From positions 79,474 to 143,473 of the forward strand of contig CADBAY010000009.1 of assembly GCA_902792815.1 (NCBI GenBank): a DNA stretch of 64,000 nucleotides, written 5' to 3'. Positions 1 through 64,000 of this stretch are shown here, piece by piece. This DNA comes from an uncultured Bacteroidia bacterium. GTDB lineage: Bacteria; Bacteroidota; Bacteroidia; Bacteroidales; UBA932. A program made the position numbers and the translations under genes. Under the pieces are notes generated by a model. That model was not told the origin of the DNA. It was given only the letters and a program-made list of their open reading frames with translations, and ran no database searches. The stretch's first letter is position 1, and every line of letters begins with the position of its first letter.

Positions 1-1
1 C

Positions 2-850
2 ATAACCCGCTCCGGAGGCAAGGAGATCTTTGTGTTGCCCAATAAGTCCAAGACCCCTTGCGAGGTGTACCTTCCTTTGAGCAAGAAGCCATATCGTATC
101 GAGCTTCTGCGCAGCGACCGCCGCAAGGCGTTCAGGGGAAATCTCTATTTCTCCGATCCCAGGCACGACCATAAGCAGATCCTCACGTGGGCGAACAATC
201 CTATAATATTGTCCGGCCAATGGTATGCTATCCCTCCCGATCCGGCGCTCCAGTTCAGCAATATGAACAAATCCTACTCCCGCCTGGCTGATGTTAACCT
301 GGTCAAGTTCAAACTGTTCCCCGGATTCTCAACGAGCCTTGCCAAGGCGGCGCTGTTCTGGGAGCAGGGAGGCAGCATTATCTACCCTTCCAACAGCTCC
401 GGCAAGATGGGGCTGACCCCGGGCGACGACGGCTATAAAGACATCAGGCTGATTCCGGCCATTACATTGCTGTTCCTCAACGATGAATTCCGTATGGGCG
501 GAGCCATTACCCAGAATATCGATATCAATATCCTCGCCACCTACGCATGGTATCCCGACATTTCTTCTTTGGTCACATTTACCCATATGTCGGGCCACGA
601 TGTGTTTGCCGGGCTTGAACTCAACTCCCGTATCCCGGTGTTCAACATCAGTGTGCGCGCCGGTATCCAGGGCTTCTACGGCAAGGCCAATATAGCAAGG
701 CCTAATGCCGTAGATGGCAATGACATTGAGAATAAGTACGTGTTCGAGGACTACAGGATTCCTATCCAAAGGATGCAGTTCGTCCTCGGAATCGGCTTCT
801 CGCTCGGCGGAACTGAAGCAAGGGGACAGAATATCGTCCGTATATTCTGA
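2..850 (+). CDS. C-terminal part of an unrecognised outer-membrane-type protein (truncated by window edge)
   Basis: The frame is open from the first complete codon of the window to a TGA at 848-850, with no stop upstream, so the true start lies outside. About 282 residues are visible. The last ~180 residues alternate aromatic and small or polar residues in strand-like stretches and the protein ends in Phe (VRIF), which is typical of outer-membrane beta-barrel or barrel-associated proteins of Bacteroidota. The N-terminal visible part is more charged and could be a periplasmic domain. No family was recognised. It ends 9 bp before the convergent dacB gene. An internal GTG at 32 is not needed as a start. 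The coding call is firm; the membrane location is an inference from composition. Confidence 0.6.
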   Translation: MTRSGGKEIFVLPNKSKTPCEVYLPLSKKPYRIELLRSDRRKAFRGNLYFSDPRHDHKQILTWANNPIILSGQWYAIPPDPALQFSNMNKSYSRLADVNLVKFKLFPGFSTSLAKAALFWEQGGSIIYPSNSSGKMGLTPGDDGYKDIRLIPAITLLFLNDEFRMGGAITQNIDINILATYAWYPDISSLVTFTHMSGHDVFAGLELNSRIPVFNISVRAGIQGFYGKANIARPNAVDGNDIENKYVFEDYRIPIQRMQFVLGIGFSLGGTEARGQNIVRIF

Positions 851-859
851 TTTCGGATC

Positions 860-2377
860 TTAAGGCTCCTGGGCGAGGCTGAGTATTATCTCGTCCAGGA
901 TTTGCGCCACTTTGTAGGTCGGCGCGGTGATGTTGTTGGTGATGATGGAGAAGAAGATGGTCTTGGAGTCGTTGCCGTCGGCGGGAAGTATGTACCCGCT
1001 GAAACTGCGTACTCCGTTCATCGAGCCGCTCTTCATCTTTATCCTTTCCTTGACCTCGACGGGCGCGTCGGGCATACGGTTCAGAAGGGTGCTTTTGCTG
1101 CCGGGGTAGGGAAGAGAGGCAATGTAGGCGTCTTTCTCGGGGCTCCAGAACATCTTGCGGAGGAAGCGCACGAAGAAATCGGGTGAGATATAGTCTTTCC
1201 TTGACAGCCCGCTGCCGTCAACCATCTGACAGGCGCCGTCGGCCTTGAGGCCCATTGAGGCCAGCAGTTCATATACTGCTTTCTCGGAGAGTTCGCGCCC
1301 GGTCTGGCCGTAGAGGCTCATCGGGAGTATGTTGAAAAGCGTTTCGGCGTAAAAATTATCGCTCTCGAAATTGGTGTCCCGCACAATCTGCCTGAGCGTA
1401 GGCGACCAGCCCTTGCCAAGCGCCGTAAGAGACTCTGGCGCAGCTGCTTTGCGGCCTATGTCGGAGAACAGCAGGTCGGTGCGTAGCAGCCCTTGTGGAG
1501 ATACGTCGGCGTAGGCGCCGTGCACTTTCATTCCTCCCGACAGCAGGTAGCGGTAGAAATAGAACGCGCAGGTGTACGGACCGTAGTAATTGGAAGCCTC
1601 GAGTTTGAAAGACTTGCGGTCGGAGGGGAAGTTGCCCTGAAACTCTCCCACTGGGGCGTACTCGGAGTTGATGTAGTAGATGGTGTTGGCGCTTTTGGCC
1701 TCTCCGGTGCGTGCCGAGTTTACATAGCTCATCCAGGGAGTCTCGGGATAAAGCGGCTCCACGAGCGGCGATTTGCCGGTGGCCGAAGGCTTTACGGAGA
1801 ATGCCTGGGCGTTTTCGAAGAAATTGAGCCCCGAAGGCCCTGCGCCGTAGTTGAAGCCCATGTCCTCGGCCTGCCAGGTCATACTTTGCAGGGGTCGCTT
1901 GAAGTAGCGTCCGTCGCCCACCACGTGGCCGGTTATTTCTTTTATCCCGGCTTTGTCAAGCAAGTCTTTCCATGCTCTGAATGTCTTGAGCAGGGAGTCG
2001 GCGCACGATGAGCGTGATCCCGTGGTGGGATCTCCTCCACCCACTATGTACAGGTCGCCGTGGAGTACGCCGTCTTTGACACTGCCGCTGTAGGCAAGAG
2101 TGGTGGAAAAGCGCCAGGCGGAACCTAACTGCTTAAGAGCCAGGCCCGTGGTGATGAGCTTTACATTCGAAGCCGGCACCATCTTGAGCCTGCGGTTGTA
2201 CTGGGCCAGGGTGTCGGAGCCCCGTACGGCAAGAATCCCGAATATACCGGAACGCAGAGGCTCTTTCCGGGAATAGTCCGAAACGAGCTTCTGCGTTTCT
2301 GTGTTGCGGGTAGCGCCCCCGGCCGGTACAAAGTACAGCAGGGACAGCGCCGCGAATATTAGGGCTATGCGCTTCAA
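860..2377 (-). CDS. dacB: D-alanyl-D-alanine carboxypeptidase/endopeptidase, PBP4 type (peptidase S13)
   Basis: A 505-aa exported low-molecular-mass penicillin-binding protein that trims or cleaves peptidoglycan cross-links in the periplasm. Residues 1-22 form a signal peptide (MKRIALIF... then a hydrophobic stretch). All three serine-acyl-transferase motifs are present: SxxK as S70-N-V-K73, SxN as S339-D-N341 and KSG at 449-451. The long insert between the first two motifs is characteristic of S13 enzymes, and the length matches the family. The ATG overlaps the TGA of the upstream 91-aa gene by four bases (ATGA), so the two are translationally coupled and share the promoter in the leader repeat at 2621-2683. 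Family assignment is secure; whether it acts mainly as carboxypeptidase or endopeptidase cannot be told from sequence. Confidence 0.95.
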   Translation of the reverse strand: MKRIALIFAALSLLYFVPAGGATRNTETQKLVSDYSRKEPLRSGIFGILAVRGSDTLAQYNRRLKMVPASNVKLITTGLALKQLGSAWRFSTTLAYSGSVKDGVLHGDLYIVGGGDPTTGSRSSCADSLLKTFRAWKDLLDKAGIKEITGHVVGDGRYFKRPLQSMTWQAEDMGFNYGAGPSGLNFFENAQAFSVKPSATGKSPLVEPLYPETPWMSYVNSARTGEAKSANTIYYINSEYAPVGEFQGNFPSDRKSFKLEASNYYGPYTCAFYFYRYLLSGGMKVHGAYADVSPQGLLRTDLLFSDIGRKAAAPESLTALGKGWSPTLRQIVRDTNFESDNFYAETLFNILPMSLYGQTGRELSEKAVYELLASMGLKADGACQMVDGSGLSRKDYISPDFFVRFLRKMFWSPEKDAYIASLPYPGSKSTLLNRMPDAPVEVKERIKMKSGSMNGVRSFSGYILPADGNDSKTIFFSIITNNITAPTYKVAQILDEIILSLAQEP

Positions 2378-2649
2378 GCCTCTTTTCTGACGGCCGCGCT
2401 CAGCTTCTCGTAGAGTGCGTCGGTGCGCTCGAGCACCTCTTTGCGGAGGGCGTTGTAGTACACCTTGGCGGGGCCTTCTACCTTGGCCACTTTGTCGCGG
2501 AGTTCATTATACAGATCGATAGCTTCTTCCATAAGGCCGGAAGCCTCGTCTTCAGATACTTTGGTGTTTACTGCAGCCACGATGGAGCAATCCTCGATGA
2601 AAGCGCTCAGTACGTAGTCGATGTCTTTTTTGATGTCTCTAAGATTCAT
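2374..2649 (-). CDS. Small conserved protein, start MNLRDIKKDI, function unknown
   Basis: A 91-aa acidic, mainly helical protein with no signal peptide or membrane segment; residues 30-90 look able to form long amphipathic helices. It starts MNLRDIKKDIDYVL and has no domain I can name, though from memory small proteins with this opening are widespread in Bacteroidales. It overlaps dacB by 4 bp and is first in that operon. Its promoter (TATCTTTG, 2672-2679), leader and first ~9 codons are repeated at 3889-3952 and 4998-5045, each time just after the stop codon of another minus-strand gene. This complete copy appears to be the parent of the truncated ones. Confidence 0.8.
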   Translation of the reverse strand: MNLRDIKKDIDYVLSAFIEDCSIVAAVNTKVSEDEASGLMEEAIDLYNELRDKVAKVEGPAKVYYNALRKEVLERTDALYEKLSAAVRKEA

Positions 2650-2683
2650 ATCTTTCTGAATTAATTCGGTGCAAAGATAGTGA
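2621..2683 (-). repeat. Leader repeat, copy 1 (promoter + leader + start of the 91-aa gene)
   Basis: About 63 bp running on the minus strand from a TCACTATCTTTGC promoter core through GAATTAATTCAGAAAGAT to ATGAATCTTAGAGACATC and a further few codons. It matches copy 2 almost base for base and copy 3 over about 45 bp. Here it drives the intact 91-aa gene and dacB. It begins 22 bp after the stop codon of the gene fragment at 2706-2984. Confidence 0.85.
2672..2679 (-). promoter_or_regulatory. Bacteroidota -7 element TATCTTTG for the 91-aa gene and dacB
   Basis: A perfect TAnnTTTG match 22 bases before the ATG, inside leader repeat copy 1. No clear -33 TTTG was found at the expected distance. 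Confidence 0.6.
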
Positions 2684-2705
2684 ATTTATTTGAATTATGC
2701 ACTTG

Positions 2706-2984
2706 CTAAATACCTCCGTCCAATTCCCAGGATTGCCACTGATTGTCGTTGCGGAAGGCGAGTTTCATCTTCTTTATTTCTCCCGTAGCGAGTTGCACTT
2801 GACATGGGACGAAGATGCCACCGTAGGTGCCGGACTTAAAGGCATTCCCCTGGCTTATCAGTTTACATCCTTTGAAGCCACCGGCTTCGATGCGCTTGAG
2901 GGGATAGGCGCGGAAGATAACCTTGAGTCTTGTCTTTTTGCATTTCGTATGAATGGTTTTAAGGATGCATCCGATAACAAGACG
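2706..2984 (-). pseudogene. Truncated gene fragment, unknown family (no start codon)
   Basis: On the minus strand, a 92-codon open stretch between stops at 2985-2987 and 2706-2708 reads like real protein. Segments such as KLISQGNAFKSGTYGGIFV and LAFRNDNQWQSWELDGGI have balanced composition, Trp residues and beta-strand rhythm. There is no ATG, GTG or TTG in frame before the conserved-looking part, so the 5' end is missing or frameshifted. The opposite-strand frame over the same interval (from 2697) is low-complexity and looks like the shadow. The BRO-N gene lies directly upstream on the other strand, so its insertion may have cut this gene. The family is not recognised. Confidence 0.4.
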
Positions 2985-3066
2985 CTAAGTAGCGGAAAAA
3001 GATTTACTTTTCCTATTATTCTGCCTAATTCAACAAAATAAAGTGGTTGGAAAGCATAAAAACAGA

Positions 3067-3098
3067 CTTGCACTCGCAGAACAAATGGATTATATTTG
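3067..3098 (+). promoter_or_regulatory. Promoter of the BRO-N gene (CTTG-N20-TATATTTG)
   Basis: A -7 element TATATTTG lies at 3091-3098, with CTTG at 3067-3070 placed 20 bases upstream, which is the spacing of the Bacteroidota -33 element. The ATG used here (3115) lies 16 bases after the -7 box. Confidence 0.6.
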
Positions 3099-3114
3099 TA
3101 AAAATGTTGATGCT

Positions 3115-3789
3115 ATGTCTGATATTGAAATAATACAATTGTTTGAGAGCAAGAAAGTCCGGACAGTGTGGGATGAAGAGAAACAGGAGTGGTTCTTTTC
3201 CATTGTAGATGTTTGTGGGGTATTGACCGATCAACCCACACATGAAAGAGCCAGGAACTACTGGAAAGTGCTAAAAAACCGACTTAAGAAGGAAGGAAGC
3301 GAAGTGGTTACAAATTGTAACCGGTTGAAACTGGTTGCCGAAGATGGGAAATCCCGAGAAACGGATGTTGCCGATATGGCAACTATGTTCCGCGTCATTG
3401 AGTCAATACCCTCAAAGAAGGCCGAGCCTATCAAAGTTTGGATAGCAAAAATCGCTGCGGAACGTGTAAACCAAGCCATAGATCCGGAGCGCAGCATAGA
3501 TCAGGCGGTGGCGGATTATCGCCGGCTGGGATATTCTGAGGCGTGGATCAATCAACGAATCAAGACGATAGAGATCCGTAAAGGTCTTACGGATGAATGG
3601 AAGCGTGGCGGGGTTACCAAGGAAGTGGATTTCGCTTTCCTGACAGATCTTATGTCCAAGACTTGGAGTGGCCTGACCACCAAAGAGTACAAGAAATACA
3701 AGGGCCTCACCAAGGAGAACTTAAGGGATAACATGACCAATATGGAACTGCTGCTGAACGCCCTGGCGGAAGAAACAGCCACTGATTGA
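3115..3789 (+). CDS. BRO-N domain protein (phage antirepressor/DinD-like)
   Basis: A 224-aa protein beginning MSDIEIIQLFESKKVRT. Residues ~5-105 match the BRO-N fold found in phage antirepressors and DNA-damage-inducible DinD-type proteins: the family's opening strand pattern with EWFFSIVDVCGVLT, a helix, then ATMFRVIESIPSKKAEPIKV and WIAKIAAERVNQAIDPERS. The C-terminal ~90 residues are the helical tail usual in chromosomal BRO-N proteins of Bacteroidota. I chose the ATG at 3115 because a promoter lies just upstream; the frame is open back to 3043 with a GTG. The gene is oriented against its neighbours, has its own promoter and terminator and is less GC-rich than nearby housekeeping genes, which suggests acquisition. 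DNA binding is inferred from the family. Confidence 0.8.
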   Translation: MSDIEIIQLFESKKVRTVWDEEKQEWFFSIVDVCGVLTDQPTHERARNYWKVLKNRLKKEGSEVVTNCNRLKLVAEDGKSRETDVADMATMFRVIESIPSKKAEPIKVWIAKIAAERVNQAIDPERSIDQAVADYRRLGYSEAWINQRIKTIEIRKGLTDEWKRGGVTKEVDFAFLTDLMSKTWSGLTTKEYKKYKGLTKENLRDNMTNMELLLNALAEETATD

Positions 3790-3826
3790 CCACCAGGAAT
3801 GCCCAAAACCGGACGAACAGTAAAAC

Positions 3827-3853
3827 AACAGGCCGCGGAATCGCGGCCTGTTT
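3827..3853 (+). terminator. Intrinsic terminator after the BRO-N gene
   Basis: A perfect 11-bp stem (AACAGGCCGCG / CGCGGCCTGTT) with a GAAT loop, 37 bp after the BRO-N stop. A short T-rich run follows on the plus strand, and an A-rich stretch precedes it, so it may also work for minus-strand transcripts from leader copy 2. Confidence 0.75.
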
Positions 3854-3875
3854 CGTTATAATCTGACATCAATCA

Positions 3876-3917
3876 TTACAATTCTTTAATGTCTTTCTTG
3901 ATGTCTCTAAGATTCAT
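3876..3917 (-). CDS. 13-codon leader ORF (truncated MNLRDIKKDI start)
   Basis: ATG at 3917-3915 reads MNLRDIKKDIKEL and stops with TAA at 3878-3876. The first ten residues are identical to the 91-aa protein; it is a truncated duplicate within leader repeat copy 2. No gene follows it directly on the minus strand before the terminator hairpin. Whether it is translated is unknown. Confidence 0.4.
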   Translation of the reverse strand: MNLRDIKKDIKEL

Positions 3918-3952
3918 ATCTTTCTGAAGATAATTCAGCGCAAAGATAGTGA
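3889..3952 (-). repeat. Leader repeat, copy 2
   Basis: About 64 bp nearly identical to copy 1, with one single-base length difference in the leader. The -7 box TATCTTTG is at 3941-3948, and the repeat begins at the very next base after the TAA (3955-3953) of the thioredoxin gene. It carries the truncated MNLRDIKKDI start. Confidence 0.85.
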
Positions 3953-4983
3953 TTATTTTTGAAATATCGGTTTCAGGGCGGCATCGATTCCTTCGCCACG
4001 CATTCCGTCCTGAAGGACTTTTCCGTCAGGCCCGAAGAGGAAAAGATGGGGAATGCCGTTCACTCCATATTCCTCGGCAAGTGTGTCTCCCGGATCCAGC
4101 AACTGCGGATAATGGATGCCCAGTTGTTTCATTGCCTCTTTTGTTGCATCCTGTTTATCCTGTACCGGAATTCCCAGGACGATAAGGCCTTTGTCTTTAT
4201 AGTCGTTGTAGGCTTTGATGACAAACGGCGTCTCATCCCGGCAGGGACCGCACCAGGAAGCCCAGAAATCCACCAGGACATAGGCCCCTTGCCCGATAAA
4301 GTCAGACAGATTCCCATTGGATTCGATGAAATCATCCCCGGAAGGATTCAATTGGATAACTGTTTTTTTGGTGGCCGTAAGAGACTCGTAGCGGCCGGCA
4401 ATCTTAGCGTCGGCGTGGATGCACTCTCCACCCTGTTCGTATAAACTGATGAATTCTTCATCTGTTGCGTCAAATGCCAGTATGGACATGGCCTGCACCC
4501 CGATAGGATCCTGCAAATGGTTCAGGTAAACCTCCTTGCAGTGGTCGGCTATGGCTTTGTGCATTTCTTCAAAGAGGGCTTCGGAGCCTGCTTCGTCCCC
4601 GCTCTCCGCCAGCGCCGTTGCCTTGTCGTTATAGTCCAAGAAATGATTCATTATCCATTGCTGGAGTTCCTGGAGCTCTTCCGAAAGCGGACTGCCTCCT
4701 ACGGTAACCATCCCGTCTTTTATCGTGACATTGATTTCCTTGCTGTCTGGGATCAGGCTGACAGGGTCGCCCTTCGGCACGGTGATGACGGAGACTCCGT
4801 ACTGGGGATTCCTTTCGCAGGTCAGGGTGAATGCACCATCTTGAACAGCGGTGGCATCCAGACGTTTTCCCGCGTTATCTACCAGATATACACTGTCTGG
4901 TTGCGGACTGACAGAACCTGTAATGGTGCATGTCCGGTTGGAGGAACATGCAAGGATGCGGCCAGTAATGATTTGCGTAACAT
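3953..4983 (-). CDS. TlpA/ResA-like thioredoxin lipoprotein with N-terminal DUF4369-like domain; frameshift in the signal peptide
   Basis: The C-terminal ~110 residues are a thioredoxin fold with the redox motif WCGPC in VLVDFWASWCGPCRDE and the cis-Pro loop NGIPHLFLF. The middle and N-terminal parts (SNRTCTITGSV ... KGDPVSL) match the DUF4369 plus helical arrangement of Bacteroidota periplasmic thiol-disulfide oxidoreductases. The uninterrupted frame (275 aa from a GTG at 4780) lacks any export signal. An ATG at 4983-4981 gives MLRKSLLAASL, then one base is missing near 4951; adding one G (minus strand) continues as ACSSNRTCTITG, a good lipoprotein signal ending at Cys. The restored protein would be ~343 aa. 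Either the gene is mutated, the sequence has an error, or a -1 shift is used. It lies between leader repeat copies 3 and 2. Confidence 0.7.
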
Positions 4984-4991
4984 ATTAATTG

Positions 4992-5015
4992 TCAAATGAT
5001 GTCTCTAAGATTCAT
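4992..5015 (-). CDS. 7-codon leader ORF (MNLRDII)
   Basis: ATG at 5015-5013 in leader repeat copy 3 reads MNLRDII and stops with TGA at 4994-4992, eight bases before the ATG of the thioredoxin gene. It is a further truncated copy of the 91-aa gene start. It could act as a short upstream ORF for the thioredoxin gene, but that is only an inference. Confidence 0.35.
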   Translation of the reverse strand: MNLRDII

Positions 5016-5045
5016 GTCTTTCTGAATTAATTCGGGGCAAAGCAA
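4998..5045 (-). repeat. Leader repeat, copy 3
   Basis: About 45 bp shared with copies 1 and 2 from CTTTGC through GAATTAATTCAGAAAGA to ATGAATCTTAGAGACATC. The -7 region is degraded to TTGCTTTG. It begins three bases after the TGA of the 126-aa gene and ends just before the thioredoxin start. Confidence 0.8.
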
Positions 5046-5047
5046 GC

Positions 5048-5428
5048 TCAACGCTTGTGCCGGCGGTTGGCTTCGTCGAGGAAGGCGGCAAGTTCGGTAT
5101 TCTGCCGGATCTGTTCCCGGAAGCGTTCTCCGAAATGCTCTGCGAAGGTCTCCGTTGTCTGGCCAATGTAGAATCCTTCGGGCAGGTCGGTACGGACAGT
5201 CCCGCCTCCGTAGTTGCCGGCAGACCATCCCGGGGTAAAGACGTCCTCCAGCAGGTGGGGGCCCTTATCCGAGAAACACAGGGTCAATCTGGAATACTCG
5301 TGGTGCTCCTCGTCTCTATGATCAGCCAGGAAAATCTCGCGATACGTTATTTCTTGAAATGTTTGTGCGGAAGGTCTCTCCGAGGGACCTTTCAGCCGGG
5401 TCTTCTGTTTTTGGTGCTGCTTTTTCAT
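5048..5428 (-). CDS. Hypothetical 126-aa soluble protein
   Basis: Starts MKKQHQKQKTR with a very basic first 20 residues. It continues with a mixed alpha/beta stretch containing a His/Asp/Glu-rich segment (HRDEEHHEYSRLTL) and a Gly-rich turn (GWSAGNYGGGTVR), and ends in a charged helix. No signal peptide, no membrane segment and no recognised family. A TTG at 5440 would add MPAA; the ATG is preferred. It ends three bases before leader repeat copy 3 and lies 35 bp downstream of the LRR gene, so it may be last in that transcript. Coding character is reasonable but not proven. Confidence 0.55.
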   Translation of the reverse strand: MKKQHQKQKTRLKGPSERPSAQTFQEITYREIFLADHRDEEHHEYSRLTLCFSDKGPHLLEDVFTPGWSAGNYGGGTVRTDLPEGFYIGQTTETFAEHFGERFREQIRQNTELAAFLDEANRRHKR

Positions 5429-5463
5429 CGCGGCGGGCAAAGGTTGAATTCTAAATCAACTAC

Positions 5464-6846
5464 TTAAAACAACCAATCCAACCAGTCGTCTTCGGGATCT
5501 TCGGACTCCTTGAACGAGAAGAAGCTGGCTATCTTCTTGATTGCCGCCTTGTTTCTCTCACTCATCTCATCCGTGGCCGAATACAACTCGTCAAAAGGAC
5601 CATACGAAATCTTGAAAGAGTCGGGGGTAATGCGGAGCGAGACATTTTCATCTTCATCGTAGAGATGGACCCTGTTTGAAGAAGGAACATAATCGTAAGT
5701 AATGACGTCTACCGCCTGGGTGATACTGTTTGCTAAATACGCGCATACGGACGCGTTGGGAAATATGCACACTATAATGTCTTCGGCGTCTTTGCCATAC
5801 CGTTGCTTGTAATGTAGCCGGCAAATCTCTTTCAGCATCTTGCCGTCGTTGCCATTGGCCACTGTAACGTCCTCATAGAGGTGCGCCTTTATACCATCTA
5901 TCCAAGCGCTCTTTCCCACAGAAGAAAAATCCCCGGAAAGCGTGGTTCCGGCCACGGCTGTCTTGTACGACAGCCATATCTCTTTGAGACCGCTGCAGCC
6001 CTTGAAAGCCTCCCTCCCCACCTTTGTAACGCTCTTGGGAATAAATGCCCTCTTGATTCCGGGGCAATTTGCAAATGCGCTGTTTCCGATTTCTGTCAGC
6101 GCATTACTCCATTCCAGGTGAATAAAACTATCGCACCCATAAAAAGCATAGTCGCCAATCTTGGTGCATTCCTTAAACAATTCTTCACCTAAAGTCAAGA
6201 CTAAAAGAGAGTCACATTCATAAAAAGCCTTGTCGCAAATCTCCCTTACCTTCCTTTCGTTCGTGTTGAGATTGTTGAGCTTGCTGCATCCAAGAAACAT
6301 TGAATCGCGGACTGTGATACGATTGTCTTTCCCGGATTTCCACTTGAATTCCACATCTCTAAGGTCACGGCAATTAGCGAAAATGCCCGTCCCGAGAGAG
6401 GCAGCATCAGCAGGAATGGCGATTTTTTCCAGGCCGGATTTCGAAAATGCAAAGTTCCCTATTGAGTGCATGGAATCAGGCAGCTCAATCCGCTTCATGG
6501 ATTTGCAATTCTCAAAAGCATTGTTGCCTATGAATTCCAAACCCTCGCTCAATCCTACGTAGATAAGGTTTTCGCTATCTTTAAAGGCATTGTCATCAAT
6601 CCCCGTTACTTTGTAAGTCTTGCCCTTGACAGTGATAGTCTGCGGAATGTTGACGGCTTGGAGCTTGGGGTAGGAGCTCTTTTTGGGATACCCTTCCCCT
6701 TTGTACGTAACCATAACGACTCCAGTCTTGTAAGGGACTTTGCTATAGTAAAGATCCCCCACTTTGAAATCGTGTGCCAGCGCGCTTGCGGGCATTGCGA
6801 CAGCCGCCAGCAGCACCGCAACGACCAGGTAAACTACTTTTTTCAT
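5464..6846 (-). CDS. BspA-like leucine-rich repeat (LRR_5) surface protein
   Basis: A 460-aa exported protein with a signal peptide at residues 1-24 (MKKVVYLVVAVLLAAVAMPA). From ~70 to ~300 it consists of 22-24-residue LRR_5 repeats of the form IGNNAFENCKSMKRIELPDS, IGDYAFYGCDSF, IGNSAFANCPGIKRAFIPKS and VGREAFKGCSGLKEIWLS. Such repeats occur in BspA/TpLRR proteins of Bacteroidetes and often mediate binding to host or bacterial surfaces. The C-terminal ~150 residues are a separate non-repeat domain of unknown function. No T9SS-type C-terminal domain was recognised, so whether it is periplasmic or surface-exposed is unclear. It follows the 299-aa gene by 33 bp. Confidence 0.8.
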   Translation of the reverse strand: MKKVVYLVVAVLLAAVAMPASALAHDFKVGDLYYSKVPYKTGVVMVTYKGEGYPKKSSYPKLQAVNIPQTITVKGKTYKVTGIDDNAFKDSENLIYVGLSEGLEFIGNNAFENCKSMKRIELPDSMHSIGNFAFSKSGLEKIAIPADAASLGTGIFANCRDLRDVEFKWKSGKDNRITVRDSMFLGCSKLNNLNTNERKVREICDKAFYECDSLLVLTLGEELFKECTKIGDYAFYGCDSFIHLEWSNALTEIGNSAFANCPGIKRAFIPKSVTKVGREAFKGCSGLKEIWLSYKTAVAGTTLSGDFSSVGKSAWIDGIKAHLYEDVTVANGNDGKMLKEICRLHYKQRYGKDAEDIIVCIFPNASVCAYLANSITQAVDVITYDYVPSSNRVHLYDEDENVSLRITPDSFKISYGPFDELYSATDEMSERNKAAIKKIASFFSFKESEDPEDDWLDWLF

Positions 6847-6879
6847 ATCGATGGAATTATTGTTTCCCGGAGAACACCG

Positions 6880-7779
6880 TTATTTGACCCAAGGCTCGAA
6901 GAAGGCACGTATGCGGTTGTAGACGGCCAGAGCCTTGGGATCCACGTCGTGGCTGTGCCAATAAAGATTCTGCTTGGCTCCGGAAGCATAAGTCAGGCTT
7001 ACGCTATATATAGTCCCGCCATCCAGAGCGTCATCTTTATTGTAGTCGCCCAGAGAAATGGCGCCCAGACTGATGAGGTCCTTTTGTAGCTGCTTTACCC
7101 TCTCCCGGTCTTGCTCGGACTCAATATTGAACTGCTCGTGGACTTCCTCATCCTCCTTGAGGCGGCTGTCTACGTTGAGGTCGTAAATGACACGCGGAAC
7201 GAATCCTCTTTGGGCAAGCAGGAGGAAATGGTCGGTCCCCAGGCCGCCTGCGCGCCTGGCGGAGATTTCGAACACCACGGCCGGGTCGTTCTCGCGCAGC
7301 GCCTTAGACCGCCAGGGCTGGAAGAATGATTCTATCATATGGTAGGCGGACCGGGCTTCGGGCTTGATATCGTGACCGTACCAATGGGCGTTGATCTTCT
7401 CTCCGGAGTCGTATTCTTGGTATATACGGTAAGTAGTGCCTCCGTTCATATGCTCCTTTACGCTATATCCGTTAAGTGTATAGACCTTGGCTTCAGCGAG
7501 CATTTCGCTTAACTTGGCGACGACATCTTCCCCTACGGGATACTCTGCATGGATTTCGGGATCGCCGAATCTGTTTCCCAGGTTCAGGGCGACTACAACC
7601 TTGGGTGCCTGTCCGGGATCGGCAATCAGCTCGCAATAGTCTTTGCCCAGTCCGGCCGCCCCGGATTTGGAATAACTGCAATAGGTCAGTTTGCCTTTGG
7701 GTGCCTGCGCGAAGCAGGTGCTTCCGATGATGCCTAAAGACATGACAATGAGGATTTTATACAACGGTTTCATACGCAT
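6880..7779 (-). CDS. Exported protein with two tandem copies of an unknown ~130-aa domain
   Basis: About 299 aa with a signal peptide (MKPLYKILIVMSLGIIGSTCFAQ). The mature part contains two related halves. Each starts with a VxxxLN strand and ends with the same pattern: GGTTYRIYQEYDSGEKINA...HWYGHDIKPEA...FFQPW in the first and GGTIYSVSLTYASGAKQNL...YWHSHDVDPKA...FFEPW in the second, so it arose by internal duplication. The conserved W-x(2)-HD and FF-x-PW residues suggest a shared ligand or structural site. No family is recognised. A second ATG two codons later (MKPLY) is an equally good start. A TATCTTTG promoter at 7843-7850 probably drives it and the LRR gene. Confidence 0.7.
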   Translation of the reverse strand: MRMKPLYKILIVMSLGIIGSTCFAQAPKGKLTYCSYSKSGAAGLGKDYCELIADPGQAPKVVVALNLGNRFGDPEIHAEYPVGEDVVAKLSEMLAEAKVYTLNGYSVKEHMNGGTTYRIYQEYDSGEKINAHWYGHDIKPEARSAYHMIESFFQPWRSKALRENDPAVVFEISARRAGGLGTDHFLLLAQRGFVPRVIYDLNVDSRLKEDEEVHEQFNIESEQDRERVKQLQKDLISLGAISLGDYNKDDALDGGTIYSVSLTYASGAKQNLYWHSHDVDPKALAVYNRIRAFFEPWVK

Positions 7780-7842
7780 ATAACTATATGGTCAGGCGGA
7801 TAATAACAAATACTGCGCCGCTCTGTCGGTCCAATCTTTCCC

Positions 7843-7850
7843 CAAAGATA
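7843..7850 (-). promoter_or_regulatory. -7 element TATCTTTG for the 299-aa gene
   Basis: Perfect TAnnTTTG match on the minus strand about 63 bases upstream of the ATG, back to back with the plus-strand promoter at 7873-7880. Confidence 0.5.
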
Positions 7851-7872
7851 TAAAAAACATGGGTAATTTTTT

Positions 7873-7880
7873 TAAATTTG
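7873..7880 (+). promoter_or_regulatory. -7 element TAAATTTG for the NlpC/P60-radA operon
   Basis: The TAnnTTTG box ends five bases before the ATG at 7886, so the transcript should be leaderless or nearly so. This decides the start in favour of 7886 rather than the ATG at 7859. Confidence 0.6.
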
Positions 7881-7885
7881 CAGTT

Positions 7886-8800
7886 ATGATACTGACTTCG
7901 ATTTTGACGTGGGCGGTAGTGACTCTCTCGTCCGCATTTATGAGGCAGAGCCCTGATTATGAGGCCCCTCTTGAGAACCAGATGCTTATGGGCGCCCTGG
8001 TGCAGACCACAGGTGAGACTAACCGTTACTGGGTTGAGGTAACGGCCGAGGATTACACTGGATGGGTTACCGAAATGAGCCTCCAGACCCTCTCCGACGC
8101 CGAAAAGGATGCATACCTGGAGGCTGCCAAATGGATATGTATCGATGAGTATGCACGCATTCGCGAGCAACCGTCGGAGCGCAGCATGCCGTTGTGTGAT
8201 TTCACGATGGGGGACATCGTGCGCAAGACCGGCGGCTGGAAAAACGGCTGGGTCGAGGTGCTGCTCCCCGACGGCCGTAAGGGCTGGGTGCTTTCGCATC
8301 AGGTGATGGATTTCCGCGCCTGGGCCGAGAGCCGCAGCGGCCTGAACACCTCGGACGAGGTGGGACGCGCTTTCTGCGCCCGTGAGATTACATCGCTGGC
8401 CTGCAGTTTTGTGGGCACCCCTTATATGTGGGGCGGCAACAGTATCAAGCATTTCGACTGCAGCGGACTCGTCAAGTTCTGCTACTTTATGAACGGCATA
8501 ATCCTGCCCCGCAACGGCAGCCAGCAGATTAAAACCGGACAGAGCGTCAAGGACGGCGAGTGGCAGCCCGGTGACCTGCTTTTCTTCGGAAGCAAGAAGC
8601 CGTTGAAAGTCACCCACGTAGCTTTGTACATCGGAGACGGCAAGATAGTCCATTCGTCGCAGAAGGTGCGTATCAACACTCTTACCGAATACGGACGTGA
8701 GGTGGTGGGCGCTACCCGGGTCCTCGGCAATGTCGATTGCGGCAAGGGTATAAAGTCTATTGTTAAGAGCCCTTATTACTTCCCTCAAGATGGCGACTAA
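7886..8800 (+). CDS. SH3-domain NlpC/P60 peptidoglycan endopeptidase
   Basis: A 304-aa exported cell-wall hydrolase that should cleave the gamma-D-Glu to diamino-acid bond of peptide stems. The N-terminus (MILTSILTWAVVTLSSAF) is a signal peptide or anchor. Two bacterial SH3 regions follow (~40-80 around TAEDYTGWVTEMSLQ and ~90-145 with ARIREQPSE and GWVEVLLPDGRKGWV). The NlpC/P60 domain (~165-285) carries the catalytic Cys192 in HFDCSG, His244 in VTHVALYIGDG and the third residue His256 in KIVHSS, as in Bacteroides YkfC-type enzymes. The start is fixed by the promoter immediately upstream. Its last 11 bases overlap radA. Confidence 0.93.
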   Translation: MILTSILTWAVVTLSSAFMRQSPDYEAPLENQMLMGALVQTTGETNRYWVEVTAEDYTGWVTEMSLQTLSDAEKDAYLEAAKWICIDEYARIREQPSERSMPLCDFTMGDIVRKTGGWKNGWVEVLLPDGRKGWVLSHQVMDFRAWAESRSGLNTSDEVGRAFCAREITSLACSFVGTPYMWGGNSIKHFDCSGLVKFCYFMNGIILPRNGSQQIKTGQSVKDGEWQPGDLLFFGSKKPLKVTHVALYIGDGKIVHSSQKVRINTLTEYGREVVGATRVLGNVDCGKGIKSIVKSPYYFPQDGD

Positions 8801-10166
8801 GGCGAAGACCCTCTGGTACTGCACCAGTTGTGGAAACGAGAGCCCCAAGTGGATGGGACGGTGCCCCGCTTGCGGGGAGTGGAACACCATGGTCGAGGCT
8901 CCTGTCGAAGCTGCCAAATCGTCCGGAGGCAAGGGCTCGCAAAGAGCGGCCTCAAGTGACCGTAAGCCCCGCAGGCTGGGAGAGATAGATCTGTCGTCCG
9001 AGCCCCGCTTGGTGCTAGGCGTGGCCGAGCTTGACCGGCTGCTTGGAGGGGGAGTGGTTCCCGGGTCGCTTATCCTTATCGGTGGCGAGCCCGGTATTGG
9101 CAAATCTACCCTCAGCCTTCAGGTGCCTCTGGGCTGCCCGTCGCTGCTTACCCTCTATGTGACAGGTGAAGAGAGCGAGAGGCAGGTGCGCATGCGTGCC
9201 GAGCGTCTTTCGCCGGGCGGCATTCCGGAAAGCTGCCTTATCTACTGCGAGACGCAGATAGAGGCCGTGCTTGCCCAGGCCCGCGAACTCAAGCCCGACT
9301 TGATGATAGTAGATTCGGTGCAGACCATGTACACCGACACACTTGATTCTACCCCCGGCTCGGTGAGCCAGATTAAGGAGGTGGCGGCCCTTCTGCTGCG
9401 CTTTGCCAAAGACAGCGGCGTGCCGGTGATTCTTATCGGCCACATCACCAAGGACGGATACATTGCCGGCCCCAAGATTCTGGAGCATATAGTTGACGTG
9501 GTGCTGCAATTCGAAGGTGAGAACAGGGGCTCGTACCGTCTTCTCCGCAGCATAAAGAACCGTTTCGGCAGCACTTCCGAACTGGCGGTTTTCGAAATGA
9601 CCGGGAAGGGCCTGAGGGAGGTCCCGAACCCATCCGAGATGCTAATCCCCATGCACGAGGAGGGCTTGAGTGGAACTGCCATCTCGGCAATGCTTGACGG
9701 TACCAGGCCGCTTCTTTTCGAGGTGCAGGCCCTTGTGTCTTCGGCTGCCTACGGGACCGCGCAGCGTAGTGCTACGGGTTTTGATGTCAGGCGCCTGAAC
9801 ATGCTTCTGGCGGTGCTCGAAAAGAGGGCGGGCTTCCACCTCAGCGCCAAAGATGTGTTCCTCAACATGGCCGGAGGCCTCAAGGTCAGCGACCCGGCCT
9901 GCGACCTTGCGGTGATTGCCGCCGTGCTCTCGTCAAACTTCGACTACGCCCTGCCGCTTGACTGCTGCTTTGCCGGCGAGGTCGGCCTGAGCGGAGAGAT
10001 ACGTCCGGTAGGCCAGACCGACCGCCGTATAGGAGAAGCGGCCCGCCTTGGCTTCAAAAAGATATTCGTAAGTTCTTACTCAGCCCAGGATGCTCCCGCC
10101 GCGGCTGGAATCAAAGTGATTAAAGTAGCTGACGTCCCCGAGCTTGTAAAAGCCCTGTTCCGCTAA
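8790..10166 (+). CDS. radA: DNA repair protein RadA
   Basis: A 458-aa branch-migration ATPase of recombinational repair. A zinc finger at the N-terminus has C11-x2-C14 and C25-x2-C28. The RecA-like core has Walker A GEPGIGKST at 99-107 and the RadA-specific KNRFG motif at 256-260. The C-terminal third is the Lon-protease-like domain (ending in ...ELVKALFR). The length is normal. The ATG at 8790 puts the finger at its usual place; an upstream in-frame start at 8760 would only add residues read inside the previous gene. The 11-bp overlap with the NlpC/P60 gene implies co-transcription. Confidence 0.97.
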   Translation: MATKAKTLWYCTSCGNESPKWMGRCPACGEWNTMVEAPVEAAKSSGGKGSQRAASSDRKPRRLGEIDLSSEPRLVLGVAELDRLLGGGVVPGSLILIGGEPGIGKSTLSLQVPLGCPSLLTLYVTGEESERQVRMRAERLSPGGIPESCLIYCETQIEAVLAQARELKPDLMIVDSVQTMYTDTLDSTPGSVSQIKEVAALLLRFAKDSGVPVILIGHITKDGYIAGPKILEHIVDVVLQFEGENRGSYRLLRSIKNRFGSTSELAVFEMTGKGLREVPNPSEMLIPMHEEGLSGTAISAMLDGTRPLLFEVQALVSSAAYGTAQRSATGFDVRRLNMLLAVLEKRAGFHLSAKDVFLNMAGGLKVSDPACDLAVIAAVLSSNFDYALPLDCCFAGEVGLSGEIRPVGQTDRRIGEAARLGFKKIFVSSYSAQDAPAAAGIKVIKVADVPELVKALFR

Positions 10167-10170
10167 GTTT

Positions 10171-10297
10171 TTTCAGTAAGTAATAAAGCAGTAATCATCT
10201 GTAAAAGCCAGTTGGTGCTGTAATCCCCCGGACAAAACCATTGGATTACGGCACCAACTCGTTTCTAATGCCCTTTTGTGCAGTATAGCTTACTGAG
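10171..10297. repeat. 127-bp hairpin repeat, left copy, flanking the transposase-like gene
   Basis: Direct repeat of 11242-11368, with only about four differences in 127 bp. Inside is a strong hairpin: AGTTGGTGCTGTAATCC at 10210-10226 pairs with 10243-10259 (one G-T mismatch) around a 16-nt loop. The repeat ends themselves are inverted (TCAGTAAG ... CTTACTGA). This copy lies five bases after radA and could also end its transcript. Confidence 0.9.
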
Positions 10298-10338
10298 TGA
10301 CTTGTCATTCAGCTAATGCGACATATCAAAAAAAGCCT

Positions 10339-10346
10339 TATATTTG
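10339..10346 (+). promoter_or_regulatory. -7 element TATATTTG of the transposase-like gene
   Basis: Perfect TAnnTTTG match ending 12 bases before the ATG at 10359. It supports that start over the TTG at 10344, which lies inside the box. Confidence 0.55.
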
Positions 10347-10358
10347 GAAAAAACAACT

Positions 10359-11231
10359 ATGAAAAACGACCAATCTTACTTTCACGTTTATTCTGACGGC
10401 AAAAAGGCCGATATCCCATTCGGCGCCGATGAACTTAAAGTCTTTGCGGTTAACTCGATAGCTATAGTGGCTTTCCAAGTGGGCGCCGTTGTTTTATGCT
10501 ATGATATAAACGAAACCCACTTACATGTAGTTATCCGCGCAAGTCCCAAGGCGGCACAAAAGTTTCGTGCTAAACTAACAATAAGAATATGCTGTCATTA
10601 TTCAAAGTTCGGTTTGAAAGAACACTTAGGAAAGGGATTCTTTCTTGCCTGTGATCCTATTAGCGACCGGGATGAGTTGCTTCAAAAAATAATCTATACT
10701 TTTAGGAACTGCCTGGATTATTATCGGAAGGCTCCCTGGAATTATAAATGGGGCGTGGGCAACTTATACTTTTGTGAACGCTCTGATTTACCTTCAGGCT
10801 TACGCATAGGAGACCTCTCGAGACGCTCGCAGATGGCAATGTTACATACTTATGAGGTTTTGCCTCAAGATTGGGAGTATAACCAGGACGGGATGCTGTT
10901 GCCAAAGTGCTTTGTGGATTATGAAGAAGTTGAACGATTATTCATTACACCACGTGCTTTTCTGGCATTTTTGTTCGTCAGGAAAGAAGACGAGCAGCAA
11001 ATGAAGATGCAATTCAGCTCTAGATATATCCAAGAAAGAAACCTCGAGGAACTGCGCAACAGAGGTAACAAACTATGTAACAGCTATTTTGGTAAGTATC
11101 TCAAAGCGGCTTGCTTTGAAGAAAGAATAAAAGTGGCGGCAAAAATGCTGAAGGAGGGATCGGGAGTCAAGTCGGAGAGCCTTGCAAAAGCACTGTATCT
11201 CAAAAAAGAGGACTTGTTTAAACTACTTTGA
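10359..11231 (+). CDS. HUH (Y1-type) transposase-like protein, RAYT candidate
   Basis: A 290-aa protein. The N-terminal ~140 residues fit the Y1_Tnp fold: a strand-rich start, the metal-binding HUH motif as H54-L-H56 in DINETHLHVVI, then a helix IIYTFRNCLDYYRKAPWNYKWG in which Tyr113 sits where REP-associated tyrosine transposases keep the catalytic tyrosine of their Y-I-x2-N-P motif, followed by an aromatic PW-x-Y segment as in that family. The C-terminal ~130 residues are helical and end in a possible helix-turn-helix (ESLAKALYLKKEDLFKLL). The gene is more AT-rich than its neighbours and is bracketed by two 127-bp direct hairpin repeats, the arrangement expected for a RAYT or an IS200/IS605-derived element. 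The family call rests on motifs only. Confidence 0.65.
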   Translation: MKNDQSYFHVYSDGKKADIPFGADELKVFAVNSIAIVAFQVGAVVLCYDINETHLHVVIRASPKAAQKFRAKLTIRICCHYSKFGLKEHLGKGFFLACDPISDRDELLQKIIYTFRNCLDYYRKAPWNYKWGVGNLYFCERSDLPSGLRIGDLSRRSQMAMLHTYEVLPQDWEYNQDGMLLPKCFVDYEEVERLFITPRAFLAFLFVRKEDEQQMKMQFSSRYIQERNLEELRNRGNKLCNSYFGKYLKAACFEERIKVAAKMLKEGSGVKSESLAKALYLKKEDLFKLL

Positions 11232-11241
11232 TTAGATGTTG

Positions 11242-11368
11242 TTTCAGTAAGCAATAAAGCAGCAATCACCTGTAAAAGCTAGTTGGTGCTGTAATCCCCC
11301 GGACAAAACCATTGGATTACGGCACCAACTCGTTTCTAATGCCCTTTTGTGCAGTATAGCTTACTGAG
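11242..11368. repeat. 127-bp hairpin repeat, right copy
   Basis: Same orientation as the left copy and about 97% identical by eye. The hairpin arms are 11281-11297 and 11314-11330. It begins 11 bases after the transposase-like gene and lies just downstream of the convergent smpB gene, which ends at 11378. Confidence 0.9.
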
Positions 11369-11377
11369 CAACCATAC

Positions 11378-11839
11378 CTAACCGCGCTCCATCTCGCGCC
11401 GGATGTCTTTTTCGCGTATAGTGGCGCGTTTGTCGTACTCTTTTTTACCGCGGGCAAGTGCTATGTGCAGCTTGGCGAAGCCGTTTTCGGCTATGTAGGC
11501 GCGCACTGCCACTATGGTGAGGCCTTTGGTCTTGGTGGCTTGCTCCAGGTGCCTGAGTTCACGCTTGGTGAGCAGCAGCTTGCGGTCTCTGGCCGGCTCG
11601 TGGCTGCCCCATTTCGACGCCCAGAAATAGGTGGAGATATTCATCCCTTTGACGTAGAGCTCGCCGCCGTAAAAATAGCACCAAGCGTCGGCCAGAGATG
11701 CTTTTCCGGCTCTCAGCGACTTGATTTCCGTGCCTACCAGCACAATGCCGGCGTCGTACTGCTCCAGAAACTCGTAGTCGTACGATGCCCGCTTGTTGCT
11801 GATTTGCACGCGGTGCTGTTTTTCTTTACGGGAACTCAT
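11378..11839 (-). CDS. smpB: SsrA-binding protein SmpB
   Basis: A 153-aa partner of tmRNA in trans-translation. It has the usual SmpB landmarks: an N-terminal NKRASYDYEFLEQYDAGIVL segment, GTEIKSLR, the RDRKLLLTKRELRHLE helix, and a C-terminal KKEYDKRATIREKDIRREMER tail that folds into the mRNA channel. The length is normal. The ATG overlaps the metK stop by four bases (ATGA), so the two are coupled. It ends nine bases before the right hairpin repeat. Confidence 0.97.
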   Translation of the reverse strand: MSSRKEKQHRVQISNKRASYDYEFLEQYDAGIVLVGTEIKSLRAGKASLADAWCYFYGGELYVKGMNISTYFWASKWGSHEPARDRKLLLTKRELRHLEQATKTKGLTIVAVRAYIAENGFAKLHIALARGKKEYDKRATIREKDIRREMERG

Positions 11840-13080
11840 AGGCCGAAGGCGCGTTTGACATCATCTACGCGGTCCAGCAGCTCCCAGCCGAAGAACTGTA
11901 CTTCTTTCTCCTCGCCCATGATCTTGACCTTTGCGCGGTAAGGCTTGCGCCCCACATGGCCGTAGGCGGCGGTGGGGGAGAATATGGGGTTCTTGAGCCC
12001 GAACCTGCGCACGATGGCGGCAGGGTGGAGGTCGAAGAGTTCGCGGACCTTCGAGGCTATGAAGCCGTCTCCGCCTTCTACGTGGGCGCTGCCGTATGTC
12101 TCGACAAACACGCTCACGGGCTCGGCCACGCCTATCGCATAGGCAATCTGCACGAGGCATTCGTCACAAACTCCGGCGGCGACAAGGTTCTTGGCTATGT
12201 GGCGTGCTGCATAGGCTCCGCTGCGGTCAACCTTGGAAGAGTCTTTGCCCGAGAATGCGCCGCCGCCGTGTGCTCCGCGCCCCCCGTAGGTGTCGACTAC
12301 AATCTTGCGCCCGGTGAGGCCGGTATCTCCGGCGGGCCCGCCTATGACGAACTTTCCGGTGGGGTTGACGTGCAGTATCCAGTCACCCTTGAACAGAGCC
12401 GCAGTGCGCTCCGGCAGTGAGGCTATGAGCCTTGGTATCACTATGTTGCGAATGTCGGCTTCGATCCTTTGGTGCATCTGCTCGTCGGTTCCGAACTCGT
12501 CGTGCTGGGTGCTCACTACAATGGTATGGACGCGTACCGGATGATGGTGCGAAGAAAACTCTACGGTGAACTGAGCCTTGGCGTCCGGCCTCAGGTACGG
12601 CATCACCTCCGGCTCGTTGTGGCGTATATCCGACAGGACCTGCAGCAGGCGGTGGGAGAGCGAAAGGGCGAGGGGCATGTAGTCTTCGGTGTCACGGCTG
12701 GCGTAGCCGAACATCATGCCCTGGTCGCCGGCGCCCTGCTCCTCCTCAACGGAACGGACTACGCCGCGGTTGATGTCGGCGCTCTGCTCGTGGATGGTGC
12801 TGATGATGCCGCAGCTGGAAGCGTCGAAACCGTATTCGGCCTTGGTGTAGCCTATGCGGGCGATGGTGCGCCGAACCGTCTCGTGGATATCCACGTAGGC
12901 ATTGTCGGAGCGGACCTCACCTCCTACGACCACCAGTCCGGCGGTGCAGAAAGTCTCGCAGGCAACTTTGGAATCGGGGTCCTGGGAGAGGAATTCGTCC
13001 AGGATAGCATCGGAAATTTGATCGGCCACTTTGTCGGGGTGGCCCTCGGAGACTGACTCCGATGTGAACAGATAATTCAT
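11836..13080 (-). CDS. metK: S-adenosylmethionine synthase
   Basis: A 414-aa enzyme making S-adenosylmethionine from methionine and ATP. Signatures are the N-terminal GHPDKVADQISDAILDEFL, the hexapeptide-type GDQGMMFGYA and the P-loop-like GGGAFSGKDSSKVDRSGAYA. I take the ATG at 13080 (MNYLFTSESVSEGHPDK), the usual start; an ATG three codons upstream (13089) is also possible. A TATATTTG box at 13143-13150 gives a leader of roughly 55 nt with no obvious SAM riboswitch. It is coupled to smpB downstream. Confidence 0.97.
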   Translation of the reverse strand: MNYLFTSESVSEGHPDKVADQISDAILDEFLSQDPDSKVACETFCTAGLVVVGGEVRSDNAYVDIHETVRRTIARIGYTKAEYGFDASSCGIISTIHEQSADINRGVVRSVEEEQGAGDQGMMFGYASRDTEDYMPLALSLSHRLLQVLSDIRHNEPEVMPYLRPDAKAQFTVEFSSHHHPVRVHTIVVSTQHDEFGTDEQMHQRIEADIRNIVIPRLIASLPERTAALFKGDWILHVNPTGKFVIGGPAGDTGLTGRKIVVDTYGGRGAHGGGAFSGKDSSKVDRSGAYAARHIAKNLVAAGVCDECLVQIAYAIGVAEPVSVFVETYGSAHVEGGDGFIASKVRELFDLHPAAIVRRFGLKNPIFSPTAAYGHVGRKPYRAKVKIMGEEKEVQFFGWELLDRVDDVKRAFGL

Positions 13081-13142
13081 TTTTAGCATTTTTTAGAGCG
13101 AGGTTGCAAGCATACAAATCTCTCCTCGCAGGTTAACGGCGG

Positions 13143-13150
13143 CAAATATA
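13143..13150 (-). promoter_or_regulatory. -7 element TATATTTG for metK-smpB
   Basis: Perfect TAnnTTTG match on the minus strand, 62 bases before the metK ATG and just past the terminator of the upstream TonB-receptor gene. Confidence 0.55.
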
Positions 13151-13154
13151 GGCA

Positions 13155-13185
13155 TAAAAAAAGTCCCCTGCAAATGCGGGGGACT
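13155..13185 (-). terminator. Intrinsic terminator of the minus-strand TonB receptor gene
   Basis: On the minus strand a 10-bp stem (AGTCCCCCGC / GCAGGGGACT, one G-T pair) with a 4-nt loop is followed by seven T residues. It lies 22 bp after the receptor stop codon. Confidence 0.85.
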
Positions 13186-13206
13186 CATTCTTATATAATT
13201 GAACTA

Positions 13207-16200
13207 CTAGAAGAACAGACGGGCGCTGAGGAGCAGCTGCCAGGTGTTGAAAGTGCTGCGGTAGTTCTGAACGGTAGGAGCGTTGAAGGTGTAGATACCG
13301 GTGGCATCGGCCTTGCTGATCTCGAGGATGTTCTCGGAACTGACCTGCTTGGTAAGCCCCCAGTTGGAGTTGAGCAGGTTGGCTACGTTGTTGAGGTCGG
13401 CGCCGATCTGGAGGGTCGTGGGCTTGCCTGCGATGTCGATGATGAAGTCCTGTGCGACCTTGAGGTTGATGCGGTTCTGCCAAGGAGCAACCTTAGCGCC
13501 GCGCTCGCTGTACTGGCCGCGGTGTGAGCTGAGGTAGCTGTCGTCCTCGATGAATTTCTTGAAAGCAGCTTTGTTCTCTTCGTCCTTGAAGGTCATCTGG
13601 GCAAGTTCTGCATCGGTAGGGATGTACATCAGGTTGAGGGAACCGCCCTCATTAGATACAGGATTCACGTATTTGCCGCTGCGTACACCCATGGTGTAGG
13701 AGTAGCGGGTGTAGGAGTAACCACCAACATAGCAGTGGTTGAAGCCCTCGTAGAACAGACCCAGGGTTGTGGCCAGGTGCTTGCCCTCGGGGATCCTGTA
13801 GCTGATGTTTGCAATCACACGGTTGGGAGTGACGAATGCAGAGTGGCCAAGCTCGGGCTTGTTGGCACCGTTCACGCTGTAGTTGCCGCCTGCGAAGAGG
13901 GACGATACCTGGTCGCCGTAGCCTTCCTGGATGGACTTGGAGTCGCTGCGGGTATAGGCAGCCATGAGGCTGAGGCCGTTGTTGAAATCCTTGCGGAGGC
14001 TTGCTGTGACTGAATAATATGTGCCGTGCAAGTCATTTACATTGGTCAGGTAATAAGGGGCTACAGTACTTGACATGGAGTTCTTGATACCTTCCGACTT
14101 GAAGTGTGCGCGCTTTCCGGGCTCGCCGGGGAGCTGGACACCGTCGTCCTGAATATAACCAAGACGGAGGGCTGCAACTGTATTCAGGTCGTAGTTGAAG
14201 ATGCCTTCAACGGAGGCCTTGATGCCGCCGGGCAGGGTGGCGTCGAGGGCGAGGGAACTCTTCCATACTGTAGGCATCTGGAGGTTCTTGTCAAGAATGG
14301 TAGCTCCGCCGGGTGCTGCAAGATCCTGGGCCTTGAAAGTGCCTCCGTAGATGTCCTTGAGGATGTCGGCAGTATCTTTGTGGAAGGTAGGAGTGTTGGG
14401 GTTGGTACCGTCGGTATCGATGAACTGAGCCTGGAGGCAGTTGCTGTTACCGGCTACGGAAACGATCCACACGAAAGGAATACGGCCGGTGTAGAGTCCG
14501 CTGCCGCCGCGGAGAACGAGCTTGCGGTTCTTGAGTATATCCCAGTTGAAGCCAAGGCGGGGGCTGAGGTTGATGCGGGTCTTGGGCATGTCGGCGGTGC
14601 TCAGGCCCTTCATGGACTGGCTGCCGGCTGCAAGGGTCAGGAATTCCTTGTTCTCGTTACCGGCGATGGTGGGATAGAGAGGGAGCTCAGCGCGAAGGCC
14701 GAGAGTCAGTTTGAAGTAGTCGCTGAAATCGATCTCGTCCTGGACATAGGCGGATGCCTGGTGGAAGTCGAAGGAAGGATAAGCCTGTGCCAGGTCGTCG
14801 CGGTTGGAGTGGGTGATGGCAAAAGCCGCGGGCTTGCCCTCGGCGAGGAAGGACTCCCAGCTGTCGTACACATAATAACCTAGACCGCCCTGCATGTAAC
14901 CGTTCTTGGTGTTGTCGAACTCATACTGCAGACCGGCGAGTAGGTTGTGCTTGCCTGCGGTGTATGAAAGCTCTTCGGTAGCTACGACGGTGTGGACGTC
15001 GCGGAGGTTTCCGTAGGTGAAGGGGTCGGGGCCGAAGGAAGTGAGTACGGCCTTGTTGTCAAGATAGTTCTCAAGGATATCGACGGTAGGGAAGTTTCCG
15101 CCTACGAAGCTACGGGGCTCGTTCTGGTGTGACCAGGTCACACGGAACATGTTGGCACCCTTGCCTTCGAACAGGCGGGAGTTGAGTTCGGCTGCCACGG
15201 AGGTGAAGTTCTGCTCCTGGTAGTAGCGGCTGGACTCGAAGAACTGTGCATAGGTGGAAGTACGTCCGTAGGTGTTGCGGTCATAGGGGTTGGGGTTGAT
15301 GGGGTTGACCGAGCTGGACGGAGTGTTGGAATCGAAGTTGTGGGTGTGGCTGAAACGCAGGTTCAGGCGGTTGTCGGAATTGATGTTCCAGTCAATACGG
15401 GCCATGACCTTGTAGTCAGGGGTGCTGAGCGAATAGCCCTGGTAGCGTCCGGGGTTGTAGCCGTACTTGTCGTTCAAGGTCTTGAGTACCTCCTGCATGA
15501 AGCTTTCGGTGGGACGGACGACGTCTTTGTTGGGGACGAAGGCAGGGTCCACGCGGCCGGATGCAGTACTTACGACCTTGGTTGAACCGGCGACGGTATC
15601 AGCGGTATACTCGGCGTTCACGAAGAAGAACAGCTTGTTCTTGATGATGGGGCCGCCTACGGTGACACCGGTGGTATTGTTAAGCATATCGGTCTGGTTG
15701 AGGTCATCGCCTTCAACTTTGTATCCGCGGACCTTGTCGGAGGTGTAGTAGTCGTACACCGAAGCGTGCCACTCGTTGGTACCGGACTTGGTGACGGCAT
15801 TGATGGCGCCGCCGGTGAAGCCGGAGTGACGGACGTCGAACGGAGTTATGTTGACGCTCATCTGCTCAAGGGCGTCCAGGGAGATGGGGGTACCGCCTGC
15901 AGGCAGGTTGCCGCCGATACCGAAGGCGTTGTTGAATGCGGCACCGTCAACGGTAACATAGGAGGAACGGTAGTTTCCACCACCCACTGCAAGGCCGTTG
16001 GAGGTAACGGCGGCCTGAGGGGTAAGCCTCATGACGTCGTTCATGCTGCGGCTGATGGAGGGGAGAGACTGCATTGTGCGCTGGCTTACGGAAGTGCCTG
16101 CACCGCTGCGGTTGATGTTCATGTTGGATTCGGCGCCGTCGGCCACGAACACAAGGGCGTCCAGGGCGAGGCTCTCGTCCTCGAGGAGGGCGTCCACAAC

Positions 16201-16509
16201 AACTGTTTCACCCAGAGGTGCATAGATGTTCTGGGTCTCGACCTTGCGGTAGCCGAGCATCTCTACATTGATGGTGTAGGGACCGCCGGGAGTTACACCG
16301 TTGATACGGTAGTTACCGTTCTGGTCGGTGAGTGCATAGTACTGCGAGCCGGTAGGCTGGTGTACTGCTACGACGGCTGCACCGACGACTCCGCCGTCCT
16401 GTGCAGTAATACGTCCGCCGATTGATGAAGTGGTCACCTGGGCAAAGGCGACAGTGCCCGCGGTCAGCATAGTGAGGGCGAGCAAAAGATGTTTGAAGAT
16501 ATTCTTCAT
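13207..16509 (-). CDS. TonB-dependent receptor, Oar-like, with carboxypeptidase-regulatory domain (paralogue A)
   Basis: A 1100-aa outer-membrane receptor. Signal peptide residues 1-23 (MKNIFKHLLLALTMLTAGTV). A carboxypeptidase-regulatory-like beta-sandwich spans ~25-115 (GGRITAQDGGVVGAAVVAV). The plug domain (~125-240) contains YVTVDGAAFNNAFGIGGNLP and SLDALEQMSVNITPFDVRHSG, a pattern typical of Oar-like receptors, and the rest is barrel, ending in the aromatic strand LLLSARLFF. The frame is open to an upstream ATG at 16542, but only the 16509 start puts a signal peptide at the N-terminus. It is divergent from, and clearly homologous to, the receptor at 16677. It stands alone between a promoter region and a terminator. 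Substrate unknown. Confidence 0.92.
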   Translation of the reverse strand: MKNIFKHLLLALTMLTAGTVAFAQVTTSSIGGRITAQDGGVVGAAVVAVHQPTGSQYYALTDQNGNYRINGVTPGGPYTINVEMLGYRKVETQNIYAPLGETVVVDALLEDESLALDALVFVADGAESNMNINRSGAGTSVSQRTMQSLPSISRSMNDVMRLTPQAAVTSNGLAVGGGNYRSSYVTVDGAAFNNAFGIGGNLPAGGTPISLDALEQMSVNITPFDVRHSGFTGGAINAVTKSGTNEWHASVYDYYTSDKVRGYKVEGDDLNQTDMLNNTTGVTVGGPIIKNKLFFFVNAEYTADTVAGSTKVVSTASGRVDPAFVPNKDVVRPTESFMQEVLKTLNDKYGYNPGRYQGYSLSTPDYKVMARIDWNINSDNRLNLRFSHTHNFDSNTPSSSVNPINPNPYDRNTYGRTSTYAQFFESSRYYQEQNFTSVAAELNSRLFEGKGANMFRVTWSHQNEPRSFVGGNFPTVDILENYLDNKAVLTSFGPDPFTYGNLRDVHTVVATEELSYTAGKHNLLAGLQYEFDNTKNGYMQGGLGYYVYDSWESFLAEGKPAAFAITHSNRDDLAQAYPSFDFHQASAYVQDEIDFSDYFKLTLGLRAELPLYPTIAGNENKEFLTLAAGSQSMKGLSTADMPKTRINLSPRLGFNWDILKNRKLVLRGGSGLYTGRIPFVWIVSVAGNSNCLQAQFIDTDGTNPNTPTFHKDTADILKDIYGGTFKAQDLAAPGGATILDKNLQMPTVWKSSLALDATLPGGIKASVEGIFNYDLNTVAALRLGYIQDDGVQLPGEPGKRAHFKSEGIKNSMSSTVAPYYLTNVNDLHGTYYSVTASLRKDFNNGLSLMAAYTRSDSKSIQEGYGDQVSSLFAGGNYSVNGANKPELGHSAFVTPNRVIANISYRIPEGKHLATTLGLFYEGFNHCYVGGYSYTRYSYTMGVRSGKYVNPVSNEGGSLNLMYIPTDAELAQMTFKDEENKAAFKKFIEDDSYLSSHRGQYSERGAKVAPWQNRINLKVAQDFIIDIAGKPTTLQIGADLNNVANLLNSNWGLTKQVSSENILEISKADATGIYTFNAPTVQNYRSTFNTWQLLLSARLFF

Positions 16510-16611
16510 AAAAAAATAAGGAAAAGTATATAAATGAACCAAATTTTCCGACGCGAAGGTACTACAATTTTCGGGAATATGAAAACAGGTTTGAACAATT
16601 TTTCAACACCC

Positions 16612-16643
16612 ATTGTGCAGGTAAGATTCTTGAGTTATCTTTG
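16612..16643 (+). promoter_or_regulatory. Promoter of the plus-strand receptor unit (ATTG-N20-TATCTTTG)
   Basis: The -7 box TATCTTTG is at 16636-16643 and ATTG lies 20 bases upstream at 16612-16615. The leader to the ATG at 16677 is about 30 nt. Confidence 0.65.
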
Positions 16644-16676
16644 TATCATATAAAAAATACAGCTATCATTTTATTT

Positions 16677-19600
16677 ATGAAAAAATCATTCAAAGCGCTG
16701 TTGCTGTCATTGGCGGCAATGTTATTTGTCGTGTCTGCATTCGCGCAGGTTACGACTGCTTCCATGAGTGGTAAAGTTGCGGACTCCGCAGGGCCTGTCG
16801 CAGGCGCCGCTGTGGTGGCCGTGCACCAGCCTACCGGCTCGCAGTATTACGCTGTAACCGACGCCGGCGGCCGTTACCACATCAACAACATCATGGCCGG
16901 CGGGCCTTATGTGGTTACTGTTTCCTGCCTCGGCTATACCGACGCCGTGTTCAAGGATATCAGCGTAGCCCTGTCCGACAACTTCGTCATCAACGCCGAT
17001 CTCCAGGAGGAGTCCCTCAACCTCGAGGCTGTTGTAGTGTCGGCCGAAAGCTCCACCTCCAACATGCGTTCCGACCGCGCCGGCGCCCTCACTTCCCTTG
17101 ATGCCAAGCAGATGATGAAGGTGCCTACGGTTACCAGGAGCATGAACGACATTCTCAAGCAGACTCCCCAGGCATTCGTTTCCGGCACCAAGACCTTCAT
17201 CGGAGGCGGCTCCTACCGTGATTCCTACGTGACGGTGGACGGCGCGGCCATGAACAACGCCTTCGGTATCGGTTCCAACCTGCCCGCCGGCGGCAGCCCC
17301 ATCTCGCTGGACGCGCTCGAGCAGATAGCAATCGCCATCACTCCGTTCGATGTACGGCAGTCCGGCTTTACCGGCGGCGGCATCAATGCGGTATCCAAGT
17401 CGGGTACCAATGAGTTCTTCGCCACCGCATACGGTTATTTCCGAAACCAGGACATGCAGGGCTACCAGGTGGCCGATTACACTCCCATAAACAAGGTCGA
17501 CAGCCGTTACATGATGTACGGCGCTTCCGTGGGCGGCCCCATCATCAAGAACAAGTTGTTCTTCTTCTTCAATGTTGAGGCCGACCGCTCCATCAGTCCC
17601 GGGCCTTCCGGCAACCTTTCCGAGCGCACCGTAGGTGCCGACGGCAAGCTTACGGACGTAGAGGGCAAGGTGTTCACCAATGGCTCGGACCGTATTGCCT
17701 ATCCTTCCTATGTGGTGATGGACGCCATTTCCGAGTATCTTAAATCCAAATACGGTTACGATCCCGGCAAGTACCTTGGATACAACGGAGAGGAGCCTTC
17801 CCTTAAGATTCTCGCCCGCGTGGACTGGAACATCAACCAGAACCACAAGTTCAACATACGTTACAATATGGTGAACAGCAAGTATATCAACGCACCCTCC
17901 ACTTCCACCACCGGCTTCGGCAACTCGGGCTTCTCCACCACCAACTGCCAGTCCTGGTACGCACAGTACTTCCAGAACGCACGTTACTACCAGGAGCAGA
18001 ACTTCTCCTCCATAGCCGCTGAACTTAACTCCCGATTCCTTGAAGGAAAACTCGGCAACTCGCTGCGTGTGACTTACTCCCACCAGTATGAGCCCCGCAG
18101 TTACGATGGTGGTTACTTCCCTTTCGTGGACCTGGTGGTAAACGATGTGAACGGAGATAAGAAAGCACACATCTATACTACGTTCGGCAATGAGGCTTTC
18201 TCTTACGGGAACCTCCGAGATGTAGGAACGTTCGTCGCCACCGACGAGCTTACCTACAGCCTGGGCAAGCACTCCCTCCTGGGTGGTCTTTCATTTGAAT
18301 GGGATAATACCAAGAACGGATTCCAGCGTATGGGCGCCGGCGCCTACGTATTCGATTTTGCCGACGAGCAGGCTCTCTACGACGCTGTGAAGGGAGGTAC
18401 GCTCTTCGATAACCCCCAGCAGTTCGTCATAACCCACGGCAACAATGCTACCTTCGCGCAGGAGTATCCTCATTTCAATTTCGGCCAGCTGTCTTTCTAT
18501 CTGCAGGACAATTATAATGTGAGCGACAATTTCAAGCTCACCGCCGGAGTGCGCTTCGAGCTGCCTTTCTATCCTTCCCTCGATTTCAACCGCAATACCA
18601 GGGTTGAAGAGGCCACCTTCGCTCCTACTGCCAACAATCCTTCCGGCAAATACAGCACGGTGGACACTCCTGCCACGAGGCTCAGCATTTCGCCCCGTAT
18701 CGGTTTCAACTGGGACATCCTGGGCAACCGCAAACTCGTGCTCCGCGGCGGTACAGGCGTATTCGTGGGCCGTATCCCCTTCGTGTGGATAGTGGGCCAG
18801 TCGGGTGATGCCGGAGTGCTCCAGACCACAGTTGTCAGGTCAGAGGATATCCCTACAATCGGTAACAACCGCGACGCCATCCTCAAGCAGATTTATCCTT
18901 CCGGCTACAATGCTGCCGCTGCAGGTCTTAACCTGACGTCCATCACCCTGATGGATCCTCAGCTCAAGAACCCCACAACCTGGAAGAGCTCGCTGGCTCT
19001 CGACTTTGTGCTGCCCGGCGATATCAAGGCATCCGTCGAGGGTGTACTCAAGGAAGATATCCACGTGGTTACCCTGACCGACATAGGCCTCAGGGCCCCT
19101 ACCTCCCTTATCAGCACAGGTACTCCCGGTGTCGCAGCAAGGCCTTATTATGGCAACGGCTATTACGACGGCCAGATCAAGGATGCTTACCTGATCAACA
19201 ATGTCAGCGGACTCGGCAAGGCCGGTCAGTACTATTCCGTTACCGCCAAGCTCGAAAAGAACAACTGGCATGGCCTGAGCGCCAATATCGCCTACACATA
19301 CAGCAAAGCCAAAGTCATCATCGACGGTGTCGGCGACCAGCCCGGCTCGGCATGGAAGGCCCTTGTGTCACAGAGAGGTACCAATAATGCTGAATTGGGT
19401 TACGCAAGCTATGTGATGCCTCATCGTGTAATCGGAAACATCAGCTACTCACAGGATTACGCAAAGTTCTTCGGTACCACCGTGGCCCTTTCCTATTACG
19501 GAGGTCCTACGTCGCGCGCCAATTGCGACTACGTGAACAATGTGTTTGCCGACGGTGCCTATAACTACAGTCTTATCGACATTCCCACCCAGGAGCAGCT

Positions 19601-20096
19601 TCAGGGCTGGACCTTCAAGGACTATACCGACAAGGACGGCAACGTGACCTACTCCGCCTCCGACCAGAAGGCCGATTTCGAGAATTATATCCAGCAGGAC
19701 GCATACCTGAGCAAGAACAGGGGTAAAATAGCCGAGCGCAACGGAATGGTCGGTCCTTGGATCCACAAGTTCGACTTCAAGGTTAACCAGAACTTCTACT
19801 TCTACACCGGAGCCAAGCACCATCGCCATACCATCCAGGTAGGCATGGATATGCTGAACATAGGCAACCTGCTCAGTCCTTTCTGGGGCAATACCTGGAG
19901 CATCAACGCAGGTGACGGCTATGGTAACACCATACCTGTCAACCTGACCAACCCTGCGGCTGTTTATACCGAGGGCGCCACCCCCGTATTCCAGTTCCAG
20001 AAGAACGGTTCCGACATCCTTACCAATACCTATTCGCGTTACAAGGGTCTCTCTTCCACATGGGAGATGATACTCAGCCTCCGTTACATCTTCTAA
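16677..20096 (+). CDS. TonB-dependent receptor, Oar-like, with carboxypeptidase-regulatory domain (paralogue B)
   Basis: A 1139-aa outer-membrane receptor with the same layout as paralogue A: signal peptide (MKKSFKALLLSLAAMLFVVSAFA), carboxypeptidase-regulatory domain ~27-115, plug with YVTVDGAAMNNAFGIGSNLP and ALEQIAIAITPFDVRQSG, and a long barrel ending WEMILSLRYIF. Many barrel segments match paralogue A closely (GGPIIKNKLFFF, ARYYQEQNFSSIAAELNSR, SISPRIGFNWDIL), so the two arose by duplication. An upstream ATG at 16641 lies inside the promoter box and is rejected. The gene is followed 13 bp later by a lipoprotein gene, consistent with a receptor-lipoprotein pair. Substrate not directly shown. 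Confidence 0.93.
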   Translation: MKKSFKALLLSLAAMLFVVSAFAQVTTASMSGKVADSAGPVAGAAVVAVHQPTGSQYYAVTDAGGRYHINNIMAGGPYVVTVSCLGYTDAVFKDISVALSDNFVINADLQEESLNLEAVVVSAESSTSNMRSDRAGALTSLDAKQMMKVPTVTRSMNDILKQTPQAFVSGTKTFIGGGSYRDSYVTVDGAAMNNAFGIGSNLPAGGSPISLDALEQIAIAITPFDVRQSGFTGGGINAVSKSGTNEFFATAYGYFRNQDMQGYQVADYTPINKVDSRYMMYGASVGGPIIKNKLFFFFNVEADRSISPGPSGNLSERTVGADGKLTDVEGKVFTNGSDRIAYPSYVVMDAISEYLKSKYGYDPGKYLGYNGEEPSLKILARVDWNINQNHKFNIRYNMVNSKYINAPSTSTTGFGNSGFSTTNCQSWYAQYFQNARYYQEQNFSSIAAELNSRFLEGKLGNSLRVTYSHQYEPRSYDGGYFPFVDLVVNDVNGDKKAHIYTTFGNEAFSYGNLRDVGTFVATDELTYSLGKHSLLGGLSFEWDNTKNGFQRMGAGAYVFDFADEQALYDAVKGGTLFDNPQQFVITHGNNATFAQEYPHFNFGQLSFYLQDNYNVSDNFKLTAGVRFELPFYPSLDFNRNTRVEEATFAPTANNPSGKYSTVDTPATRLSISPRIGFNWDILGNRKLVLRGGTGVFVGRIPFVWIVGQSGDAGVLQTTVVRSEDIPTIGNNRDAILKQIYPSGYNAAAAGLNLTSITLMDPQLKNPTTWKSSLALDFVLPGDIKASVEGVLKEDIHVVTLTDIGLRAPTSLISTGTPGVAARPYYGNGYYDGQIKDAYLINNVSGLGKAGQYYSVTAKLEKNNWHGLSANIAYTYSKAKVIIDGVGDQPGSAWKALVSQRGTNNAELGYASYVMPHRVIGNISYSQDYAKFFGTTVALSYYGGPTSRANCDYVNNVFADGAYNYSLIDIPTQEQLQGWTFKDYTDKDGNVTYSASDQKADFENYIQQDAYLSKNRGKIAERNGMVGPWIHKFDFKVNQNFYFYTGAKHHRHTIQVGMDMLNIGNLLSPFWGNTWSINAGDGYGNTIPVNLTNPAAVYTEGATPVFQFQKNGSDILTNTYSRYKGLSSTWEMILSLRYIF

Positions 20097-20109
20097 CAGT
20101 TGAAAGAAT

Positions 20110-21993
20110 ATGAAACTCAATAAGTTATTTATCGCGATCGTAATTCCCGCGCTGGCCCTGCTCGCAGCCTGCCGGCCCGAGAGTGACGTGCTCCCCAGGA
20201 TTTCTACCGACAAGGGAATCTTTGAAGTGGCTGAAGCCGGAGGCGACGTTGTTGTCAAGCTCCTTTCGGACGAAGACTGGACAGCGGCCGTTTCTCCCGC
20301 AACCACCCTTGATGAGGTTGACGGCATAAGCGTAACCCCCGCTTCAGGCAAAGCCTCCCCCGAAGAGCAGACCGTGACCATCAAGGTTGCCAACAATGCT
20401 GGTTATAACCGTGCGGCGCTTGTATCGTTCATCGGCTCCAAACTCAGCGGCGCCGTGACAGTCAATCAGAAAGGCGCCTTGGGCGAGAGGGTGCTCAAGC
20501 TTACCGTCCAGGAATTCCTGGACAAAGAACCGGACGCTACTGTATTCTACGAACTTACCGGTACTGTAACCAAGATTACCGACGAGTTCTACAACGACTT
20601 CTGGCTCAACGACGGCACTGCCGATGGCGACGGAATCTACACCTACGGTCTCTTCGAGTCCAAGGGTGCATCCCGTATAAACTATTACATGCAGCAGATG
20701 GACATCCGCGAGGGCGATGAACTCACCATGCGTGCCGTCCGCAGCGCTTACAATGGCCAGCCCCAGGCCGGCAGCGCTTACTATGTATCCCACAAGAAAT
20801 CTGCAAAACCCAGCATTGCCCTCGGCCTTGAAAAATACGAGGCCGGCGCTACCGGCGAGACTTTCGAACTTCCCGTCAATTCCAACGCCGTTACCTGGAC
20901 TCTCAGCTCCGACGTGGACTGGCTTAGTTTTGAACCTGCCACAGGCAACGCTTCGACTACCGTAAAAGTTTCTGTTGCCGCCGGTCCGGACGCCGAGGGT
21001 ACTATTACCCTGTCTGCTTCCGGCCTGGAATCCAAGACCTGCAAGGTCATCCGTTCCGAGCTTCCCGTGCTTACCATTTCAGAGGTTCTCAATGCCGAGA
21101 AGGGAAGCCTGCTCGCTACCAAGTCCTCTCTCGTGGTTGCCAGGACTACAAAGGGATTCGTGCTGTCCGACGGCACCAAGGCCGTGTATGTTTACGATAA
21201 CGGTGCCAATACCGTCGCTATAGGTGACATGGTTACCGTCAAGGGAGCCAAGACCGTATATAACGGCGTTCACGAGGTCGAGAAAGTCAAGTCAGTGACC
21301 ATCGAATCCAACGGTAACAACGTAACTTACCCCAACCCCAAGTATGTTAGCGACTATGCTGTCGACTACACTTCCGAGGAGGCCGAATACATCACCATCG
21401 CCGGCAAGCTGGTGGTTTCCGGCAACTACCTGAATATTGAACTTGAAGGTGTCGATTCGGGAGTGAAGCAGGGCAGCATTGTGTACCCTGTGGACGAGCT
21501 GAACGCCAAGGGCTTCGACGGCAAGGATATCGTGGTTACCGGTTACTTCAACGGACTCTCCGGCGGCGGCAAGTACCTGAACGTGATTGCTACCTCCATC
21601 AAGGGATGCACTCCCGGAGCAAAGGGCACATACTCCAACCCTTACAAGCCCTCTGAGATCGCTCCCATACTGATCGGCGGGACAACGATTGAAGGCAATG
21701 TCTTCGTGGCCGGCAAGGTTTCCAAGATCGCCAGCCAGTTCGGAACTAAATATGGCAATTCCCAGTTCTGGATTTCCGACGACGGAGCCTTCAAGAACGA
21801 TCCGGCACAGGATTTCGAGGCCTACAATGTATGGTATCTTGGCAACAAGTACTGGGCAGAGGGCGACAAGACCGTCGCAGAAGGCGATGAGGTTCTTATT
21901 TACGGCGAGGTTACCTACTTTGCCAAGAACAACGTCGCCGAAACCAACGGCAAGAAGGCCTACCTGCATTCGCTGAACGGCGCAGTAAAATAA
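20110..21993 (+). CDS. Surface lipoprotein with BACON and OB-fold-like domains
   Basis: A 627-aa lipoprotein; the lipobox LLAAC puts the acylated Cys at 21, followed by acidic residues (RPESD) that may favour surface export. Visible modules are: a BACON-type sandwich (~30-125), an OB-fold-like domain (~130-235, LTGTVTKITDEFYNDFWLNDGT), a second BACON (~240-320), a pair of OB-like strands sets (~325-510, with GFVLSDGTKAVYVYDN and ITIAGKLVVSGNYLNIELEG), and a C-terminal DUF6359-like domain (~515-627, FWISDDGAFKNDPAQDFEAY). OB folds of this kind occur in secreted nucleic-acid-active proteins. It is the second gene after the receptor and precedes a terminator. Its modules recur in another order in the next protein. 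Confidence 0.8.
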   Translation: MKLNKLFIAIVIPALALLAACRPESDVLPRISTDKGIFEVAEAGGDVVVKLLSDEDWTAAVSPATTLDEVDGISVTPASGKASPEEQTVTIKVANNAGYNRAALVSFIGSKLSGAVTVNQKGALGERVLKLTVQEFLDKEPDATVFYELTGTVTKITDEFYNDFWLNDGTADGDGIYTYGLFESKGASRINYYMQQMDIREGDELTMRAVRSAYNGQPQAGSAYYVSHKKSAKPSIALGLEKYEAGATGETFELPVNSNAVTWTLSSDVDWLSFEPATGNASTTVKVSVAAGPDAEGTITLSASGLESKTCKVIRSELPVLTISEVLNAEKGSLLATKSSLVVARTTKGFVLSDGTKAVYVYDNGANTVAIGDMVTVKGAKTVYNGVHEVEKVKSVTIESNGNNVTYPNPKYVSDYAVDYTSEEAEYITIAGKLVVSGNYLNIELEGVDSGVKQGSIVYPVDELNAKGFDGKDIVVTGYFNGLSGGGKYLNVIATSIKGCTPGAKGTYSNPYKPSEIAPILIGGTTIEGNVFVAGKVSKIASQFGTKYGNSQFWISDDGAFKNDPAQDFEAYNVWYLGNKYWAEGDKTVAEGDEVLIYGEVTYFAKNNVAETNGKKAYLHSLNGAVK

Positions 21994-22014
21994 TCTTGCG
22001 TCACATGTCATTTC

Positions 22015-22053
22015 CGTCCCGACGGCCGCCCGGCCGCCGGGACGATTTTTATT
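22015..22053 (+). terminator. Intrinsic terminator after the first receptor-lipoprotein unit
   Basis: A 12-bp GC-rich stem (CGTCCCGACGGC / GCCGCCGGGACG, one mismatch) with a 6-nt loop is followed by ATTTTTATT, 21 bases after the stop codon. Confidence 0.85.
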
Positions 22054-22082
22054 GCACTTTTTTGAAAAAAAGTGTATATTTG
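22051..22082 (+). promoter_or_regulatory. Promoter of the second unit (ATTG-N20-TATATTTG)
   Basis: ATTG at 22051-22054 and the -7 box TATATTTG at 22075-22082 are 20 bases apart, overlapping the tail of the terminator. The leader to the ATG at 22125 is about 35 nt. Confidence 0.65.
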
Positions 22083-22124
22083 AAAATCATTAAATCGGAC
22101 AATTATATTAAATAACGCGTTATT

Positions 22125-24497
22125 ATGAAATTCAAAGGATTGTTTATCGCTTTGGCTGCCGCTGTGGCTTCATTGCTCGTGGCATGCCAGAAGGAAAAAC
22201 CCGTTTTTGGTATCTCTGTTGACAAGGATGTCATAGAATTCACCCAGAGCGGCGGACAGGCTCAGGTGCAAGTCACCACAGCGCAGGCTTGGAATGTGAG
22301 CATTCCTGCAGATGCGCAGGCTTGGCTCTCCGCCGAGCCCACAAGCGGCACAGGCAAGGCCGTCGTCACTTTTACAGCCAAAGCCAATGACGGCAAAGAC
22401 CGCAAGACCGGACTTAAGATCAATGCGGGCATGGCCGGCTATGTGGCCATAACTGTCTCCCAACCCGGCTCTCTCAAGCCCGGTGACGGTCTTACTGCCG
22501 CCACTGCCTGGAGCGCTAGCGAAGCTAATGCCTGGATCAAGGCCAATCTCGCCGACAAAGAAGTCACTTCAACCAAGTATTATGTCAAGGGCATAATCCA
22601 CAAGGTGCAGACTACCTTCGAGGCCAGCGGTAATTATGGTAATGCCGTATTCTTTATTTCCGATGACGGAAAGGCAGCTTCCGATGATTTCGAGGCCTAC
22701 CAGGTTTATTATCTTGGCGGCCGCCAGTGGAAGAAGGGAGATACTGAAGTACAGGTCGGCGACGAAGTGATTCTCTACGGCCCCGTCACCCTCTTTGGCT
22801 CAACCGCCGAGACTTCCGGCAAAGGCGCGGCTTACATCTACAGCCTCAACGGCGTAACCGATGGCGGTTCGGTCAATCCCGAAGATCCCAGCAAGGTGGA
22901 GCAAATCACCTGCGCCGAGTTCATCTCCAAGGCAGACCCGAACACTACCTACCGCCTGGTCGGCAAGGTCACTTCTTCGGTCAACGAAAAGTACTGCTCC
23001 TTCGACATGAACGACGGCACTGCTACCGTGGTGGTATGGACCGTCAACAATGCCTCCGACTGGTCAAGCAAGGTCAAGCAGGGCGGTACCGTAACCGTAC
23101 GCGGCAAGTATCTCCGCTACGAGAACAACGGCAGCGTGAAGCACGAGATGGTGGATGCCTACATCGAGGCGTTCACGGAAGGCTCCGACCAGCCCGCCGA
23201 GACGGTTACCGGTACGGTGGCCCAGACCATAGCCGCCAACGACGGCACAAACGTGGTTATCCCCGAATCGACTGTGATGGCCATATCCAAGCAAGGCATA
23301 GTGGTCAGCGACGGCACCGCCAACGTGTACCTGTACTTCGATGCCAAGAACAACGAAACCGTACCTTCAGTGGCTATCGGCGACAAAGTTAAGGTTGAGG
23401 CCGAGAAAGCCACCTACGGCGGAGTGCCCGAGCTCAAGGCTCCCAAGGTCACCAAGCTTTCTTCCGGTGGTGCGGTAACCTATCCCGAACCCAAGGACCT
23501 GAATCCTATTGCCACAAGCTACAATTCCAATGTGACCGAGTTCGTGAAGATGACCGGCACGCTCAAGATTTCCGGCAACTATGTGAACCTTGAGATGGAC
23601 GGCGTTGATTCGAATTCCAAGATGGGTTCCGTCTCCGCTCCGCTCGATGCTCTGGGAGCCAGCTCGTTCGACGGCAAGAAAGTCACCGTCAAGGGTTACT
23701 TCAGCGGTATTACCGGCAGCGGTAAGTATATCAATGTGGTCGCTACAGAGATTACCCCCGCCGATCCTGATGCCAAGTACTGCAATGTGTCTCCCGCTTC
23801 CATCAGCGCCAAGGCCGACGATACTTCTGCATCATTCAGCATTTCCTCCAACGCTGCCTGGACGGCTACTTCCGACAACGCCGACTTTACCCTGTCTCCT
23901 GCCTCCGGCACCGGTGACGCAACGGTAACCGTGAGCTTTGCAGCCAACAGCGGCGATGCTCCAAAGGTGGCCCATATCACAGTAGCCTGCGCCGACGCCG
24001 GCGTGAATGCGACCGTTACCATCACCCAGGCCAAGCCTTCGAGCGGCGCTGGTTCTTCATACGTATTAGATGGAGAGGCTATCAAAGCTGCACATGCCGA
24101 AAAATGGGCATACGATAGTGGCGCAAAGAGCGTGACAGCCACAGATGGAAGCGTATGGACCCTTTTCAATACTTATGCAAATACTTCACAGGTAACTGTG
24201 CAGATGAACAAAGGGAAGGGCGCTTATGTTCTTACTCCCGTACTTCCTTCCGGCAAGTCGGTAAAGAAAATAGCTGTTGTACTTAACAAAAAGAATGACG
24301 GCACCGGAGAAATGGGGGACCGTCCCATGGATATCCTGAATGCCGACGGCACAACCACACTTCTGAATAATGTCACCGGCCAGGCGCTGGCCGACGGTCT
24401 TGAAGTTCCTGACGGCAATGCTCAGGTGAGGATCATCTGTGACGAAACGGATGGCGGTGCTGTCTATATCACCAGCATCACAGTATTTTACGAATAA
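22125..24497 (+). CDS. Surface lipoprotein with BACON, DUF6359-like and OB-fold-like domains
   Basis: A 790-aa lipoprotein with acylated Cys21 (lipobox LLVAC) followed by QKEKP, which resembles a surface-export signal. Modules in order: BACON (~30-115), DUF6359-like (~120-245, VFFISDDGKAASDDFEAYQV), OB-fold (~255-355, FDMNDGTATVVVWTVNN), a double OB-like region (~365-550, GIVVSDGTANVYLYFD and MTGTLKISGNYVNLEMDGVD), a second BACON (~555-645) and a C-terminal domain (~650-790) that may bind a ligand. It is a paralogue of the 627-aa protein with the modules rearranged. It opens a six-gene unit with spacings of 5-9 bp. Binding of nucleic acid is inferred from the OB folds and neighbours. Confidence 0.8.
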   Translation: MKFKGLFIALAAAVASLLVACQKEKPVFGISVDKDVIEFTQSGGQAQVQVTTAQAWNVSIPADAQAWLSAEPTSGTGKAVVTFTAKANDGKDRKTGLKINAGMAGYVAITVSQPGSLKPGDGLTAATAWSASEANAWIKANLADKEVTSTKYYVKGIIHKVQTTFEASGNYGNAVFFISDDGKAASDDFEAYQVYYLGGRQWKKGDTEVQVGDEVILYGPVTLFGSTAETSGKGAAYIYSLNGVTDGGSVNPEDPSKVEQITCAEFISKADPNTTYRLVGKVTSSVNEKYCSFDMNDGTATVVVWTVNNASDWSSKVKQGGTVTVRGKYLRYENNGSVKHEMVDAYIEAFTEGSDQPAETVTGTVAQTIAANDGTNVVIPESTVMAISKQGIVVSDGTANVYLYFDAKNNETVPSVAIGDKVKVEAEKATYGGVPELKAPKVTKLSSGGAVTYPEPKDLNPIATSYNSNVTEFVKMTGTLKISGNYVNLEMDGVDSNSKMGSVSAPLDALGASSFDGKKVTVKGYFSGITGSGKYINVVATEITPADPDAKYCNVSPASISAKADDTSASFSISSNAAWTATSDNADFTLSPASGTGDATVTVSFAANSGDAPKVAHITVACADAGVNATVTITQAKPSSGAGSSYVLDGEAIKAAHAEKWAYDSGAKSVTATDGSVWTLFNTYANTSQVTVQMNKGKGAYVLTPVLPSGKSVKKIAVVLNKKNDGTGEMGDRPMDILNADGTTTLLNNVTGQALADGLEVPDGNAQVRIICDETDGGAVYITSITVFYE

Positions 24498-24503
24498 TCT
24501 TAC

Positions 24504-25643
24504 ATGTCAAGACGCCTTGTCATACTGTGCTCCTTCCTGGCTCTGGGAACGCTTCTCCTCTCTTGCGAGAAAGAGGAGGAGCGTATCCCGGTGCTGACGT
24601 TGCCGTCCCCTATGCTGACTTCCGCCGGTGGCGAACAGACGCTTTCCGTCGCCGCCGAAAGCTCTTGGAAGCTTAGCGTCGATTATTTGGAGGGCGGCTC
24701 GGGATGGATTACCACCAGCGCCGCTTCGGGTAACGGATTTGAAAGCGTTACCGTTACGGTTGCCGCCAACGAGACCGACTCTCCCCGCAAGGCAAAGCTG
24801 AGGCTGGATACTCGTGCCCACTCGGTCAATCTGGAAATTACCCAATCTGCCAACGTATCGCATAGTTTCCCGAGCTGGATGATGGAACTTCCGTCTCCCC
24901 AGGACAACGACGACCTGATGTTTTTTATCCACGACATGAAGGGCGGTACTTACGTGGACATGGCCACAAGCGGTACCCGCAACTGGTCGTTCTACTGGGA
25001 CAGCAAGAATTATGTATCCATCTGGGTGGCCTATCCTCTTAACGCCGGTTTGCTCGAAGGCAATTATGGCCGTTACGACATCTTCATCGACGATCCCATC
25101 CTGACGGATTTGAAGTTGAAGCAACCTTATCTGACAGGCGGCTCGTATGGAGGAGGCTGGACCAGGGGACATCAGATTCCGTCGGCGGACAGGCAGAAGG
25201 CAGCCTCTAACAAGTCTACTTTCTATGCTACCAATATGACACCCCAGCAATATGATTTCAACGGGGAGATTTGGGCTAATCTGGAAAGTAAGGTGCGTAC
25301 CTATGCCAAGAACTGCGACACCCTGTATGTCTGCACAGGCTGCGATATCCGTTCGCCCCTTGGCTATACAGGCGACAAGAGCGGCGTGTCCGTAGCTATC
25401 CCGTCGGCATATTTTAAGGCACTCCTTCGCCGCAAGGGCAACGATTGGTCGGCAGTCGGTTACTACCTGCCGCACACCAAGGACATTTCAAAAAACAATT
25501 TCCAAAACTACTCCATGTCCATCGAGGCGCTGGAGAAGAAGACCGGTCTTGATTTCTTTGCCAATCTGCCGGCATTTCTCGGGAAAGACAAAGCAGCGGC
25601 CATTGAAGGGGCCGATCCTAACTCTACACTTATCAACTGGTAA
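24504..25643 (+). CDS. Lipoprotein DNA/RNA non-specific endonuclease (NUC1/NucA family) with BACON domain
   Basis: A 379-aa lipoprotein. Cys21 ends the lipobox (TLLLSC) and is followed by EKEEER, an acidic stretch like known surface-export signals of Bacteroidota. Residues ~30-115 are a BACON sandwich. The nuclease domain (~125-375) shows the beta-beta-alpha-metal motif: TRGHQIPSADR with general-base His223, then YATNMTPQ with the metal-ligand Asn244 and a second Asn253 before the IWANLESKVR helix. The consensus DRGH reads TRGH here. Such enzymes cut double- and single-stranded DNA and RNA outside the cell. The neighbouring phosphodiesterase and receptors suggest a role in nucleic-acid foraging. 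Confidence 0.88.
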   Translation: MSRRLVILCSFLALGTLLLSCEKEEERIPVLTLPSPMLTSAGGEQTLSVAAESSWKLSVDYLEGGSGWITTSAASGNGFESVTVTVAANETDSPRKAKLRLDTRAHSVNLEITQSANVSHSFPSWMMELPSPQDNDDLMFFIHDMKGGTYVDMATSGTRNWSFYWDSKNYVSIWVAYPLNAGLLEGNYGRYDIFIDDPILTDLKLKQPYLTGGSYGGGWTRGHQIPSADRQKAASNKSTFYATNMTPQQYDFNGEIWANLESKVRTYAKNCDTLYVCTGCDIRSPLGYTGDKSGVSVAIPSAYFKALLRRKGNDWSAVGYYLPHTKDISKNNFQNYSMSIEALEKKTGLDFFANLPAFLGKDKAAAIEGADPNSTLINW

Positions 25644-25652
25644 CCCACGAAT

Positions 25653-26744
25653 ATGAGAAAGATTATTGTCTCCCTCTCCGTATTGATGTTGGTGCTATCT
25701 TGCGGCACCCCTGCCCGGATGACCCAGGGCAACAATAGCGGAACTTCTTATGTAATAGGTTTCTACAACTTGGAAAACCTTTTCGACATTTACCACGACG
25801 ACGGTAAGAACGATTACGAATATCTTCCGGACGGCGCCAATAACTGGACAGAAGCAAAATATACCAAGAAATTGCAGAATATGGCCAGGGTTATCGCCGA
25901 GATGAAGAAAGACAACGGAGTATGGCATGCCGTGCTCGGCGTTTCTGAAGTTGAGAACCGCCACGTTCTGGAAGACCTTGTTTCAGAGCCCGCCATTGCC
26001 GATGCCAATTATCAGATAGTACATTACGACAGCCCGGACCGCCGAGGCGTGGATTGCGCGTTGTTCTATCGTCCGGATGTTTTCAAATTCATTGCCAGCG
26101 AGGCCATTCCGTTCACCTTCGACCCGTCACGCATAGACTGGAGTCAGTGGACCCAGGAGGAGAAGGATAATTTCAAGACCCGTGACGTGCTGATGGTCCG
26201 TGGAACCATCGACGGTGAAATGTTTGCCTTCTTCGTGTGCCACCTTCCGTCCCGTCTGGGCGGAAAGGGCGCCGACCTCCGTCCTCGCGGCGCCGAGATC
26301 GCTTACAAGCGGGCAATGGAGCTGCAGAAGGAATTCCCGGGCATCAAGATAGTGGTTATGGGCGATATGAACGACAATCCCCAGGATGTGTCCATGACCG
26401 AATTCCTGCGTGGCAGGGAGTTCCGCGAGGATCTCACGGACGAAGACTTCTTCGACCCGTTCCTGAGCATGATCAAGGCCGGATATGCGTCGCTTTATTA
26501 TCAGGGCGGCAACAATATCTTCGATATAGTTATGGTCAACAACGCCCTGGCCAATGCCGCTCCCGGAACTTTCCAGATCCAGCCTATCGTGAAGCAGAAG
26601 TATTACGGCCGTATCTTCGCCAAGCCGTTCATGACCAACCAGAGCGGCCAGTATAAAGGCACCCCGCTCCGCACTTTCTCGGGCGGTTCCTTCGTAGGAG
26701 GCTTCTCCGACCACTATCCCACTTACATTGTCATTAAGAAATAA
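25653..26744 (+). CDS. Endonuclease/exonuclease/phosphatase-family lipoprotein
   Basis: A 363-aa lipoprotein (lipobox LVLSC, Cys17). It has the full EEP motif set: FYNLENLFD with Asn39, GVSEVENRHVLEDL with the metal ligand Glu99, the central DCALFYRPDVF strand, GDMNDNPQD, and the C-terminal GFSDHYPTYIV with Asp353-His354. These belong to Mg-dependent phosphodiesterases and nucleases related to DNase I. Its place ten bases after the NUC1-type nuclease gene suggests a sequential action on oligonucleotides, but substrates could include other phosphodiesters. Confidence 0.88.
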   Translation: MRKIIVSLSVLMLVLSCGTPARMTQGNNSGTSYVIGFYNLENLFDIYHDDGKNDYEYLPDGANNWTEAKYTKKLQNMARVIAEMKKDNGVWHAVLGVSEVENRHVLEDLVSEPAIADANYQIVHYDSPDRRGVDCALFYRPDVFKFIASEAIPFTFDPSRIDWSQWTQEEKDNFKTRDVLMVRGTIDGEMFAFFVCHLPSRLGGKGADLRPRGAEIAYKRAMELQKEFPGIKIVVMGDMNDNPQDVSMTEFLRGREFREDLTDEDFFDPFLSMIKAGYASLYYQGGNNIFDIVMVNNALANAAPGTFQIQPIVKQKYYGRIFAKPFMTNQSGQYKGTPLRTFSGGSFVGGFSDHYPTYIVIKK

Positions 26745-26749
26745 CACAT

Positions 26750-29710
26750 ATGACTAAACGAATAATTTTGGCATTTGCTGCGGCTCTTGCGTCACTGACC
26801 ATCTTTGCGCAGGGCCCTACCGGCGGCGTGAAAGGTACGGTCATCAACCGTAATGGCCGTCAGCCGGTGGAAAACGCCCGCCTGATCCTGAAGCAGGGCG
26901 CTGCAGAGATTGCTACAGTCTCATCCGCCCAGGACGGCAGCTTCCTCATTCCGGAGCTGGAAGACGGTATGTACACCCTGGTAATCGAGGCTCCTGAATA
27001 CCTTGAGAGCCAGGTGCAGGTAACCGTTAATGACGGCTATGTAAAGAACATGTTCAATATCTCGCTCACCGGGATCCAGAGAGTGACGGAAGTTGACGAT
27101 GATTCCTTTGCTGCCTTCGATATGGACGACTCCGGGTTCAACGACAACCCGACCATCCTGTTCGGCAGCAATGACGTATTCAACAATATTGCCGGATACA
27201 ATTTCTCTTCCGTGCGTTTCCGCGCCCGTGGATACAATTCCGAGAGCCAGGAGGTCTATCTTGCCGGTGTAAAGATGAACGACGCCATTACAGGATACGG
27301 CCCGTTCTCCCTTTGGAGCGGCCTGAATGAGGCCATGCGCTCCAAGGAGACCGTGAACGGAGCCGAGGTCTCCGACGTGGCCCTTGGCGGCTATAACGGC
27401 GTGACCAACGTATTCGGAACTGCCGGGCAGGTGCGCAAGGGCCTCCGGGGCAGCGTGTTGACCAACAGCTCGCTGTACCGTCTGCGCCTTATGGCATCTT
27501 ATGCAACCGGCCCCATGGACAACGGCTGGGCTTTTGCCACCAACGTGAGTGCCCGCCTTGGCGGCAACGACTGGATAGACGGTGTGTACTACCGTTCGTT
27601 TGCCTACTATCTGGCTGCCGACAAGGTGTTCGACGATGTCCACACCCTGCATTTTGCCATCTTCGGCACGCCGGGAGAGCGCGGCGCCCAGATGGCTTCC
27701 ACCCAGGAAGTGTATGACCTCATGTACGACAATATGTACAATGCCAACTGGGGCTACCAGAACGGCCGTGTGCGTAATGCACGCGTTCGCAAGACACATG
27801 AGCCCGTCGCATATGTACAATGGGATTTCAAGCCCTCCGATATATTCCAGGGGAGCGCTACGGTGCTTTATCGTTTCGGTAAGAACGGATATACCGCACT
27901 TGACTGGTACAATGCGCAGGATCCCCGTCCTGACTATTACCGCAATCTGCCGTCGTATTTTTACAACGACAACCCTGACTATAAGAGGAATAACCAGGCT
28001 AAAGCCATCGAGGCTTTTAAGTCGTGGTATAACGAGGTGCCTGACGTAGTCCACATGAACTGGGACCGCATATACCAGGTGAATAATTTGAGCTATGTTC
28101 CCAACGAGAACGGCGAGACCAAGCGTTCCAAATACGTTCAGGAGGAACGCCGTACCGACCAGAACGACCTTAACTTCTCTACGAGTTTCAAGTATCGTCC
28201 CCAGGCCTGGCTCACGGTTACGGGAGGCCTGAACGCCAAGTGGAACAAGACTCATTATTACAAGATCCTGGCCGACCTTCTGGGTGGACAGTATTTCGTA
28301 GATGTGGACAATTTTGCCGACCGTGACTTTGCATCCACGCCCTTTATGGCCGCCAACGACCTCGAGTATTATCTGGCTCACGGCGGCAAGTCGCGGATTC
28401 TTCACGTAGGTGATAAATACGGTTATGATTACAATGCCCATGTGCACAATTACGGCGGATGGGCCAACGGCGAGTTCTCATTCGGCAATCTCGGCATCAA
28501 TGTGGGCGCCAAGCTTGGCTACCAGCGTTTCTGGCGCGAGGGTTTGACCCGCAAGGGCCTTTTCCCAGGAAAAGAGTTCACCGACCCTGTAAGCGGCATC
28601 ACCGTGCAGCCTGCCAAGGATTCCAAGGGTGAGGTGATAACCTCGTTCGGCAATTCCAAGAAGGCGCATTTCCTGACCTATGCCGCCAAGCTGGGCGTCA
28701 ATTTTGTTATTGGCGGCAACATGAGGGTCTATGGTAATGTGGGTTATTTCAACGACGCTCCTACCTTCAACCAGGTATTCCTGAGCCCGCGTACCAGGAA
28801 CAGCATGGTGGATAAGCTCACTACCGTCAAGACTTTCGCCTCCGACCTCAACTGGCAGTACAGCGGCAACGGTATCAATGTGCGCGCTACCGCTTACTAC
28901 ACCACCATCAAGGACCAGAGCAAGATCATGAGCGCATACGACGACGTGCAGAACGCCTTCTCCAACTTCGCCCTCAGCGGTATCGACCAGAGGCACGTGG
29001 GTATGGAGCTGGGATTCAAAATACCGACCTACTTCATCCCCAACCTGAGCGTGCAGGGCGTCGTGGCCTATGGCGAGGCCGTCTATACTTCCAATCCCAC
29101 CATGGTGCAGACTCTTGACAACAGCGCCTCCCTTGTAAGCTACAATGGCAGCGAGGTCATGAATGTCTCTTTCTGGAAGAATCATCCCGTTTATCCTCGT
29201 GACGTGTATAACAACATTCCCGAGGGCACCGGCCTCAACGATTACACCAGCCTGAAGAAACATTATGTGCCTTCCACGCCCCAGACAGCCGTGAGCCTCG
29301 GCCTTGCATGGAACTACAACTATTGGTTCGTGGATGCCGACGTGGAATACTTTGACCGCGCTTATCTGGACATGAACCCTCTGTACCGTACTGACTATGC
29401 GGTCATGGGCCCGGACTACAAGGCGACTCCCGAAGAAATCGAGTATATGGCCACCCAGGAGAAGTTCGCTCCTGCTTTCCTGCTGAACTTCTCGGTGGGC
29501 AAGTCCTTCTATATCCAGCGTAAATACCAGCTCGGCTTCTCGCTCAACGCCAAGAACATCCTCAACAATCGCGATGTCAAGACCGGCGGTTACGAGCAGA
29601 CCCGAATGGTGGACAATACCGAGGGCAAGAACAGGTTCTACCGTTTCGACTCCAAGTATTTCTATATGCCAGGATTCAACTATATGCTTAACGTTTATTT
29701 CAGATTCTAA
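26750..29710 (+). CDS. TonB-dependent receptor with carboxypeptidase-regulatory domain
   Basis: A 986-aa outer-membrane receptor. Signal peptide ~1-20 (MTKRIILAFAAALASLTIFA), carboxypeptidase-regulatory domain ~25-105 (GVKGTVINRNGRQPVENARL), plug ~110-230 (FRARGYNSESQEVYLAGVKM, a pattern common in receptors paired with DUF5689 proteins), then the barrel ending FNYMLNVYFRF. It is not closely related to the two Oar-like receptors. It lies five bases after the EEP gene and five before the DUF5689 gene, so receptor, hydrolases and lipoproteins are made from one transcript. Confidence 0.92.
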   Translation: MTKRIILAFAAALASLTIFAQGPTGGVKGTVINRNGRQPVENARLILKQGAAEIATVSSAQDGSFLIPELEDGMYTLVIEAPEYLESQVQVTVNDGYVKNMFNISLTGIQRVTEVDDDSFAAFDMDDSGFNDNPTILFGSNDVFNNIAGYNFSSVRFRARGYNSESQEVYLAGVKMNDAITGYGPFSLWSGLNEAMRSKETVNGAEVSDVALGGYNGVTNVFGTAGQVRKGLRGSVLTNSSLYRLRLMASYATGPMDNGWAFATNVSARLGGNDWIDGVYYRSFAYYLAADKVFDDVHTLHFAIFGTPGERGAQMASTQEVYDLMYDNMYNANWGYQNGRVRNARVRKTHEPVAYVQWDFKPSDIFQGSATVLYRFGKNGYTALDWYNAQDPRPDYYRNLPSYFYNDNPDYKRNNQAKAIEAFKSWYNEVPDVVHMNWDRIYQVNNLSYVPNENGETKRSKYVQEERRTDQNDLNFSTSFKYRPQAWLTVTGGLNAKWNKTHYYKILADLLGGQYFVDVDNFADRDFASTPFMAANDLEYYLAHGGKSRILHVGDKYGYDYNAHVHNYGGWANGEFSFGNLGINVGAKLGYQRFWREGLTRKGLFPGKEFTDPVSGITVQPAKDSKGEVITSFGNSKKAHFLTYAAKLGVNFVIGGNMRVYGNVGYFNDAPTFNQVFLSPRTRNSMVDKLTTVKTFASDLNWQYSGNGINVRATAYYTTIKDQSKIMSAYDDVQNAFSNFALSGIDQRHVGMELGFKIPTYFIPNLSVQGVVAYGEAVYTSNPTMVQTLDNSASLVSYNGSEVMNVSFWKNHPVYPRDVYNNIPEGTGLNDYTSLKKHYVPSTPQTAVSLGLAWNYNYWFVDADVEYFDRAYLDMNPLYRTDYAVMGPDYKATPEEIEYMATQEKFAPAFLLNFSVGKSFYIQRKYQLGFSLNAKNILNNRDVKTGGYEQTRMVDNTEGKNRFYRFDSKYFYMPGFNYMLNVYFRF

Positions 29711-29715
29711 GCGCC

Positions 29716-30924
29716 ATGAAAAAGTTTTTATTCTCAATAGCTGCCCTTGCGGCACTCGTTTCCTGCCAGAGTCTGATTGAAGAATGGCAGCCGGTGAATC
29801 CCAGGCCCTACGAAGAGGGTAAACCTTTCACCCCCGTCAACATGGACTCCGAGGTGAACGCCACTATCGCTCAAATCAAGGCGCTTTATAAAAACCATGG
29901 CACTCCGGTTGAGATTATCGATAACCTTATTATCAAGGGCGAGATAACCACTTCGGACGAAGACGGCAACGTCTATCGCGAAATCTATATCCAGGATGCT
30001 ACCGGCGCCATTTGCCTAAAGCTGGGCCGCAGCTCTTCTTATGACGACTACAAGGTAGGCCAGATACTGTATGTTAAGTGCCGCGGCCTTGTGGTGGGCG
30101 AATACGGATACAAGAGCGGCAATTACGGCGGCGCTGGTCTCCTCCAACTCGGACTTCTCGGCGATGGCTGGCAAGATTATCTCGACGGCATTACGGATAC
30201 CGAGCCGGAATATGAAACCTCGTACATCGATCTTGCTCCCATTATCAACGAGCACATTTTCCGAGGAGCCATCCTTCCTCAGGAGCAACGGGTTAAGCCT
30301 TCCTATTTCACGGGAGCTGAGCTCACTGCCATGAAAGATGCCACCCAAAGCCCCATAGTGAGTATGTACACCAGGCTTGACGGCCTTACTTACGGCAACT
30401 CCGACAATGGCAAGGAGATTTTCTGCCTGTTCTATCCCGATCCTAACCTGAATCATACCAAGTATGAGTCCTGGAACCGCGTGTTCCTTTCTTCGCCCAA
30501 CAACAGGGCCAAGGGCGCGGACTATACCTTCGGCATCACTACCTGGTCGCTTACCAAGAATCGTTTCCTGACCCTCGCCCAGTCGGGTGTGTGGGACGAT
30601 GTTGAGATAGGCGACGGCAGCGGCGTCATAGGCCAGGCGTACACTTCCTTTGACAACTTCGGCTACGAAGAGTTGTACAAAGACGTGATCATCTCCCATC
30701 CCAATGCACAGAGCGTGAGCCATTACTTTATGTACGACGGAGTGGAAGTGCAGGTGCGCACAAGCGGTTATGCCCGCTTTGCCGACGTGGCCATTCCCGA
30801 AGACGTGCGCAATGGCAGCAAAAAGGTGGATATAGTGGGTATTCTGTCGCGTTATCAAGGCAGCGCCCAGTTCACTCTGCTGGATGTATTTTATTCCGGG
30901 ACAACAAACAGTCTTATTAAATGA
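29716..30924 (+). CDS. DUF5689 lipoprotein
   Basis: A 402-aa lipoprotein, Cys17 (LAALVSC). Residues ~40-260 match DUF5689 as I know it: ATIAQIKALYKN, IIKGEITTSDEDGNVYREIY, IYIQDATGAICLKLG, then VGQILYVKCRGLVVGEYG, which is an OB-like fold. The remainder is a C-terminal beta-rich domain with a second OB-like strand set at the end (KVDIVGILSRYQGSAQFTLL). DUF5689 genes commonly sit beside TonB receptors and secreted nucleases or phosphodiesterases in Bacteroidota. The stop overlaps the next start by four bases (ATGA). Probably the ligand-presenting partner of the receptor. Confidence 0.83.
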   Translation: MKKFLFSIAALAALVSCQSLIEEWQPVNPRPYEEGKPFTPVNMDSEVNATIAQIKALYKNHGTPVEIIDNLIIKGEITTSDEDGNVYREIYIQDATGAICLKLGRSSSYDDYKVGQILYVKCRGLVVGEYGYKSGNYGGAGLLQLGLLGDGWQDYLDGITDTEPEYETSYIDLAPIINEHIFRGAILPQEQRVKPSYFTGAELTAMKDATQSPIVSMYTRLDGLTYGNSDNGKEIFCLFYPDPNLNHTKYESWNRVFLSSPNNRAKGADYTFGITTWSLTKNRFLTLAQSGVWDDVEIGDGSGVIGQAYTSFDNFGYEELYKDVIISHPNAQSVSHYFMYDGVEVQVRTSGYARFADVAIPEDVRNGSKKVDIVGILSRYQGSAQFTLLDVFYSGTTNSLIK

Positions 30925-32918
30925 AAAAGCTTTTGATTGTGATGGGAGCAGCCCTTATGCTTGCATCGTGTAATTCTTCCAATGTTTTCCTCCAGGAGTG
31001 GGATACTCCGTACGGCATCCCTCCGTTCGACAAAATAAAGATAGGGGACTATATGCCGGCCATCAAGGCCGGTATCGAGCAGCAGAACGCCGAGATCCAG
31101 GCCATCATCGACAACCAGGAGGCTCCTTCGTTCGAGAATACCGTTGCCGCCTTTGACCGCAGCGGCGCTTTGCTCGAGAAGGTCACCAACGTGCTTTTCA
31201 ACGTCAGCGAGTCGGACTACACCCCGGAGCTTAATGCCATAGTGGAGGAGGCTACGCCCGTCATCTCCGCCCACGGAGACAATCTAATGATGAATCCCAA
31301 GCTCTTCGAGCGCGTGAAGGCCGTTTATGAGGCTCCTCAGGACAATCTGACCCGTGAGCAGCAGATGCTCCTTAAGGATCTCTATGAGGGCTTTGTACGC
31401 AACGGAATCGGCCTTGACGAGGCCGGGCAGGCGCGTATGAAAGAGATCAACAGCGAGCTTGCCACGCTTGCCCTGACCTTCGGCAACAATCTGCTTGCCC
31501 AGTCCAACGCTTTTAAGGATTCGGTGGGATTTTCGGTGGCGTCGTATTACGACAAGATGGCTTCCGAGGCCGACAGGGCGCAGCGCGAAAAGATATTCCG
31601 CCTCTACTCCAACCGCGGCAACAACGGCGATGAGTTCGACAACAAAGCCACGGTGCTGCGCATCATGGAGCTTCGCATCGAAAAGGCTAAGCTGATGGGC
31701 TATGAGAGCCCCGCCGCCTTCATCCTTGAAGACAAGATGGCCCACGATCCCGCTACGGTGGATGCGTTCCTGGGTGATATCATGGCAGCCGCCATGCGCC
31801 GCGCCAAGGAAGAAGTGGCCGACATGCAAAAGCTTATGGATGAAGATGTGGCCGCCGGCGTACTTCCTGCAGGCTCCCGCATCGAGCCGTGGGACTATAT
31901 GTACTATGCCGAGAAGGTCCGCAAAGCCCGCTACGACCTTGACGAGAGCGAGGTGAGCCAGTATTTCAAGATGGAAAACGTCCGCGCCGGAGTGTTCGGA
32001 AATGCTTCCAGGCTCTACGGGATACAGTTCGAGCCCATAAGCGGCGTGCCCCTTTACAATCCTGAGTGCGAGGCCTTCAAGGTCACCGATTCCGACGGCT
32101 CTCTCATCGGCATCATCATCACCGACTACTATCCCCGCGACTCCAAGCGTGGCGGTGCCTGGATGACCAACTTCGTCAACCAGTGGGAGGGAGTGCGTCC
32201 TGTGATCGTGAACGTGGGCAACTTCAACAAGCCCACTGCGGATACCCCTTCGCTGCTCACCATCGACCAGGTGGAGACAATGTTCCATGAGTTCGGACAC
32301 GCCCTCCACGGGCTGCTGAGCCAGTGTAAGTACAAGGGCGTCAGCGGCACTTCCGTCAAGCGCGACTTCGTGGAATTCCCTTCGCAAGTCAACGAGAACT
32401 GGGCTTTCGAGCCCGAGGTGCTTGCCACCTATGCCTTCCATTACAAGACCGGCGAGGTGATTCCCGCCGAACTGGTGGCCAAGGTTCAGGCCGCGGCCAA
32501 TTTCAACCAGGGCTTTACCACCGGCGAACTTTGCGCCGCCAGTATCCTGGACATGAAGTGGCACGAGCTCTCCAGCATCGAAGGAATCACGGTTCCCGAG
32601 TTCGAAAAAAAAGTCTGCGAAGAGATGGGCTTGATTAAAGAGATCATCCCGCGCTACCGCAGCACTTACTTTAACCATATCTTCGGATCCAGCGGCTACA
32701 GCGCCGGCTACTACAGCTATCTGTGGGCGGAGGTGCTTGACAAAGACGCCTTCGAGCTCTTCAAGCAGAAGGGTATTTTCGACCCCGAAACCGCAATGAG
32801 CCTGCGCCGCAACGTGCTGGAGAAGGGCGGCAGCGAGGAGCCTATGACCCTTTACCGCGCCTTCCGCGGCGCCGATCCCGATTCGGGTGCTTTGCTTCGT
32901 GCAAGAGGCCTTAAATAG
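30921..32918 (+). CDS. dcp: M3-family metallopeptidase, peptidyl-dipeptidase Dcp-like lipoprotein
   Basis: A 665-aa zinc peptidase. The HEFGH motif is at 456-460 (FHEFGHALHGLLS), the third ligand lies in the downstream helix (FVEFPSQVNENW), and the length and C-terminal YSYLWAEVLDKDAFE block are those of Dcp. The N-terminus is a lipoprotein signal with Cys17 (MLASC), so it should act in the periplasm or at the surface rather than in the cytoplasm. It releases C-terminal dipeptides from short peptides in characterised homologues. It is last in the nuclease-receptor unit and may serve general scavenging. Confidence 0.92.
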   Translation: MKKLLIVMGAALMLASCNSSNVFLQEWDTPYGIPPFDKIKIGDYMPAIKAGIEQQNAEIQAIIDNQEAPSFENTVAAFDRSGALLEKVTNVLFNVSESDYTPELNAIVEEATPVISAHGDNLMMNPKLFERVKAVYEAPQDNLTREQQMLLKDLYEGFVRNGIGLDEAGQARMKEINSELATLALTFGNNLLAQSNAFKDSVGFSVASYYDKMASEADRAQREKIFRLYSNRGNNGDEFDNKATVLRIMELRIEKAKLMGYESPAAFILEDKMAHDPATVDAFLGDIMAAAMRRAKEEVADMQKLMDEDVAAGVLPAGSRIEPWDYMYYAEKVRKARYDLDESEVSQYFKMENVRAGVFGNASRLYGIQFEPISGVPLYNPECEAFKVTDSDGSLIGIIITDYYPRDSKRGGAWMTNFVNQWEGVRPVIVNVGNFNKPTADTPSLLTIDQVETMFHEFGHALHGLLSQCKYKGVSGTSVKRDFVEFPSQVNENWAFEPEVLATYAFHYKTGEVIPAELVAKVQAAANFNQGFTTGELCAASILDMKWHELSSIEGITVPEFEKKVCEEMGLIKEIIPRYRSTYFNHIFGSSGYSAGYYSYLWAEVLDKDAFELFKQKGIFDPETAMSLRRNVLEKGGSEEPMTLYRAFRGADPDSGALLRARGLK

Positions 32919-32924
32919 TTTGAG

Positions 32925-32953
32925 AATCGCCGGAACTTTTCCGGCGATTTTTG
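32925..32953 (+). terminator. Intrinsic terminator of the nuclease-receptor-peptidase unit
   Basis: Nine-base perfect stem AATCGCCGG / CCGGCGATT with a 7-nt loop, followed by TTTTTG. The T-run merges into the gpmI promoter. Confidence 0.88.
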
Positions 32954-32961
32954 TAAATTTG
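32954..32961 (+). promoter_or_regulatory. -7 element TAAATTTG for the gpmI operon
   Basis: TAnnTTTG match directly abutting the upstream terminator; 20 bases separate it from the gpmI ATG. Confidence 0.55.
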
Positions 32962-32981
32962 CAAGATTTAATTTGCAGTAT

Positions 32982-34502
32982 ATGAAAAACAAAGTTCTTT
33001 TGATGATTCTTGACGGTTGGGGCGAGGGACGCCACGACCATAGCAACGCAATTTATACCCAGGGAGCACCCTTCATCGACAGCCTCCGCGCCAAATACCC
33101 CATGGCACATCTTCACGCTTGCGGCGAATACGTAGGCCTTCCCGACGGCCAGATGGGCAACAGCGAGGTGGGACACATGAACCTCGGTGCCGGCCGCATA
33201 GTTTATCAGGACCTGGTTAAGGTGAATATGGCCTGCCGCGAGCACCGTCTCCTGCAGAACCCCGAGATCCGTGCCGCCTACGACAATGTAAAGAAGAACG
33301 GTGGCAAACTCCATTTCTTCGGTCTTTGCTCCCACGGCGGAGTCCACTCGTCCCTTAACCATCTGTACGAGTTCCTCGCCGAGGCCAAGAACGAAGGCAT
33401 TTCAGAGGTGTACGTGCACTGTTTCATGGACGGACGCGACACCGATCCCCGCAGCGGCTATGGATTCGTAAAGGAACTGGAAGAGAAGATGGCGCAGACC
33501 ACCGGCCGCGTGGCCACCGTCTGCGGCCGATTCTACGCCATGGACCGTGACAAGCGCTGGAACCGCATCAAGGAAGCCTACGACATGCTTGTCGAGGGCA
33601 AAGGTGCACAGTTCGAAAGCGCCCTTGAGGGCATCCAGGCATCCTACGACGCCGACGTCACCGACGAATTCATCAAGCCCATCGTGATCACCAAAGACGG
33701 CAAGCCCCTCGCCAAGGTCGAGGCCGGCGATACCGTAATCTTCTACAACTTCCGCAACGACCGCGCCCGCGAGCTCACCAACGTGCTCACACAGAACGAC
33801 ATGCCCGAAGAAGGCATGCACACCGTTTCCCTGTACTACTGCACCCTTACTCCTTACGACGCTTCGTTCACCGGACTTCATATCCTCTTCCCCAAGGAAG
33901 AAGTGCAGGACACCCTTGGCGAAACCATCTCCAAGGCCGGTCTGCGCCAGCTCCGTATAGCCGAGACCGAGAAATACGCCCACGTGACCTTCTTCTTCAA
34001 CGGCGGGCGCGAAACTCCCTTCGAGAATGAAGACCGCATACTTGTGAATTCTCCCAAGGTGGCCACCTACGACCTGCAGCCCGAGATGAGCGCCGTCGAG
34101 GTGACCGACCGCCTGTGCGAGGCCATCCGCAGCGAGAAAGAGGACCTCATCATCCTCAATTATGCCAACGGCGACATGGTTGGACATACCGGTGTCTACA
34201 AGGCCATCTGCAACGCAGTCGGGTGCATTGACGGCTGCGTGGAGACCACCATCACCTGTGCCCTCAACCACGGCTATGTGGTGCTTCTCACCGCCGACCA
34301 CGGCAATGCCGACTATGCAGTCAACGAAGACGGTTCCCCCAATACCGCCCACTCCCTCAACCTGGTGCAGTTCATCGTAATAGGTGCCGGCGACGAGGTC
34401 AAGACGGTCAAGGACGGCGCCCTCTGCAACGTGGCTCCTACCATCCTCAAGCTGATGGGCATCCCTCAGCCCGAGGCTATGACTGCCGAGCCTCTGATCT
34501 GA
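32982..34502 (+). CDS. gpmI: 2,3-bisphosphoglycerate-independent phosphoglycerate mutase
   Basis: A 506-aa Mn-dependent glycolytic enzyme interconverting 3- and 2-phosphoglycerate. The N-terminal metal site is [10 protein letters not shown] with Asp11, the phosphoserine nucleophile is Ser61 in [14 protein letters not shown], the middle domain has FMDGRDTDP, and the C-terminal metal site has TADHGNAD. The length is standard. The ATG at 32982 is chosen because [14 protein letters not shown] is the family's start; the frame opens three codons earlier. It heads a run of overlapping genes (manA, rnr, M28, dapF). Confidence 0.97.
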
Positions 34503-35416
34503 TGATTTACAGTTTCGATCCTATTCTCCGCCCCATGGTGTGGGGCTCTGAGCTCTGGGTGCTTTCGGGCTACCCGGAGCGCTTGTCGGTGGTTTCCGAC
34601 GGCCCCTGCAAAGGGATTACCATCAATGAGCTGGTCGCCCGTGAAAAGGAGCGCCTGCTGGGCTCCGGGGGCTACCGCCGCTTCGGCGACGAGTTCCCGC
34701 TCCTTATAAAGTTCCTCGACGTTCATGCCCCTCTGAGTATCCAGGTGCATCCTTCGGAGGAGTTTGCCCAGGCGCGCCAGGGCCTTCACGGCAAGACCGA
34801 AATGTGGTATGTGATAAGGGCGGAGAAGGATGCCGAACTGATGGCCGGATTCTCCAGGGAAATAACTCCCGACGAGTATGTCCGGCGGGTGTCGGACGGG
34901 AGCATCACCGACGTGATAGCCCGCCACAAGATAGCTGCCGGCGATGTGTTCTTCATACCGACCGGCAGGGTGCACGCCTTGCTGCCCGGCGCTTACATCG
35001 CTGAAATACAGCAGACTTCCGACTCGACCTACCGTATCTGGGACTACAACCGTCCCGGACTTGACGGCCGCCTCCGTCCACTCCATACGGAACTTGCCAA
35101 GGAGGCTCTCGACTACAAGGTCTATCCCGAGTACCGCACTCATTATCAGCCTCTCAGGAATGCCGAAACGGGCCTGGTGGCCTGCGAGTATTTTGACACT
35201 TCGCTTCTGGATATTTCCGCTCCTTTCCGCAAGGACCTTTCGGGGCTCGACAGCTTCCTGATAGTGATGTGCCTCGAGGGCTCTGGAACCCTGCGCTGCG
35301 GCTCTTCCGAGAGAGCGCTGCATCCTGACGGCTGCCTGCTTGTTCCCGCTTGCGAGAGCGGCGCCGAGTTTATCCCGTCTGACGGCGGGCTCAAAATGTT
35401 GTTGTGCCATTTATGA
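34502..35416 (+). CDS. manA: Mannose-6-phosphate isomerase, class I
   Basis: A 304-aa zinc cupin enzyme interconverting fructose-6-P and mannose-6-P. The metal ligands of the family are in place: Gln81 and His83 in SIQVHPSEE, Glu100 in GKTEMWYVI, and His158 in PTGRVHALLPGAYIAEIQQ; the STYRIWDYNR segment lies in the active site. It is the short form common in Bacteroidota and Firmicutes. Its ATG shares one base with the gpmI stop, so translation is coupled, and its stop overlaps the rnr start by four bases. Confidence 0.95.
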   Translation: MIYSFDPILRPMVWGSELWVLSGYPERLSVVSDGPCKGITINELVAREKERLLGSGGYRRFGDEFPLLIKFLDVHAPLSIQVHPSEEFAQARQGLHGKTEMWYVIRAEKDAELMAGFSREITPDEYVRRVSDGSITDVIARHKIAAGDVFFIPTGRVHALLPGAYIAEIQQTSDSTYRIWDYNRPGLDGRLRPLHTELAKEALDYKVYPEYRTHYQPLRNAETGLVACEYFDTSLLDISAPFRKDLSGLDSFLIVMCLEGSGTLRCGSSERALHPDGCLLVPACESGAEFIPSDGGLKMLLCHL

Positions 35417-37512
35417 AAAGATATAAGCAAAGCAAAAAGCGGCAGAATCCCAAGGACAATCCGCGCCACGCCGGCCGCAGGCAGGCACGCGAACTGACCG
35501 GCAAGGTGCAGATGACCCGCGAGGGCTTCATCTACGTAATTGTCGAAGGACGCGAGGACGATATCTACGTCAAGGCTCCCAAGACCCGTCACGCCCTTAA
35601 CGGCGACCTGGTGCGCGTAGCCATCACTCATCCCGGCGGTTACGGCAAAAGGGCCGAAGGGGAAGTGGTAGAGATACTTGAGCGCAACAAGGCTCCTTTC
35701 GTGGGCTTTATGCACTACATCGGCGCGCAGGCGTGGGTGCTCATGCAGAGCAAGTTCATGCCTTACGACATAATGGTCGATGCCGAGCAGGCCCGCGCCA
35801 TGGGTGCGGAAGCCGGAATGAAGGTGGCTGCGGTGGTGGACCATTGGCAGAGAGGCGAGATGAGCCCCTGGGGGCACATAGTGGACGTGCTTGGCATGCC
35901 TGGCGAGAACGACACCGAGATGCACGCCATACTGGCGGAATTCAACCTGCCGTACCGCTTTGAAAAGAACGTCGAGAATGCTGCCGATTCTATCTCCGAA
36001 GTCATATCCGACGAGGATCTTAAGGGGCGCAAAGACTTCCGCAATGTACTTACATTCACCATCGACCCCTCCGATGCCAAGGACTTTGACGATGCGTTGT
36101 CGTTCCGCAAGCTCTCCGATGGCGGCTATGAGGTCGGCGTGCACATTGCCGATGTGTCTTATTACGTGAAGCCCGGCGGCGCGGTTGACAAGGAGGCCCG
36201 CGAGAGGGGCACCTCCGTGTATCTGGTCGACCGCACCGTGCCCATGCTCCCCGAGAAGCTCTGCAACAAGCTCTGCTCGCTGCGCCAGGATGAAGACAAA
36301 CTCACTTTTTCGGCGGTTTTTGAGCTGGGACCCAAGGGAGCGGTCAGGTCACGCTGGATAGGACGTACCGTCATTTGCTCCAATGCCCGCATGGACTACG
36401 AGCAGGCTCAGGCCATCATCGACAATCCGCCCGTGAAGGAAGAACGTACGCCCCTCCAGGAAGCCATCCTTACCCTGAACCATCTTGCCCAGACCATGCG
36501 CGAGGCCCGTTTCAAGGCCGGCGCCATCAACTTCGACCGCCCTGAAATGAAGGTTGAGGTTGACGACAAGGGAAAGCCGGTGAGGGTGTTTCAGAAGGTT
36601 GCACACGAATCAAATAACCTCATAGAGGAGTTCATGCTGCTTGCCAACCGTACCGTTGCGGAATTCGTGGCCACCGGGGGCAAGATGAACGGCGTGGCAA
36701 TGAAGAATGCCAAGACCTTCGTTTACCGTATTCACGGCGAGCCCAATTTCGAGAAGCTGGAAGGCTTGCGCGGCTTCGCATCCAATTTCGGATACAAGAT
36801 GGAAGAGGCATCGAGCGGCAAGGGCGCTGCCGACGCGCTGCGAGGCCTTTTGACTGAATCTCTCGGCAAACCCGAGCACGCAGCCTTCGAGAACCTTGCC
36901 CTGAGGTCCATGGCCAAGGCCGTGTACAGCACCGACAATATAGGCCACTACGGTCTTGCGTTCCGCTTCTACACCCATTTCACATCGCCCATCAGGCGCT
37001 ACCCCGACCTTATGGTTCACCGCCTGCTGACCATCTACCTGCGCGGCGGCGATTCTGCCGACAAGGGCCGCTTCGAGAAGGAATGCGTGCACGCTTCCGA
37101 GCGTGAACTGGTGGCCGCCGACGCCGAGCGCACCAGCGTAAAATACAAGCTTGTGGAGTTCATGCAGGACAAGGTGGGACAGGAGTTCGAGGGTGCAGTA
37201 TCGGGCCTGACCGACTGGGGAATGTATGTCGAGATTGACGAGACCCATATCGAAGGAATGGTCCCGCTGCGCGAAATCCGTTCCGATTTTTACGAATTTG
37301 ACGAGGCTCGTTACCGTCTTGTGGGGCGCCGCACCCGCCGCATTTTCCGGCTCGGCGACAGAGTGCGTATCAAAGTCAAAAGCGCCAATCTCGAGCAGCG
37401 GCTGCTGGATTATGAACTAATTGAAAATGAAGAAGATAATACTGTTGCTGCTCCCGCTCCTGCTGTGGACCGGAAGCGCCCTCGCCCAGACAAGAAGCGA
37501 AAGGCTCGCTGA
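35413..37512 (+). CDS. rnr: Ribonuclease R
   Basis: A 699-aa 3'-5' exoribonuclease. N-terminal cold-shock domains (~20-190), the RNB catalytic domain (~200-560) with its acidic cluster Asp218, Asp224, Asp226, Asp227 in DPSDAKDFDDAL, the signature VSYYVKPGGAVDKEARERGT, TSPIRRYPDLMVHR, and a C-terminal S1 domain (~590-670) ending RLLDYELIE. A ~25-residue basic tail (RKRPRPDKKRKAR) follows, as in other RNase R proteins. The tail is encoded within the first 86 bases of the M28 gene in another frame. The ATG (35413) overlaps the manA stop (ATGA); a start three codons earlier is possible. Confidence 0.96.
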   Translation: MKRYKQSKKRQNPKDNPRHAGRRQARELTGKVQMTREGFIYVIVEGREDDIYVKAPKTRHALNGDLVRVAITHPGGYGKRAEGEVVEILERNKAPFVGFMHYIGAQAWVLMQSKFMPYDIMVDAEQARAMGAEAGMKVAAVVDHWQRGEMSPWGHIVDVLGMPGENDTEMHAILAEFNLPYRFEKNVENAADSISEVISDEDLKGRKDFRNVLTFTIDPSDAKDFDDALSFRKLSDGGYEVGVHIADVSYYVKPGGAVDKEARERGTSVYLVDRTVPMLPEKLCNKLCSLRQDEDKLTFSAVFELGPKGAVRSRWIGRTVICSNARMDYEQAQAIIDNPPVKEERTPLQEAILTLNHLAQTMREARFKAGAINFDRPEMKVEVDDKGKPVRVFQKVAHESNNLIEEFMLLANRTVAEFVATGGKMNGVAMKNAKTFVYRIHGEPNFEKLEGLRGFASNFGYKMEEASSGKGAADALRGLLTESLGKPEHAAFENLALRSMAKAVYSTDNIGHYGLAFRFYTHFTSPIRRYPDLMVHRLLTIYLRGGDSADKGRFEKECVHASERELVAADAERTSVKYKLVEFMQDKVGQEFEGAVSGLTDWGMYVEIDETHIEGMVPLREIRSDFYEFDEARYRLVGRRTRRIFRLGDRVRIKVKSANLEQRLLDYELIENEEDNTVAAPAPAVDRKRPRPDKKRKAR

Positions 37513-38866
37513 TTACGTTTATTACTTTGCATCCGACTCGCTGCACGGGCGTGCAGCGGGAAGCGCTGATGCGGCCAAGGCTCGCGATTACATAGTTGCG
37601 CGCTACAAGGAGTGCGGGCTCAAGCCTCTGAGCGGCGGCAACTTTCTGGTGTCTTTCCAGCGTGACGGAAAGCAATACACCAATGTCGTGGCCCTCATCG
37701 AAGGAGGGGAACTCAAAGACGAGTACATAGTGCTCGGAGCTCACTACGACCACCTGGGCGAAAAGAGCGGGCAGATATATCCAGGAGCGGATGACAACGC
37801 TTCCGGCAGCGCCGCTCTCATCGAGATTGCCCGTGAACTCTCTGCTCACCGCGAAGATTTGAAACGCAGCATCATAATCGCGGCATTCGACGCCGAGGAA
37901 ATAGGCCTGTACGGCTCGACCTACCTGGCCGAATTCCTGGATGCCCTGGTGGGCATCGACAAGGTAAAGCTTATGATGAGCGTGGATATGGTGGGCCGTT
38001 ATGCCGATACTCACAAGCTCGTAATGGAAGGAGTCGCCACCATCAAGAACGGCAGGATACTGGCCAAAGGTGCAGGCGAGCGCCACTCCATCAACGTAAA
38101 GGCCAAGAATTTTGAGACATCTGTCCTCACGGCTACCGACACCGAGGCTTTTGCACGCATGCAAGTGCCCACGCTGGCAGTCTCTACAGGTCTTCATCCG
38201 CAGTACCACAAGCCGACCGACACTCCCGACCTGATCGACTACGACGGTCTGGACAGGATATCCCTCTGCCTTACCGACTTTGCCATGGACGCCGCTACCG
38301 ACGAGTCTTTTGCCGCCAGCGGCCGCGTTGCCCGAAAGCATATGGACAAGGCTCCCGTATTCGAGGCGGGCCTCACGGGCTCGATCGGCAATGCCCTCCT
38401 TTCCTTCCCCAAAGCAGATCTGTCCTCCAAGGGACGCATGGACTACTCGGCCGGCCTTACAACGCGCCTGAATTTCGGCTCTTTCGGCCTTCAGGTTGAT
38501 GCCCTTTGGGAAAGTTCGACCTCCCGGTTCCCCTCGCTCGAGCCCATGTTCGGCGCGGCGCAGGATTACACCCAGCGCTCAGTCACGGTGCCGGCATATT
38601 TCCTGATCCGCTCCGATGCATCCGAAAACGGAGCCTTCCTGGGACTCGGCGGCTACTACAGCTATGTGTATTCGCATTCTTTCAGCAAGGACGATCCGCT
38701 GTGGAGCGTGAATCCTCATCAGGGAGGTCTGGCCGCGAACTTTGGTGTGAAGGTTGCCAATCTTGTGCTGGAGTGGTCTTTCCGCTGGCAACTCAACAAT
38801 CTGTTTGCCGAGCAGGCTTCACATTTACAGAACGCTACGTATCTAAAAGTTTCCTGGATTTTTTAG
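37427..38866 (+). CDS. M28-family exported metallopeptidase
   Basis: A 479-aa zinc peptidase with signal peptide MKKIILLLLPLLLWTGSALA. The catalytic domain (~25-290) has His106 in GAHYDHLG, the bridging Asp123 in GADDNASGSAAL, the acid/ligand pair in AFDAEEIGLYGS, and the last His in GLHPQYHKPTDTPD. The C-terminal ~170 residues are a separate strand-rich domain that may form a small barrel or sandwich. Starting at the ATG 37427 its signal peptide is read in a different frame from the RNase R tail (86-bp overlap). It is followed one base later by dapF. Confidence 0.9.
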   Translation: MKKIILLLLPLLLWTGSALAQTRSERLADYVYYFASDSLHGRAAGSADAAKARDYIVARYKECGLKPLSGGNFLVSFQRDGKQYTNVVALIEGGELKDEYIVLGAHYDHLGEKSGQIYPGADDNASGSAALIEIARELSAHREDLKRSIIIAAFDAEEIGLYGSTYLAEFLDALVGIDKVKLMMSVDMVGRYADTHKLVMEGVATIKNGRILAKGAGERHSINVKAKNFETSVLTATDTEAFARMQVPTLAVSTGLHPQYHKPTDTPDLIDYDGLDRISLCLTDFAMDAATDESFAASGRVARKHMDKAPVFEAGLTGSIGNALLSFPKADLSSKGRMDYSAGLTTRLNFGSFGLQVDALWESSTSRFPSLEPMFGAAQDYTQRSVTVPAYFLIRSDASENGAFLGLGGYYSYVYSHSFSKDDPLWSVNPHQGGLAANFGVKVANLVLEWSFRWQLNNLFAEQASHLQNATYLKVSWIF

Positions 38867-38867
38867 G

Positions 38868-39659
38868 ATGAATTTGGAGTTTACCAAAATGGAAGGTCTG
38901 GGCAACGACTACATCTATGTAGATGAAGCGCGTTTCCCCATTGCCGACCCCGGCGCCTTGTCCGTGCGCTTGAGCGACCGCCATTTTGGCATCGGCGCCG
39001 ACGGACTTGTGCTCATAGGGCCGTCCGCTGTGGCCGACTTCCGCATGCGTATGTTCAATGCCGACGGCTCCGAGGGCCTTATGTGCGGCAATGCTGCCCG
39101 CTGCATAGGCAAGTATGTGTATGAAAAGGGACTGACCGACAAAACGATAATCGACCTCGATACTGCCTCCGGAGTGCGCAAGCTGAACCTGCATCTTGCC
39201 TCCGACGGCACTGTGGAAAGCGTTTCCGTGGGCATGGGGAGTTACCGGATCTTGCAGCGTGAGCTGACCTTGGAGGCCGCAGGCAGAAGTTTCACCGGCA
39301 TGCATGTCGATGTGGGGAACCCCCATTTCGTGATTTTCGTGCCGGATGCCGAAGCGGAAGATGTGGCCGCCGTCGGTCCGCAGCTTGAAAACCAGATTCC
39401 CGGGGGAATCAATGTGGAGTTTGCTTCGGTCCGTTCGGAGGGAATACGCATGCTCGTGTGGGAGCGGGGGAGCGGCATCACCCTTGCCTGCGGCACCGGT
39501 GCCTGCGCAACTGCTGCCGCAGCCTTTGAGCAGGGCCTCAATGCCGGCGCTTGCAGCGTGCTGATGGACGGCGGCACCCTTCAAGTATCCATTCAGGACG
39601 GCACCATGCTCCAGCGCGGCCCTGCCAGCATGGTATTTGAGGGGTCGGTGCTTATTTAA
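38868..39659 (+). CDS. dapF: Diaminopimelate epimerase
   Basis: A 263-aa cofactor-independent epimerase making meso-diaminopimelate for lysine and peptidoglycan. The catalytic pair is Cys73 in MCGNAARC and Cys208 in ACGTGACATAAAA; MEGLGNDYIYVD at the N-terminus and ADGLVLIGPS are also typical. The length is normal. It starts one base after the M28 stop and is probably last in the gpmI operon; a weak A/T hairpin (TACTACC/GGGTA) follows at ~39660. Confidence 0.97.
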   Translation: MNLEFTKMEGLGNDYIYVDEARFPIADPGALSVRLSDRHFGIGADGLVLIGPSAVADFRMRMFNADGSEGLMCGNAARCIGKYVYEKGLTDKTIIDLDTASGVRKLNLHLASDGTVESVSVGMGSYRILQRELTLEAAGRSFTGMHVDVGNPHFVIFVPDAEAEDVAAVGPQLENQIPGGINVEFASVRSEGIRMLVWERGSGITLACGTGACATAAAAFEQGLNAGACSVLMDGGTLQVSIQDGTMLQRGPASMVFEGSVLI

Positions 39660-39660
39660 T

Positions 39661-40040
39661 ACTACCTTTTTAGGGTAATACTTGTCAAACAAATCGTTGA
39701 GTTTCGTTTTTAACTTGACACCGTTAGGTGCGAGGTTAAGTTTTTTTCGTATGCTCACGTTTATCTGGCGAATTCCCTGCGAGTACAGGAAGTCGTTCCC
39801 GCATCCGCCAATACCTTTACAAAATCAGGATAAGTTATGGCGTAGAACAGAAAGACTGATGTGAGCATTTCTTTGCGGTCTTTGTTGATGCTGTCCATGT
39901 CTTGCCTGGCCATTATCATGTTCATGCGCCGGCCAGTTCTTGGGCTAACAAACAGACTCCAACAGTGATTGTTGTCAAAACGTCAGGTGATAATGGCATG
40001 GTCCCTCGTTCCCCGGCGCAGATTCCACCCTACAACTCGT
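39661..40040 (-). pseudogene. Decayed gene remnant, unknown family, in the dapF-barrel gene gap
   Basis: This ~465-bp gap holds no intact gene, but the minus strand reads as protein in pieces. From ~40035: GWNLRRGTRDHAIIT, an in-frame TGA (39985-39983), then RFDNNHCWSLFVSPRTGRR and NMIMARQDMDSINKDRKEML, and FYAITYPDFVKVLADAGTT, stopping with TAA at 39763-39761. Just there the next frame takes over as INVSIRKKLNLAPNGVKLKT and KLNDLFDKYYPKK up to dapF. One stop and one frameshift therefore interrupt what looks like a single gene of at least 115 codons. I cannot name the family; the composition suggests a mobile-element or DNA-associated protein, but this is a guess. Confidence 0.4.
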
Positions 40041-40125
40041 ATTTTTAACTATATGCAACGTTTCTATTATAAAAGGCATCTATAAGAAAGTCAAAACATT
40101 TAAGAAAGTAAAATCATAATTGGCT

Positions 40126-40710
40126 ATGAAGAGAATTATTACGCTTATATTAGCACTTTCAGCTGCTGTCTGTCTTTTCGGGCAGAATGCCGGACACAAA
40201 TTCGAGATTGGTGTGGGTTATGCCCCTTTCTTCTTGGCAATTGTTGAAGATGGCGTTCGCATGCCATATGAAGGTGATGCTTATATTGAGTGGCGCTACG
40301 ACTTCGGGAATCATTTTGACGTGGGTGCAAAACTCGATTACAAGTATTGCCCGGTAGATTTGTTTTACGGAAATGCAGTCAGGTATTACGGCGATCAGCA
40401 TTACGGAGCCATGCTGGCACTGGCGGATTTTAAATTCCTCCCCGGCAAGAAGGTGAACCCTTTCATCGGAGTAGGTGCCGGCGCAGGTTTTATCCTCGAC
40501 GTATGGAAGTCGCAGAAAGTAGAGCGACCTGAGTATCATGATGCCGCCAAGGACATGCCCCTTGGAGCCAAGGACCCTACTATCCTTTTTGTGGCCGCAC
40601 CCAGGATTGGTGTCGAGCTGTTCAGCCACTTGAGGCTGTCCGCATCGGTTGACATGTCTCCAGCCGACACCCGCTGGCCCGTTTGCATCAACATCGGCTG
40701 GACCTTCTAG
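40126..40710 (+). CDS. Small outer-membrane beta-barrel protein
   Basis: A 194-aa exported protein: signal peptide MKRIITLILALSAAVCLFG, then alternating amphipathic strands (FEIGVGYAPFFL, AYIEWRYDFGNHFDVGAKLDYKY, FIGVGAGAGFIL, RLSASVDMS) and a terminal Phe (INIGWTF). This is the layout of eight-stranded OmpX/OmpW-like or porin-family barrels in Bacteroidota. The ATG at 40126 gives the signal peptide; a TTG two codons upstream is unlikely. Its function is unknown. It lies at the edge of a more AT-rich accessory segment. Confidence 0.75.
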   Translation: MKRIITLILALSAAVCLFGQNAGHKFEIGVGYAPFFLAIVEDGVRMPYEGDAYIEWRYDFGNHFDVGAKLDYKYCPVDLFYGNAVRYYGDQHYGAMLALADFKFLPGKKVNPFIGVGAGAGFILDVWKSQKVERPEYHDAAKDMPLGAKDPTILFVAAPRIGVELFSHLRLSASVDMSPADTRWPVCINIGWTF

Positions 40711-40821
40711 TCATCGGCCTTCTTCCAGCTTTTCACCAGCCGCCGGGCCCGGAATCATTGAATTTGGGCCCGGCTGTATACTCTGATGGTACAGGTAACA
40801 CTTTTTTCAGGGAAAGACACT

Positions 40822-42111
40822 ATGCATCTAAATACTTTATTCGGTACCTGTGGTATAATATTGAGTGCAATCACAACTTGTGCAAAGAAGCAATTAGATT
40901 TATTACAACCGGCACCTCAGTCAGAATTGACTGGAGTGTCTCTGAATGAAGAAGAGAGGGGCTTCGTTCAAAAAGCTAATACTTTTGCTTTGAATTGCTC
41001 GCGGGCACTCTTTGCCAATAATGGCGGCGAGAGTATGTTTTTCTCCCCGTTGAGTCTTCAATATGCTCTTGGCATGGTATTGAATGGCGCGAGCGGCGAT
41101 ACAGCAGTTGAAATAGCGGAAGCTTTGGGATATGGAAGCGATATTAATGAGCTAAATACCTTCTTGTCCGATTTGATGGTGCAACTGCCCGCTGTCGATA
41201 CTACTGTTGATTTCAGGATAGCAAATGCAATGTTGGTTAATAAAGCGTATAAAGTCAAACATTCATTTAGCGATGTGCTCAACAATCTCTATTATGCGCC
41301 TGTAGAATATACAGGGATCAATGACATAAGCAAAGTGGTCGAGATGATTAACGAATGGTCTTACCGGAATACAAATGGTTTCATAAATCCGCTTGTCGAT
41401 CTGGGGGATTTGTCCGGCGGCTTTGTGTCTGTCCTGCTTAACGCATTGTATTTTAAGGCTAAATGGGCTGAGGAAGGAGGGACTCCTTTGTTCCGGTCTG
41501 AAGCAACTTCTCATTCGCAGCCCTTTTATGCTGATGGTGGAAAAGTGTTTCAAGTTGATTATTTGAGAGCATCTCATTATTTGCCATTTGCCCGGACAGA
41601 AGGATATCGGGCACTTGAATTACCTTATGCAAACAGGCGTTTTGCAATGTATGTGCTTTTGCCTGAAAACAGAGATCAAAGTAGTGTCCCCAAAATGCTG
41701 GCCTCTCTGACTGAGAAAGAATGGAGTAACTTGATGCAGTCTCTTAAAGTCGGCCCTGAGGTTCATATTTCGATTCCGAAATTTGAAACAGAAAAGAAAT
41801 ACAAACTGGCTGACGTCCTTCAAGTTCTTGGAATAAAAAAGGCGTTTATGCCCGGACAAGCAGAATTTGACCGCCTATTTGATTCTAGTAATCAAAAGTA
41901 CTGTATAGATGAAATAATCCAGAAATCGCGAATTAAGGTTGCAGAATGGGGAACGGAAGCGGCATCTGTTACGGCCGAAGTATTAATTGGCGCATATATC
42001 CCGGAGAATTACGTGGAAGAATACTTCGTCGCTGACCATCCGTTTGTTTACTTGATTGCTGAAAAATCTTCCGGAATCATCCTTTTCTCCGGTGTCTTCG
42101 ACGGCAAATAA
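40822..42111 (+). CDS. Serpin-family protease inhibitor, probably exported
   Basis: A 429-aa protein with near complete serpin fold signatures: NTFALNCSRALFANN ... MFFSPLSLQYALGMVLNGASGDT, FRIANAMLVNKAYKV, VLLNALYFKAKW, and the C-terminal DHPFVYLIAEKSSGIILFSG. The reactive-centre loop hinge is GTEAASVTA at 377-385, with the small residues needed for loop insertion, so it should be inhibitory. The scissile P1 residue cannot be assigned with certainty. The N-terminus (MHLNTLFGTCGIILSAITTC) looks like a lipoprotein-type or signal sequence. The gene is visibly more AT-rich than the housekeeping genes around it, suggesting acquisition. Target proteases are unknown; host or competitor serine or cysteine proteases are possible. 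Confidence 0.92.
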   Translation: MHLNTLFGTCGIILSAITTCAKKQLDLLQPAPQSELTGVSLNEEERGFVQKANTFALNCSRALFANNGGESMFFSPLSLQYALGMVLNGASGDTAVEIAEALGYGSDINELNTFLSDLMVQLPAVDTTVDFRIANAMLVNKAYKVKHSFSDVLNNLYYAPVEYTGINDISKVVEMINEWSYRNTNGFINPLVDLGDLSGGFVSVLLNALYFKAKWAEEGGTPLFRSEATSHSQPFYADGGKVFQVDYLRASHYLPFARTEGYRALELPYANRRFAMYVLLPENRDQSSVPKMLASLTEKEWSNLMQSLKVGPEVHISIPKFETEKKYKLADVLQVLGIKKAFMPGQAEFDRLFDSSNQKYCIDEIIQKSRIKVAEWGTEAASVTAEVLIGAYIPENYVEEYFVADHPFVYLIAEKSSGIILFSGVFDGK

Positions 42112-42139
42112 TATCTTCTCCGGGCTTGCGACAGACTGC

Positions 42140-42190
42140 CTACCTGTCGGCTACAGGCAAATATATTCATCGGACCCACATTAGGTCCGA
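42140..42190. other. Two small hairpins after the serpin gene
   Basis: The 151-bp gap between the serpin and the PIN gene contains CCTGT-n5-ACAGG and a 7-bp stem TCGGACC-n7-GGTCCGA (42170-42190). They may end serpin or PIN transcripts, but there is no good T-run. No gene was seen in the gap. Confidence 0.3.
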
Positions 42191-42262
42191 CATTTGGAGC
42201 TCACGTAGGTTTCGCATTATAGCTTTCTCTTTGCCCTCAATATCTGTGGGCAGCATGTGGGT

Positions 42263-42721
42263 TCAGGCGTTCATTTTCTCCAGAAATTCCTTTGGCGACA
42301 GGATTTGGGGCTGCTTGCCAGGGAGAATGCCGTCAGGGTCGGATATTTTAAGGAAATCTTTGCCGTTGGTGGTTACAAGGATCGAGCATCCGGACAGGGT
42401 GGCGTTGACGTACTGAAGGATGTCTTCAAAGTCCGGTCCGTGCAGCAAGCAGGCAACCGAGTACTCTTCTTCATAATCTGCCGACAAAGAAGAAACGTAG
42501 TTAAGCAGATTGTTGATGCTTGGTGCGACCTTTGCTTTGCCGGCCCTTTTACGCAGGATATATGCTATGTTTGCAAATGACAGGCAACTGGTTACAACTT
42601 CCTTTACTCTTTTCATCTTTGGCCAGTTTGCCAGGATTCTGGTGCAGTCACGGCAGTCTTTCTCGGCCAAAAGAGTGTTCAGAAATATGTTAGTGTCGAG
42701 AAATACCTTAACGGACTTCAT
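42263..42721 (-). CDS. PIN-domain protein, probable toxin of a type II toxin-antitoxin pair
   Basis: A 152-aa protein with the PIN pattern: KVFLDTNIFLN at the N-terminus with the first metal-binding Asp9, a central helix with acidic residues (SADYEEEYSVACLLHGPDFED), and the C-terminal strand ILVTTNGKDFL. PIN toxins are Mg-dependent RNases. It lies five bases downstream of a small upstream gene on the same strand, the classic antitoxin-toxin order. RNA target unknown. Confidence 0.82.
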   Translation of the reverse strand: MKSVKVFLDTNIFLNTLLAEKDCRDCTRILANWPKMKRVKEVVTSCLSFANIAYILRKRAGKAKVAPSINNLLNYVSSLSADYEEEYSVACLLHGPDFEDILQYVNATLSGCSILVTTNGKDFLKISDPDGILPGKQPQILSPKEFLEKMNA

Positions 42722-42726
42722 GGCTG

Positions 42727-42993
42727 CTATAATTTTGACATAATATAGTCAAGGCGCTCGTCCTGTTCCCTGTCCTCGGCACTTGGCTTGCGCGCGATAC
42801 CTACCAGCGAAAGAAGAACCGGATCGGTTACATCTTCTGGTATCAAAGAGTAGTCTTCATCTTTCAGGGCGTCTTGCTCCACAAGCGCCTCAATATACTT
42901 TTTGCACGACATAGACCGGCTCCTGGCCTTCCTGCTGATTACTCTGACTACCCCCGGGCTCAGGTCAATAAGCTTTCTTTGCAATGTTTCCAT
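42727..42993 (-). CDS. Putative antitoxin paired with the PIN protein
   Basis: An 88-aa protein with a basic N-terminal half (RVISRKARSRSMSCKKYIEALVEQ) that fits a ribbon-helix-helix or similar DNA-binding domain, and an acidic C-terminal half (DEDYSLIPEDVTDPVL ... EDREQDERLDYIM), as expected for the toxin-neutralising tail. It is promoter-proximal, 5 bp before the PIN gene. The assignment rests on size, charge pattern and position rather than a named family. Confidence 0.65.
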   Translation of the reverse strand: METLQRKLIDLSPGVVRVISRKARSRSMSCKKYIEALVEQDALKDEDYSLIPEDVTDPVLLSLVGIARKPSAEDREQDERLDYIMSKL

Positions 42994-42997
42994 GCAG

Positions 42998-43005
42998 CAA
43001 AGATA
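42998..43005 (-). promoter_or_regulatory. -7 element TATCTTTG of the antitoxin-toxin operon
   Basis: The box ends four bases before the antitoxin ATG and sits in a very A/T-rich region with repeated ATATAT, a likely autoregulation site. The transcript should be leaderless or nearly so. Confidence 0.6.
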
Positions 43006-43058
43006 GCAAAATATATATAATTATAAAAGAATATATATGTTAATGCTCCTCTCCCAGG

Positions 43059-43997
43059 CTACCTGAACTTCTTGTCCTCCTCGAGCATGCCGAGGTATGA
43101 ATTGTAGCGCTCGGGGCTGATAAGGCCGGCGTCAACGGCTGCCTTGACGGCGCAGAGAGGCTCGTGGGTGTGGGTGCAGGGGACGAAGCGGCAGTTGTCG
43201 GCCACCCGGAGCATCTCGGGGAAATACTTGGCGATCTCTTCTTTCTCGAGATCCACCAGGCCGAAGCCCCTGAGGCCGGGAGTATCAACTATAAAACCAC
43301 CGCCGCTCAGGGGGTACATTTCATAGAGCGATGTGGTGTGTTTTCCCTGCAGATGCGCCTCGCTGATGCGGCCGATTTTGGGGTCAAGCGAGGGGTCAAG
43401 GGCCTTGATGACCGACGATTTGCCCACGCCGGATTCGCCGCTCACAAGCGATGTGCCCTGTGAGCAGATGGCGCGCAGCTCATCCATCCCCTCGCCGGTA
43501 AGTGCCGAACATTCAATCACTTGATATCCGGCGCCGCGATAGATGCGGCAGAAATCTTCCACCTGTTCCGGAGCAAGCTCGCGGTAGAGATCCATCTTGT
43601 TCAGTACTATCACCGCCTGTACTCCGTAAACCTCGCAGGTCACCAGAAGACGGTCGAGGAAGGGGAGCTTGATCTCGGGAAAGTACAGCGTGACCACCAG
43701 CAGGGCGCGGTCGAGATTGGACGCGATGATGTGCTGCTGCCTTGAAAGATTAGTGCTGCGGCGTATGACGTAGTTTTTGCGGGGAAGTACCTTAGTAATG
43801 ACCGCGGGGTGCTGCTCGTCTGCCACGGTGCCCTCAAGGCTGTACAGCACCCTGTCGCCCACGGCTACAGGGTTGGTGGCGCCTGACTTTTCGAGACGGA
43901 CTTTGCCCCTCAAAACAGCTGGGAAAGGCTCCCAGCGGGGCAACTCGCTAAGCAGGAAATGGCTTCCGGCGTTTTTGACAACGGTAGCTTCCATCAT
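43059..43997 (-). CDS. rsgA: Ribosome small-subunit-dependent GTPase A
   Basis: A 312-aa 30S maturation GTPase. N-terminal OB domain (~1-75), then a circularly permuted GTPase: G4 NKMD at 133-136 precedes G1 GESGVGKSS at 187-195 and G3 DTPG at 238-241. The zinc site is C269-x4-C274-x-H276-x5-C282. The length is normal. The first of two consecutive ATGs overlaps the stop of the upstream prenyl synthase by four bases, so the second ATG (43994) may be used instead. Confidence 0.96.
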   Translation of the reverse strand: MMEATVVKNAGSHFLLSELPRWEPFPAVLRGKVRLEKSGATNPVAVGDRVLYSLEGTVADEQHPAVITKVLPRKNYVIRRSTNLSRQQHIIASNLDRALLVVTLYFPEIKLPFLDRLLVTCEVYGVQAVIVLNKMDLYRELAPEQVEDFCRIYRGAGYQVIECSALTGEGMDELRAICSQGTSLVSGESGVGKSSVIKALDPSLDPKIGRISEAHLQGKHTTSLYEMYPLSGGGFIVDTPGLRGFGLVDLEKEEIAKYFPEMLRVADNCRFVPCTHTHEPLCAVKAAVDAGLISPERYNSYLGMLEEDKKFR

Positions 43998-44929
43998 TTA
44001 GCCCGCCCCACCAATTTGTCGGCGAATTCACGGAGGGGAGTGATGTCGACACGCAGCCCTTTAAGCGCTTCCAGCGCCATGTCGGAATAGCGGCGGACCT
44101 CGCTGCGGGCCTGTCCGGGAACTCCAAGCTCGTCGTACAGACCCTTGATCTGAGCTATCTTGGCCTTGCATTCTTCGGCCGTAGCGCATTCGCGCCCGAA
44201 GGCACCAAGAAACGCCTGCGGCTCACTGCTGAGCTCCAGGGCCCGTATGGTCAACCAGCTTTTCTTGCCGTTGAGGATATCGCCGCCTATGGGCTTGCCG
44301 AACACTTTTTCGTCTCCGTAAGCATCCAGATAGTCATCCGCCACCTGGAATGCCATACCGAGGTCGTAGCCGTAACGGTACAGAGCTTCGCAGTCGGTCT
44401 CCGGCGCTCCGGCGAGCAGCCCGCCCATCTTGGCCGAGCATGCCAGCAGGACGGCGGTCTTGAGGCCTATCATAGAGTTGTACTGCTCCATGCTGACGCT
44501 CTCTTCGCCCTCGAATTCCATATCGTACTGCTGGCCCTCGCATACCTGGGCAGCAGTTTGTGAAAACAGGTCCAGAACAGTGCTGCGGCACTCCGCGGGG
44601 GCTTTTACTATGAGTTTGTAGGCCTCGATGAGCATCACGTCACCGCTCAGGATGGCCGTATCTTCGTTCCACTTTTTCCATACCGTGGGCATGCCCCGGC
44701 GCAGCGGGGAACGGTCCATAATGTCGTCGTGGATGAGAGTAAAACTGTGGAATACTTCAAGAGCGGCTGCGGGCGAGAGCACTTCCGGCCCAGGCTTGCC
44801 TCCGTAGAGCCCGAAGGCGGTAAGGCACAGAGTGGGGCGTATGCGCTTGCCTCCGATTTGCATCATGTAGCGCAGCGGGTCGTAAAGCCCGGCGGGAGAG
44901 GCAGGAAATTTGATGACATCATCTATCAT
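43994..44929 (-). CDS. Polyprenyl (geranylgeranyl/farnesyl-type) diphosphate synthase
   Basis: A 311-aa isoprenyl chain-elongating enzyme. The first Asp-rich motif is HDDIMDRSPLRRG and the second is FQVADDYLDAYGD; GGKRIRPTLCL is the conserved substrate loop. Chain length cannot be fixed from the sequence alone. The N-terminus is ~20 residues shorter than in typical relatives, but a TATATTTG box lies six bases before the ATG, which supports this start. Coupled with rsgA. Confidence 0.93.
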   Translation of the reverse strand: MIDDVIKFPASPAGLYDPLRYMMQIGGKRIRPTLCLTAFGLYGGKPGPEVLSPAAALEVFHSFTLIHDDIMDRSPLRRGMPTVWKKWNEDTAILSGDVMLIEAYKLIVKAPAECRSTVLDLFSQTAAQVCEGQQYDMEFEGEESVSMEQYNSMIGLKTAVLLACSAKMGGLLAGAPETDCEALYRYGYDLGMAFQVADDYLDAYGDEKVFGKPIGGDILNGKKSWLTIRALELSSEPQAFLGAFGRECATAEECKAKIAQIKGLYDELGVPGQARSEVRRYSDMALEALKGLRVDITPLREFADKLVGRAK

Positions 44930-44935
44930 AGCTTA

Positions 44936-44943
44936 CAAATATA
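44936..44943 (-). promoter_or_regulatory. -7 element TATATTTG of the prenyl synthase-rsgA operon
   Basis: Six bases separate the box from the ATG; it faces the plus-strand promoter at 44957-44964 within a 39-bp divergent gap. Confidence 0.6.
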
Positions 44944-44956
44944 GCAAATTAATGAA

Positions 44957-44964
44957 TACCTTTG
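44957..44964 (+). promoter_or_regulatory. -7 element TACCTTTG of the XTP/dITP pyrophosphatase gene
   Basis: Four bases (CAGT) separate the TAnnTTTG box from the ATG at 44969, leaving no room for a leader. Confidence 0.6.
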
Positions 44965-44968
44965 CAGT

Positions 44969-45589
44969 ATGAAACTTGTATTCGCTACCGGCAATAAAGG
45001 CAAACTCCGCGAGGCCCGCGAGATTCTGGGCCCTTCCTTCGAAGTGATCTGCCCTGCCGACCTGGGTATCACGGACGATGTGCCCGAGACTGCCATGACC
45101 CTGAAGGAAAACTCGATACTCAAGGCGGAGGCCCTTTACGGGCGCTGCCGCATCGACTGCTTCGCCGACGACACGGGGCTTGAAGTGGACGCCCTCGGAG
45201 GCGCTCCCGGGGTGCATGCGGCCCGTTATGCCGCCGACATAGCCCGGCGTGACGGCTTGCCCGTACCCCCTGACCATGACTTCTCGGCCAATATCGACGC
45301 TTTGCTCCGCGAGCTCGAAAAGCACCCCGGGGAGCCGCGTACGGCGCGTTTCCGCAGCGTGGTTACGCTTATCCTTGACGGTCAGGAGCATTTCTTCGAG
45401 GGGACTCTTGAAGGCAGTATCGCCTTTGCCCGCAGCGGCAGCGGCGGCTTCGGTTACGACCCGGTGTTCATTGCCGACGAATACCCCGGGGTGAGCGTAG
45501 CCGAACTCCCGGAGGATGTCAAGAATGCCATTTCGCACAGGGGCAAGGCTCTCAGGCTCATGGCCCGGTGGTTGCAGGAGATGGAATAA
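44969..45589 (+). CDS. rdgB: XTP/dITP pyrophosphatase (RdgB/HAM1 family)
   Basis: A 206-aa house-cleaning enzyme that hydrolyses non-canonical purine triphosphates to monophosphates. Motifs: FATGNKGKLREA at the N-terminus, the ADDTGLEVDALGGAPG loop, GFGYDPVFIADE and the C-terminal ISHRGKALR. The length is slightly long but within the family. It is divergent from the prenyl synthase gene and 17 bp before the S41 gene, which has its own promoter-like box. Confidence 0.96.
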   Translation: MKLVFATGNKGKLREAREILGPSFEVICPADLGITDDVPETAMTLKENSILKAEALYGRCRIDCFADDTGLEVDALGGAPGVHAARYAADIARRDGLPVPPDHDFSANIDALLRELEKHPGEPRTARFRSVVTLILDGQEHFFEGTLEGSIAFARSGSGGFGYDPVFIADEYPGVSVAELPEDVKNAISHRGKALRLMARWLQEME

Positions 45590-45593
45590 TTGT

Positions 45594-45601
45594 TAATTTT
45601 G
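45594..45601 (+). promoter_or_regulatory. -7 element TAATTTTG of the S41 peptidase gene
   Basis: TAnnTTTG match ending five bases before the ATG at 45607; it decides that start over the in-frame ATG at 45568 inside rdgB. Confidence 0.55.
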
Positions 45602-45606
45602 CATTT

Positions 45607-47229
45607 ATGAAGAGATTTCTGATAATCATAGCTCTGGCGGCCGTCACCCTGTCTTCCGGAGCGCAGTCCAAAAGTTTCAAACTGGGCAAATGGACCGAAA
45701 TCCAGGGAGCGATACTCAAGGAGCTCAACCGCTCGTATGTGGATTCGCTGCCGCTCGACCGCATCGAGCGCGCCGGAGTGGACGCCATGCTTTCCGACCT
45801 TGACCCATATACGGTATATATCCCCGAAGAGGAAAACGAGAACCTCCGCATGATGATTAACAAAAGCTACGGAGGCATAGGTGCAATCATATACAAGCCC
45901 GACCTGCAGGGGAACGTAATCATCAACGAGCCTTATGAGAACTCTCCGGCGCACAAGGCCGGCCTGCGCTGCGGAGATGAGATCCTTACCATCGACGGAC
46001 TGAGCGTAAAGGGCCTTTCGAGCGCAGAGTGCAGCGAGAAGATGCGCGGCACACCCGGATCCAAAGTGCTCTTCAAAGTGAAGAAGGTCTATAGCGGAGA
46101 GATTAAAGATGTACGCATCACCCGTCAGACCATACATCTGCCTGACCTCCAGTATGTCGGAATGGTTACTCCCAACACCGGCTACATCCTTCAGACCGGT
46201 TTTACCGAGGGCGTGGCTGACCAGCTGCGCAAGGCCATTATCGCTCTGCAGAAAAGCTCCAAGCTCGATACTCTGGTGCTCGACCTGCGGGGTAACGGCG
46301 GCGGACTTCTTAACGAGGCGGTGGATATAGTTTCGCTCTTTGTGCCCAAGGGCTCGCTTGTGGTAACTGCAAAAGGGCGCGAGGAGGGCTCTTCTTATGC
46401 CGCCCGCACGACCAAGGCTCCGCTGGATACGAAACTGCCCCTCATCATCATGGTCGATTCCGGCTCGGCTTCGGCCTCTGAAATCGTATCCGGTGCGCTC
46501 CAGGACATGGACAGGGCTATAATCATAGGCACCCGCACATTCGGCAAGGGCCTGGTGCAGAGTCTGAGGCCTCTGCCTTACGGCGGCCAGCTGAAGCTCA
46601 CCACGGCCAAATACTATACGCCCAGCGGCCGCTGCGTACAGGCGATAGATTATTCGCACCGCAACGAAGACGGCAGCGTAGGGCATATTCCCGACTCGCT
46701 GACTCACGAGTTCAAAACCGCGCTCGGGCGCACCGTGAGGGACGGCGGCGGCATTACTCCCGATATTGAAGTCAAGCCTCACGATTACAGCCGCCTCACC
46801 TATTCGCTGGTGCTCAGCGGAGTAGTGGAGCAGTACGCTCTGGAATATGTGAAGGCCCACCAGTCTATCCCCGCTACATCTGATTTCAGCCTCTCCGAAG
46901 CTGATTACGAGGACTTTATAAAATTCGCAAAAGGCAAGGAATTCGATTATCGCTCAAGCGCCCGCACTTATTTCGACCTGGTCCGCAAGGAACTTGTCCG
47001 CGACGGCCTGGAGGAAGCTATGTCTAAAGAACTGGACGCTCTCGGGAAGGCCCTTGATATGGAGAAGGAGGATTTCCTGCGGCTTAAGAAAGACGAAATC
47101 GTGCCTTTTATAGAGGAGGAAATAGTGGTCCGTTATTATTTCCAGCCCGCCGGAGTGCAGCTTCGCCTGCGTTACGATACACAGCTCCAAGAGGCCCTTC
47201 GTAAAGCTGCTGGATTCAAGTTTGAGTAA
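45607..47229 (+). CDS. S41-family C-terminal processing peptidase with PDZ domain
   Basis: A 540-aa exported protease: signal peptide MKRFLIIIALAAVTLSSGAQ, N-terminal helical region, PDZ domain (~95-175 with GDEILTIDGLSVKGLSS), and the S41 core with DLRGNGGGLLNEAV, the nucleophile Ser289 in GSASASEIVSGAL and the general base Lys314 in TFGKGLVQ. The C-terminal ~130 residues are a helical extension typical of Bacteroidales CtpA-like proteins. It should degrade or process periplasmic or envelope proteins. Its stop shares one base with the next start (TAATG). Confidence 0.95.
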   Translation: MKRFLIIIALAAVTLSSGAQSKSFKLGKWTEIQGAILKELNRSYVDSLPLDRIERAGVDAMLSDLDPYTVYIPEEENENLRMMINKSYGGIGAIIYKPDLQGNVIINEPYENSPAHKAGLRCGDEILTIDGLSVKGLSSAECSEKMRGTPGSKVLFKVKKVYSGEIKDVRITRQTIHLPDLQYVGMVTPNTGYILQTGFTEGVADQLRKAIIALQKSSKLDTLVLDLRGNGGGLLNEAVDIVSLFVPKGSLVVTAKGREEGSSYAARTTKAPLDTKLPLIIMVDSGSASASEIVSGALQDMDRAIIIGTRTFGKGLVQSLRPLPYGGQLKLTTAKYYTPSGRCVQAIDYSHRNEDGSVGHIPDSLTHEFKTALGRTVRDGGGITPDIEVKPHDYSRLTYSLVLSGVVEQYALEYVKAHQSIPATSDFSLSEADYEDFIKFAKGKEFDYRSSARTYFDLVRKELVRDGLEEAMSKELDALGKALDMEKEDFLRLKKDEIVPFIEEEIVVRYYFQPAGVQLRLRYDTQLQEALRKAAGFKFE

Positions 47230-48482
47230 TGTTAAGGAAAGATCTGGAGATAATGGCTCCCGCAGGGAACTTCGAATGCCTGCGTGCTGCCATACAGGGC
47301 GGTGCCGACTCGGTGTACTTTGGCGTCGGGCGCCTCAACATGCGCTCCCGCAGCGCCAACAACTTCACCCCCGAAGATCTGCCCGAAGTGGTCCGCATAT
47401 GCCGCGAGGCAGGTGTGCGCAGCTACCTGACGCTCAACATAGTGCTTTATCCGGAGGACCTTGCCCCTATGCGCGAGGCCCTCGACAGTGCCCTGGAGGC
47501 GGGGGTTGATGCCGTCATAGCGTCTGATATCGCCGCCATAGAATACGCCCGCAGCATAGGGATGGAAGTCCACATTTCCACCCAACTCAATGTCTCCAAC
47601 GTGGAGGCCCTGCGCTTCTGGTCCCGCTGGGCTGATGTGGTGGTGCTCGCCCGCGAGCTTAATCTCGACCAGGTAAAAGAAATCTACGAAGCCATACAGA
47701 ACGAGCATATCTGCGGCCCTTCCGGCAATCCGGTGAGGATAGAAATGTTTGCCCACGGCGCCCTTTGCATGGCGGTAAGCGGCAAGTGTTACATGAGCCT
47801 GCACGCTTACGGCGCTTCGGCAAACCGTGGAGCTTGCATGCAGATCTGCCGCCGCGGCTACAGGGTTACCGACCGGGAAACGGGATACCAGCTGGACATC
47901 GACAACGAGTATATCATGTCTCCCAAGGACCTGTGTACCATAGAGTTCATGCCCCGCATAGTGGATAGTGGCGTAAGGGTGTTCAAGATAGAGGGCAGGG
48001 CCCGCAGCGCCGAGTATGTAAAGCGCTGCGCCCAATGCTACCGCAAGGCGGCCGACGCCGTAGCCGACGGCACATTCTCCCCGGAACTTGCCGCCGGGCT
48101 CAAGAGTTCCCTTGCCGAAGTGTTCAACCGCGGCTTCTGGGACGGCTATTACCAGGGAGCGCCCCTTGGCGAATGGAGCAATGTGTACGGCTCGCAGGCC
48201 ACCAGGCGCAAGGTTTACTGCGGCAAGATCAGCAATTGGTTCGACCGTATAGGCGTGGCAGAAATAACCGTAGAAGCCACAGACTTGCACCTCGGGGACG
48301 ATATAATGGTGATAGGCGCCACCAGCGGAGTGACGGAGCTTACCGTAGATGATATGCGGGTGGAGCTCCGTCCCGCCGAACTGGCCCCCAAGGGCACCCG
48401 CTGCTCGGTCCGCATCCCCGAAGGCCCGTCAGGCGAGCACGTGCGCCGCGGCGACAAAGTCTTCCTCTGGGTACAGCAGTAG
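47229..48482 (+). CDS. U32-family protein, tRNA hydroxylation protein TrhP/YegQ-like
   Basis: A 417-aa protein. The opening LEIMAPAGNFECLRAAIQGGADSVYFG and the cysteine-rich signature MFAHGALCMAVSGKCYMS then SANRGACMQICRR are those of U32 proteins, where the Cys residues hold an iron-sulfur cluster. A C-terminal beta domain (~330-417) follows. Family members labelled peptidases are now mostly linked to prephenate-dependent tRNA hydroxylation (TrhP/YegQ), and the length fits that group. The start overlaps the S41 stop by one base. Confidence 0.88.
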   Translation: MLRKDLEIMAPAGNFECLRAAIQGGADSVYFGVGRLNMRSRSANNFTPEDLPEVVRICREAGVRSYLTLNIVLYPEDLAPMREALDSALEAGVDAVIASDIAAIEYARSIGMEVHISTQLNVSNVEALRFWSRWADVVVLARELNLDQVKEIYEAIQNEHICGPSGNPVRIEMFAHGALCMAVSGKCYMSLHAYGASANRGACMQICRRGYRVTDRETGYQLDIDNEYIMSPKDLCTIEFMPRIVDSGVRVFKIEGRARSAEYVKRCAQCYRKAADAVADGTFSPELAAGLKSSLAEVFNRGFWDGYYQGAPLGEWSNVYGSQATRRKVYCGKISNWFDRIGVAEITVEATDLHLGDDIMVIGATSGVTELTVDDMRVELRPAELAPKGTRCSVRIPEGPSGEHVRRGDKVFLWVQQ

Positions 48483-48506
48483 TCAGCTGCAAACGCTACG
48501 GAGGGT

Positions 48507-48965
48507 TTAATAAATCTGGTGCTCCATGTTCAGATAGTCCTCGAAGAGCTTCTGGCACTCCTCGCGGTCAATCTCAGTCATATAATCGATGAGCTTGTCG
48601 CGCCCGCCGAAAATAGCGTCGAACTTATCGTCACGGAACCCGATTTTTCCGGTATCTTCAACATTGCAGCCATAGTAGATCTTGCTGACATGCGCCCACA
48701 TACAAGCGCAGAGGCACATGTGGCAAGGCTCCGCCGTAGTGTACAGTTCGCATCCCCGCAGGTCGTAAGTGCCAAGGTTCCGGCAGGCATCGCGTATGGC
48801 GGCCACCTCCCCGTGGCAGGTAGGATCGTTATTCACTATCACACAATTATGGCCGCGCCCTACAATCTCTCCGTCCTTTACTATCACGGTGCCGAAAGGA
48901 CCGCCATGCTTGCTTTCTATGCCACCGCGGGCCTCGCGGATGGCCAGTTCCATATACTTATTCAT
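48507..48965 (-). CDS. Guanine deaminase-like nucleoside/base deaminase
   Basis: A 152-aa zinc deaminase of the CDA fold: His51 and the proton shuttle Glu53 in TCHGEVAAIRDAC, and Cys81 and Cys84 in AEPCHMCLCACMWA. The N-terminal GGPFGTVIVKDGEIVGRGHN and NNDPTCHGE resemble the Bacillus GuaD type, which converts guanine to xanthine, more than tRNA adenosine deaminases, which have a shorter spacing and different C-terminus. The domain-swapped C-terminal helix expected in GuaD may be present (DYLNMEHQIY). Convergent with the U32 gene. Confidence 0.85.
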   Translation of the reverse strand: MNKYMELAIREARGGIESKHGGPFGTVIVKDGEIVGRGHNCVIVNNDPTCHGEVAAIRDACRNLGTYDLRGCELYTTAEPCHMCLCACMWAHVSKIYYGCNVEDTGKIGFRDDKFDAIFGGRDKLIDYMTEIDREECQKLFEDYLNMEHQIY

Positions 48966-48984
48966 AACTTTTAAAGCTAATCAT

Positions 48985-51240
48985 TTATTTCACAATAAAG
49001 TACACGCTCCTCGAAGCTCCGTTCGAATCCATGGCCACAAGTAGATGGGCTCCCGGTTCCGGCCTGAGCATCAGGTCGTGTTCGCCCACAGTGCGGGCCA
49101 CGTATTTATCGTCCAGATGCCAGTACAGCACCGCCGACGGGTCGGTGTGTGCGGCTCTCACCACCACTCCCTGGTCTTTGCCGTCTAGCCCGCGGGTCAG
49201 CACCACGGTCACTCCTTGCTGGGGGTATATAATCTCTATGGGATTGCCGCCGTCGGTGCCCGAATCGAAGTCGGGATGCTTGGGCGGCAGCGGCCTGTAG
49301 TCGATGTGATTCTTGATGTAATACCATTCCATGGCCGGCGGCAGTACGAAACGCACTTCCTCCACCATCTTCTCCACGGGGTAGCAGCTGCTGTTTACCA
49401 GATACTGCCTTTCTGCGTCCAGATGCACTATGCGGTGGTATTTGCACTCGTCAGGCCGCACCTTGATGTCCGGTACCCACACCGTGTCACGGTCGGGGCA
49501 AATGCGTGAAGCGGGAAGCCCGCTCTGGTGGCATACCGCAATGGGCACCATATCGTCCAGCGGCATGCTGAACCACCGTGAGTGCGGTAGGGCGTTGAAC
49601 ACATCGAACATGACAGGGGAGGCATAACCCACGCCTGTCATCTGCGAACGGCCTTCTCCGTCGCTGTTGCCTACCCATACGGCCACCACATAATCGGGGT
49701 TCACTCCCACGCTCCATGCATCCCTGTTGCCCCAACTTGTGCCGGTTTTCCAGGCAATCTTGCGCCCGGAACTGAACTCCATCCACGACGATTCTTCCTC
49801 GGGACGGCCGGCGCGCGACAGAGCTTCAAAGGTAAGCCAGATGGCTCCGCGTCCGAGAGGGAGGTCCTCGCAGCCCTCGTCCAGCAGTTTGACTGCCATT
49901 GAACGGTAGCACTCGGCAAGCGTCTGGAGAGTGATCTCAGCTCCGCCCAGGATGAGCGACAGGCCGTAATGGTCGGCGTCTTTGTTTATGGTGCTGAAGC
50001 CCATTGCCTGCAGCAGCTCGAGGAACTCCGGCACTCCGTAACGCTCCAGCATACGCACCGACGGCACATTGAGAGAGCGTTCTATGACCTCGTTTGCCGG
50101 GACGGCGCCGTCGAAGCTTCTGGAGAAGTTGTGCGGCGAGAAGTTATTGTAATTGTACGGCGTATCCTTGATGAGCGTTCCGGGCAGTATAAGCCCCTTC
50201 TGGAGCATGGCTGCGTAGAGCAGGGGCTTGAGGGTGCTGCCGCTCGAGCGGGGAGCGGGAACCATGTCCACTTCGGCTCCGCGAAGGCCGCCGGCAAGAC
50301 CGTGGGTATTGCCATAATATGCCTTCACCTGTCCGCTGTGCACGTCCAGAACCAGTATTCCCATGTTGTCCACCAGGTTCTGGTGGTAGATTTCGAAATG
50401 GTTGCGGGCTATGTTGTTGACCCTTTCCTGCAGAGCTTCGTCAACGGTGCAGGTGTAGGCTTTGTCACCGCCCTCGGCGCGCAGCCTTTCAAGCAGGTGG
50501 TAGGCCTTGTCGGGCATCGGCAGCGGCTTGTCGGGCAGCGGCTCATCCTTGGCCAGCTCGCATTCAAGTTCGTCTATTACGCCTTTGCTGCATAGCTTGT
50601 CGAGCAGGAAATTGCGCTTCTCCAGAAGACGCTCGCGGTTGCGCCCAGGGTGGATGAGCGCCGGAGCGTTGGGGAGCACTGCCAGCATGGCGCTTTCGGC
50701 CCACGAAAGGTCGGAGGCGTTGCGCCCGAAGTAGCGCCAGGCAGCCGCTTCCAGCCCCACCACATTACCCCCGAAAGGGGCGTTTGAGGCGTACAGGAGC
50801 AGTATCTTCCGTTTAGAGTGCCGCAGCTCGAGGCGCGTAGCCATCACCGCTTCAAGCATCTTTTCGGGTATGTTGCGCGGAGCGTCCGGGCGGCTGAGGC
50901 GGATAACCTGCATGGTGAGCGTGCTGGCGCCGCTAACGACCTCTTTTTTGCTCAGGTTCTGCCTGATTGCCCTGCCAATTGACAGAAAATCTATGCCCGG
51001 ATGCCACCAGAAGCGCTTGTCTTCGTAGCAGACTATGCATTTTGCAAACTTGTCGGGGACTTCTTTGGCGGGCGGGAAATACCATTGCCCGTCCGCAGAA
51101 ATGCGTGCGCCCAAAAGTGTACCGTCGGGACTGGAAAGCGTAGCGCTCAGCGGAGCCTTGAAAAGCTTGCCCGGCAGACAGAAAATATAAAGCACCACAA
51201 AAGGGGCGAGAATCAAAATTATTTTCTTAAATTTGGACAT
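48985..51240 (-). CDS. pbpC: Penicillin-binding protein 1C (bifunctional glycosyltransferase/transpeptidase)
   Basis: A 751-aa inner-membrane murein polymerase. A single N-terminal membrane anchor (~6-24), glycosyltransferase 51 domain with catalytic Glu73 in YEDKRFWWHPG and GASTLTMQVIRL, transpeptidase domain with S335-T-L-K338, S389-L-N391 and K498-T-G500, and a C-terminal domain (~660-751) typical of PBP1C. The start is MSKFKKIILIL at 51240, six bases after a TATATTTG box; the frame extends three codons further. It is divergent from the alpha-2-macroglobulin gene 24 bp away, a pairing known from many bacteria (yfhM-pbpC in E. coli). Confidence 0.96.
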   Translation of the reverse strand: MSKFKKIILILAPFVVLYIFCLPGKLFKAPLSATLSSPDGTLLGARISADGQWYFPPAKEVPDKFAKCIVCYEDKRFWWHPGIDFLSIGRAIRQNLSKKEVVSGASTLTMQVIRLSRPDAPRNIPEKMLEAVMATRLELRHSKRKILLLYASNAPFGGNVVGLEAAAWRYFGRNASDLSWAESAMLAVLPNAPALIHPGRNRERLLEKRNFLLDKLCSKGVIDELECELAKDEPLPDKPLPMPDKAYHLLERLRAEGGDKAYTCTVDEALQERVNNIARNHFEIYHQNLVDNMGILVLDVHSGQVKAYYGNTHGLAGGLRGAEVDMVPAPRSSGSTLKPLLYAAMLQKGLILPGTLIKDTPYNYNNFSPHNFSRSFDGAVPANEVIERSLNVPSVRMLERYGVPEFLELLQAMGFSTINKDADHYGLSLILGGAEITLQTLAECYRSMAVKLLDEGCEDLPLGRGAIWLTFEALSRAGRPEEESSWMEFSSGRKIAWKTGTSWGNRDAWSVGVNPDYVVAVWVGNSDGEGRSQMTGVGYASPVMFDVFNALPHSRWFSMPLDDMVPIAVCHQSGLPASRICPDRDTVWVPDIKVRPDECKYHRIVHLDAERQYLVNSSCYPVEKMVEEVRFVLPPAMEWYYIKNHIDYRPLPPKHPDFDSGTDGGNPIEIIYPQQGVTVVLTRGLDGKDQGVVVRAAHTDPSAVLYWHLDDKYVARTVGEHDLMLRPEPGAHLLVAMDSNGASRSVYFIVK

Positions 51241-51254
51241 TGCAAACAAATATA
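51228..51254. promoter_or_regulatory. Divergent -7 elements for pbpC (minus) and the macroglobulin gene (plus)
   Basis: TATATTTG on the minus strand at 51247-51254 lies six bases before the pbpC ATG. TAAATTTG on the plus strand at 51228-51235 lies 29 bases before the macroglobulin ATG, inside the pbpC start region. The two boxes cross each other, so the genes may compete for or share regulation. Confidence 0.5.
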
Positions 51255-51264
51255 ACCAAATAAT

Positions 51265-54200
51265 ATGAAACTATCCAAACTTATCGCAGTTGCGCTCCTG
51301 GCCTCTCTGGCCTTCGTTTCTTGCAACGAATCCCAGAACGGCGGCCCCGCAGGCAAGTCAGGTGACAAAGTTCAGGTTGCCACCCCCACCGTTGAGGAAG
51401 CCGGGTACGAATCGTACGACGGTACCGAAACTCCGGTATCCACTCCCGACGCTCCCCAGATCAAGCTCGTAAGCAAGGGGTCCATACTTCCGTCCACCGG
51501 ACAGATGGATTTGCTGTTCAGCTCCTATGGCTATGCACAGGCCCGTTTCCGCGTACGTAAGATATTTACCAGCAATATCTTGCAGTTCCTGCAGTTTGAT
51601 ACCTACGAGGCTCGCTACAACATCTCCAGGGTAGCGCGTGTGGTGGCCGACACTACCGTGGTGCTCGGCGCAACCGACGCTCCGCATATCCGCGAGGTCC
51701 GTAACTACGCCTTAAGTCTGGACGACCTTATCAAGCCCGAGCCCGGCGCCATTTATCACGTGGAAATCCGCGGCCTGGAGCCCCTCGAGGAGGAAGACTT
51801 TTGGGACAGCGACACTTATTTCGGCGATTACGACACTTACGACGAGCGCAATACGTTCCTGCTCGCTACTGATGTTGCCCTTATCGCCAAAGGCGGCAGC
51901 AACAAATGGGAGGTATTTGCTTGCGACATTATCAGCGGCACTCCTCTCAAGGGCGCCAAGGTCAAGCTCTACGACGACGTGCTCCAGGAGCTCGGCAAGG
52001 GCGTGACCGACAAGGACGGCTGCGTGACTTTCCCTGCCGACGATACCGGACGCTACGTGGTCGTACAGTCTGACAAGGGCAGCGCCTACCTCGCGCTCAA
52101 GAACGAGAAGTCGCTCTCTACCAGTGACTTCGATGTTTCCGGCACCTACTCTTCAGGCGGCCTCAAGGCCTTCATCTTCGGAGAGAGGGGAGTTTGGCGT
52201 CCGGGTGATACCCTGCACATCAGCACCATCACCATGACCGAAGACGGCGACCTTCCCATCGGCCATCCCGTGGTGGCGGAACTCCTCAATCCTGACGGCC
52301 AGGTCACCCGCACCGTTACCGTCAAGAACGACGGCGGCCACATTTTCCACTTCCCGTTCACTACCGATGCCGACGCCCCTACAGGCAACTGGAGGGTAAA
52401 GGTCAAGGTGGGCTCGCAGACTTTCTCCAAGGCTGTAAAGATCGAGACCGTCAAGCCCAACAAGCTCGATATCGACCTGAGCTTCGACCAGGAATGGCTG
52501 GTGCCGAAGAGCAGCTGCGTGGGTACCATCACCGTCAAATGGCTCTACGGCGCTCCCGGAGCGGACCTGAAAGTCAACGGCGATGTGGAGCTCACCAACG
52601 CCCGCACTGCATTCAAGGGCTACGAGGCATATGACTTCCGCGACGACAGCCGCAGTTTCACCAGCCAGTCCCGTTATTTCAACGATATGCGCACGGACGA
52701 AAACGGCCAGGTGCAGGTTACCACCAACATGGACCTTCGCGGCCAGGGTGTTCCCGGCATGCTCAACATCGGCTTCACCCTTCGCGCTTTCGAGCCTTCG
52801 GGCGAGTTCAGCACCGGTGTTTCGTCCTTCAAGCTCTCTCCCTTCGACACTTACGTGGGCGTGAAAGTCGATCAGGACAAGACCGAGTGGGGTGAGACCT
52901 ACCTCAAGAGCGGCGTGGCGCATAAGTTCGACGTGGCTACTGTCGGTCCCGACGGCAAGCCCGTTTCCGCTTCCGACCTGCACGTTGAAATATTCCATGT
53001 TGACTGGAGCTGGTGGTGGAATTCATCTTCACAGATAGCCAGCTACATGTCCGGCAAGAGCAAAGAGGTCTTCCTTGACAAGCACATTGCCACCCAGGGC
53101 GGCTCCGGCAGCTTCAGCTACGACTGGAAAAACGCTCCCGACGGACTCTACTTCGTGCGTGTCAGCGACGATGCCGGCGGCCACGCAACTTCCATGCTCT
53201 GCGAGGTTTATGAGAACTACAGCGGCAAGACCAACGGCTCCGAGGCCGCCGCTCGCCTGAGCATCAGCTCTAACAAAGACAAATACTCCGTAGGCGAGAC
53301 CGCCAAGCTGTCCATCCCTTCGTCGGCAGGCAGCAAGGCTCTGGTATCGCTCGAGAAGGGCGGCCGTATCATAAGCAGCGAATGGGTTGACTGCCAGGCC
53401 GGTTCGACCGAGATCAAAGTCCCCGTCACCAGCGAGATGCTGCCCAATGTATATGCATTCGTTACCCTGGTCCAGCCTCACAAGAATACTCTGAACGACG
53501 CTCCCGTGCGTATGTACGGCGTGCACAACCTCGATGTCGAGGACGCCGCCTCCCATCTGGAGCCCGTACTTGAGATACCCGCCGACGTGAAGCCCGAGAC
53601 CACTCTCAAGTTCAAGGTCAAGGAAAAGAGCGGCAAGGCTATGAGTTACATCGTGGCTCTCGTCGATGAAGGCCTGCTCGGACTTACCGCTTACAAGACT
53701 CCGGACGCCTGGAAGGCATTCTACGCCAAGGAGGCTCTTCGCGTACGTACCTGGGATGTTTACGACGATGTGATCGGCGCATACGGCGGAAAGATCGAGC
53801 AGCTGTTTGCAATCGGCGGTGATGATGAAGCCGCCTCCGAGGCCATCCGCCCTCAGGGCGCACAGCGCTTCAAACCCGTTGTGGCTTATCTCGGTCCCTT
53901 CACCCTCAAGGGCGGCAAGAGCGCCAGCCATTCCTTCGACGTGCCTCAGTACATCGGCTCGCTCCGCGCCATGGTCATTGCCACCGACGGCAGGGCCCAG
54001 GGCAGCAGCAGTACCAATGTAACCGTCACCAAGCCCGTCATGGTGCAGACCACCCTGCCCAGGACTATGAACATAGGCGAGACCATCAAGGTTCCCGTGA
54101 CCCTCATGACCCTCAAGGACGGCGTAGGTGACGTCAAGCTTGGCATCAAGACCGACAACCTGGTAGAGGTGGTGGGCCCTGCAACCCAGACCGTGCGCTC

Positions 54201-55824
54201 CGACAAGGCAGGACAGGAACTCAGCTACTTCGAGATCAAGGTCGGCGACAAGACCGGCATAGCCCACGTGGCCACCACAGCCGAGTCTTCCAACGACAAA
54301 TCTTCCAGCGTCATCGAGATAGACGTCCTCAATCCCAATCCCGAGGTTACCCGCGGCCAGACCGTGCTGCTGCCGGGCGGCGCTTCCAAGGAACTTAAGG
54401 TCGATCTGTTCGGCACTCCCGGAACCAATTCCGTGCAGCTCGAACTCTCCACCATTCCCGCCATCGACCTGCAGTCACGCCTGCGCTACCTCCTAACCTA
54501 TCCTTACGGATGCCTTGAGCAGACCGTCTCCTCGGCCTTCCCTCAGCTCTATCTTGACAAGATCATGACCTGTGACGAGAGCACCCGCGAGCGCAGCCGC
54601 TTCAATGTCGAGGCTGCCATCCGCAGGCTCCAGATCTATCGCCGTTCCGACGGCTCTCTGAGCTACTGGCCCGGCAGCAGCTACTCCTCGCTCTTCGGCA
54701 GCGCCTATGCCCTCCACTTCCTCAAGGAAGCCGAGGATGCCGGCTATGCCGTGCCCGTGGACCTCAAGAAAGAACTCATCGCCTGGCTTGGACGCAACGT
54801 GTCCGACTCCAAGGAGGATATGACATCCCGCGCATACGGAGTTTATGCTCTGGCAACCGCCGGCAAGCCCGCCCGCAGCGCAATGAACCTCCTTCGCGAG
54901 AAGGTTAAGAAGATGCCTGCCGGCGCCGCATGGCTGCTCTCCGCAGCTTATGCCGTCGACGGCAAGAAGAACGTTTCCCGCGAGATCGCAGCGGCTCTCA
55001 AATACGAAGACGGTGTTTATGAGGCCTATGGCAGCACCGACCGCAACAGAGCGGTAGCGCTCAAGACCATGCTCCTGATCGACCGCAAGGAAGATGCATT
55101 CAAGCTGGCCGAGACCATCGCCTCACGCCTTAACGACAAGGATGTGTATATGAGCACCCAGTCAACCGCCTGGAGCCTCTACGCCATTGCCGACTACGCC
55201 CGCGAGAATGCAGGCGGTGTGCAGGCAACCTACAACGCAGGCGGCAAGGCTGTCAAGGTGAGCGGCGACAAGTGCCTGGAGTCCAGGGCTATAGCTGTCG
55301 GTGAAGGAGACAAGAGCCTGAACATAAAGATCGATAACGCCGGCCAGGGCAATCTGTATGCAGTGGCTTCCGTAACCGGTATTCCTCCGGCATCTACCGA
55401 GAAGGCCATAAGCAACAAGCTCAAGATGACCGTCAGCTATGTTGACGACCAGCACAATCCGGTCAAGGTTGACACCCTTTCGAGAGGACGTATGATATTC
55501 GCCGTGGTGACCGTCACCAACACAGGTGCTACCGCGGCAAGGGATCTGGCTCTCAACCAGAAGTTCCCTTCGGGCTGGGAGATCCAGAACGACCGTCTGT
55601 ACTCTGCAGCTTCAGGGTATCCTTCGGGCGTGAGCTACCAGGATATCAGGGACGACAGGGTGTACAGCTTCTTCGATCTTGGCGCCGGTAAGAGCGTCAC
55701 CATAGAGACCAAGCTTGTTGCCACATATCCCGGCAAGTTCTATCTTCCTGCAGTGAGCTGCAGCGCGATGTACGACGCTACGGTGTCCGCGCTTGTTCCC
55801 GGACGCTGGATTGAAGTGAAATAA
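51265..55824 (+). CDS. Bacterial alpha-2-macroglobulin lipoprotein (thioester-containing)
   Basis: A 1519-aa periplasmic lipoprotein, acylated Cys20 (LAFVSC). It has tandem macroglobulin-like (MG) sandwiches, an FGERGVWRPGDTLHI segment that marks the MG1/MG2 region in bacterial homologues, and a bait-type region (~870-900 with AIGGDDEAASEA). The thioester motif C1083-L-E-Q1086 lies in YPYGCLEQT, followed by the alpha-helical thioester domain (~1085-1370) and a C-terminal receptor-binding-like sandwich. Such proteins trap proteases that enter the periplasm and are thought to protect or assist PBP1C-mediated repair. Divergent from pbpC; an EamA gene follows after six bases. Confidence 0.95.
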   Translation: MKLSKLIAVALLASLAFVSCNESQNGGPAGKSGDKVQVATPTVEEAGYESYDGTETPVSTPDAPQIKLVSKGSILPSTGQMDLLFSSYGYAQARFRVRKIFTSNILQFLQFDTYEARYNISRVARVVADTTVVLGATDAPHIREVRNYALSLDDLIKPEPGAIYHVEIRGLEPLEEEDFWDSDTYFGDYDTYDERNTFLLATDVALIAKGGSNKWEVFACDIISGTPLKGAKVKLYDDVLQELGKGVTDKDGCVTFPADDTGRYVVVQSDKGSAYLALKNEKSLSTSDFDVSGTYSSGGLKAFIFGERGVWRPGDTLHISTITMTEDGDLPIGHPVVAELLNPDGQVTRTVTVKNDGGHIFHFPFTTDADAPTGNWRVKVKVGSQTFSKAVKIETVKPNKLDIDLSFDQEWLVPKSSCVGTITVKWLYGAPGADLKVNGDVELTNARTAFKGYEAYDFRDDSRSFTSQSRYFNDMRTDENGQVQVTTNMDLRGQGVPGMLNIGFTLRAFEPSGEFSTGVSSFKLSPFDTYVGVKVDQDKTEWGETYLKSGVAHKFDVATVGPDGKPVSASDLHVEIFHVDWSWWWNSSSQIASYMSGKSKEVFLDKHIATQGGSGSFSYDWKNAPDGLYFVRVSDDAGGHATSMLCEVYENYSGKTNGSEAAARLSISSNKDKYSVGETAKLSIPSSAGSKALVSLEKGGRIISSEWVDCQAGSTEIKVPVTSEMLPNVYAFVTLVQPHKNTLNDAPVRMYGVHNLDVEDAASHLEPVLEIPADVKPETTLKFKVKEKSGKAMSYIVALVDEGLLGLTAYKTPDAWKAFYAKEALRVRTWDVYDDVIGAYGGKIEQLFAIGGDDEAASEAIRPQGAQRFKPVVAYLGPFTLKGGKSASHSFDVPQYIGSLRAMVIATDGRAQGSSSTNVTVTKPVMVQTTLPRTMNIGETIKVPVTLMTLKDGVGDVKLGIKTDNLVEVVGPATQTVRSDKAGQELSYFEIKVGDKTGIAHVATTAESSNDKSSSVIEIDVLNPNPEVTRGQTVLLPGGASKELKVDLFGTPGTNSVQLELSTIPAIDLQSRLRYLLTYPYGCLEQTVSSAFPQLYLDKIMTCDESTRERSRFNVEAAIRRLQIYRRSDGSLSYWPGSSYSSLFGSAYALHFLKEAEDAGYAVPVDLKKELIAWLGRNVSDSKEDMTSRAYGVYALATAGKPARSAMNLLREKVKKMPAGAAWLLSAAYAVDGKKNVSREIAAALKYEDGVYEAYGSTDRNRAVALKTMLLIDRKEDAFKLAETIASRLNDKDVYMSTQSTAWSLYAIADYARENAGGVQATYNAGGKAVKVSGDKCLESRAIAVGEGDKSLNIKIDNAGQGNLYAVASVTGIPPASTEKAISNKLKMTVSYVDDQHNPVKVDTLSRGRMIFAVVTVTNTGATAARDLALNQKFPSGWEIQNDRLYSAASGYPSGVSYQDIRDDRVYSFFDLGAGKSVTIETKLVATYPGKFYLPAVSCSAMYDATVSALVPGRWIEVK

Positions 55825-55830
55825 GGCTCC

Positions 55831-56793
55831 ATGTGGGTTCTGCTGGCGGTATTTTCCGCCATACTGCTTGGTACTTACGATGTAGCCAAGAAGCAGGCGC
55901 TCCGGAAGAACGGCACATTCGCCGTTCTTCTGGTGGCGACTGCTCTTTCTACCCTCTTCGTCTCGCCTTTCCTTCGCATAGGCCCGGCCGAAGATCACTT
56001 CAAACTGGCTCTTAAGGCTGTTTTGGTTACTGCTTCCTGGGTATCGGGCATGGAGGGCCTCAAGCGTCTGCCTCTCACCACGGTAAGCACCATCAAGGGC
56101 TCGCGCCCCGTGTTCGTGGTGCTGTTCTCTATCATCCTTTTCGGCGAAAGGCTCAATTGGATGCAGTGGCTCGGAATAGCTATTGTGCTGGGCGCCCTGT
56201 ATATGCTCGGGTTTACAAGCCGCAGGGACGCCTCGGCCCAGGTGCGCAAGACCGGCTTCATCTGGATGGGGATTTCGGTCCTTACGGGTGTTGCCAGCGC
56301 ACTGTACGACAAGTACATCATGAAGGGAATGGAGCCCATGTTCGTGCAGAGCTGGACCAACCTATTCATAACCATCATCCTGGCTCTGTGTGTCTTGGTA
56401 AAGCGCCTGGCCGTTTCCGGACGGGCCGGCAGGGCGTCCTCCGACCGTCTGCGCCCACGCAGCCGTGAGTGGGAGGGGCCCGCGCCGTCAGGCGTGGGAG
56501 GGATGAGCGAAGCGAAGTCGGAGGGAGCCCTGCCGGCCCATCCGGATAGATTTGTCTGGGACTGGACTTTGGTGCTGGTAGCCGTACTCATTACCGCCGC
56601 CGACGCCCTCTACTTTTTCGCCCTCAAGCAACCCGATGCCCTTCTCAGCATCATATCGGTAGTTCGGCGCGCCTCGGTACTCGTAACCTTCGTTCTGGGC
56701 GCCATCATCTTCCACGAGGGAAATATACGCGCCAAGGGGCTCAATATGCTCCTGATGGCCGCCGGCGTGGTGCTTCTGCTGATTGGCAGCTGA
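55831..56793 (+). CDS. EamA-family (DMT) transporter with an in-frame palindromic insertion
   Basis: A 320-aa inner-membrane protein with about ten hydrophobic segments in two EamA repeats (first TISTIKGSRPVFVVLFSII-like block at ~85-105, second ~270-320 with SVVRRASVLVTFVLGAIIF). Between the sixth and seventh segments lies an unusual hydrophilic stretch (~196-239), rich in Arg, Gly, Pro and Ser, that is absent from typical EamA proteins and is encoded by a palindromic element (56417-56545) of 129 bp, exactly 43 codons. The rest flows uninterrupted, so the protein may still work with an enlarged loop. Substrate unknown. Six bases after the macroglobulin gene. Confidence 0.82.
   Translation: MWVLLAVFSAILLGTYDVAKKQALRKNGTFAVLLVATALSTLFVSPFLRIGPAEDHFKLALKAVLVTASWVSGMEGLKRLPLTTVSTIKGSRPVFVVLFSIILFGERLNWMQWLGIAIVLGALYMLGFTSRRDASAQVRKTGFIWMGISVLTGVASALYDKYIMKGMEPMFVQSWTNLFITIILALCVLVKRLAVSGRAGRASSDRLRPRSREWEGPAPSGVGGMSEAKSEGALPAHPDRFVWDWTLVLVAVLITAADALYFFALKQPDALLSIISVVRRASVLVTFVLGAIIFHEGNIRAKGLNMLLMAAGVVLLLIGS
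56417..56545. repeat. Palindromic element inserted in frame within the EamA gene
   Basis: Arms 56423-56445 and 56517-56539 are inverted repeats (21 of 23 bases pair), extendable outward to CCGGA/TCCGG at 56417 and 56545. An inner inverted pair CCCACGC/GCGTGGG lies at 56454-56460 and 56492-56498. Both the 117-bp core and the 129-bp extended form are multiples of three. Confidence 0.75.
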
Positions 56794-56808
56794 TTGACAG
56801 AAAATATT

Positions 56809-56816
56809 TATATTTG
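56809..56816 (+). promoter_or_regulatory. -7 element TATATTTG for the SGNH esterase gene
   Basis: Perfect TAnnTTTG match 34 bases upstream of the ATG at 56851. Confidence 0.5.
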
Positions 56817-56850
56817 TAGAACGTGAATATAACCAACAAATCATAACACG

Positions 56851-58026
56851 ATGAAAAGAATAATCTTTGCAGCAGCCGTACTATTGATGGCATGCTCCTG
56901 CAGCCAGAAGCTGTACAATGTAACCAAGTCTTACGACGACAAGCACTTCGCCAAGCTCCAGCAGGTATTGGACAATCCCACTACCCCCAAGGATGTAAGC
57001 TACAGCTTTACGGAGGCTTCCGACATCGGTCTGGTGGGTAAAATGTTCTACAACACCCCCAACCCTTATCACCGCATCGACACGGTTAAGTACAAGGGAA
57101 TGAACAAAGGCGAGAATTTCCAGGCTCGCAGCAGCGCGGGTCTTGCGGTTATCTTCTCCACCAACTCCAGCTCCATTTCCGTCAAGACAGAATGGGGCCA
57201 GAAGTATGTAGCCAACAATACAATGCCTCTTGCTTACAGCGGTTACGACCTCTACATCAAGAACAAGAAGGGCGAATGGCAGTGGGCTGCATCGGGCGGC
57301 GTCAAGCCCGGCAAGGAGGAAGACAACGTCGTGCTCATCAAGGATATGGCACCCGGCGAGAAGCAGTGCATACTTTATATGCCCAACTACAGCGAGGTGC
57401 GCTCCTGCAAGATCGGAGTAACCGTGGGTTCATACATCAAGAAGCTTGACGGACAATTCCGCAACAAGATTGTCTTCCACGGCTCTTCCTACACCCAGGG
57501 CATCAGTATCAGCCGTTCCGGTATGAGCTATCCCATGCAGTTCATGCGCCACACCGGCATGCAGGTTCTTGCTTTCGGTATGAGCGGCAACTGCAAGATG
57601 CAGTCTTATTTTGCCGACGTGCTCGTTGATGTCGATGCCGACGCTTATGTGTTCGACGCCTTCTCCAATCCCGACTATCTGATGATCAAAGACCGCCTGC
57701 AACCGTTCATCGACCGTATGATTGCAGCGCATCCCGGCAAGCCCCTCATCTTCCAGCAGACCATCTACCGCGAGGCACGTAACTTCTCGCTGACCTACGA
57801 TGCCAGGGAGCAGGCCAAGATGGACATGGCTTCAACTGTTTTCAGCCAGCTGCTCAAGGATCCCAAGTATGCCGATGTATATTTCATCCAGACCAACGCT
57901 TGCGCGAAGGGCAGCCACGAGTATTCGGTTGACGGCGTCCATCCCGACGATCACGGCTACTATCTCTGGAGCAAATCCATCGAGAAGCCCATCCTGAGCA
58001 TCCTGGCCAAGTACGGCATACAGTGA
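56851..58026 (+). CDS. SGNH/GDSL-type esterase lipoprotein with N-terminal beta-sandwich
   Basis: A 391-aa exported protein with a lipoprotein-type N-terminus (MKRIIFAAAVLLMACSCSQ; Cys15 or Cys17). Residues ~45-200 are a beta-sandwich of the kind that precedes the catalytic domain in Bacteroidota carbohydrate esterases. The hydrolase part shows FHGSSYTQG with the likely nucleophile Ser213 (GSS instead of the usual GDS), the GMSGNCK oxyanion-hole segment and the C-terminal pair Asp361/His364 in DGVHPDDHG. Probable substrates are acetyl or acyl groups on glycans. It overlaps the next gene by four bases. Confidence 0.82.
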   Translation: MKRIIFAAAVLLMACSCSQKLYNVTKSYDDKHFAKLQQVLDNPTTPKDVSYSFTEASDIGLVGKMFYNTPNPYHRIDTVKYKGMNKGENFQARSSAGLAVIFSTNSSSISVKTEWGQKYVANNTMPLAYSGYDLYIKNKKGEWQWAASGGVKPGKEEDNVVLIKDMAPGEKQCILYMPNYSEVRSCKIGVTVGSYIKKLDGQFRNKIVFHGSSYTQGISISRSGMSYPMQFMRHTGMQVLAFGMSGNCKMQSYFADVLVDVDADAYVFDAFSNPDYLMIKDRLQPFIDRMIAAHPGKPLIFQQTIYREARNFSLTYDAREQAKMDMASTVFSQLLKDPKYADVYFIQTNACAKGSHEYSVDGVHPDDHGYYLWSKSIEKPILSILAKYGIQ

Positions 58027-58766
58027 AATTAAGACTCTCCATTATTCTTGCTGGCATGATTGCAGTATTTGGCTGCTCTCATGCCAGCATGCCTGTGGTG
58101 GGAGTGAGCTGCTCGCGCAGCGGCTCCGGTTCCGCATTGCTGCCCACTACATATACCGACGCACTGCGCAGCGCCGGTGCTGTTCCCCTTGTTATACCCA
58201 CGGTTTCCGATGAGGCGCAGGCGGCCGCCGTGATGGAAGTTGTGGACGGAATCGTGTTCTCTGGCGGAGAAGACGTCAACCCTGCATGGTACGGAGAGAG
58301 TGTGTGGAACGAGACTGTGGAGATTGACTCCGTCCGTGACAGGTCGGACAGCCTGCTCGCCCGCGCGGCGCTTGCCTGCGGGAAACCTGTGCTGGCCATC
58401 TGCCGGGGGAGTCAGCTGATGAATGTCATTCTTGGCGGTTCCCTTTATCAGGACCTGCCTACCCAGTTCTCCGGAGGCGTCGTCCATTCCGGGAAAACTC
58501 ACAAAATTGGCTTGGAAGAGGGGAGTGTGCTGGCCGGTTTGTACGGTACCGACTCGCTGACTGTCAATTCCATGCATCATCAGGCGGTAAAGGACCCAGC
58601 CCCGGGTATCCGTATTACCGCAAGCTCTGCCGACGGCATAGTGGAGGCCTGGGAAACGCCTCAGATAGTTGCAGTGCAGTTCCACCCCGAGAAGATGCTC
58701 GCCGCCGGCGATTCAGCCTGGCTGCCGCTTTTCAAAGCGTTCGTTTCACGTACGGCTCAAAGGTAG
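58023..58766 (+). CDS. Class-I glutamine-amidotransferase-like hydrolase (peptidase C26, PuuD-like), lipoprotein-like N-terminus
   Basis: A 247-aa protein starting at GTG 58023, overlapping the esterase stop (GTGA). The catalytic triad of the gamma-glutamyl-gamma-aminobutyrate hydrolase family is present: Cys127 in AICRGSQLMN, His221 and Glu223 in VQFHPEKM; DGIVFSGGEDVNP is also typical. Unusually for this normally cytoplasmic family, the first 18 residues form a lipoprotein signal (AVFGC), so it may hydrolyse gamma-glutamyl amides or peptides in the periplasm. Its 3' end overlaps the convergent uvrA gene by 21 bp. Confidence 0.88.
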   Translation: MKLRLSIILAGMIAVFGCSHASMPVVGVSCSRSGSGSALLPTTYTDALRSAGAVPLVIPTVSDEAQAAAVMEVVDGIVFSGGEDVNPAWYGESVWNETVEIDSVRDRSDSLLARAALACGKPVLAICRGSQLMNVILGGSLYQDLPTQFSGGVVHSGKTHKIGLEEGSVLAGLYGTDSLTVNSMHHQAVKDPAPGIRITASSADGIVEAWETPQIVAVQFHPEKMLAAGDSAWLPLFKAFVSRTAQR

Positions 58767-61511
58767 TACTTCTTTGAGGTAGGGGCCGGTTACTGATGAG
58801 GGGTCGGCGGCGACTTGCTCCGGCGTGCCGCAAGACACCACGCGGCCGCCGCGGCGACCGCCTTCGGGTCCCATGTCGATAAGATAATCGACGCTCTTGA
58901 GAATATCGGGATTGTGCTCGATGATTATAACCGTATTCCCCTGATCGACAAGCTTCTGGAGAACGCTCAAAAGAGTTTGGATATCCTCAAAATGCAGGCC
59001 TGTCGTGGGCTCGTCCAGCATGTAGAGCGTATTGCCGGTGGCCTTGCGGAAGAGTTCGGCCGCCAGTTTCATCCTCTGGCTCTCGCCACCCGACAGAGTG
59101 ACTGACGACTGCCCGAGATGAACGTATCCCAGCCCCACATCCACAAGTGCCTTAAGTTTAGGCGCAATCTTGGGATGCGACTTGAAGAACTCATAAGCCT
59201 CGCTGATGGGCATCTCAAGCACGTCATTTATATTCTTTCCCTTATAGCGGACGGCCAGGGTGTCTTCCTTGTACCGGCGTCCGCGGCAGGCGTCACACAC
59301 CACCGCTACCGAAGGCAGGAAATTCATCTCCACCACCTTGATACCGGCGCCCTTGCACTCCTCGCACCGCCCTCCGGCCACATTGAATGAGAAGCGTCCG
59401 GCCTTGAACCCGCGCACCTTGGCGTCGGGAGTGTCTTCAAAGAGTTTGCGGATATCGTCGAATACGCCGGTAAAAGTAGCCGGGTTGGAGCGGGGCGAGC
59501 GCCCGATAGGGCTTTGGTCAATCTCGATAACCTTGTCGATGTTCTCCACCCCTTCTATGCCCTCGTAGGGCAGCGGCTTCTGCTTGGAGTGATAGAACCG
59601 TGCCTTGAGAATAGGCATGAGAGTCTCGTTCACAAGCGAACTCTTGCCGCTTCCGGACACTCCGCTAACGCCCACGAAGCACCCGAGGGGGAAGCTTACG
59701 TCAATCCCCTTAAGGTTGTTGCCGCTTGCGCCTATTATCTTGAGTGTCTTGCCGTTACCCTTGCGCCTCGTGGGCGGTACCGCTATTCTCCTGAGCCCTG
59801 AGAGGTATTCTCCGGTAATGGATGCTGACGCTTTGCCCACTCCCTCGGCAGTCCCGCTGTAGCAGAGTTCTCCGCCAAGGACACCTGCGCCCGGGCCCAC
59901 GTCCACGAGCCAGTCGGCGGAGCGCATGGTCTCTTCGTCGTGCTCCACCACGATCACCGTATTATCCTCGTCCCGGAGCTTCTTCAGCGAAGCTATCAGC
60001 TTGCGGTTGTCTCTCTGATGCAGGCCTATGGAGGGCTCGTCCAGGATGTAGATGACGCCTACCAGTTTGGAGCCGATCTGCGTAGCGAGCCTGATACGTT
60101 GGCTCTCTCCGCCGGACAAGGAGCCTGTGGCGCGATCCAGCGAAAGATATTCAAGTCCCACATCTACAAGGAATTGCAGCCTGTCGGAAAGCTCCCGCAG
60201 GACATCCCTTGCGATGGCTCTTCCGCGCGAGCTTAGTTTGCCGTCCAGCGAACGTACCCACTGCAGGAGCTCGGAAATCTCCATCCCCGATACCTCCGCT
60301 ATGGTGCGTCCGTCGATGCGGAAGCAGTTGGTCTCTTCTTTAAGGCGCGAGCCGTGGCACGAGGGGCACACCACCCTCTCTTCCACATCGCCCACTACTC
60401 CGTCCCAGGAGGTCATTTGCACAAGGTTTCCTTCGCCCACCCGGTACAGGTCGTCTGAACCGTTGATAATGAGCGATATATACTCCTGCGGAATATCTTC
60501 GATGGGCTCGTACAGCGAGAAATCGTGCTTACGAGCCATAGCCCTTACAATCTCGAATTTATGCCCCGCCCTCATGCGTCCCAACGGGACTATGCCTCCG
60601 TCGGCGATAGAAATCCGGGGGTCGGGAATCAGGGCTTCCTGGCTTATGTCAGCCACTGTGCCAAGCCCCTTGCAATAGGGGCAGCAGCCTTCCGGAGAAT
60701 TGAAAGAGAAAGTGTGAGGCGCCGGCTCCTGAAGCGAAACGCCTGACTCCGGATCTACCAGATGCTTTGAGAAGTGGCGCAGCTGCCCGTCGTCGGCAGA
60801 GAGCACGGCAACTGAACCTTTGCCAATGCCTATCGCGCTGGCAACCGAGCTGCGCACCCTTGCCTCGTCTCCCTCGCCTGGTTTAAGCTTATCTACCACA
60901 AGTTCGATGAAATGCGGCTTGTAGCGGTCGAGGGCGTCAACCGCCGCCAGCTCCTCGATCTCCCCGTCGATGCGGATCTGCGTGTAGCCGCGGCGGCGCA
61001 TTTGCTCAAACAGCTCACGGTAGTGTCCTTTGCGGCCCCTTACCAAGGGCGCCAGCAGTATGCATTTGCGGCCGGCAAACTCCGAGAGAATCAGGTCAAC
61101 TATCTGCGAGTCGGTGTAACGGACCATCTCGTTGCCGCTGACCGGCGAATATGCGGTAGAAGCCTTGGCGTACAGCAGACGCAGGAAATCGTATATCTCG
61201 GTAATTGTGCCCACGGTAGAGCGCGGATTGGCCGATGTGGTCTTCTGTTCGATGGCTATTATCGGGCTGAGCCCGTCGACGCTTTCCACGTCGGGCTTTT
61301 CAAGTACGCCCATGAAATGCTTGGCATAGGGGGAGAGGGTGTTCATGTAGCGCCTCTGGCCCTCGGCATAAATGGTATCGAATGCCAGAGAACTCTTGCC
61401 GCTCCCGCTCAAGCCAGTGATAACCACATACTTGCCCCGCGGGATATCAACATCTATTCCTTTAAGGTTGTGCGCCCTTGCACCCCGTATCTTAATAATC
61501 TCTTCTGCCAT
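58746..61511 (-). CDS. uvrA: Excinuclease ABC subunit A
   Basis: A 921-aa damage-recognition ATPase of nucleotide excision repair. Two ABC modules with Walker A GLSGSGKSS and GVSGSGKSS, and signatures LSGGESQRIRLATQIGSKL and LSGGESQRMKLAAEL. Zinc-module Cys pairs are visible at CCPYCKG, VCPSCHG, GRCEECKG and VCDACRG. In the N-terminal region the usual Cys pair before the QIVD segment is replaced (YSPVSGNEM...DSQIVDLI), as far as I recall also seen in some Bacteroidota UvrA proteins. The start MAEEIIKIRGARAHN (61511) is the family's; an ATG five codons upstream is rejected because it lies close to the promoter box. Confidence 0.95.
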   Translation of the reverse strand: MAEEIIKIRGARAHNLKGIDVDIPRGKYVVITGLSGSGKSSLAFDTIYAEGQRRYMNTLSPYAKHFMGVLEKPDVESVDGLSPIIAIEQKTTSANPRSTVGTITEIYDFLRLLYAKASTAYSPVSGNEMVRYTDSQIVDLILSEFAGRKCILLAPLVRGRKGHYRELFEQMRRRGYTQIRIDGEIEELAAVDALDRYKPHFIELVVDKLKPGEGDEARVRSSVASAIGIGKGSVAVLSADDGQLRHFSKHLVDPESGVSLQEPAPHTFSFNSPEGCCPYCKGLGTVADISQEALIPDPRISIADGGIVPLGRMRAGHKFEIVRAMARKHDFSLYEPIEDIPQEYISLIINGSDDLYRVGEGNLVQMTSWDGVVGDVEERVVCPSCHGSRLKEETNCFRIDGRTIAEVSGMEISELLQWVRSLDGKLSSRGRAIARDVLRELSDRLQFLVDVGLEYLSLDRATGSLSGGESQRIRLATQIGSKLVGVIYILDEPSIGLHQRDNRKLIASLKKLRDEDNTVIVVEHDEETMRSADWLVDVGPGAGVLGGELCYSGTAEGVGKASASITGEYLSGLRRIAVPPTRRKGNGKTLKIIGASGNNLKGIDVSFPLGCFVGVSGVSGSGKSSLVNETLMPILKARFYHSKQKPLPYEGIEGVENIDKVIEIDQSPIGRSPRSNPATFTGVFDDIRKLFEDTPDAKVRGFKAGRFSFNVAGGRCEECKGAGIKVVEMNFLPSVAVVCDACRGRRYKEDTLAVRYKGKNINDVLEMPISEAYEFFKSHPKIAPKLKALVDVGLGYVHLGQSSVTLSGGESQRMKLAAELFRKATGNTLYMLDEPTTGLHFEDIQTLLSVLQKLVDQGNTVIIIEHNPDILKSVDYLIDMGPEGGRRGGRVVSCGTPEQVAADPSSVTGPYLKEVLPLSRT

Positions 61512-61523
61512 ACTAATACACCG

Positions 61524-61531
61524 CAAAGATA
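61524..61531 (-). promoter_or_regulatory. -7 element TATCTTTG of uvrA
   Basis: Perfect TAnnTTTG match 12 bases before the uvrA ATG at 61511. No LexA-like box was seen. Confidence 0.55.
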
Positions 61532-61559
61532 GCTTTCTTGCGCCTCAAAAACAATACGG

Positions 61560-62210
61560 CTACCTGAACAGCTCCCTCAGGACGCCAAGGGAACGGATTT
61601 CGAGCTGCGATTCGATGTGATATCCAATGTAGTCGAGAAGCAGGGCGGCTACCGAACTGCGCTGCTCCCCGCTGAGCGGAAGCAGGAGCGAGGAGGCGAA
61701 GTCGCGCTGCAAAAGCTCCTTGAGCACTCCGTAGTATTCTCCGGCAAAAGGCGCCAGGTCTTCCAGGCCGGCGCTGAACCCGAGCTGCCCGGTGAGTTCC
61801 AGCAGAAAGCGCAGATGATAATTGGAAAAATCGCTCTCCAGTGCGTTCAGGGTGAGTATGCTGTGACGGCACCAGTCGAAAAGAGATCCCCCTCCCTCTC
61901 CCTCGCGAAGGGTCCTGTACAGCACCTCGCTCATAAACATAGTCATCGAGTTCTTCCGGATGTCGGAGCGGAGCGCCTGCAGCGGCTCGTCGGTGCACAG
62001 GGCGCGCAGGCGCCAGAGGTCCGACCGGGGGTTCTCCACCACCTCCGCCTCCAGCAGCGAGAGAGGCTGCAAAAGCGCGAACGAAGATTTGCCCGAGGCT
62101 CCGGTAATGAAGCTCCTGCGCCCCCATTCAGGGCTCAGGGTGTGGACCACGACTGACGAATCCCCGACTTTGGTAACGGCAAGGACTATGAAGCGCGAAG
62201 CGTGTACCAT
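61560..62210 (-). CDS. recO: DNA repair protein RecO
   Basis: A 216-aa recombination mediator that loads RecA with RecR. N-terminal OB fold (~1-75: FIVLAVTKVGDSSVVVHTLSPEWGRRSF, the RecO opening), then a helical C-terminal domain (CRHSILTLNALESDFSNYHLRFLLELTGQLGF). Slightly short relative to many relatives, and the zinc-finger Cys residues of some RecO proteins are absent, as is common in Bacteroidota. It starts three bases after the nucleoside kinase stop, so it is in that operon. Confidence 0.88.
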   Translation of the reverse strand: MVHASRFIVLAVTKVGDSSVVVHTLSPEWGRRSFITGASGKSSFALLQPLSLLEAEVVENPRSDLWRLRALCTDEPLQALRSDIRKNSMTMFMSEVLYRTLREGEGGGSLFDWCRHSILTLNALESDFSNYHLRFLLELTGQLGFSAGLEDLAPFAGEYYGVLKELLQRDFASSLLLPLSGEQRSSVAALLLDYIGYHIESQLEIRSLGVLRELFR

Positions 62211-62213
62211 CCT

Positions 62214-63209
62214 CTACAAGGTCTGCCCGCCGATGAATTCACGCATGATGGAAGTAGGGGGTATGGCAGCGATCTCGGAGGGCTTGAGCGCGCTGCATCT
62301 TTTGAGGAACTCCAGCAGCGAGGCGGCCTTGGGATAGGCGGGAGACGATTCGGCAATCCCGTACAGAAGCGGCTCGGCGTAGTACTTGAGCAGCGGTACG
62401 TCGTACAAGGTGGAGGAATTGAACACCACGTCTGCATTCTCCTCGAAGGGGAAGATGTTGAGGGTCTCGCCGCGGCGTACCGACGGCCAGCGGAGGATGT
62501 TGTCCTCGGGGCTGATGCCGCGCACGCGGTTGTCCCTGACGATTCGGCGCAACAGGCGCTTGTCGGTGGTGCTGTTGTGCTCAACGGTGCCTCCCGGGAG
62601 CGAATTGAGGGCCGAAATGTAAATACGGAATATCCTGTCCTGATCGACCTCGTATGTGAGCGCCGGATTGAGGGCGTGGATGCCTTCCATGAACAGGATA
62701 TCGTGCTTTTCGAGCTTGAGGGCACGTGCGGGATCCATGATGGTGCGCCCCTCCTTGAAGTCGAACTTGGGGATAATGACCTCCTTGCCGGCGAGCAGGT
62801 CGTTGAGGTTGGAGTTAAGAAGCTCGATGTTCATGGCTCCAAGGGCCTCGAAATCGTACTCTCCGTTCTCGTCTTTTGGCGTCATCTCGCGGGGGAAGAA
62901 GTAATTGTCCAGCTCTATCACCTTGGGCGATATGCCAAGGACCCTGCACTGCTGCGCGATACGCAGCGAGCTGCTGGTCTTGCCGCTGGAACTGGGCCCC
63001 GATATCATTACTATGCTGGAATGCTGCCTGCGCCAGAAGATCTGGTCGGCGCATTCGCCGTATTTACGCTCCTGACGTGCCTCGCACAGGTTTATGAGGG
63101 GAATCGCATCTCCTGAATCGACAACCTCGTTTACCTTCTCTATGGTGTCGATTCCAATTGCCGAACACCAGTCTTTGTACTCTTGCCTTGCGGCTTCAAT
63201 TTTGGTCAT
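62214..63209 (-). CDS. Uridine kinase-like nucleoside kinase, N-terminally shortened
   Basis: A 331-aa P-loop kinase. The Walker A motif is G71-PSSSGKT78, followed by ELDNYFFPREMTPKDENGEY (acceptor-binding Asp) and EGIHALNPAL, as in Bacteroidales nucleoside kinases related to uridine kinase/phosphoribulokinase. In many relatives (~550 aa) the kinase follows a TGS and threonyl-tRNA-synthetase-like domain; here only the linker (EVVDSGDAIPLINLCEARQE) precedes it. The ATG at 63209 (MTKIEAARQEY) overlaps the upstream hydrolase gene by 14 bp; the frame remains open upstream but the preceding residues look like shadow coding. Confidence 0.88.
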   Translation of the reverse strand: MTKIEAARQEYKDWCSAIGIDTIEKVNEVVDSGDAIPLINLCEARQERKYGECADQIFWRRQHSSIVMISGPSSSGKTSSSLRIAQQCRVLGISPKVIELDNYFFPREMTPKDENGEYDFEALGAMNIELLNSNLNDLLAGKEVIIPKFDFKEGRTIMDPARALKLEKHDILFMEGIHALNPALTYEVDQDRIFRIYISALNSLPGGTVEHNSTTDKRLLRRIVRDNRVRGISPEDNILRWPSVRRGETLNIFPFEENADVVFNSSTLYDVPLLKYYAEPLLYGIAESSPAYPKAASLLEFLKRCSALKPSEIAAIPPTSIMREFIGGQTL

Positions 63210-63864
63210 ATAGTTCTTCTTTTTCGTTGAACGGCTCGAGGAAAGGATTGCCGACCCGCTCGTCTGCAATGGAGCTTGAACCTCCATGCCCGGGGTAAAC
63301 TGCAATGTCGCCGTCCAGCATCATCAATTTCTCCATTATGGCGCGTATCTCGCTGTCGTAATCGCCGCCGAAAAGGTCGCTGCGGCCTATGGCTCCGGCA
63401 AACAGAGTGTCGCCGGTGAAAATGGCCCGCTGCTCCTCAAACAGGTAGCACACGCTGCCGGGGGAGTGCCCGGGGGTGCTGATAACCTTGAAGCTGAGCC
63501 CGGCTGCCTCGACAATCTGTCCGTCGGCTACCGGAGTTGTTGTGAACGACGGGTCGGCCACTGGTATGCCGAACTTTGCAACTCTCTGAAAATAAGCAAT
63601 TACGCTCTTGTCGTCGTCGTGCATGTAAACCGGGCAGGAGTAGAGGCGCTGGAGGAATGCCACTCCGTAGGTATGGTCCATGTGCCCGTGGGTCAGGAGT
63701 ATGGCGGCAGGCTTGAGGCCCTTGGCTTCCAGGAAACTCTTGAGCCTCTGCTGCTCGGCAGGGCTTTCGCAGCCGGGGTCGACGATCAGGGCGCTTCCGC
63801 ACAGGCCTTCTACAACAAATGTATTCTCTTCAAGGCGGTTGAATATGAATCGATATATCTCCAT
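63196..63864 (-). CDS. Metallo-beta-lactamase-fold hydrolase (glyoxalase II-like)
   Basis: A 222-aa enzyme with the MBL metal ligands H59-G-H61-M-D63-H64, H133 in STPGHSPGS, D152 in FTGDTLF and H193 in YPGHGG. This ligand set and length fit small glyoxalase-II-like hydrolases, which act on thioesters such as S-lactoylglutathione in other bacteria; Bacteroidales generally lack glutathione, so the substrate is open. First gene of the kinase-recO operon, with a TACATTTG box at 63875-63882. Confidence 0.88.
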   Translation of the reverse strand: MEIYRFIFNRLEENTFVVEGLCGSALIVDPGCESPAEQQRLKSFLEAKGLKPAAILLTHGHMDHTYGVAFLQRLYSCPVYMHDDDKSVIAYFQRVAKFGIPVADPSFTTTPVADGQIVEAAGLSFKVISTPGHSPGSVCYLFEEQRAIFTGDTLFAGAIGRSDLFGGDYDSEIRAIMEKLMMLDGDIAVYPGHGGSSSIADERVGNPFLEPFNEKEELYDQN

Positions 63865-63874
63865 AATTATTTGG

Positions 63875-63882
63875 CAAATGTA
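63875..63882 (-). promoter_or_regulatory. -7 element TACATTTG of the hydrolase-kinase-recO operon
   Basis: TAnnTTTG match ten bases before the ATG at 63864. Confidence 0.5.
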
Positions 63883-63910
63883 CGAAATTCTATGTATTTT
63901 TGTAAATATT

Positions 63911-63982
63911 CAGCGGGGTGCTTTCGGGCCTGCGGCCCATAAAACCTGAGAAAAGGGCCGCAGGCCCGAAAGCACCCCGCTG
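63911..63982. repeat. Perfect 28-bp inverted repeat at the window end
   Basis: Arms 63911-63938 and 63955-63982 are exact reverse complements (CAGCGGGGTGCTTTCGGGCC... on the left), with a 16-nt A-rich loop. The predicted hairpin is very strong but has no T-run on either side apart from a short AAAAA downstream. A TATTTTTG box on the plus strand (63895-63902) points into it. Confidence 0.85.
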
Positions 63983-64000
63983 CAGCACACAAAAATCAAC

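Follow-up and report, generated by a model that had tools for sequence, protein, structure and literature searches.

Repeated promoter and start segments as probable joints of a gene-restoring cassette array at a conserved 91-residue gene in a Bacteroidales bacterium

Introduction

Integrons are the textbook case of small gene cassettes stacked one after another, and they are tyrosine-recombinase systems; to our knowledge they are scarce in the Bacteroidales. Serine-integrase prophages and elements use a large serine recombinase together with an element site of about 50 bp that forms a palindrome around a central dinucleotide, and the classical cases need a complete attP and a complete attB. 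The SCC elements have the 3' end of orfX (rlmH) as their target. In composite SCC islands multiple elements occupy one site along with repeated integration-site sequences, of which two strains have six and eight copies; the islands carry large serine recombinases, and one element without ccr sits inside an island (PMC3900703). Islands associated with dusA enter a conserved gene within its 5' end and supply its 5' sequence, and excision rejoins the original 5' end; they use a tyrosine recombinase, are typically 30–60 kb long and carry their own integrase (PMC4482086). The word "tandem" is missing from the main text of the latter source, so that it does not appear to describe arrays of small recombinase-less cassettes as such. 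A search of the open-licence literature, by its listings, returned nothing describing a system of the kind considered below.

Here we analyze a window of 64,000 nucleotides from an uncultured Bacteroidales bacterium, in which a segment with a promoter and gene start occurs three times, and compare it with 400 genomes of the same genus (G numbers below). On balance we favor the reading that these repeats mark where the cassettes of a site-specific, gene-restoring array are joined at the start of a 91-aa gene, and that a serine recombinase probably moves the cassettes in trans.

Results

Three site copies in the window

A repeat finder returned three direct repeats on the minus strand of the window (2631–2676, 3899–3944 and 4997–5042), with site-copy ATGs at 2649, 3917 and 5015 (Table 1). 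The open reading frames from these ATGs are MNLRDIKKDIDYV... (91 aa) in copy 1, MNLRDIKKDIKEL and a stop in copy 2, and MNLRDII and a stop in copy 3. Allowing up to three mismatches, a 30-base core matches exactly those three places in the window's own genome and none beyond, with zero matches there in the backward control, which bears out the three minus-strand copies of a promoter/start unit reported in an earlier sequence-only reading. Copy 2 is a composite, its 5' part derived from the thioredoxin cassette and its 3' part supplied by the left arm of the Bro-N cassette. Copy 3 is decayed; the loss of its promoter is read against G011, and the loss past codon 6 is common to G062.

Searches of Pfam and NCBIfam with the 91-aa product gave zero matches. 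Homologues of the gene are present in 20 of 24 same-genus relatives, in agreement with its earlier description as conserved, and in 2 of 16 genomes from other families; the earlier label "housekeeping" goes beyond this.

Table 1. Features of the array and their positions in the window
Feature	Position	Strand	Content or basis
Conserved 91-aa gene, 5' end the putative integration site	2374..2649	-	ORF; homologue search
Site copy 1	2621..2683	-	Promoter, 5' UTR, ATG and codons 1–9, joined to intact 91-aa gene
Putative crossover dinucleotide AA (codon 7)	2630..2631	-	Breakpoint mapping and palindrome centre of G311 element
-7 box CTATCTTTG of site copy 1	2672-2680	-	By eye
Bro-N cassette	2632..3899	-	1268 bp, reaching from copy 2 (codon 7) to copy 1 (codon 6)
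Bro-N domain gene, convergent cargo	3043..3789	+	PF02498 E 1.4e-8; PDLC04920 E 8.3e-102
Intrinsic-terminator-like hairpin 3' of truncated copy 2	3827..3852	-	11-bp stem
Site copy 2	3889..3952	-	Promoter, ATG, MNLRDIKKDIKEL and stop
Thioredoxin-lipoprotein cassette	3900..4997	-	1098 bp
Thioredoxin-fold cargo ORF (AhpC/TSA)	3953..4780	-	PF00578 E 1.7e-19
Site copy 3	4997..5045	-	Decayed, MNLRDII and stop; without promoter and stretch past codon 6
126-aa gene, directly upstream of array	5048..5428	-	ORF

Conservation of the truncated copies for an RNA function, as a short leader or small RNA with a hairpin and terminator and with only a secondary link to the cargo, would account for the strong predicted fold of the copy 2 region (3823–3960; z = -5.35, beating 200 of 200 shuffles), for the paired arms of many copies (GACATCAA/TTGATGTC or GAGAC/GTCTC) and for the terminator-like hairpins found 3' of many of them. 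We consider it very improbable, however: the terminator hairpin makes up much of the copy 2 fold, for copies 1 and 3 the predicted fold is not better than that of shuffled sequence (z = -0.17 and 0.70), and the copies at BACON cassettes keep the left arm with no terminator obvious by eye. Four terminator-like hairpins were found against 3.5 expected by chance, the one listed in Table 1 having the longest stem.

Cassettes and cargo

The Bro-N protein matches the PADLOC model PDC-S13, presumably a phage-defence candidate going by the model name. Relative to G062, a short deletion lies near the 5' end of the thioredoxin ORF and damages its 5' part. The thioredoxin cassette can be aligned end to end in G062 (93.8%) and G311 (90.4%) and partially, among the matches listed, in G089, G177, G292, G087, G297 and G400. 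The 126-aa gene likewise precedes the 91-aa gene in G011, and in G311 it precedes the thioredoxin cassette. In the sequence-only reading the plus-strand Bro-N gene had been missed, and the supposed gene fragment before copy 1 corresponds to another cassette's right end, being 96% identical over 175 bp to the stretch directly preceding a truncated site in G148.

Arrays in related genomes

The left-arm pattern identified 30 sites in 24 of the 400 genus genomes (backward control, 0) and a truncated site was found by reading in six more (G000, G069, G087, G104, G235 and G247), giving truncated copies in 30 of 400 genomes in total, two of them (G020 and G114) degenerate. Arrays with differing cargo occupy the same place in many species. 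Their inserts range from 0.8 to 7.6 kb and carry toxin-antitoxin-like, candidate defence, surface-lipoprotein, signalling or unclassified cargo in either orientation, and the stub left on the old promoter is usually 10–18 codons long (range 6–47). Imperfect dyads of several pairing types are found at many joints. Folded sites resembling attC were dropped as the main explanation, because these dyads vary and because the codon-7 palindrome of the G311 element, described below, better fits a serine recombinase.

In G062 both flanks align with the window (94% and 87%), the thioredoxin segment is present and exactly the Bro-N cassette is absent. The thioredoxin cassette is followed by the gene in G062, by the Bro-N cassette in the window and by a serine-recombinase element in G311. 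A cassette of 5.4 kb is common to G141 and G331 at 98.6% identity and another of 1,971 bp to G292 and G331 at 99.2%, both with edges at site copies, and the 91-aa genes of the two pairs are 56% and 64% identical, respectively. A further pair, G331 and G053, is less telling on transfer because its 91-aa genes are fairly similar (85%). The comparison of cassettes with one another listed up to eight matches per cassette, and each has at least the partners found.

A tandem duplication of the 5' end of the gene in the window's lineage, as a single local event with later divergence, would leave three similar copies in the space of 2.4 kb, and the sequence-only reading had named this its main alternative. 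The cargo between the copies is unrelated, however, the core occurs beside unrelated genes in other genomes, so that this alternative fails the test set for it in that reading, truncated sites are as widespread as stated above and the same cassettes recur elsewhere with edges at sites. In view of the G062 before/after pair and the cassettes common to other species we reject this explanation, the probability of which is minimal. The arrays of relatives, the same pair and the shared segments instead sustain the earlier proposal that a conserved gene was entered repeatedly at its 5' end, with target and promoter recreated by each event.

Near-identical 91-aa genes may have unrelated upstream DNA, as in G247 and G232, which are 98% identical right of codon 8 and 46% left of codon 7. 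Over 21 non-independent pairs, the mismatch is 0.39–0.62 at positions -70 to -21 and 0.14–0.15 over the next 20 bases; in the same 21 non-independent pairs it is 0.03–0.04 over the first 20 bases from codon 7 and then 0.05–0.13. The start of the 91-aa gene is altered in G087, G311, G004, G015 and G212.

Cassette edges and homologous recombination

The left arm is conserved for about 28 bp over 36 copies with largely unrelated cargo, at least eight of these copies belonging to two shared cassettes. This profile leaves out window copy 3, L049, L056_7094, L059, L066, L068_6145, L070 and L077, which are cut or damaged, have diverged or represent a full gene, and it also excludes L093 (G020), L096 (G114) and site 2 of G087. 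In the two best-sampled cassette families, F1 (five copies) and F2 (four copies), the upstream sequence differs and agreement holds from codon 7 onward, whereas in F3 and F4 (two copies each) the copies agree only from about 10–15 bp right of codon 7. In 9 of the 36 aligned truncated copies, including window copy 2, gene-like sequence reaches beyond codon 8, through GACAT or GATAT, with the left edge up to about 10 bp farther in than codon 7. The crossover that produced the insertion in the window is bracketed only, and may lie up to about 10 bp deeper into the gene, copy 2 being gene-like through GACAT.

The right edges are mosaic. The promoter of the thioredoxin cassette is constant up to TATCTTT in 10 genomes, and downstream of this point the 5' UTR and codons 1–6 are of several types; in G024 a codon-6 change matches that genome's own gene lineage. 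Two further cassette families have similar right-edge breaks. Within an array, segments are also more alike (37 pairs, mean 0.78) than they are across genomes (1,040 pairs, 0.67; 0 of 5,000 permutations), as would be expected if host sequence were duplicated or gene conversion took place. These mosaic ends, the left edges that in some copies lie up to 10–15 bp beyond codon 7, the likeness within arrays and the rarity of the recombinase described below, which is missing from most array genomes, all speak for homologous recombination through the repeated 45–60 bp promoter/start segment after DNA uptake or conjugation, with the serine element a separate visitor. We nevertheless judge this rival unlikely. 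Conservation extends over about 28 bp of the left arms although homology outside the gene would not be needed, agreement in F1 and F2 begins at codon 7, which is the palindrome centre of the G311 element, and adjacent sites may share very little: between the two present-day sites of G310 perfect identity in the recombined segment does not exceed 13 bp, which is little for homologous recombination.

A serine-recombinase element at the same site

A search for a recombinase in array genomes, proposed in the earlier reading, yielded a large serine recombinase of 502 aa (PF00239, E 2.9e-20; PF07508, E 8.5e-8; both domains also in G087) with homologues of at least 53% identity in three of the 400 genomes (G311, G400 and G087). 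In all three it lies 77–145 bp from the site ATG and has an invariant RVST serine, which we take to be the catalytic serine; its gene has one orientation in G311 and G400 but is reversed in G087. The earlier remark that no recombinase is nearby thus holds for the window's genome, where a serine recombinase of this type is absent at E 1e-30, but not for these relatives. The recombinase is rarer (3 of 400 genomes) than the cassettes (30 of 400). At E 1e-40 no homologue was found in 384 order-level genomes, a set with at least three of the same genus and searched without a positive control. Viral contigs contained neither a homologue nor a match to the site patterns (0), and among the matches listed for plasmids and phages (10 of 12 and 10 of 55 records) identity was below 31%.

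When joined, the ends of the G311 element are paired at 20 of 28 positions centered on codon 7, against 13 at the next-best offset, and 5 of 20,000 shuffles reach the value of its 20-bp arms. Combining the right ends of G004, G212, G015 and G311 with the left ends of G311 and G400 gives 18–22 at the codon-7 centre and 12–13 elsewhere. In G087, the sole element read whole, codon 7 is again best, but weakly so (15 of 28) and not beyond chance, with 4,273 of 20,000 shuffles reaching the 20-bp-arm value. No codon-7 palindrome was found in 25 ordinary cassette joints (5–13 of 28). Such a joint consists of one gene-like left half and one element-like half, and because of this the cassettes fall outside the classical attP x attB reaction.

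In all three elements the serine recombinase is accompanied by a tyrosine recombinase of 198 aa, with PF00589 in G311 and G087 and a homologue in G400. This XerC-like protein, or host XerC/XerD, might instead move the cassettes, and tyrosine recombinases are present in 30 of 31 genomes. We regard this as rather improbable. The PF00589 match spans residues 45–184, leaving little beyond a catalytic domain, and among the window's genome and 20 relatives only G003 has a PF00589 match within about 10 kb of the gene on its contig. Tyrosine recombinases need 6–8 bp of identical overlap, and inspection by eye shows no identical run of that length around codon 7 between the element site of G311 and the gene. 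A palindromic site of about 50 bp built around a central dinucleotide is in keeping with a serine integrase.

Discussion

Judged from sequence comparison, the cassettes are probably moved in trans by the serine recombinase. The target would be codon 7 of the 91-aa gene. An entering cassette would place a left arm of the AAGAAAG plus GTCWTAAAGAATTGTAATC type, often with a terminator-like hairpin, after codon 7, and its right end would bring a promoter, 5' UTR, ATG and first codons, so that the gene is severed from its promoter and then restored by the cassette. The gene-side site would be whole again and the next cassette could enter; the old promoter would keep a short stub or may read same-direction cargo. 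The rarer autonomous element with the 502-aa recombinase would integrate at the same codon 7, and its right end (GTGGTTACCATTCTTTAAGA type) would supply its own gene start. Because the ordinary site would not be recreated, this element would close the platform. Where present, the recombinase would also catalyze the movement of small cassettes, perhaps by way of circular intermediates; no excised circle was seen in the draft assemblies, in which several contigs break at a site.

The locus resembles the SCC islands in the repeats at each joint, the stacked elements and the large serine recombinase. SCC elements, however, are tens of kb long and lie at orfX, whereas the small inserts described here enter the 5' end of an unrelated gene without a Pfam or NCBIfam match, and the promoter and start codon come from the insert. 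The recombinase is not of the ccr type, scoring 46.3 bits against NCBIfam CcrB (cut-off 900) and 34.3 against CcrA (cut-off 700). As with dusA islands, the insert supplies the 5' end of the gene, and near-identical genes have unrelated promoters and starts, but a serine recombinase is found at the site, the target gene is another one and the cassettes are small and lack a recombinase. The element itself resembles serine-integrase elements in having Resolvase and Recombinase domains with the serine kept; the cassettes differ from the classical cases in having one element-type half only.

The likeness to integrons lies in arrays of small cassettes beside a platform site, with toxin-antitoxin-like and unclassified cargo, reordered between species and with imperfect dyads at many joints, and in the exchange of units between hosts (the 98.6% and 99.2% cassettes with edges at site copies). 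The differences are that a serine recombinase is the best candidate enzyme, that the joint promoters face the platform gene and that cargo lies in both orientations. No integron integrase was found at the array; the window's genome has seven PF00589 matches, one of them on the contig (C9:28013-28450) and more than 50 kb off, and the 198-aa protein scores 43 bits of 220 against NF040815 ("tyrosine recombinase/integron integrase"). We tentatively suggest a serine-recombinase counterpart of the integron, in which recombinase-less half-site cassettes might be stacked and exchanged, inserts would reset the platform and an autonomous element would close it.

A promoter-delivering end would explain why insertions can use a conserved gene as their platform and the gene is still not lost. 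Whether a serine integrase is able to use a site with one element-type half is a mechanistic question that can be tested. The array may be an independent solution with an integron-like outcome in a species-rich gut lineage.

Origin of the site copies in the window

The three copies of the site (promoter, 5' UTR, ATG and first codons of the conserved 91-aa gene, truncated in copies 2 and 3) lie and translate as the sequence-only reading had described, and its coordinates for the array stand, the inventory having left unmentioned the plus-strand gene for a Bro-N protein. This protein matches PADLOC model PDC-S13 with an E value of 8.3e-102. The genome-wide search which that reading proposed, run with a 30-base core of the site and up to 3 mismatches, returned three matches in the window's genome, all within the array, and none for the backward control; it found no core site near the second stretch resembling the Bro-N gene region.

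Tandem duplication followed by divergence had been raised as the alternative origin of the copies. Local duplication is ruled out by G062, a close relative that aligns with the window on both sides but from which precisely the 1,268-bp Bro-N segment is missing, and by the different content of the same junction in G311, another genome of the genus. The thioredoxin segment of G062 directly precedes the 91-aa gene, and the alignment shows 94% identity in this segment and 87% from the gene onwards. The 126-aa gene and the thioredoxin segment of the window are both present in G311, which has a serine-recombinase element at that junction, and in a third genome (G011) the 126-aa gene directly precedes the 91-aa gene.

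Locations of the array, neighbouring features and toxin-antitoxin-like cargo (L098 and L064 coordinates in gene orientation)
Feature	Location	Strand	Content
Cassette array	window 2374-5428	-	126-aa gene, site copy 3, thioredoxin lipoprotein, site copy 2, Bro-N segment, site copy 1, 91-aa gene (minus-strand order)
Bro-N gene	window 3043-3789	+	
Second stretch, same genome	G000:C11:78274-78657		64% similar to window 3361-3747 (Bro-N gene region)
BspA-type leucine-rich-repeat protein gene	window 5464-6846		adjoins array
Possible hairpin at truncated sites	window 3823-3960; L049-L068		codons 4-7 with left arm
Nucleotidyltransferase/HepT	L098 4202-4880		toxin-antitoxin-like
HTH protein with partner	L063 5738-6665		toxin-antitoxin-like
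DUF4160/DUF2442	L064 5453-5955		toxin-antitoxin-like

Recurrence and cargo of the cassettes

A gene-start pattern has matches in 259 of 300 genomes of the genus, and in several of these it occurs two to five times. With the pattern for the right half of truncated copies, 24 of 400 genomes yielded 30 sites, against none for the control, and truncated sites were found by reading in six further genomes (the window's own, G069, G087, G104, G235 and G247). At least one truncated site is thus present in 30 of 400 genomes, two of them with degenerate sites (G020, G114); this is a minimum, as reading was restricted to pattern-flagged genomes and a site forms the end of several contigs, and it leaves out G062 with a decayed copy and G199 with an odd one. 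Complete cassettes without a recombinase span 831-7,569 bp (median 2,580, n = 29), and the longest array read, that of G331, consists of four cassettes and their five sites. Two assemblies contain two different full-length 91-aa genes each (G141, L049 and L051; G064, L072 and L073), either paralogues or mixed bins. At L043 (G003:C90) about 12 codons are missing from the start of the 91-aa gene, and the remainder forms an in-frame fusion with an upstream ORF, giving an open frame of ~600 aa; two phage-type integrases lie ~8-10 kb upstream.

Sequence comparison indicates that cassettes move as units between genomes. G141 and G331 share, at 98.6% identity, a 5.4-kb cassette that encodes a histidine kinase and a putative lipoprotein; the copies in G331 and G053 are 98.7% identical along 5.2 kb. 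The 1,971-bp BACON-lipoprotein cassette is 99.2% identical between G292 and G331, and 97.4% and 95% over the parts present in G141 and G235, respectively. The 91-aa genes, compared over 150 bp from codon 9, are 64% identical for G292/G331, 56% for G141/G331 and 85% for G331/G053. In the cassette comparison nine genomes, the window's included, have all or part of the thioredoxin cassette, and its right end also occurs in G024. Other cargo, by Pfam, comprises RhuM, DUF4160/DUF2442, an HTH protein with an unmatched partner, a nucleotidyltransferase/HepT pair, a STAS-like DUF4325 protein with HATPase, and a Big_2/LRR/M64 protein.

Position of the crossover

When one cassette is compared between species, the sequences mostly differ left of codon 7 and agree from codon 7 onwards (family F1, n = 5; F2, n = 4); because codons 4-6 are near-uniform across copies, the break can be narrowed only to the interval from codon 3 or 6 to codon 7. 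In the reverse view, unrelated upstream DNA precedes near-identical 91-aa genes: in 21 gene pairs, which are not independent of one another, mismatches run at 0.39-0.62 between -70 and -21, fall to ~0.15 across codons 1-6 and to 0.03-0.04 over the 20 bases that start with codon 7, and reach 0.05-0.13 beyond. Across the 36 truncated copies in the alignment, conservation extends from the ATG until ~28 bases after codon 7, where the copies begin to vary; nine of them, including window copy 2, have a gene-like GACAT or GATAT after codon 8. Agreement in families F3 and F4 (two copies each) begins only some 10-15 bp right of codon 7, and a break at codon 7 is not universal among the copies. Many truncated sites can form a hairpin of the GACATCAA/TTGATGTC or GAGAC/GTCTC type, and a terminator-like hairpin often comes next.

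A single cassette can have right ends that differ in the 5' UTR and gene start following a common -7 box, and the right end in G024 has the codon-6 change of that genome's own gene lineage. Segments are more alike within arrays than would be expected, with a mean similarity of 0.78 against 0.67 between genomes (0 of 5,000 permutations). The variable right-end starts and the likeness within arrays therefore require some extra exchange within these 45 bp, through either gene conversion or homologous recombination.

A serine recombinase element at the same site

The 502-aa large serine recombinase contains Resolvase and Recombinase domains with the invariant RVST serine. Homologues of at least 53% identity occur in three of 400 genus genomes (G311, G087, G400), in all three with the gene 77-145 bp from a site's ATG, in the same orientation in G311 and G400 and the opposite one in G087. 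More distant large serine recombinases, at 34-39% identity, are present in five further genomes of the genus (G023, G021, G392, G314, G232; L112-L116). The whole element of G087 spans 9.7 kb and comprises a site with a gene-like left half, the recombinase, a 198-aa tyrosine recombinase, proteins of 179, 997 and 120 aa and, at the far end, a promoter and a changed 91-aa gene start, MGVHSLRHIKK. The 198-aa protein, XerC-like with little besides the catalytic domain, accompanies the serine recombinase in all three elements (L119 in G087, L099 in G311, L092 in G400) and is followed in the elements by the 179-aa protein of unknown function. A related start, MSGYHSLR, is found in G311, G004, G015 and G212; G004 retains the 120-aa gene, and no other element parts were found near the 91-aa gene in G015 and G212. 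In G087 a single contig carries the element in the gene-proximal position, and in G311 and G004 its right end precedes the 91-aa gene on a contig separate from other sites. The 91-aa gene was not found in G400.

Joining the element ends of G311 yields an imperfect palindrome with 20 of 28 positions paired when centred on codon 7 (next-best offset 13), and with 20-bp arms 5 of 20,000 shuffles do as well. Other right ends of the G311 type give 18-22 paired positions with the left ends of G311 and G400. In G087, too, codon 7 is the best centre, yet the 15 of 28 positions paired there do not exceed chance. The palindrome centre and the mapping of cassette edges thus point to codon 7 by two routes for the G311 type, and weakly for G087.

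Relation to known systems and proposed mechanism

Integrons are nearest in cassette size and exchange. Neither they nor the SCC and dusA islands are known to unite a serine recombinase with small cassettes that lack one and with a platform at a gene's 5' end to which promoters are delivered, and a literature search of one open-licence library found no earlier description of such arrays. SCC composite islands are nearest in enzymology and array form (PMC3900703), and dusA islands in the replacement of a gene's 5' end (PMC4482086).

The simplest proposal is that the small cassettes, which lack a recombinase of the 502-aa type, are probably moved in trans by this enzyme. Several observations do not fit: cassette joints have one element-type half only and are not palindromic around codon 7 (in 25 joints, 5-13 of 28 positions pair), the recombinase is rarer than the cassettes among the genus genomes, and the search that covered the 400 genomes found no homologue in the window's genome. 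In the probable working of the arrays, an ordinary cassette restores the gene-adjacent site, so that arrays can grow at their gene-proximal end; the recombinase element brings its own half-site and alters the gene start, and the gene-proximal end is therefore closed to the same reaction.
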